From IMG/VR virus record IMGVR_UViG_3300009421_000015, positions 1-21,755 of that record: a stretch of DNA of 21,755 nt, one strand, 5' to 3'. The notes under the pieces are model-generated. The model did no database searches. It was given only the letters and a program-made list of their open reading frames with translations, and was not told the DNA's origin. The DNA comes from a virus. Position 1 is the first letter of the stretch. The number at the start of each line of letters is the position of its first letter. Positions 1-21,755 of this stretch are shown here, piece after piece. The position numbers were made by a program, and so were the translations under genes.

Positions 1-852
1 GCCGCTCGCGATCGTCACTATCGACCCGTCCGGATATTCCGCCGTGTAGCCGCTGCTGTCCGTCGTGTCGATGCGATGTGTGAGCGAGTCGGTCACCGTG
101 AACGCGAGGACGAGATCCGCCTCCGGCTCCGGCGCGGCAGCCTCTCGCGCTGCTGCACCGGCCACGAACCAGCTGTCCACGCCGGTCACGATGCAGCTTC
201 CCGCCTCGCCATCGGCAAAGACGAGATCGCCTGCGATGCTCAAGCCGCTTCCCGACAAAGTTGAGTCGCCGTAGAAGAGGAGATCAACCCGCCGCCCAAC
301 GTCCGATGCAGTGACGCTCGGAAGCGTCACGTCAGCATCGACCTGCACGTACTGATCGAGATGCGTCGCGAGCGACACCGAGAGCGCCGATCCGCGCTCG
401 TCGATGACGCTTGGGCGAGGCGTCAGAGCGTCAAGAACGTCTTCGGAAACGCCAACATCGGGCGACGGGAAGTGATACGCGATGTCGCCCCAAAAAAAGC
501 CATTGCCCGACCTGACCGAGACTTGGGTGACGAGGACATTCGTGCCCGAGATGACGTAGCCGTCCGACTCGCCGTCGATAGTCGCGAGAAGATGCACAGG
601 CGCAATACCGTATTTCGCTATCCACCGTCGCTGCCCCTCTCTGATGGGCGCCTCGGCTAGTACCTGCCGGATGCCGTACGCCGCATCCCCGTCATAGTCA
701 ATCGTCGCGTTCGGGGCGATAGGGTCGAGCCGGAGCACCACGCTCTGTTGCCCCGCCGGGATGAGCGTCGGCAGGGTCTCGACGATAAGCGTCTGCTCGG
801 GCGTCGCGACACCGCCCCCCGTGCCGGGCTCGTCGAAGCTCAGAATCGCCAT
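1..852 (-). CDS. Large virion-associated protein candidate, 3' end beyond the window
   Basis: An uninterrupted reading frame of 284 codons starts at ATG 852 and runs off the left edge without a stop. It begins MAILSFDEPGTGGG. An in-frame TGA lies ten codons upstream, with no alternative start between, so the ATG at 852 is the only credible start. The Shine-Dalgarno is weak (AGAG about 8 bases before the ATG). I do not recognise a family. Visible features are alternating beta-rich hydrophobic segments, an aromatic patch (GNGFFWGDIAYHF near residue 125), many Gly, Asp, Val and Thr residues, an Ala/Glu/Pro-rich linker near residue 235, and no membrane segment. This composition suits a phage tail fibre, spike or other surface protein, which is inference only. 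It is divergent from the lipoprotein gene at 948 across 95 bases and separated from the main minus-strand operon by two plus-strand genes. Confidence 0.75.
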   Translation of the reverse strand, partial: MAILSFDEPGTGGGVATPEQTLIVETLPTLIPAGQQSVVLRLDPIAPNATIDYDGDAAYGIRQVLAEAPIREGQRRWIAKYGIAPVHLLATIDGESDGYVISGTNVLVTQVSVRSGNGFFWGDIAYHFPSPDVGVSEDVLDALTPRPSVIDERGSALSVSLATHLDQYVQVDADVTLPSVTASDVGRRVDLLFYGDSTLSGSGLSIAGDLVFADGEAGSCIVTGVDSWFVAGAAAREAAAPEPEADLVLAFTVTDSLTHRIDTTDSSGYTAEYPDGSIVTIASG

Positions 853-906
853 TGCGTCACTCTGCCGGCGCTCTGTACGTCAGCCATACGTCTGTTTCTC
901 CATGGA

Positions 907-918
907 ATCGGGTACGCT
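907..918 (+). promoter_or_regulatory. Shared 12-base motif upstream of the lipoprotein gene, promoter candidate
   Basis: The sequence ATCGGGTACGCT lies with its TACGCT part 35 bases before the ATG at 948. A close copy (10 of 12 bases) lies 36 bases before the next plus-strand gene. TACGCT keeps the TA...T pattern of a sigma-70 -10 box. No good -35 box is visible; a TGTT sits about 14 bases upstream of the motif. It could be a host-type promoter or a phage-specific one. Confidence 0.35.
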
Positions 919-947
919 CGAGAGCTAAGCCCACGCGAGAGCCCCGC

Positions 948-1391
948 ATGCGAACCCTCGTCTGTCTGTCTGTCCTGCTCACCGCCTGCTCGTCCGGCGG
1001 GGATTCAGTCGAGCATGTCGCCGATAGCGCACCACAGCGCCCGCCGGTGATTGACGAGATACCGGTCCTCGCTGACCCGAACGCGCCGCTTCGAGGCAAT
1101 GCCACGGTGCAACCGGGCATCGACTCGCGAATCGCGTTCGTCGGCTACAAAATGGTCGAGCGGGGCGGTGAGGCAGGTGTCGTTATCGACTTGTACAACC
1201 GTGCCGACTTCGACATCACCGAAGCGACGTGCGAGGTCACCGCGTCCGCGAGCGGCACCGTCCTCGCGCGCTCCATCGCCGAGTGGACGGGCGGAGTGGC
1301 AGCGGGTGAGTACGCCCCTGCTGTCGCCTACTTCCCGAACGTCGGCCCTGGAGTCGCTGACCGCGTCGAGTGGCTGTGTGCGGTCAGCTAG
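948..1391 (+). CDS. Outer-membrane lipoprotein candidate with FxLYD-like Ig fold
   Basis: This 147-residue protein begins MRTLVCLSVLLTACSSGG. That is a short signal peptide ending in lipobox L11-T12-A13-C14, so Cys14 would be lipidated. Ser at +2 (no Asp) favours outer-membrane sorting in Gram-negative bacteria. After a flexible linker (about 17-60), residues about 63-147 look like one beta-sandwich: a GVVIDLYNRADFDI stretch, then a Gly turn, then a GEYAPAVAYF stretch. This recalls FxLYD-type immunoglobulin-like domains. Two cysteines near 99 and 145 could form a disulfide. The frame is open upstream to 852, but only the start at 948 puts the signal peptide first; GAGAG precedes it by about 7 bases. 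It is one of two plus-strand genes among minus-strand virion genes. Phage lipoproteins often block superinfection or act as outer spanins; 147 residues and the single folded domain fit exclusion better. The role is inferred. Confidence 0.75.
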   Translation: MRTLVCLSVLLTACSSGGDSVEHVADSAPQRPPVIDEIPVLADPNAPLRGNATVQPGIDSRIAFVGYKMVERGGEAGVVIDLYNRADFDITEATCEVTASASGTVLARSIAEWTGGVAAGEYAPAVAYFPNVGPGVADRVEWLCAVS

Positions 1392-1439
1392 TTCGCCTTT
1401 CGGCTAGGAAGCGACCCTCGTCATGTTCGGGCACTGCCG

Positions 1440-1451
1440 ATCGCGTACTCT
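1440..1451 (+). promoter_or_regulatory. Second copy of the 12-base motif upstream of the small membrane gene
   Basis: ATCGCGTACTCT lies in the 90-base gap between the two plus-strand genes, with TACTCT 36 bases before the ATG at 1482. It matches the copy at 907-918 at 10 of 12 positions. The equal spacing to the two starts argues that it is functional, most simply as a -10 region, giving each gene its own promoter. No convincing -35 box is seen. Confidence 0.35.
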
Positions 1452-1481
1452 GTTCTGAACACACTCGGAACCTGACACCTC

Positions 1482-1754
1482 ATGCGCCGTGCCCTCACCT
1501 TCGAAACGCTGTGGAACTCCGCGCCTTGTCAAGCGCTTTGTATTGCGCTGGCCGGCGCGCTTGGCAGCGTGGCAATCTACAGCGACCTTGCTGCGGGCCG
1601 AATCGGCGTCAATGCCCTGTGCGGCGCGGCCATTGTCATCGGTCTCGTGCTCGCCGCCTTAAAGGACGCCTTGACCGGCGCTAGCGGTTGCGCGTCTCCG
1701 CTTGAGACGACTGCAGTACGGCCGTCGTCGAGATCGGGTCAACACGACGCTTAG
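1482..1754 (+). CDS. Small two-helix membrane protein, holin candidate
   Basis: This 90-residue protein has two predicted membrane helices, about residues 17-34 (Cys/Ala/Leu/Gly-rich) and 43-61 (VNALCGAAIVIGLVLAALK), joined by a short loop containing Asp35 and Arg40. A polar 25-residue tail rich in Ser and Arg follows. Length and two-helix topology are those of class II holins, which form lesions in the inner membrane at lysis, but many small phage membrane proteins look like this and no endolysin gene is in view. The Shine-Dalgarno is poor (GGA about 13 bases before ATG). Its last 74 bases overlap, tail-to-tail, the 3' end of the ejection protein gene on the other strand. Its tail is therefore constrained by that gene, and the two messages are complementary there. 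Confidence 0.6.
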   Translation: MRRALTFETLWNSAPCQALCIALAGALGSVAIYSDLAAGRIGVNALCGAAIVIGLVLAALKDALTGASGCASPLETTAVRPSSRSGQHDA

Positions 1755-3951
1755 GCGCACTAAGTGCGCGGCTGCTCTGATACTTCTGGATGACGTTGTG
1801 CAGCATGTCCGATAGCTGCGGAACATGACTCAGCTTTCCGTGGTCAAGTGATCGCAGAATCATTCGCGCCGAGCCCGAAGGGTTGCCGGTGCCAGCGTTG
1901 TCCAACGTTGCCTCGATCGCGCGCCCGAACTGCCGAAGTCCGGCGCGCTCTTGCTCGGTGAAAATCTCTCTAACGAGAGACGAGCCCCGTCCGGCATTGG
2001 CTCGCTTGAGCGCGGATACCAGCGTCCCCGGACCCTTGGTCTCGGTCGTCGTTCCCGATTTCGCGATGGTCAACAGCGCCATCTCACGGAACGAGTTCCA
2101 CGCGTCCGAACCCTCGCCGACCGCTTGGCGATACTGCTTCGCGACACTCGCCGCATCATCTGACAGCCCCGTCGTTCCTATCATTCGCCTGATGACTCGC
2201 TCAGGAGACATGCTGTCCTTGATCTCAAGAAGTTCATTCACCGCCTTGCCGGCTCGACTGTCTCGATCGAACTTCGCGCCCTGCTCGGCCCTGAGTGAGC
2301 GGGCATTCTTGATTACATCTAGTATTTCGTCATCGCCTTCGTACAGCCCTTGCCGGAAGGCGCGGTCAAGCTCCTCGTCATATGCCTTCTTGATCTGCGT
2401 GATTAGCGCCTTGTCGGTCTTGTTCCCACCCGTGATCTTGCCAAAGTTCTGATTGATGATGCGCCGCTGGCGTTCAACCAGTTTGAACCGGGTTGAAGGC
2501 GGAGCCCCTTCCTCGGCCCGCTCGCTGAACCGCTTCAGGGACTCAAGCGTCTTTCGTCCGGCCGGCGTGAGTTCGTCGACTTCGATGTCTCCCGCCGCCA
2601 GTCTCCTCTGAATCCTTCCGTGCAGTCCCGTAATCGAATCGCCGATCAGGCTAGCGTCAAGGCTGTCTGCCTGTGAATACGCCTCGTCGACCCTGCGCCC
2701 TAACGCCTCGTTCGCGTCCTGTGCACCGACCTTCACGCGCTCGGCAGCCTCCATCACGTTCTCGGATGCGTTCCCGCCGGTGATGCGGTCCTGTGCCTCG
2801 CCAATGCGAGCGTTGATTGCGTCATCGTTCTTTGCCTGAAGATCGCGCAACCTTTGCCCTTTCTGCTCGGGCATCGACTTCAGCTCTTCTTCGAGCGATA
2901 GCTGTTTGAACTTCGCCGCACGCTGCGCCTCCGTGCCGTCCGGCATCATCTGCCCTCGTGTGAGCTTGAGCCCGAACGCTTCGGCCGCCGCCGCTTCCGG
3001 CGTGATCTCGTCGCCCGACTCGATCAGCCGCCGGCCCATTGTGCGAAGCTGCTCACGGGACATGTCTCCGGCGCCGCCGGATTCTCTGAGCGCAACTCGT
3101 GCCACGCGCTCGGCCTGCTCCGGCGTCGGCTTTCTGCCCCTCAGCGCCTTCACGAGCCGCCCGGCCGCTGGCGCGAGTAACGCCTCTCCAGCGCCGCCGA
3201 TAATCCCCGCCGTGACCGCTTGACCTGCATCGACTTCGTCCTTGCCGCCAGCCGCTTTTACAGCCTCTTGCATAGCCACGTCCGTGCCTGCGTTGAGCGT
3301 CGCTCCGGCGGCAAGGCGTTGCCCGAACCGCCCGAGCGACGAGGCCGCGCGCCCCGCTCCGGCGGCAATCTTCCCTGCCGGGACGAAAGCGGCAGCCTTG
3401 CCGAAGAAGCGGTAGGCGTCTTCGGGGTCTAGACCGGGCTGATTGACATAGGCTAGAGGCTTTCCCCCTTCGTCAAGCACGACGGCGTTGCCGTTCTCGT
3501 CTTGGCCCTCGGAATACTGCGGGTACTGCTCGAGAACGGCCCGCATGTACTCCTCGTCGCTGCCCATCATGGACGCCGCGCCGACCGACATGCTGTTGCC
3601 GAGCCCCGCTTGAGTGATATTCGGAAGCTCTAGCGTAGCGTCTCCTTGGAATGCCCCGGCAATCTTCTGCCCTGTCCGCTCGAGCCAGTTGCCCCCGGCA
3701 TCCCCCGCCGCGTCCGCGCCTTCGGCACCTGCGCCAATCATGGCCGCCCCAGCGTTCGCGATGCCAGTACCGGCGCGATCTAGGATGTTCCCCTCGCTAG
3801 GGCTTGGCGTACCGAGAAACTTGGAGTCGAAATCTGCCCTGTCGATGCGCCCAGCGTAGTGCTTTTCGTACAGCTTCGTCGCGAGAGTTGCGTCGTCGAT
3901 GGAGTCGTACTCGGGGTATTTAGCCCGAAAGGACGTGATGGTCTCAGCCAT
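1681..3951 (-). CDS. DNA-ejection / internal virion protein candidate, 756 residues
   Basis: The N-terminus (residues about 1-48) has the pattern FRAKYPEYDSIDDATLATKL followed by a DFDSKFLG motif. I know this short module from the front of large podovirus internal virion or ejection proteins. Two Gly/Ala-rich, weakly hydrophobic stretches follow (about 55-78 and 185-265) that could insert in membrane. A long charged, mostly helical region rich in Arg, Glu and Ala then runs from about 275 to the end. No lytic transglycosylase motif was recognised. It is the last gene of the minus-strand virion operon, where T7-like phages encode gp15 and gp16. The ATG shares one base with the preceding stop (TGATG), so translation is probably coupled. 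The stop lies inside the convergent gene 1482-1754. The role as an injected protein forming the DNA conduit is inferred from module and position. Confidence 0.75.
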   Translation of the reverse strand: MAETITSFRAKYPEYDSIDDATLATKLYEKHYAGRIDRADFDSKFLGTPSPSEGNILDRAGTGIANAGAAMIGAGAEGADAAGDAGGNWLERTGQKIAGAFQGDATLELPNITQAGLGNSMSVGAASMMGSDEEYMRAVLEQYPQYSEGQDENGNAVVLDEGGKPLAYVNQPGLDPEDAYRFFGKAAAFVPAGKIAAGAGRAASSLGRFGQRLAAGATLNAGTDVAMQEAVKAAGGKDEVDAGQAVTAGIIGGAGEALLAPAAGRLVKALRGRKPTPEQAERVARVALRESGGAGDMSREQLRTMGRRLIESGDEITPEAAAAEAFGLKLTRGQMMPDGTEAQRAAKFKQLSLEEELKSMPEQKGQRLRDLQAKNDDAINARIGEAQDRITGGNASENVMEAAERVKVGAQDANEALGRRVDEAYSQADSLDASLIGDSITGLHGRIQRRLAAGDIEVDELTPAGRKTLESLKRFSERAEEGAPPSTRFKLVERQRRIINQNFGKITGGNKTDKALITQIKKAYDEELDRAFRQGLYEGDDEILDVIKNARSLRAEQGAKFDRDSRAGKAVNELLEIKDSMSPERVIRRMIGTTGLSDDAASVAKQYRQAVGEGSDAWNSFREMALLTIAKSGTTTETKGPGTLVSALKRANAGRGSSLVREIFTEQERAGLRQFGRAIEATLDNAGTGNPSGSARMILRSLDHGKLSHVPQLSDMLHNVIQKYQSSRALSAPKRRVDPISTTAVLQSSQAETRNR

Positions 3952-4931
3952 CAGTCGAATAGCCCAAGCGGGTCGCCAGCACTGACGGCCTGTCCCGCGT
4001 TCTCGGCCGCTGTGATGTCTCGCCGTGACGTTTCGCCAATCGGCCTCATCCCCACCGGCGACACCCAGTCTTGCAATCCGGGTGCAACGTTTCTAGCGCG
4101 CTGGTCATCAAGATGACTCTGCATGGAAAGATAGTTTTCACGCGCTAGCTCGATGTACTTTCTATTCAGGCCGTTGATAATCGCATTGGCCCTCGGGTCT
4201 TTATCGTAGCTCGGGAGTGATTCGCGATACAGAATCATGTCCTGATCCGTCTGCGGCCCGGCCATGCTCTCCATGATGCCTATGACCATCGGAACCTGAG
4301 CCCCGTTGAATGCTTGCCGTGCGGCGGCGGCATCGGTGCCTAACAGCTCTCCAACCTTCGCGAAGTAGTCCTCGACCCTTCCGGTCTTAAACTCCTCCCC
4401 GATGCTCTCCATCACGTCAAGAGATGCCTCCATTCGGGCGATACCGTTGAATTTCGTCTTGGCCTCTTGGTACATCTCACGATCGGCGACGGCAAGCCCC
4501 TTGGCGAACTCGTCCGCATACGTGTCGGCTGAGTCTTCCGCGCGCGACGCTGGATTGTGCTTGCCTTCATGCTCGATCAGGCTGCGCTGACCCTCCAGCT
4601 TCCGAGCATCCCGCGCCAAAGTCAGCCGCGCGTCCCGCTCTGCCCGACGATCGTTCTCCGCGTTCGCCGCCGCCGTCTTAGCCGCCGCCGCTTCCGCCTT
4701 CCGTTCGGCCATGACGCCACTGACTGCATAGCCCTCGTGCCGCACGCCGTCCTGATACGCGCGCTCGTCGACAATTTCAGCTTGACGGTATTGCTGCATC
4801 CGCGCCTCGCGCTTTTGCTGCACGTCGTCCGTGAGCCTGAGCATCGCTTTCTGCTGCTCGTGCTGGCCCCACTGCTGACCCGCCTGAGCAAGCCCCTGCC
4901 CGAGCCCTCTCAACGCCCCTTCCCAGTCCAT
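3951..4931 (-). CDS. Coiled-coil virion protein, internal/ejection protein candidate
   Basis: I place the start at ATG 4931, giving 326 residues beginning MDWEGALRGLGQG. GGAGG lies 10 bases upstream, inside the end of the preceding gene, whose TAG ends two bases before the ATG. An upstream TTG at 4961 is open but has no advantage. Residues about 1-60 are Gln/Gly-rich. Residues about 60-125 are a strongly charged Ala/Glu/Arg helix, surely coiled coil. Residues about 140-290 look like a compact helical domain, and the tail ends in DPLGLFD. No enzyme motif is seen. Position just before the 756-residue protein and the Gln-rich helical start suit an internal virion or ejection protein (the T7 gp15 position), but the sequence itself does not name a family. 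Confidence 0.7.
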   Translation of the reverse strand: MDWEGALRGLGQGLAQAGQQWGQHEQQKAMLRLTDDVQQKREARMQQYRQAEIVDERAYQDGVRHEGYAVSGVMAERKAEAAAAKTAAANAENDRRAERDARLTLARDARKLEGQRSLIEHEGKHNPASRAEDSADTYADEFAKGLAVADREMYQEAKTKFNGIARMEASLDVMESIGEEFKTGRVEDYFAKVGELLGTDAAAARQAFNGAQVPMVIGIMESMAGPQTDQDMILYRESLPSYDKDPRANAIINGLNRKYIELARENYLSMQSHLDDQRARNVAPGLQDWVSPVGMRPIGETSRRDITAAENAGQAVSAGDPLGLFD

Positions 4932-4933
4932 CG

Positions 4934-5686
4934 CTATGCCGCCTCCGCTGTCACGACCCAATCACTCGACACCCAATCCTCCGTCACCCATGCGCGCACG
5001 ACGTTGTCCCCGTGCCACGCGAGCGGCGTCACGACGCGGTTCCCCTCGTCCGTTGCGATGTACAGCTCGTCCGCGTGGTCAGCAGGGACCGCGAGCGCGA
5101 GCGCCCCGTCGATACCGAGCGCCTGCCACCCGGAGCTGCCGTAGCTCAGTGAGCGGTACACGTCGCCGTTCGCCGTACGCGCGTACACCATGTCGAGCCC
5201 CGCAACAACCTCTCGCACGGCGCCGAGCTTTGGATATTCGTGCCAGCCGCCGGCAAAAAGCCGCACGAGTATCCGCCCGTCTTCGGTGAGCGCGTGCAGC
5301 ATCGTCTCGTCATGGTCAATCTGCACAAGGCGCGTTGCCACCGGCGCGCTTGCCAGCAGCCCGAAAACCTGGCCCGAGTAGGGGCGATGCAATACGTTCG
5401 TCGCGAGCGCCTGTAGGTACTCGTCGCTCGTCGAAAGCCACGTCACGCCACCGGGGCTCTGCATGAGCGACCAGCGCGCGTTCGTTGCGATGAGACGGCG
5501 ATAGATTCGCCCCGTATCGCTCAGTGCGTAGAGCGTCGTGCGGGAGCAGGCGAGCTGCACAGCAGGCTCGGGCGGGCTCTCGAGCGGAGCGACAATCGTA
5601 CTCGGCGAGACGCGGAGGTATTGCGTGATGGCGCCGTCGTCGAGTCGGTAAATGTGATTGAGCGAGACGGCGAGGGATGTGCTCAC
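4934..5686 (-). CDS. Six-repeat, tectonin-like beta-propeller virion protein
   Basis: The real gene starts at GTG 5686, overlapping the previous stop as GTGA, for 250 residues. The longer open frame upstream is Arg-rich noise antisense in character. Six repeats with consensus hYALTxDGxIYRxL begin near residues 11, 52, 91, 129, 167 and 208, a spacing of 38-41. A Trp-containing strand (GWHEY, GWQAL) comes ahead of several of them, followed by a turn like GAVREVVAG. This is the pattern of tectonin-type beta-propeller repeats (W..l.g.l..i..g...vya...dG.iyr). Such propellers often bind sugars or lipopolysaccharide, so a host-surface or tail-appendage role is plausible. The C-terminus (WVTEDWVSSDWVV) repeats a Trp-Val pattern. 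It lies between a tail-appendage-like gene and ejection protein candidates. The fold is a confident inference; ligand and virion location are not known. Confidence 0.75.
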   Translation of the reverse strand: MSTSLAVSLNHIYRLDDGAITQYLRVSPSTIVAPLESPPEPAVQLACSRTTLYALSDTGRIYRRLIATNARWSLMQSPGGVTWLSTSDEYLQALATNVLHRPYSGQVFGLLASAPVATRLVQIDHDETMLHALTEDGRILVRLFAGGWHEYPKLGAVREVVAGLDMVYARTANGDVYRSLSYGSSGWQALGIDGALALAVPADHADELYIATDEGNRVVTPLAWHGDNVVRAWVTEDWVSSDWVVTAEAA

Positions 5687-6324
5687 GTGCCGACGCGCCA
5701 CTTTCCGGAGATACGGATGAACGTCGCCTCTTTGTGCGGCGTGTTCAAACGCGCTTCGGGGCGCTCGACCAGCGTACCGAGCGCTGCATCGTAGCCGACT
5801 ATCGTGCCGGAGGCGGCCACGGTGACGATGACGAGCGCATTGCCACGCCGTAGCGCCACCTCGCTCCCCTCGTCGGCACTTGCCGGGAGCACGAGCGTCA
5901 CCGGGGACGCATTCATCATCCAGTGCCGGACCGGGAGAGTGTCGAGCGCCCCGCCGAGTGCGCGGACCGTGTACGGGGCGAGCCCACCGCCCGTGCCCGT
6001 CTCGAGAACGGGCGCGGCGACCTCGAGCCACTGCCCTGCGTACTTGACGAAGCGGTGCTCGCCGCCGGGCGTGTATACGGGGTTCGTCGTGCCGTCGACC
6101 GTGCCGACGAGTGTCGCCGTGCCGGACTCGACCGTGAGCGAGAACAGTGTGCCGCTCGTCGGGAGGCCATGCCGGAGATTGCTCGCTGGCTGATAGTACG
6201 TCCCCCCGCCGTGGAGCTGCGTGTCGACGGTGAGTACCGTGACGCCGGAGAGGAAATCAAGGGACTCGTCCGCTTGGTCGGCTGTGAGCGGACCGGCATT
6301 GTCACGGCGAAGGTGAACGCGCAT
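5683..6324 (-). CDS. Tail-appendage-like structural protein
   Basis: This 213-residue protein starts MRVHLRRDNAGPLTADQADE; the motif with PLTADQ followed by an Asp/Phe/Leu helix (ESLDFL) is typical of the first helix of phage tail-fibre and fibre-like proteins. The remainder is beta-rich and Gly/Thr/Val-rich, without membrane or enzyme motifs. The sequence GGEHRFVKYAGQWLEV (about 88-103) and the end ATFIRISGKWRVGT look like two copies of a beta-hairpin of type RFVKYxGxW / TFIRIxGKW, common in fibre tips and adaptor domains. The ATG at 6324 begins two bases after the previous stop (TAG, 6329-6327). The downstream propeller gene begins inside its stop codon (GTGA), so the two are probably made together and may interact. 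Function is inferred. Confidence 0.7.
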   Translation of the reverse strand: MRVHLRRDNAGPLTADQADESLDFLSGVTVLTVDTQLHGGGTYYQPASNLRHGLPTSGTLFSLTVESGTATLVGTVDGTTNPVYTPGGEHRFVKYAGQWLEVAAPVLETGTGGGLAPYTVRALGGALDTLPVRHWMMNASPVTLVLPASADEGSEVALRRGNALVIVTVAASGTIVGYDAALGTLVERPEARLNTPHKEATFIRISGKWRVGT

Positions 6325-6326
6325 GG

Positions 6327-6995
6327 CTACGCGGCTCTCCCGATAAATCCGCCCTGAGCGGGAGGCGGTGGTGCGACAGGGGCTTGCCCGCCGGCACGGG
6401 CGGCAATCGCGCCCCCTTGCTCATGCGCTTCGGGCGGCATCTCGGCTGCCATCGCCTGCATGTCCTCGGCAACATCGGGGTACTGCTGCGCTATCTGACT
6501 GAGCGACATGGCAACGAAGTCGTCGATGTCGTCCTGACTTTTTATTGAGCCCCTTGCTCGCCCGATAGCCGCCACGTCCTCGATGACGGCCTCCGTCGCA
6601 TCCACCGCCTTGTCGGGGTCGATGGCCTGTCCCTGCGCTTCATACTCTTGCCGTAGCAGGGAGTAGATGGTCACAAGGGCTTGTGCCGCGCCTTGCGGCC
6701 CCTGCGAAATCATCTCGTCGAAAGCGGGTCCGGACTGCTCGTCGTGGAGAAGAAGGAGGGCGTTGTTCGCAACATCGTTAACGTCGTTCATGCCCGGCTG
6801 GGGCTGCTGAGGCCCCTGGGGAGCGGCTGGCGGCATGCCCTGAGGGGGCGGCGCTTGAGGAGCAGCCTGGGGAGGAGGGGCGCCGCCCTGGGGCGCAGTC
6901 GGGAGCGGCCCCATCGGCTTCATCGGCTGCGCGGCCGGCAAATCACCACCGCCTCGGAGGCCGTGCGATTTCAGGAACCCGCCACCGGCCTTCAC
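6327..6995 (-). CDS. Pro/Gln-rich virion protein with helical C-terminal domain
   Basis: The best start is GTG 6995: GGGAG lies about 10 bases upstream and the GTG overlaps the previous stop as GTGA. The ATG at 7010 has no ribosome site in front. The product is then 222 residues. Residues about 20-70 are almost only Pro, Gln, Gly, Ala and Met (low-complexity linker). Residues about 70-195 form a helical acidic domain (repeated DD, AxxAI, QQYPDVAEDM). The end is again Pro/Gly/Ala-rich, finishing PPPPAQGGFIGRAA. No family recognised. It follows the Gly/Ala-rich gene with which it is translationally coupled and sits in the ejection/tail module, so a structural or assembly role is likely. Confidence 0.65.
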   Translation of the reverse strand: MKAGGGFLKSHGLRGGGDLPAAQPMKPMGPLPTAPQGGAPPPQAAPQAPPPQGMPPAAPQGPQQPQPGMNDVNDVANNALLLLHDEQSGPAFDEMISQGPQGAAQALVTIYSLLRQEYEAQGQAIDPDKAVDATEAVIEDVAAIGRARGSIKSQDDIDDFVAMSLSQIAQQYPDVAEDMQAMAAEMPPEAHEQGGAIAARAGGQAPVAPPPPAQGGFIGRAA

Positions 6996-7717
6996 GAGGC
7001 GTTCTCCCATCGGAACGTACGCGGGTTGAAGCGCCCTACCGTGTCATTCGGCATCGGCATCTCTGTGCCGGAATCGCTGTACGTGCTCGCAAACCGAAGC
7101 GGCTCGGGCGAGGGCTGTGGCGTGGTGACCGCGCCGGACGGCTGAGAGCCGGCGGGCATCGGAGGGGATGCGCCGAGGTACCCGCCACCGAGGCTCGGCA
7201 TGCCACGCTGACTCGCGATGCGCTGCTGCTCGCGGAGCACGTCCACCTGACGCTCGGGCTCGGGCGCCATCGCCCCCGCGAGCATCTGTCCGCCCGTCTG
7301 GAGCATCGCGGCCTGAACAAGTGGGTTCGCGCCACCGATAGCGCTCCCGACGCTCGAGGCGCCTCCGGCAATGCTGCTGCCGATGCCGGCGAGAAAGCCG
7401 CCTCCCCCTGCCGCTCCCGCCGCCGCTGTCCCTGCCGCTCCGGCGTTCGCCGCCGAGAGGAGCGCCCCGCCACCGCTCATGCCAGCACTCGCCGCCCCCG
7501 GAATGCTTCCGATGCCAGCCGCCGCTCCCGCCCCGCCTGCGCCGCCTGCCGCTGCCGCCGGTCCCGCCGCCGCCCCTGCCGTGAGCAGCGTCGCGGCAAT
7601 CACGGCCTGCACCGTCACGACATTCCGAACGCCCTCGTCAACCCGCTTCCACTCATCCGAGATGTCTTTCCCTGAGCGCTTGAGCTGCTTTGTGATGACC
7701 CGGCCGGGATTGCTCAC
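6992..7717 (-). CDS. Gly/Ala-rich membrane-active ejection protein candidate (T7 gp14 position)
   Basis: This 241-residue protein starts at GTG 7717, overlapping the preceding stop as GTGA, with GAGGACAGGACA upstream as ribosome site. Residues 1-33 are a basic amphipathic head. Residues about 34-150 are an extended Gly/Ala/Ser tract with glycine-zipper character (GGAGGAGAAAGIG, GIGSSIAGG) plus a short hydrophobic segment VVTVQAVIAATLLTAG (about 33-48). Residues 151-241 are polar, ending FNPRTFRWENAS. Small glycine-rich proteins of this type precede the large internal proteins in many podoviruses and are thought to enter the outer membrane during DNA injection. T7 gp14 occupies the same place, after gp13. 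Here it follows the GNAT-like gene. Function is inferred from composition and order. Confidence 0.7.
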   Translation of the reverse strand: MSNPGRVITKQLKRSGKDISDEWKRVDEGVRNVVTVQAVIAATLLTAGAAAGPAAAAGGAGGAGAAAGIGSIPGAASAGMSGGGALLSAANAGAAGTAAAGAAGGGGFLAGIGSSIAGGASSVGSAIGGANPLVQAAMLQTGGQMLAGAMAPEPERQVDVLREQQRIASQRGMPSLGGGYLGASPPMPAGSQPSGAVTTPQPSPEPLRFASTYSDSGTEMPMPNDTVGRFNPRTFRWENAS

Positions 7718-8145
7718 TGTCCTGTCCTCAATTGATAGTTACCGCCGACGTGCTCGAAACCCAGCCGCCCGATAAGGCGCTCCGCGCGCTCGTTCCGGCT
7801 CGACACCGAGAGCGTCACGAGTGCCGCTCCTTGCTCCTCCGCCCAGCGCTTGTAAGCCCGAACGAGTGCCGCGCCCTCGCCCGTCCGGCAGATGAATGCC
7901 TGGTCGCTCGCCGCCGTCCCCACCGCCATGTCGAGCGGCGCGAGACTCGCGAGGAGCACGCCCCCCACTCCTCCCCGGTCTGAGACCCACGAGAACATCT
8001 CGTCACCGCCGACGAGGTAGGTATGCACCGTGCGCGCAAGACGCGCGCGGTCGACCGGGATGTGCCCGTACGGCATCGAACGCCACGTCTCGATGAGCAA
8101 GCGCGTGATGGCGCGAGCGTCGGAGTACAGCGCCTCTCTAATCAC
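7714..8145 (-). CDS. GNAT-fold acetyltransferase-like protein (T7 gp13 position)
   Basis: I start this at GTG 8145, sharing a base with the previous stop (TAGTG), for 143 residues beginning (M)IREALYSDARAI, the usual first strand and helix of GNAT proteins. An upstream TTG at 8166 is possible. The acetyl-CoA loop appears as CRTGEGAALVRAYKRWAEE (about 85-103); the G-x-G is kept, but the usual Gln/Arg four residues ahead of it is Cys. The last third has NERAERLIGRLGFEHVG, matching the conserved Asn...Ala...Leu/Tyr...GF end of the fold. The gene lies between nozzle-like and ejection-like genes, as T7 gene 13 does, and I recall that gp13-family internal proteins have been placed in the acetyltransferase fold. 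Whether it acetylates anything or is a structural use of the fold cannot be told. Confidence 0.75.
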   Translation of the reverse strand: MIREALYSDARAITRLLIETWRSMPYGHIPVDRARLARTVHTYLVGGDEMFSWVSDRGGVGGVLLASLAPLDMAVGTAASDQAFICRTGEGAALVRAYKRWAEEQGAALVTLSVSSRNERAERLIGRLGFEHVGGNYQLRTGQ

Positions 8146-9374
8146 TACAGCGGCGCACGAATCCAACGGTCACGCTGCTCATCGAAATGCCATCGGAACC
8201 CTTCTCCTGCAGACACGATTGGCGTCTTCATCCACTGCCCGCGACTCGAGTCGTACTGCCACCGATAGCCCTCCCCTGGCGGGGCGGTGGGCTGTCGAGT
8301 GCTGTCCTGGGAAGGGGCGCCCATCGCGGAACCCGCCGACGAGCCGAAGACGAACTGCGTGCCGGCAAGCTCTGTCCCGCGCGAGATGACCGTGGCGCTC
8401 GCGTTGTGCATGCGCTCGAGGTTTCGAATGCCCTGCGCCCGTGCCTCATTCGAGAAATCGGGGTTCGACTGCATCGCCTGGATTTGAGCGTGAGTGTTCG
8501 TCGAGAGGCTAGTGAGCTGGTCACGAACGGCCGCCTCTCGCTCAGCAGCGTATTGCTCGCGGTTGAGCGCCGATTGCTGCGTTGCGTTCTGCGCCGAGAG
8601 CGAGTGCTGTCCCGCTATCTGCTGTCCCTGAAGGCCATAGTTGATATCTCCTTGTTGCGCCTGTAGCTGAGTCGAGTAGCCAAAATTGTCGCCGGCAAGC
8701 GTCCGTTGACCGGCAATCTGCTGGCCCTGGAGCTGGGTGTTGTAGCCGAACTGAGCCTGGTCGCGACGTAGGTCGACGCCGCCCTGTCGGTCGATGAGCC
8801 CGCCTTGAATCCTCCCCTGATTGTCCTGCTGCGCAAGCGTGTACCCGTGCCCTTCACGCTGGAGGCGGCTGTTGACGTTGCCTTGCCGGTCAATCAGCCC
8901 GCCCTGGATGCGGCCTTGGTTGTTCTGCTGGGCGAGGGTGTAGCCGTGGCCCTCTCTCTGGAGACGACTGTTCGCATCCGTCTGCACGCCTATCAGGCTC
9001 CGCTGGTTGCCGAAGTCCTGATCGGCACGCGATGCGCTGTTCTGATAGTTCTGCGTGGCCAGCCCGCCCTGCTGGCGATACGCGCTGTCCTGTAACGCGG
9101 CTTGCCCGTACAGCCCCGCGTCCTGTTGCGCTATCGGGAGAGCGGCACGAACGCGCGCGTCCTCGACCGCGCCGACCGCCATGGACGACGACAGAAGCCC
9201 CCGCGCGTTCGCCTGACGGTTCCCCTGCGCCTCGGCCTGGCGCATGTAAGGGTTGTCTCGCCGAAGAAGACCCGTCAGTCGGCTCTCAACCGTCGCTTCG
9301 GGGCGAATCGTCGTCGTGTTGCGCTGGAGCTGCGCCGCTTGCCGGGGGCGCGCTCCGAGAAATCCCGCTGGCAT
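8145..9374 (-). CDS. Gln-rich repeat virion protein
   Basis: This 409-residue protein starts at ATG 9374 sharing one base with the previous stop (TAATG). Residues 1-130 are a Gln/Arg/Ala-rich helical region. Residues 135-167 and 168-200 are two nearly identical 33-residue units (NSRLQREGHGYTLAQQ...), differing at very few positions. Residues 209-262 hold looser copies of a FGYxTQLQ/GLQGQQIAGQ motif. Residues 367-386 and 390-409 are two copies of a C-terminal 20-residue motif, GEGYRWQYD... and GEGFRWHFD..., each ending near W-x-K/R-x-P. No cysteine, membrane helix or enzyme motif is seen. Long Gln-rich repeat chains of this kind suit an elongated virion protein (internal or tail stem). Family unknown to me. 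It lies between the nozzle-like gene and the GNAT gene. Confidence 0.7.
   Translation of the reverse strand: MPAGFLGARPRQAAQLQRNTTTIRPEATVESRLTGLLRRDNPYMRQAEAQGNRQANARGLLSSSMAVGAVEDARVRAALPIAQQDAGLYGQAALQDSAYRQQGGLATQNYQNSASRADQDFGNQRSLIGVQTDANSRLQREGHGYTLAQQNNQGRIQGGLIDRQGNVNSRLQREGHGYTLAQQDNQGRIQGGLIDRQGGVDLRRDQAQFGYNTQLQGQQIAGQRTLAGDNFGYSTQLQAQQGDINYGLQGQQIAGQHSLSAQNATQQSALNREQYAAEREAAVRDQLTSLSTNTHAQIQAMQSNPDFSNEARAQGIRNLERMHNASATVISRGTELAGTQFVFGSSAGSAMGAPSQDSTRQPTAPPGEGYRWQYDSSRGQWMKTPIVSAGEGFRWHFDEQRDRWIRAPL
8148..8276 (-). repeat. Two copies of a 20-residue GEG[YF]RW motif at the C-terminus
   Basis: The codons at 8276-8217 (GEGYRWQYDSSRGQWMKTPI) and 8207-8148 (GEGFRWHFDEQRDRWIRAPL) encode aligned motifs with conserved G-E-G, R-W, aspartate, W and P. 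The second copy ends the protein exactly. It looks like a duplicated small docking or binding element. Confidence 0.75.
8775..8972 (-). repeat. Tandem 99-base (33-codon) repeat inside the Gln-rich gene
   Basis: Unit 1 is 8972-8874 and unit 2 is 8873-8775. Over their first 29 codons I count about 20 base differences in 86 positions, but only one amino-acid change (Asn to Asp). Almost all differences are silent, including AGG/CGC and CGT/AGA arginine switches. Confidence 0.9.
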
Positions 9375-11173
9375 TAGCGCGCCTGTCCTCGGTCGGTGTA
9401 GTGGACGATGATGGATTTCACCTCGTGCTCATGCGTGCTCGTCGGCTCGAGTCGGAGCGATTGAGAAAGACCCGTCCCGATGAGGTACACAACGCCTCGA
9501 AACGCCTGCATAAAGCGCGAGAGAAGATCCGGGCGGTAGCCAGGGGCGGCGCGGGAGAGGGGCGTGATATCGACCGCCGCCGAGTCGGCATAAGCGTCCT
9601 CGCCGTCATCGAGAACGCTCGTCACAGACATGCCCAGGCGAGGGTCGCCCTCGAACTCGAGGACCGCTTTGTGAAAGCGCTTTTTCAGCCTCGGGCGCCC
9701 GTAGTGAAAATCGTGGAACTCGAGGAACGCATCAATGACCTCGCCGGAGAACGTGCCGCCCGCATCGAGCCGATGCACCCAGCCATCTCCCGTCGCGACG
9801 AATATCTCGTCATCATCCCCCCTCCGAATCCCGACAGCGGTAATCGTGTGCCCTAAGTCGACCTCCATCGCGCCCGCGAGCGCCGAGCCCGCGAATGTCA
9901 AATACAGCCCCCGCCCGTCCTCGTTGAGCAGTCGATACTGCGATTTGTCGCGCGAGACGACGCTGAACAGCCTCGCCCCTTGGCGAATTCTCTGATACGT
10001 CTCGTCGAATCGCTGACTCAGTGCCTTCGAAACGAATCCGCCGTAACGGTCCGATGCGCCGAGCGTCGTGATGCCGCGCCGGTCGCAAAAGATGGCGGTC
10101 GGCATGTCTTGGAGCGTGCCGGGAATAGCCCCTGCTTCGTCCGAGTACAGCTCTACGCGCCAGTCATCGACGGAGGTGCCGGTCAATATGCTGATGCGGT
10201 CGGCGCAGAAAATAGCGAGCGCCCCGCCGGGGAGCGCCTGGAAGCCCGTTATCTCGTCCCCGACGCCGAACTCCCCCGCACCACCACTCGTGTCGAACGA
10301 CGCGGGATTGCCGAGCGCGGAATGAAGCACTCGGCCGCCGGGAAAGGCGAGCATCAAGTGCTGTTGATGTGCCGTGACGTGCGTCGGCTGCGACTCGGTG
10401 AGCGGTACGGTGTCGTCGATGTAGACCGGCGGCTCAATGCCCTCGACGTAGAACGGCGCGGTCTGTCCATTGACGAAGAACATGCGGGGCTCGAGCCCTG
10501 GGAAGGCATGCACGTAGGCGCTCCAACGCGCCTTCGAAGGGTCGTCAACCGGAATGACGCCGAACGACTGCCAGAAGCCGCCCTCGTGGCGCGCACGCTG
10601 GATGACGGCCTTGCCCTCGTCGTTCATCTGGACGGCGTACACATGCCCGCCCATCGCGCCGAGATAGACCACCTCGCCAGCCCCGCCGGCACCCCGAAAA
10701 GGCGTGTAGAACGCCCCTTCGGACAGGTAATTCTGGAACTGCACGCGCTCGCTCTCGAGGAGCGGAATATCGGTATTGACGATAACGCTCGGGCCGTACT
10801 CCCCCGTAGGGAAGAGCACATCCCCCGTGCTTAGCTTCTCTGTCGCGCGCTCTTTCTCGATGAGCGAGACGGAGAGGTGCGTTCCTCGATGCGCCGTCGC
10901 GAGCGAGCGAAATCGCACGCCGTTCGCCGTCGACCGTGCCGCGCCGTCCGGGAGCGGGTCCAGGCGATTGACGAGCACCGCTTGCAGCGCGTCATAGCGC
11001 GGCGAGACATCGCGCCCCGACCACCGCCGCATGCCCCCGATGCGCCGGTACCCGCCCTCAGCCAAAGCTTCGTAATTGAGCGAGCGCCGCACCGTGCCGG
11101 GAGCGGCGCTGAAATCGGAGGACACCTCGTCCAGCCCGCCGGCACAGACGAGGGTTTGGACGCGGTGGGTCAA
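9374..11173 (-). CDS. Tail nozzle / head-completion-like structural protein
   Basis: I favour TTG 11173, overlapping the adaptor stop as TTGA, giving 599 residues beginning (M)THRVQTLVCAGGLDEV; GTG 11182 is an alternative, and the open frame to 11263 overlaps the adaptor too far. The early motif SLNYEALAEGGYRRIGGMRRW (about 36-56) resembles the LNYE...GGYRRI..Y signature in podovirus tail-hub proteins of the P22 gp10 / nozzle type. The rest is beta-rich with regular Gly/Asp turns, including GDEITGFQALPGGALAIFC (about 270-290) and GWVHRLDAGGTF, consistent with a beta-propeller body. No enzyme motif. It directly follows the adaptor, as T7 gene 12 follows gene 11. It would sit at the tail end and hold DNA in. 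Family assignment is from memory of the motif, not a search. Confidence 0.7.
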   Translation of the reverse strand: MTHRVQTLVCAGGLDEVSSDFSAAPGTVRRSLNYEALAEGGYRRIGGMRRWSGRDVSPRYDALQAVLVNRLDPLPDGAARSTANGVRFRSLATAHRGTHLSVSLIEKERATEKLSTGDVLFPTGEYGPSVIVNTDIPLLESERVQFQNYLSEGAFYTPFRGAGGAGEVVYLGAMGGHVYAVQMNDEGKAVIQRARHEGGFWQSFGVIPVDDPSKARWSAYVHAFPGLEPRMFFVNGQTAPFYVEGIEPPVYIDDTVPLTESQPTHVTAHQQHLMLAFPGGRVLHSALGNPASFDTSGGAGEFGVGDEITGFQALPGGALAIFCADRISILTGTSVDDWRVELYSDEAGAIPGTLQDMPTAIFCDRRGITTLGASDRYGGFVSKALSQRFDETYQRIRQGARLFSVVSRDKSQYRLLNEDGRGLYLTFAGSALAGAMEVDLGHTITAVGIRRGDDDEIFVATGDGWVHRLDAGGTFSGEVIDAFLEFHDFHYGRPRLKKRFHKAVLEFEGDPRLGMSVTSVLDDGEDAYADSAAVDITPLSRAAPGYRPDLLSRFMQAFRGVVYLIGTGLSQSLRLEPTSTHEHEVKSIIVHYTDRGQAR

Positions 11174-11874
11174 TCTACCCACACCTGTAGCGGTTGCTCT
11201 GGAGAGTGGGTACGGCTCCATGCGTTGTTCGGGAGATACAGTGCCTCGAGCCGCCCCATCCACTCGGCAAAGCGCGCCTCGGCCGTCCTCATCAGAAACT
11301 CCGCCTCGTCCGTCTCGTAGTGCAGCGCCAGCGCACGATAGAAAATCACGTCATGGTGGGAGGCGGGGATGTGCGGCGTGTCGTCGCTCGAGGTGAGCAC
11401 CGCTGGCGCAACGACGCATTCAGCCCGGAGGACAAACGGCAACGCCGAGACCGGACTGAGCTGAATCGCGCCGCTCGGGTCGACGGAAAATTCGCTCGGG
11501 AGGCTGTTGACGGCCGCCGGCTGTCTCGACACCTCTCGCCGCTCGCGGAACGCGGGCCAGGGCATGGGCACTATCTGCTGATGCCAGCGCTCCGTCCGCC
11601 CGTACACCGCGTTCTCGTTCAGAGAGAGAACGTCCAGGTGAGTGTCGCGCGGGTCGACAAATCCACAGCGCGCCTCGACGAAGAAGTCAATCGAGGGGCG
11701 CATGAACGTCCAGTCCACATGAGCTGTCTCTATCTCGCGCACCGCCTCCGCGACGTAGTCACAGATACGCTGCAGTCGCTCGGGCTGCCCGACAACGTCG
11801 TCCGGCTTCCCCGATGAGGCGCCCGCAATCGCCGCGCGACGTGCGACGCGTTGACAGAGCGCGAGATAGGCCAT
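11170..11874 (-). CDS. Head-tail adaptor protein
   Basis: This 234-residue protein begins MAYLALCQRVARRAAIAG and continues with VVGQPERLQRICDYVAEAV then HVDWTFMRPS. This helical N-terminal pattern (L.QR...A.I.G....VVGQ..EL.R...WV..A...I...H.DW.FLR) is one I know from podovirus adaptor (tail tubular A-like) proteins. These form the ring under the portal to which the nozzle binds. The C-terminal half contains the helix HHDVIFYRALALHYETDEAE and EARFAEWMGRLEALYLP, again typical of the adaptor end. It starts at ATG 11874, four bases after the previous stop. Its end overlaps the nozzle-like gene by four bases. Order relative to capsid and nozzle supports the call. Confidence 0.8.
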   Translation of the reverse strand: MAYLALCQRVARRAAIAGASSGKPDDVVGQPERLQRICDYVAEAVREIETAHVDWTFMRPSIDFFVEARCGFVDPRDTHLDVLSLNENAVYGRTERWHQQIVPMPWPAFRERREVSRQPAAVNSLPSEFSVDPSGAIQLSPVSALPFVLRAECVVAPAVLTSSDDTPHIPASHHDVIFYRALALHYETDEAEFLMRTAEARFAEWMGRLEALYLPNNAWSRTHSPEQPLQVWVD

Positions 11875-11878
11875 CGAC

Positions 11879-12229
11879 TCAGGCCCCGTTGCCCGTGTCG
11901 TTCGTCTTCACAGGCTCGCCGTCGATAATCGTCACCTCCGGCTCGTGAGGACCGCTCACGAGATGTTCCTTCGCCTCCGCCCCCGTGCGCTTGTCGTCGA
12001 GCGTTTCCCAAGGATTCGTCACGCCCGGCATCTCGTCCTGTATATAGCCCGAGGCCAGGACGCTCGGCGTGCTCGGGTCGGCCTTCACCCGCTCAGGGTC
12101 CGGCTCGCCGGGCTCCTCGGCAGGGCGACGACTCGCGAGCGCGTCGCGCTTCGAGCGCATGCCCGTGATGCCGTCTTTCGGCTCGGTGTCCGGGCCGCCC
12201 TTCTTCTTCTCGCTCTTCTTCTCGCTCAT
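11879..12229 (-). CDS. Small charged protein of unknown function
   Basis: This 116-residue protein starts at ATG 12229 with an ATGA overlap with the preceding stop. The first 15 residues are nearly all Lys, Glu and Ser (MSEKKSEKKKGG). Residues about 25-60 carry charged linker sequence, and residues about 60-110 contain SGYIQDEMPGVTNPWETLDD and a beta-like EVTIIDGEPVKTND. No family recognised. It appears largely disordered. It lies between a SAP/HeH-like gene and the adaptor, in the set of small genes that often encode head decoration or completion factors, but nothing in it proves this. Confidence 0.65.
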   Translation of the reverse strand: MSEKKSEKKKGGPDTEPKDGITGMRSKRDALASRRPAEEPGEPDPERVKADPSTPSVLASGYIQDEMPGVTNPWETLDDKRTGAEAKEHLVSGPHEPEVTIIDGEPVKTNDTGNGA

Positions 12230-12672
12230 GATTCGCTCTCGCTCTCGTTCAATGCCGTCGCGACAAGCGCAACGAGTTGGTCTTTCTGATTAGATTTCGT
12301 CTGCACGCCGGCCCGCCCTAGCCAGCGCTTGATTGCAACGACGCCGTAGCCCTCCAACACTTCATCGAGCGGCATGTGCTTCAAAAGGCGCCTAAGGTTC
12401 GTCTTGTCGATGTCGTCCCCCATCACGAGCTTTGCGATGGCCGCGTTGTTCGCCGACGCAAGCGCCGCCGTCGCCTCTTCCATGAGCGACTTTTCGGGCT
12501 CGGCCCGAACCGCCCCGCAAGGCTTGCCGTGACGGTCTCGGAACTCGAGCTGTCCGGCGACGAGCTTCGAATAGAGCGCATCCCCGATAGGGCCGGACAT
12601 CCGTGCCCAGCCCTCGGCCTTCAGCGTCTCGTCAACGGCGGTCACGACGGTCCGTCGATGTCTCGCGCTCAC
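12226..12672 (-). CDS. Small protein with HeH/SAP-like C-terminal domain
   Basis: As written from GTG 12672 this has 148 residues; GTG 12645 would shorten it by nine and overlap the preceding gene by 14 rather than 41 bases. Neither has a good ribosome site. Residues about 20-55 are a small domain with GKPCG. Residues about 60-100 are helical. Residues about 102-143 (LDEVLEGYGVVAIKRWLGRAG, then SNQKDQLVALVATALNE) match the helix-extended loop-helix pattern of HeH/LEM/SAP-like modules, common at the ends of small phage virion proteins. The protein ends in ESESES. It is coupled by ATGA to the next gene. A head-associated or DNA-proximal role is possible. Confidence 0.6.
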   Translation of the reverse strand: MSARHRRTVVTAVDETLKAEGWARMSGPIGDALYSKLVAGQLEFRDRHGKPCGAVRAEPEKSLMEEATAALASANNAAIAKLVMGDDIDKTNLRRLLKHMPLDEVLEGYGVVAIKRWLGRAGVQTKSNQKDQLVALVATALNESESES

Positions 12673-12823
12673 GCATGGGCTCGGTCGGGACAGTCATTCG
12701 CCCCGCCTCCGTCATGTAGCGATAGCCCACTAGAGACTCCGTCTCGGCAAGGCCCGACGCGGGAGTGGCCGGTCGCGACGGTGCGGCCGGCTCCTCCTCG
12801 AACGGGTAGCCGTAGACGCTCAT
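12632..12823 (-). CDS. Small unknown protein downstream of the capsid genes
   Basis: I start this at ATG 12823, which overlaps the previous stop as ATGA and has GTGGGG just upstream; a GTG at 12829 is two codons earlier. The product has 63 residues, MSVYGYPFEEEPAAPSRPAT..., with an acidic-proline N-terminus, a central SLVGYRYMTEAG segment and a highly charged Arg-rich end (STDRRDRR). No family recognised. Its 3' end overlaps the next gene. Position suggests a small virion protein, unproven. Confidence 0.5.
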   Translation of the reverse strand: MSVYGYPFEEEPAAPSRPATPASGLAETESLVGYRYMTEAGRMTVPTEPMRERETSTDRRDRR

Positions 12824-13041
12824 CCCCACGTGTACGTCTGCCCCGAGGGCGCCTTCACCTTCTCGCCTTTGCGGGCCTTCGGGCGCGCACCGGTGCCGAC
12901 ATCCATGCCGAGCGAGCTGTGACCGCGACTCACCTGATAGCGCGCGGCAAGCCCCGATTTCAGGCTTGCCCCACTCTCGGGGCCGGCGTTCGGCCCGCTC
13001 GGGCGCTGGCTCTTGTTGTCTTCTTTGTGCTGGCTCTTCAT
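12820..13041 (-). CDS. Small basic protein just after the capsid gene
   Basis: The product from ATG 13041 has 73 residues, MKSQHKEDNKSQRPSG..., Lys/Gly/Ser-rich, with GLAARYQVSRGHSSLGMD in the middle and KARKGEKVKAPSGQTYTWG at the end. I prefer 13041 because it lies 25 bases after the capsid stop with GAGAG before it. A longer frame from 13119 would overlap the capsid gene by 53 bases. No family recognised. It is mostly disordered and positively charged, perhaps binding capsid or DNA. Its stop overlaps the following ATG (ATGA). Confidence 0.6.
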   Translation of the reverse strand: MKSQHKEDNKSQRPSGPNAGPESGASLKSGLAARYQVSRGHSSLGMDVGTGARPKARKGEKVKAPSGQTYTWG

Positions 13042-13066
13042 CGTGTTGCTCTCAGTTGGTGTGTCG

Positions 13067-14068
13067 TTACGCCGTTGCGCTCGTCCAGTGCCAGATGCGC
13101 GCCTCGGCCGCTTGGTCATAGGTCAACGCGAACTCGCCCATGTAGAACCAGGCAATGGCTCGATTCCGACCGAACCCCGAGGGAATCGCGGTCTGCACTT
13201 CCTCCGGGGTGACACACGCCTCGACCGTCGCGTCATCGCCGAAGAAGAAGACCTCGTCAGAGAGGTAGTTGTTACCCGCGAAGTCTTCCGAGCGAGCCTG
13301 CGCCGTCTGCTCGACGAATCGAACGCCGTGGTATTTGCCGATTTCGCCCGAGCGAATCATCGAAATGCCGGACTCGGTGTACTGATTGATACCGTCGAGT
13401 TGCTTTCGAATGCCCTTGAAAGCGGTCGGGCGCCCGATGGCGTAGTAGTCACCGTGTGCGTACGTCGGCACGTCCCCCTCACGCATGTCCAGCTCTATGC
13501 CGAGCGCGTGATTCAGCGTGAGTGCGGAGTTATTGATGACCGGCGCGGTGCCGTTCGTCGCGACCGTAATCTCGTCAGGGCTGTCGCCGCCGGCAGGTCC
13601 GACCTTGATAGGCGTTGCCACGTACTGCTCATACGCCCCGCCATCGAGCACCATCGCGCAATCTTCTTCAAGCTGCTTTTTGACGATCTCCTCGACAGGC
13701 TCCGCCGCTAGCTCCAGGAGCTTTCGCGTGGTAGGGATGGAGTTGCCCCATTCGGTCACCGTGACACTACGGAGCGACAGCGGCGCGCGAGTCCTCGGGA
13801 TGTCCTCAAGCTCGGTAATGCGCCGCCCGCGCGTTTCGACCTTTCCGTGAACGGACCAGGAGAACGTCTCGCCTTTGTGCTTGACGGGCTGGCTCGACTC
13901 GGGCAATTCGCAGAATTGGCGGAACCGCGCACGAGGCTGCACGCCGAGCCGGAGCTTTTTCGACATCATCGGCGCGTGGTACATGTTGCCGCCGAGTTCG
14001 CTGACGAACCAAAGCTGTCCCGTCGACTCCGCCGGAGCCGGGGACAGGGTAGAAAGTGGTACAGGCAT
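13067..14068 (-). CDS. Major capsid protein (HK97 fold, N4 gp56-like family)
   Basis: This 333-residue protein has the layout of the N4-gp56-type coat proteins of podoviruses: a mixed N-arm (MPVPLSTLSPAPAES...), a beta-rich E-loop region (KGETFSWSVHGKVETRGRRI, about 65-84), a long spine helix (about 111-140, TTRKLLELAAEPVEEIVKKQ), and then the P-domain. The segment DVPTYAHGDYYAIGRPTAFKG (about 200-220) and SGEIGKYHGVRFVEQT (about 243-258) match the conserved core motif of that family. It forms the icosahedral head shell. ATG 14068 lies 32 bases after the scaffold stop; the upstream GAGAAA is a weak ribosome site for so abundant a protein. No protease is in view, so scaffold-assisted assembly without cleavage is likely. 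Confidence 0.88.
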   Translation of the reverse strand: MPVPLSTLSPAPAESTGQLWFVSELGGNMYHAPMMSKKLRLGVQPRARFRQFCELPESSQPVKHKGETFSWSVHGKVETRGRRITELEDIPRTRAPLSLRSVTVTEWGNSIPTTRKLLELAAEPVEEIVKKQLEEDCAMVLDGGAYEQYVATPIKVGPAGGDSPDEITVATNGTAPVINNSALTLNHALGIELDMREGDVPTYAHGDYYAIGRPTAFKGIRKQLDGINQYTESGISMIRSGEIGKYHGVRFVEQTAQARSEDFAGNNYLSDEVFFFGDDATVEACVTPEEVQTAIPSGFGRNRAIAWFYMGEFALTYDQAAEARIWHWTSATA

Positions 14069-14100
14069 GACTGTCGTTTCTCAGTAAATTGTATGGAGTG

Positions 14101-15264
14101 CTATCGCTGTCCGCGCGCTATCCGCATCTCCGCGAGAATGTCGCGAGACTGCGGGACCGCCGGTGGGGGCGGCGCGAGCGGTTGGCGAGCCTGTCCACCC
14201 ACGGGCGCGTTCATGCGCGCGTGCGCGGCCTTGGCTGCCGTGCGCGTTGTCAGGGAGGCATCGGGCACGGGCTCGGGCGGTACTGCTGCCGGAGCCGGTG
14301 CGTATCGAGCAACGTGCTCGCGCGTCATCTGGAGCGCTCGTGCGATGTTCTCCGCCGGCCGTAGATGAGGCTCGGTCATTCGGAGCGATTCGCTGTAGCG
14401 GTCCGCGACATCACGCATGACGCTGTCGCCGAGAATCATCGCGTTCACAGGGTCCGTGGATACCTGCGCGATGGCGCTCTCGACCTCGATTTGCTCACGG
14501 GCCTGCATGGCCGCCTGCGTCGCGATGACGCTTGCGTCCGGCAGGGCCGCTTGCTCGTGATTCAGGCGCTCCACTAGAGCCGCCTGTGCCTGCTCATCAC
14601 CCTCGAGGAACGCCTTTTCCAGCGTCTCGCGAGTGATGCCCTGTGGAGCGCCTTGCGGTGGCTCCGTCACTCCAGCGCCCTGAGAAACGGGTGGCTGGTA
14701 TCCCTGCGGTTGCGCTTGCAGGGCTTCGAGTCGTTTGCGCTCAAGGGCCGCTTGCTGCAGCCTTTGGTCGCCGGTCAGATATTTCTGTGCGTTCGAGTGG
14801 TACTGCTGATAGGGCAACGTTTGCGGCTGCCCATCAACGACGAAATCAACGTACCACTGCCCGTCCTCGCCCTGCCGCGTACCGGGTGGCAGCGACGGGG
14901 CGGGAACGGGTTCCTGCTCCTCGGGCGCCTCGGCTTCGACTTCCGCCGCTTCTGGCGCCTCCGTCTCCTCTTGCTCGCCCTCCTCTGATGTAAACCGCCC
15001 CTTCTCGTCGCGCGAGCGTTGTGGCTGCGCGTAGTCGGGCATCACGGCATCGGCCGCCGGGCTCGCACGGGCTGCCAGTGCCGCCTCTCGCCTATCGGCA
15101 GGGGTGGGCTCAGGCTCGGCCCGTGCGGGCTGTTCGGGCTCGGGCTCCGGGATGTCCGGTGCGGCTACATCAGGCGTCGGCGCGTCAAGCTGCGCCTCGG
15201 CTTCGAGGACTTCGGCGTTCTCGCGAACGTCGGCGTCTCCGCCCGGCGGGGTAGGAGAACTCAT
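14101..15264 (-). CDS. Capsid scaffolding protein
   Basis: This 387-residue protein is very acidic in its first 170 residues with repeated Glu-Pro and Glu-Ala tracts. It contains the RDEKGRFTSEE motif (about 85-95) familiar from phage scaffolds. Helical Gln/Glu/Ala-rich segments follow (about 150-290, for example RLQQAALERKRLEALQAQ). It ends in a short basic helix, AEMRIARGQR, as scaffolds that bind coat do. It lies directly before the major capsid gene, as T7 gene 9 lies before gene 10. ATG 15264 has CGGAGC eight bases upstream, so it carries its own ribosome site in addition to the odd element at 15313-15324. It should direct procapsid assembly and then leave the head. Confidence 0.82.
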   Translation of the reverse strand: MSSPTPPGGDADVRENAEVLEAEAQLDAPTPDVAAPDIPEPEPEQPARAEPEPTPADRREAALAARASPAADAVMPDYAQPQRSRDEKGRFTSEEGEQEETEAPEAAEVEAEAPEEQEPVPAPSLPPGTRQGEDGQWYVDFVVDGQPQTLPYQQYHSNAQKYLTGDQRLQQAALERKRLEALQAQPQGYQPPVSQGAGVTEPPQGAPQGITRETLEKAFLEGDEQAQAALVERLNHEQAALPDASVIATQAAMQAREQIEVESAIAQVSTDPVNAMILGDSVMRDVADRYSESLRMTEPHLRPAENIARALQMTREHVARYAPAPAAVPPEPVPDASLTTRTAAKAAHARMNAPVGGQARQPLAPPPPAVPQSRDILAEMRIARGQR

Positions 15265-15294
15265 ATAAAGCTCCGTCTGTGGGATAGATGCGTC

Positions 15295-15309
15295 TCACGA
15301 CGCGGGCAC
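15295..15309 (-). other. Five-codon leader-like reading frame behind a perfect Shine-Dalgarno
   Basis: GTG CCC GCG TCG TGA follows the perfect 16S-complementary element with 9 bases between AGGAGG and GTG. It would encode M-P-A-S and stop 30 bases before the scaffold ATG, in the same frame. It is too short to be a gene, but the spacing is ideal for initiation. It could be a leader that loads ribosomes for the scaffold gene, or chance. Confidence 0.3.
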
Positions 15310-15312
15310 TTC

Positions 15313-15324
15313 GGATCACCTCCT
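15313..15324 (-). promoter_or_regulatory. Perfect 12-base Shine-Dalgarno (AGGAGGTGATCC) remote from a normal gene start
   Basis: On the minus strand this element is fully complementary to the conserved bacterial 16S rRNA 3' end (GGATCACCTCCT). The next true gene start, the scaffold ATG at 15264, is 48 bases downstream and has its own GGAG. The only start at normal spacing is the GTG of a five-codon frame. Such a long perfect match is rare among genes and far stronger than any other ribosome site in the window. Confidence 0.65.
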
Positions 15325-15345
15325 GTGGCAGCAGAAGGATCGGTA

Positions 15346-15359
15346 CGGCCTCTCGGCCG
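15346..15359 (-). promoter_or_regulatory. Short hairpin with GAGA tetraloop after the small helical gene
   Basis: The RNA reads CGGCC-GAGA-GGCCG, a five-pair GC stem capped by a GNRA-type loop, eight bases beyond the stop of the 15367-15654 gene. No U-run follows, so it is not a standard terminator. It could be a processing or stability element between portal-side and scaffold-side messages. Confidence 0.35.
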
Positions 15360-15366
15360 AATCTCT

Positions 15367-15654
15367 TCAGTAGTCTTCCTGAGCGCGTGTTAGCGCGGCA
15401 TCGTGTAGGCGCGCCTCCATCTCGATGGCGTACTCTCGGAAGTAGCGCGCGGCACGTATCCGAGCCAGTGCATCGGCCTGCTGCGTCGTGTCTCCGCGCG
15501 ACACGCTCTCAATCAAGTCCTCGACGGCCTGCGCCTCGTCCTGCGCGGGAAGACGGAGGATGGCGTCAGCGATGAGCGGGTCCGACATGAAGCGAATGCC
15601 GTACGCCTGCGCCTCGTCGAAGTCGCGCTCCTCGGCCGCCGTCTCGTCCGTCAT
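15367..15654 (-). CDS. Small acidic helical protein between portal and scaffold
   Basis: This 95-residue protein (MTDETAAEERDFDEAQAYG...) is acidic and almost entirely helical: LIADAILRLPAQDEAQAVEDLI, then TTQQADALARIRAARYFREY, then EMEARLHDAALTRAQEDY. Its ATG overlaps the portal stop as ATGA, so it is translated with the portal. No family recognised. A small helical gene in this spot often makes a portal-associated or scaffold-accessory factor; this is inference. After it comes the 102-base gap with hairpin and strong Shine-Dalgarno. Confidence 0.65.
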   Translation of the reverse strand: MTDETAAEERDFDEAQAYGIRFMSDPLIADAILRLPAQDEAQAVEDLIESVSRGDTTQQADALARIRAARYFREYAIEMEARLHDAALTRAQEDY

Positions 15655-17855
15655 GCGCTAGCTCCGAATGGCTGTGGCTGCGCTCGCTTGGCGAAGAAGC
15701 CCTCACGCATGACGCTCGCCGACTCCGCCGCCTTGTCGCGCTCCAGCGAATCCCGCTGCGCCGCGATAGCGGCCGTGATGTCCCCTTGCAAAATCGCCTG
15801 CTGGAGCGCGGTGTCGGCATCGAGCTGCGCCTTCTCACGCTCCGTCCTGTCTCGCATCAGCGCGATTTCCTCGGCCGATTCGATGCCGAGCGAGTGCATG
15901 TGCGCTTGGAGCTGCGCCCGGTCTAGGTCAAGGCGCGCACGCTCTACCGCCAGCTCGTGTGCCATCTCCGCCTGATTGCCCGCTTGAGCGGCTTTCTGAG
16001 CGTCGAGCTGCATGCGCTGCATTGCAAGCTGCCCGTCCTGCTGGAGCTTTTGCTGCGCGATTTGAAGCTTCCCGCCTTCGATTTCGAGCTTCGCCGCCTC
16101 CGCCTGCGCGGCAGGGTCTTCCTGCGGCGCCTGCTCGGGCGGCGTCTCGATGAAGCGCGTCCCGTCATCGTAGCCCATGGCGCCAGCAGCCTCTTTCAGC
16201 ACCTCGTCGGCGTTGACAGTCTTCCCTAGCTCCACTGCCATCTGAATGAAGTTCCGCATCTTGACGACCTTGCGCTCGGGGTTCGTCGCGTCCTGCCCGA
16301 CGCTGATTCGAAGCCTAACGGGGTGCCTCAGCATCCGCTCGGTCGGCACCGTCACGCCGTAGCGCGTCATCACGTCCGCGCTCTTCATCGCATCTCCAAT
16401 GATCTGAGCGTCCGTCTCGTAGGTCTGCATCAGTATCAATAGCTGACGGAGCGCGTCCTGCATCCAAGTCGTTGCGAACATCTCCATCGCGTACTCGGTC
16501 ATGATGTTCGAGTCGGACGCGATAAGCTCGAGCCCCGTCGCCGTGCGCCCGATGTTCGAGTTAGTATTCGCCGACTGCTGGCTAAACGATCCCAGCACCT
16601 CGTCCATGGACGCCGCAACCGACTCCTCGTCCTTGTACGCCGAGCCCGTGACATCGCGCGTTTCGAGCGGGATGATGCCGTTGACATCAGTTGCCGAAAC
16701 CACACCCCCCGGTGTGCTTCGGAGCATCGCCTTCATGTCGAGCCCGGAGCGGCGATTGACGATGTAGCGCGGGCTGTTCGCCAGCCGGCTCGCGTCGCGC
16801 CTATCGTTCGTGATGCCGTTGATTTCGGCCTGTAGGCCCTCGCTGATTTCAACTTTCGATTGCGGGATGGGGCGGTGGGATTCGATGGTCACGCCCCCGA
16901 TGGCGTAATTTCGCATCGCCTGGGGCATCACGTCCTTGACCCTCGTCGGCTCGGTCAGTAGATGCGTCTCGCCGAGCACGTCGAATGTCCAGTCCACCCC
17001 ACCACGGTTCATGATGACGCGAAAGACGCGAGCCTCTTTGTGCAGCTCGACTTTCTCGGGCTCCTCCTCCGTCTGGCCGTTCGTCGATAGCCCCGATTTC
17101 GATGCGCTGGCCGAGCCCATGACCTCACCCGCCGAGCATGGGCGCCAGACGGGCGGCTCCCCACCCGGGCCGAGCATCATCTTTTCGAGCACTTCTCCTA
17201 CCGTGGGGTTCATCTCCTCGATGAAATACGGACTCGTCCCGATGATGTCGCACCACTCGGCGTGAGGGCTGAATCGAAACTTCCCTAGCGGGATGAGCGT
17301 CACGGCAGGGCGGTCACGGACGATGTCGCCGTCCGCATCGACTCGGTAATCCCACCACTGCTTGGTGATGCAGATGCCCTCGACCCACGCATTCTGTAGC
17401 GCCCCGATGACGTTCTGCTTCCACTTCACATCCTCTCGAAGCCGATAGTTCAGCGCCTCGCGCCACGTCCGTGCGCCGGCCGCTAGCTCCGCGTCGTCCT
17501 CGTCCTCGGCCGTTATCTCCACCGCGTCCTGTGTCGAGAAGAACGCGGCGAGACACGCCGCCTCCGCCCTCTGCATCGCCGCCTTCGTCTTCGGCTTGAA
17601 CAGACGCGAGCGGCGCTTGTAGGCGTCGGAGAGATAGCGCGAGCCCGCCGGATGCTGACTTCTCGCGTTCGCGTGGTTCTTGTCAATTTGCGCCCGGTGC
17701 GCACTCGTCAGAAAGTCGGTCGAGCCACGTAGCGTCTCGCGGAAAGTGACCATGACGCTGTCAGCGTCCTCCGGCGAGAGAGGGCCGGGGTCGTCCTCGG
17801 GAGTTGTGCCGTCAGCGAGATTGTCCGAGAGGCCAGCGGCGGCGATATCACGCAT
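15651..17855 (-). CDS. Portal protein
   Basis: I start this at ATG 17855, sharing one base with the previous stop (TAATG), for 734 residues. The open frame further upstream (to 17975) is Arg-rich and overlaps the previous gene. The size and order (after terminase, before scaffold and capsid) fit the large podovirus portal family. Residues about 60-90 (AHRAQIDKNHANARSQHPAG) and WKQNVIGALQNAWVEGICIT (about 165-185), a WWDYRVD segment, and VGEVLEKMM belong to the wing and stem-like parts. A central mixed alpha/beta domain with SHRPIPQSKVEISEGLQAE and GLDMKAMLRSTPGGVV follows. The C-terminal 150 residues are a long Gln/Ala/Glu/Arg coiled coil, like the barrel extension of P22-type portals. Twelve copies would form the DNA gate. 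GGAG lies about 14 bases upstream. Confidence 0.85.
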   Translation of the reverse strand: MRDIAAAGLSDNLADGTTPEDDPGPLSPEDADSVMVTFRETLRGSTDFLTSAHRAQIDKNHANARSQHPAGSRYLSDAYKRRSRLFKPKTKAAMQRAEAACLAAFFSTQDAVEITAEDEDDAELAAGARTWREALNYRLREDVKWKQNVIGALQNAWVEGICITKQWWDYRVDADGDIVRDRPAVTLIPLGKFRFSPHAEWCDIIGTSPYFIEEMNPTVGEVLEKMMLGPGGEPPVWRPCSAGEVMGSASASKSGLSTNGQTEEEPEKVELHKEARVFRVIMNRGGVDWTFDVLGETHLLTEPTRVKDVMPQAMRNYAIGGVTIESHRPIPQSKVEISEGLQAEINGITNDRRDASRLANSPRYIVNRRSGLDMKAMLRSTPGGVVSATDVNGIIPLETRDVTGSAYKDEESVAASMDEVLGSFSQQSANTNSNIGRTATGLELIASDSNIMTEYAMEMFATTWMQDALRQLLILMQTYETDAQIIGDAMKSADVMTRYGVTVPTERMLRHPVRLRISVGQDATNPERKVVKMRNFIQMAVELGKTVNADEVLKEAAGAMGYDDGTRFIETPPEQAPQEDPAAQAEAAKLEIEGGKLQIAQQKLQQDGQLAMQRMQLDAQKAAQAGNQAEMAHELAVERARLDLDRAQLQAHMHSLGIESAEEIALMRDRTEREKAQLDADTALQQAILQGDITAAIAAQRDSLERDKAAESASVMREGFFAKRAQPQPFGASA

Positions 17856-18235
17856 TAGCCGTGGCCCAACTCCATCTCCAAATCCCCCTTTGCGTTCCGC
17901 TTGAGCCCCGTGACGGTCCGCGCGTCGGTGTGGCGGTGCCGATCGAGCCCCAAGCGCTGGAGTATCGTCCCGCACGCGCGCGTCACCTGCCGGCGGCGGC
18001 TGCCGGGCTGCTGGATGTCGGCGGTGTGGAATACAAACCCACGGCCACTGTCAACACCGACATCGGCGCAGATGAGATTGATGGTCGTCCCGCCGTCGTC
18101 CGATGGCCCCGCCGCCCACACATAGCCAGGGTGCAGCTTTCGGGCGGTGTCGACAATGTCCATGACGAGCGTCTGTAGCGACGCGTGATTCACCTGGCGG
18201 TTCTGGCTCGACTTGGCGAGCTTACGTCGTGCCAT
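17855..18235 (-). CDS. Small unknown protein upstream of the portal
   Basis: I start this at ATG 18235, with GGAGG 10 bases upstream and a 14-base overlap with the previous gene. The longer frame to 18334 overlaps that gene much more and is Ser/Arg/Thr noise. The product has 126 residues: a basic head (MARRKLAKSSQNRQ), a helix (LQTLVMDIVDTARKLHPGYV), a beta region (TTINLICADVGVDSGRGFVF) and a His/Arg-rich tail (GLDRHRHTDARTVTGLKRN). No family recognised. Its stop overlaps the portal ATG, so expression is coupled. Confidence 0.6.
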   Translation of the reverse strand: MARRKLAKSSQNRQVNHASLQTLVMDIVDTARKLHPGYVWAAGPSDDGGTTINLICADVGVDSGRGFVFHTADIQQPGSRRRQVTRACGTILQRLGLDRHRHTDARTVTGLKRNAKGDLEMELGHG

Positions 18236-18443
18236 GGCCGAACAGCCTCCGGTGGACTTCGTTGTAGTGCGCGGCCTCTGCCGCGATTCGTGGGTCGTCG
18301 GGCACGACGGGCACCTGCTCGACCATGGCGACATCGCCCTGGAAGCGTGCGCGGCGACGCTTGCCGTTCGAGAAGAGGAAGAAGCCGTCCGGCAGTCGCT
18401 CGTGGCCTGTCGACAACCAGAAGGTGCGCGTGGTGGTGCTCAT
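18222..18443 (-). CDS. Small unknown protein
   Basis: This 73-residue protein begins MSTTTRTFWLSTGHERLPDG and carries FFLFSNGKRRRARFQG, then a polar helix ending HYNEVHRRLFGHGTT. The ATG overlaps the stop of the winged-helix gene (ATGA). It is probably a compact alpha/beta protein. No family recognised. Coupling to the genes on both sides is the main reason to accept it. Confidence 0.6.
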   Translation of the reverse strand: MSTTTRTFWLSTGHERLPDGFFLFSNGKRRRARFQGDVAMVEQVPVVPDDPRIAAEAAHYNEVHRRLFGHGTT

Positions 18444-19129
18444 GCGGCCGAATCCGGCACGACGCTGAGCCCCCGCTCTGCGGCCCTCTGGCGAACTGTT
18501 CTCACAGCTCTACGCGACTTCTTCAGCTCTCGGCGCCCCTTCTGAGCGGCGGGCGACGGCAGGAACCAATACGCTCGTCCCTCATGCTCGCTCTCTGTCA
18601 CCATGCCGTTCTCCACGAGATGACGAATCGCCCTTGTCACCGTCTGCCGGCTGTAGCCCAATCGCTCCTCGATTTGCTGACGCGTCAGGGGCACCCGGCC
18701 GCCGTACTTGGCCATTCCGAGCATCAGCAAGAACACGGCGCTATAGCTACCTTGAAAGCCCGGCGCCTCTACGTACTCAACCGCCTTCGTTTGCATCAGC
18801 CGTATGTGCTCCTCGTGTCGAGCCCTGTTGAGATTTCGCCTCGCTCGCGCTATCCACTTGAAGTGTTCGTCAATGCAGGTGAACGCCTCGTCAGCGTCCG
18901 GTCCATCATCGGTCGCATAGCTCCGCATCTCGCCCGTCCCGCCGTGCGTGACGACGATGGGCGGCCCCTTTTGCCCCACCTCAGCGGCCTGTCCACCAGA
19001 GGGCAGCCCTGTCCACAGATGGACAGCGCAGGCGTGACGCGCTGCGGCTTTCGGCATCTTGCTTATTTCGTATCCTTGGGCCTTGGCACGCGGGCATCCC
19101 GCCGCTCGGGTAAGCTTGTCTTCGGTCAT
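18440..19129 (-). CDS. Winged-helix DNA-binding protein, regulator or RepL-like
   Basis: This 229-residue protein has a helix-turn-helix at about 147-172 (PLTRQQIEERLGYSRQTVTR then AIRHLVENGMV), with the wing strand EHEGRAYWFLP after it. This is the arrangement seen in MarR/RepL-type winged helices, with Ser-Arg-Gln-Thr-Val on the recognition helix. Residues about 85-115 are a basic helix (FKWIARARRNLNRARHEEH). The C-terminal 30 residues are strongly basic (KGRRELKKSRRAVR), likely for DNA contact. The N-terminal 80 residues have no recognised fold. ATG 19129 has GGGAG about 10 bases upstream and follows a terminator, so it may begin its own transcription unit, although no promoter is clear. 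A regulator between packaging and portal genes is unusual. A pair of palindromes lies within its early coding sequence. Confidence 0.75.
   Translation of the reverse strand: MTEDKLTRAAGCPRAKAQGYEISKMPKAAARHACAVHLWTGLPSGGQAAEVGQKGPPIVVTHGGTGEMRSYATDDGPDADEAFTCIDEHFKWIARARRNLNRARHEEHIRLMQTKAVEYVEAPGFQGSYSAVFLLMLGMAKYGGRVPLTRQQIEERLGYSRQTVTRAIRHLVENGMVTESEHEGRAYWFLPSPAAQKGRRELKKSRRAVRTVRQRAAERGLSVVPDSAA
18989..19026. promoter_or_regulatory. Tandem palindromic sites, operator candidates, inside the winged-helix gene
   Basis: Two 18-base inverted repeats lie 20 bases apart: CTGTCC-ACCAGA-GGGCAG (18989-19006, one mismatch) and CTGTCCA-CAGA-TGGACAG (19009-19026, perfect seven-base arms). They share the first eight bases. 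They occur about 100-140 bases into the coding sequence of a DNA-binding protein. Spacing of two helical turns suits cooperative binding on one DNA face. They code for residues about 35-48 and may be chance. Confidence 0.4.
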
Positions 19130-19177
19130 CGCCGGCTATCTCCCGGAGGTGGCAAGTCGCGGAGCCTCGCTCTCGCG

Positions 19178-19206
19178 ATAAAGTCCCGGCGGCCCCAACC
19201 GCCGGG
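19178..19206 (-). terminator. Rho-independent terminator after the terminase-side genes
   Basis: On the minus strand the RNA has an eight-pair perfect stem CCCGGCGG / CCGCCGGG around a UUGGGG loop, immediately followed by ACUUUAU. It lies seven bases beyond the stop of the 19214-19516 gene and 49 bases before the winged-helix gene. The stem is strong and the U-run short, so termination may be partial. Confidence 0.65.
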
Positions 19207-19213
19207 CATGATT

Positions 19214-19516
19214 TCAGGTGGACAGCGCCTCGATCAGCTTCTCCACATGCACGTACTTTCCCGTCGAGATCCGCCTGACGAGCGCTATCACCTCGTGATT
19301 CGGGAGCGGCGGCGGGGGCTCATTGCGCACCTTGTCAGCCTGCACGTCCACCACCGGACGCGGCGGGGGCGCCCGCATGTCCTGGCGCTCCTGAAGTCGC
19401 CCGCCACGCCCCTTGAGCCGGCGCCGGACTTCGTCCTCGATGACGCGCTCGGTGAGCGTCATGTCGCCCGTGGCGTCCCGTATCGGCGGGCGCGGGGGCG
19501 GGTCGTCGTCCCACAT
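19214..19516 (-). CDS. Small Pro/Arg-rich unknown protein
   Basis: This 100-residue protein has MWDDDPPPRPPIRDATGDMT, then a charged helix (ERVIEDEVRRRLKGRGGRLQ), a second Pro stretch (RAPPPRPVVD, NEPPPPLPN) and a final helix (HEVIALVRRISTGKYVHVEKLIEAL). The ATG shares a base with the previous stop (TGATG). No family recognised. It is the last gene before the terminator, so it belongs with the terminase unit. Confidence 0.6.
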   Translation of the reverse strand: MWDDDPPPRPPIRDATGDMTLTERVIEDEVRRRLKGRGGRLQERQDMRAPPPRPVVDVQADKVRNEPPPPLPNHEVIALVRRISTGKYVHVEKLIEALST

Positions 19517-19761
19517 CAGACGACCATATCGCCACGACTGACACCGAACGCTTCCGCCGACTGCCTCCAGCCAATCAGCCTAAGCACCTCGTCGTAGCTC
19601 TCGCGAGCGACAACACGGCCCCCGTTGCTTGAGCGAACGACCGTGCCCTTCTCCGAGGGATAGACACACGAGGTGGTGTCGGCATCAATCATGACCGGAA
19701 TGCCCTCGGAGTCGTCCTCGGGATTCACCCCCTTGATTGTCAGCTCTACAGGTCGTGCCAC
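19516..19761 (-). CDS. Small protein with FlbD-like beta motif
   Basis: This 81-residue protein starts at GTG 19761, one base after the TerL stop, with AGAGG about 9 bases upstream. Residues about 39-63 (GTVVRSSNGGRVVARESYDE then VLRLI) match the pattern seen in FlbD-like small proteins and related phage products: a beta hairpin with NGG and a V-x-E-S-x-x-E-V helix start. The first part is VELTIKGVNPEDDSEG. Function unknown; the FlbD likeness is a short motif only. It is probably expressed with the terminase. Confidence 0.6.
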   Translation of the reverse strand: MARPVELTIKGVNPEDDSEGIPVMIDADTTSCVYPSEKGTVVRSSNGGRVVARESYDEVLRLIGWRQSAEAFGVSRGDMVV

Positions 19762-19762
19762 G

Positions 19763-21139
19763 TCAATAGTCCTCTAGCGGCTCGGGCTCAAATGATTCGT
19801 GCCCACCGAATCGCTCCGGCGGCATGAACCCCTGCGCAAGCTGTCTAATTGCATCGGACCCGTTGGAAGCCCAATTGTGCAGCGGCGTCAGCGAGTAAGT
19901 GTCGTTCGTCTCGTTGTACTGTCGGCGGTAGTTCGCGAGCGCCTTCAGTCCCTCAGCGCAACGTCCCGCATCGAAGTAGCACCCCGTCAAGAACTCCCGC
20001 GTCATGTCGATGCCGTCCTCCAGCCTCGGGATGCGCTCGACGACATGGATAGGCGATACACCCATCTGCTCGAACATCTCCCGCCGACTCGCATTGCTCA
20101 GACTCAGCTGCTTCACCTCCACGTCGTGCGGCATGTAATGCGCCTCGACGATGACTTTGTGCTCCTTGGCCCAGTCGGTGATGTAGCGACCCCAGTAGCT
20201 AATCGTCTGAAAGCGCTTCGCGTGATAGCCGACGAAGCGCTTTTCCATGCCGACGTACTGCATCATCCACACGGCCGTGTGGTCGTTGCGGCCTAAGTCC
20301 CACCCGGTGTAAACCGGCAACGTTCGCTCGATGGGAATGCTCGTCACCCGTTTCTGAGCGTATGCCTCGGTGATCTGATCCTGGTAGATGGCACCGACGA
20401 TCTCGACTACGTCCCAGCGCCCGTCGAGCAGCGCTTTGCGCTCGATCTCGCTCAGCATATGCAACTGACTCGCATAGTCGGTGTTAGCGAGATACTTGTT
20501 ATCCGCGATCCGAGCCGGGATAAACCGCCGGTGCCACGTCCTCGTGCCGCCTGTTCGCGGGTCCGGTAGGTCGATCATAAAGGCGATGGCCGCGCCGTCA
20601 TCCGGCACCTGCCAGCGGTCTTTGACCCATGCGTGCCCGACTCCGCCGGGATTGCATGTTGCCCGGACGTACACACTCAACCGCGTCTCGGTCGTTCTCA
20701 GGCGCGAAAGGAGATACTTGTAGCCCGCATCCGTCTCTTGCTGCGTCAGCTCGTCCCAGCCAACGTAGGCGTATTCATGGCCCTGATACTCGAATCGGTC
20801 GGTCGGTCGGGCCATATAGCCAAAGCGGACTGCTGCCCCGGATGGGAACCGCCACTCCTTGTCCGTGCCGTTGTATTTCGCGCCCGGAGCAATCTGCTTG
20901 TAAAGCTCTTTCGAGCGGTCTATCAGGTCCACCAGCTCCGGGTATGTCTTCCTGAACAGGATCGCCCGATAGCTTGGGTACTCGATCGCGTCTTGATGTC
21001 CACCCAACGCGTCGATCAGCAGGCTTTCAGACTTGCCCCCTCCGGCCGCTCCGCCATACAACACCTCGTCCTCGGCGGCGGCAAGGAACTCGACCTGTTT
21101 TGGCTGAGGAATCCATATGTCCTCAACCCGTCTGTTCAC
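19763..21139 (-). CDS. terL: Terminase large subunit
   Basis: This 458-residue protein has the full two-domain layout. The ATPase carries Walker A GGAAGGGKS at 29-37, Walker B YAYVGWDE near 123-130 and a coupling motif RATCNPGG at 159-166. The RNase H-like nuclease carries Asp281 in YTGWDLGRNDHTAVW, Asp339 in MPHDVE and Asp429 in HNWASNGSDAIR. It packages DNA through the portal and cuts it. GTG 21139 starts 17 bases inside the TerS stop region with GGAGG only three bases before it, which is close for a ribosome site, so the true start is slightly uncertain; ATG is not available nearby. The size is normal for the Terminase_6/17-like family. Confidence 0.95.
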   Translation of the reverse strand: MNRRVEDIWIPQPKQVEFLAAAEDEVLYGGAAGGGKSESLLIDALGGHQDAIEYPSYRAILFRKTYPELVDLIDRSKELYKQIAPGAKYNGTDKEWRFPSGAAVRFGYMARPTDRFEYQGHEYAYVGWDELTQQETDAGYKYLLSRLRTTETRLSVYVRATCNPGGVGHAWVKDRWQVPDDGAAIAFMIDLPDPRTGGTRTWHRRFIPARIADNKYLANTDYASQLHMLSEIERKALLDGRWDVVEIVGAIYQDQITEAYAQKRVTSIPIERTLPVYTGWDLGRNDHTAVWMMQYVGMEKRFVGYHAKRFQTISYWGRYITDWAKEHKVIVEAHYMPHDVEVKQLSLSNASRREMFEQMGVSPIHVVERIPRLEDGIDMTREFLTGCYFDAGRCAEGLKALANYRRQYNETNDTYSLTPLHNWASNGSDAIRQLAQGFMPPERFGGHESFEPEPLEDY

Positions 21140-21566
21140 CCGCCTCCGGCAATAAATCCTTTTTCGGAACGGCGATGCGCCTGACGGTTGCGTTGATGTC
21201 GACCTCGCCCCCGTGCTCGGTTCGGTCAGTGAACATCTTCAGGTGCTTGCCAAGCAGCTCCAGAGCCCGCGTCGAGTCGGACCACTTCTCGGCGACCTTG
21301 GCAGAGCGATGGTTGGCATGAATCTCCGAGAGCACGTAGTCGGCTGTGATGCCCATGGCCGTTAGCCTCTCCTCTGAGATGCGCTCGATTTCAGTAGCGA
21401 CGTTACGATTTCTTACGTTCTCACTCGCCCGTACCGCCGCGCCATCCTCGCCATAGCCCGCCTCGATTGCCGCCTGTGTTCCGTTGCCGCCGTTCGCGAC
21501 GTACGCCATCGCGAACAAGCGCTGTCGCAGTGTGAGCCGGGCTTCTCCCTCGCTCTCGTCTGTCAT
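21123..21566 (-). CDS. terS: Terminase small subunit
   Basis: This 147-residue protein contains the Terminase_2-type N-terminal domain, about residues 11-60: LTLRQRLFAMAYVANGGNGT then QAAIEAGYGEDGAAVRASEN, with VRNRNVATEI as the second helix pair. This helix-turn-helix region recognises the packaging site and recruits TerL. Residues about 75-120 form a helical oligomerisation segment. ATG 21566 has GAGAGA just upstream. It overlaps the TerL GTG by 17 bases. The preceding gene ends at 21604. Confidence 0.93.
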   Translation of the reverse strand: MTDESEGEARLTLRQRLFAMAYVANGGNGTQAAIEAGYGEDGAAVRASENVRNRNVATEIERISEERLTAMGITADYVLSEIHANHRSAKVAEKWSDSTRALELLGKHLKMFTDRTEHGGEVDINATVRRIAVPKKDLLPEAGEQTG

Positions 21567-21603
21567 GTCTCTCTCATTGCCCGCCCGTGGGTAGGGATAA
21601 GGG

Positions 21604-21753
21604 TTATTCCTGCCAGGTCTGCAGGTCGCTCCAGCGGAGGCTGTCGTCCCAGCGGAGGCCCGTGGTGGTGGGTGTTGTCGGCGCCGTGGGTGTCGTGGGT
21701 GTCGTGGGTGTCTCGCCGCCCGGCGCGGGCTGCGTGATGCCGCTCCCAGGCCA
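21604..21753 (-). CDS. C-terminal end of a Pro/Thr-linker protein, 5' end beyond the window
   Basis: In the frame ending at TAA 21606-21604 the last 49 residues read as a Pro/Gly start (GSGITQPAPGGE), a Thr-Pro linker built of 9-base repeats (TPTTPTTPTAPTTPTTT) and a Trp-rich end (GLRWDDSLRWSDLQTWQE). I prefer this frame. Another open frame (21754-21563) overlaps the TerS start but reads as Asp-Thr-His repeats with Arg-rich flanks. The linker-plus-Trp tail suits a fibre or wall/surface-binding protein or a virion structural end. The rest of the gene is to the right, so the function cannot be told. Confidence 0.65.
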   Translation of the reverse strand, partial: WPGSGITQPAPGGETPTTPTTPTAPTTPTTTGLRWDDSLRWSDLQTWQE

Positions 21754-21755
21754 TA

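Follow-up and report, generated by a model that had tools for sequence, protein, structure and literature searches.

A covarying hairpin of phage scaffold genes and a full-length Shine-Dalgarno sequence ahead of one of them suggest a translational control region

The scaffold genes of a group of related phages carry a small hairpin which is kept by selection beyond protein coding; its stem covaries, and its location with respect to this one gene is fixed. The window (the whole stretch of viral DNA that was analysed, 21,755 nucleotides) holds several copies of the hairpin in and just before its scaffold gene, and a 12-mer perfectly complementary to the 3′ tail of 16S rRNA lies upstream of the scaffold start. 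Judging from the sequences, we give a probability of about one half to the reading that the scaffold gene has a translational control region to which the 12-mer belongs, and in which the conserved hairpin would act as a protein-bound translational operator. The earlier note on this DNA had suggested that the 12-mer might load ribosomes for the scaffold and capsid block, pause them or serve as a leader peptide control. The scaffold start does look like a translational control region, by way of a conserved hairpin which that note had missed, but the 12-mer on which it relied is absent in relatives.

In the window, all on the minus strand, the portal protein gene (17975-15651, phrog_1216) is followed by a small conserved gene (15654-15367), the scaffold gene (15264-14101, 387 aa) and the gene for the major capsid protein (MCP; 14068-13067, phrog_1357). 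This gene order is common to about 100 related loci, where scaffold genes were called mechanically as the suitable ORF immediately before MCP. The scaffold protein of the window has no PHROG or Pfam match; it was identified from its place after the small gene and before MCP, and from its homology to the proteins encoded at this place in relatives. The family of the small protein is predicted to be a three-helix protein. Its model is confident (pLDDT 94.4), but a fold comparison yielded nothing at E <= 0.001; the nearest structures are uncharacterised proteins of N4-like and other podovirus phages, which speaks neither for nor against the small protein as a binder of the hairpin described below. 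The same slot between small gene and MCP is occupied in N4 and EE36phi1 (L447, L450) by gp57 and gp64, respectively; both bear the annotation of a tail length tape measure protein and are probably misnamed. In eight relatives (L008, L021, L025, L043, L093, L106, L126 and L095), terminator-like stems with T-runs lie directly before the scaffold leader, and suggest separate transcription of scaffold and capsid in these phages.

When the leaders of relatives were placed side by side, a recurrent GCC-YA-YCC-N4-GGR-C-GGC was seen just before the scaffold Shine-Dalgarno sequence. Where the small gene and the scaffold gene abut, the same hairpin falls in the first scaffold codons, and a second site lies about 370-680 nt inside the gene. 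The architecture begins with an outer stem of 3 bp or more. Next, YA in the 5′ arm faces C in the 3′ arm, and a YCC/GGR inner stem closes a free loop; strict copies have loops of 2, 4, 5, 6, 7 and 8 nt without fixed sequence. The strict descriptor found 72 copies in 76.5 kb of scaffold genes as against 11 in 670 kb of sequence elsewhere on the same strand, which is about nine times longer. Only 1 antisense copy occurs in scaffold genes. Descriptor variants with one motif position changed gave 0 or 1 match in scaffold genes, and at most 1 copy was left when the adenine of YA was swapped for C, G or U.

Coding does not account for these counts. Synonymous codon shuffling of all scaffold ORFs, with protein and codon usage kept, left a mean of 0.6 copies (maximum 5) as compared to 64 in the real genes; the window scaffold gene has 3 copies, and 4947 of 5000 of its synonymous shuffles have 0. 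In cores picked blind to the outer stem, all three outer pairs were present in 80%, as against 19% in shuffled sequence (maximum 31% of 2000). The same counting on A6 gave a covariation of 0.462 against 0.158 (0/500). An earlier covariation count on A5 was partly circular, most of its rows having been picked by pairing, and is superseded by these two and by the descriptor and codon-shuffle counts. Among the start copies, 18 encode Ile..Asp and 13 encode Thr..Gly, with a single mixed case. The two combinations are almost never mixed because U-A or C-G base pairing demands the match, which protein chemistry does not explain. In the MCP tree, the branches with good support require no fewer than 7 (U-A) and 9 (C-G) changes of label, with copy losses counted in.

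A covariance model built from 12 UTR copies matched the first codons of many loci left out of model building, the E-values of so short a model being rough. The hairpin has no match among Rfam covariance models, and we do not class it with the MS2-type, the CsrA-type or any of the other systems compared here. A description of it was not found in the open literature, where coverage of journals is partial, and the family is apparently undescribed so far. CsrA/Rsm targets present a GGA in a hairpin loop. A CsrA/Rsm site was considered and rejected, as GGR here sits in the stem and covaries, and the inner-stem pair states (CG 28, UA 46) make it GGG in about one third of copies. Coliphage PTXU04, one of the carriers of the hairpin, has a CsrA homologue (PMC11879866).

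The position of the hairpin relative to the scaffold start was compared between loci. Of 11 start-proximal copies that lie upstream, 9 have their end at -15 to -12; downstream ones lie between +4 and +48 and begin at +4 to +29. The start codons for these offsets were chosen by Shine-Dalgarno strength, so that individual values may be in error. One or more strict copies are present in 49 of 68 distinct loci, redundancy having been removed only via identical gene starts or sites. The cultured coliphages PTXU04, Pondi and HelliStehle (Bas95) have one internal copy each, and Vibrio phages have internal copies also. Among the matches listed from two collection scans, 48 have the MCP family on their strand; 47 of these occupy the scaffold slot and the remaining one lies 1752 nt before MCP. 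Where that MCP is missing, the matches are for the most part background, given such short patterns. No strict copy was found in the scaffold slot of the outgroups N4, EE36phi1, BPP-1, a Streptomyces phage and a Bacteroides phage, and no hairpin in the scaffold relatives from Grimontviridae, VPp1, APT65 and Venkman. In a group whose MCP belongs to another family (L395, L407, L410, L428, L442), a related sequence is found at the beginning of the scaffold genes (PHROG 3927); these are five close homologues fetched by the pattern itself and serve as a lead only.

Within the window, the start copy UCUCC-UA-CCC-CGCC-GGG-C-GGAGA (15258-15236, minus strand) occupies scaffold codons 3-10. It has a 5-bp outer stem (-10.2 kcal/mol), fits the strict descriptor and scores 17.0 bits by the covariance model, though it is absent from that model. 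Three internal copies lie on the same strand. CCAGC-CA-CCC-GUUUCUCA-GGG-C-GCUGG (14698-14672) again has a 5-bp outer stem (-12.0 kcal/mol) and was found by covariance model and strict descriptor. GGAGC-CA-CC-GCAA-GG-C-GCUCC (14665-14645) is a relaxed copy with a 2-bp inner stem and 9.3 bits, and AGG-UA-UCC-AC-GGA-C-CCU (14465-14449) is a weak copy (-1.8 kcal/mol) which still fits the strict descriptor. In the 5′ UTR, a variant copy (15291-15270, minus strand) adopts a motif-shaped predicted fold of -3.4 kcal/mol; it is weaker, with a 2-bp inner stem and an A.A mismatch, and its 3′ arm holds the GGAG of the scaffold gene itself (15274-15271). The relaxed descriptor has six matches in the window (0.28 per kb), of which four fall within the scaffold gene or immediately ahead of it. 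At that density, the chance of such a variant arising by accident in the 40-nt leader is about 1%. A possible further copy, CCC-UA-CCC-AC-GGG-C-GGG (21596-21580, minus strand; 18.1 bits by the covariance model), lies just upstream of the putative small terminase gene.

The 12-mer AGGAGGTGATCC (15324-15313, minus strand) pairs with the 16S rRNA 3′ end GGAUCACCUCCU with a computed energy of -22.2 kcal/mol; pairing at most other genes of the window phage is weak, about -3 to -13 kcal/mol. At Shine-Dalgarno spacing (9 nt from AGGAGG), it is followed by the 4-codon frame GTG CCC GCG TCG TGA (MPAS-stop; 15309-15295, minus strand). This frame is in register with the scaffold gene, and 30 nt separate its TGA from the scaffold ATG at 15264. 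The whole lies in the 102-nt gap between the end of the upstream ORF at 15367 and the scaffold ATG. The earlier note had the sequence and every coordinate right, and had pointed out the scaffold gene's own GGAG. A second contig of the same virus, L002 (IMGVR_UViG_3300027498_000013; 99.9% identity over 7.3 kb), also has the 12-mer, and its gap is identical including the TGA, which rules out an assembly error. L002 (1-9384) continues the virus about 9.4 kb past the window end, upstream of the terminase genes. At window position 19101, L002 has 4 extra bases (a GGGA repeat) that alter the start of the ORF at 19129-18440.

The 12-mer may be a neutral chance match in a lineage-specific spacer, without function, the hairpin being a separate matter. 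We give this a substantial chance, if somewhat short of even. The earlier note had called a chance match unlikely, and the numbers bear it out: about 0.0024 exact matches are expected in the window (both strands, dinucleotide content) and 1 was found, a figure to be read with the fact that many windows were scanned for any striking motif, so that rare matches are expected somewhere. Outside the virus of the window, about 1.3 Mb of related loci hold 0 matches (0.13 expected). Its setting also argues against chance: the gap is short and non-coding, the match is on the coding strand, and a start codon follows at a workable distance. On the other side, the 12-mer is absent from all 67 other distinct related loci (all at <=46% MCP identity to the window), and no relative has a 16S complement longer than 8 nt within 160 nt upstream of scaffold. 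Conservation of the 12-mer had been put forward as a check; it failed everywhere except in the same virus, the relatives compared being distant ones only. As the nearest relative shares only 46% MCP identity, the absence marks the 12-mer as lineage-specific and is not proof of uselessness. Searches for closer relatives by TerL, MCP or portal returned only the same virus from viral contigs and none from genome contigs, and the window phage has no DNA similarity to cultured phages.

Folding favours the chance reading to some extent. For the core of the 12-mer, about 91% pairing is predicted, most of it to an upstream CCUUCUG in a predicted CCUUCUG/CAGGAGG hairpin (15338-15319, minus strand, -8.1 kcal/mol); its unpaired probability is 0.085, and 9% of flank shuffles are as low. 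Over its full length, the leader is no more stably folded than its own shuffles (z 0.12). Two perfect 5-bp hairpins with GNRA-type loops (GAGA and GUGA; 15359-15346 and 15303-15290) flank the 12-mer. No promoters or terminators were found in the gap between small gene and scaffold. This gap ranges among relatives from an overlap to about 216 nt, and the window's lies toward the high end. Its -1 frame has a coding score of 0.119 per codon, which is close to the 5th percentile of genuine coding sequence and exceeds almost every off-frame score, but no upstream start codon opens this frame. Among 81 sampled viral stretches with 12-mer-NNN-GTG, 37 have open frames of at least 50 codons. Frames of fewer than 10 codons lie mostly inside other genes, and among these short frames that of the window is the only one not inside a longer frame. 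The 12-mer is a possible lineage-specific ribosome-loading site in the window phage, whereas the ribosome pausing or attenuation also suggested for it found no support.

For the hairpin, the position at the edge of the ribosome-binding site, the restriction to one gene and the recurrence of copies agree with a translational operator bound by a protein. Most likely, the binder would be the scaffold, the capsid or some other protein of the phage; by blocking initiation it would make scaffold output track head assembly. In the window phage, the scaffold start appears squeezed between the variant hairpin that holds its GGAG and the strong hairpin from codon 3. The full-length Shine-Dalgarno sequence about 50 nt upstream could serve as a ribosome-loading or standby site, from which ribosomes would reinitiate at the scaffold ATG beyond the 4-codon frame; neither feature is conserved. 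Internal hairpin copies may raise affinity or serve another step. Against a simple operator that blocks the ribosome-binding site stand the 19 of 68 loci without a strict copy and the loci which have an internal copy only.

Internal copies far from the start, found inside the ORF in many loci, are more readily accommodated if the hairpins act on mRNA processing, stability or transcription, as an RNase target or in pausing or antitermination, instead of on initiation. The terminator-like stem and T-run just upstream of scaffold in several relatives would agree with this. The start-proximal copies, however, lie tight against the Shine-Dalgarno sequence on its 5′ side or the start codon on its 3′ side, as expected of an initiation operator, and we hold an action on the mRNA to be unlikely, though it deserves weight. 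It is improbable that the scaffold gene once began at GTG 15309 behind the perfect Shine-Dalgarno sequence and moved to ATG 15264 after one substitution created the TGA. The frame is the same and the TGA at codon 5 is the sole stop between GTG and ATG; but the TGA is present in two contigs, aligned scaffold N-termini agree with the ATG start, and the frame scores low for coding over the gap (-0.098 per codon). A DNA site for binding or packaging is still harder to credit: position and orientation are indeed fixed relative to one gene, yet the outer stem often has G-U pairs (in pair 2, 19 GU among 84 copies), which suit RNA pairing, and YA/C is asymmetric, unlike a DNA dyad, with copies holding one orientation. 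That the motif mirrors a conserved scaffold peptide can practically be dismissed. In-ORF start copies are indeed all read in one frame and encode a common peptide of the type AIQxDV, but internal copies use another frame, UTR copies are untranslated, residues switch only in base-pairing combinations, and the loss of nearly all copies on synonymous shuffling contradicts it.

With the initiation operator as the preferred reading, we tentatively propose a wider one, to which we give clearly less than even odds. The hairpins would form an undescribed family of RNA operators, one to several copies per scaffold mRNA, in a wide group of podovirus-like dsDNA phages; they would be bound by scaffold or capsid protein and couple scaffold synthesis to assembly, and in the window phage the full-length Shine-Dalgarno sequence would feed the controlled start. 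Scaffold and capsid protein have to be kept in balance by a phage, and the idea of a feedback on scaffold synthesis goes back to P22. A covarying hairpin confined to scaffold genes would make such control directly testable. The cultured coliphages that carry it give experimental access, and for PTXU04 knock-down tools exist (PMC11879866). The hairpin would further be a case of tight regulatory RNA concealed within phage coding sequence, out of reach of intergenic searches.

Several known systems offer comparisons. Lambda bar minigenes and leader minicistrons have a strong Shine-Dalgarno sequence before a frame of few codons, as does the window; the codons of the window frame differ, and the element is without conservation among relatives. 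The coat operator of RNA phages (MS2/R17 type) is a small hairpin at the ribosome-binding site, in which a purine close to the loop is left unpaired in the 5′ arm. The scaffold hairpin resembles it in size and site. The A in its own 5′ arm, which the strict copies require, is part of the YA/C internal loop in place of a single bulged A. The hairpin differs in that its loop is free in sequence and length where the MS2/R17 operator has a conserved four-base loop, in belonging to the scaffold gene of dsDNA phages and in its repeat copies within the ORF. The T4 gene 43 operator is a hairpin upstream of the start that mediates autogenous repression (PMC3014915). Some copies of the scaffold hairpin likewise lie upstream of the start, but the T4 operator has a conserved loop sequence and serves a DNA polymerase, whereas loop identity is free here. 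The scaffolding protein gene of P22 is reportedly autoregulated (Wyckoff and Casjens 1985, as referenced in PMC5744158). P22 belongs to a different phage group; feedback on scaffold synthesis through the hairpin would follow the same logic.
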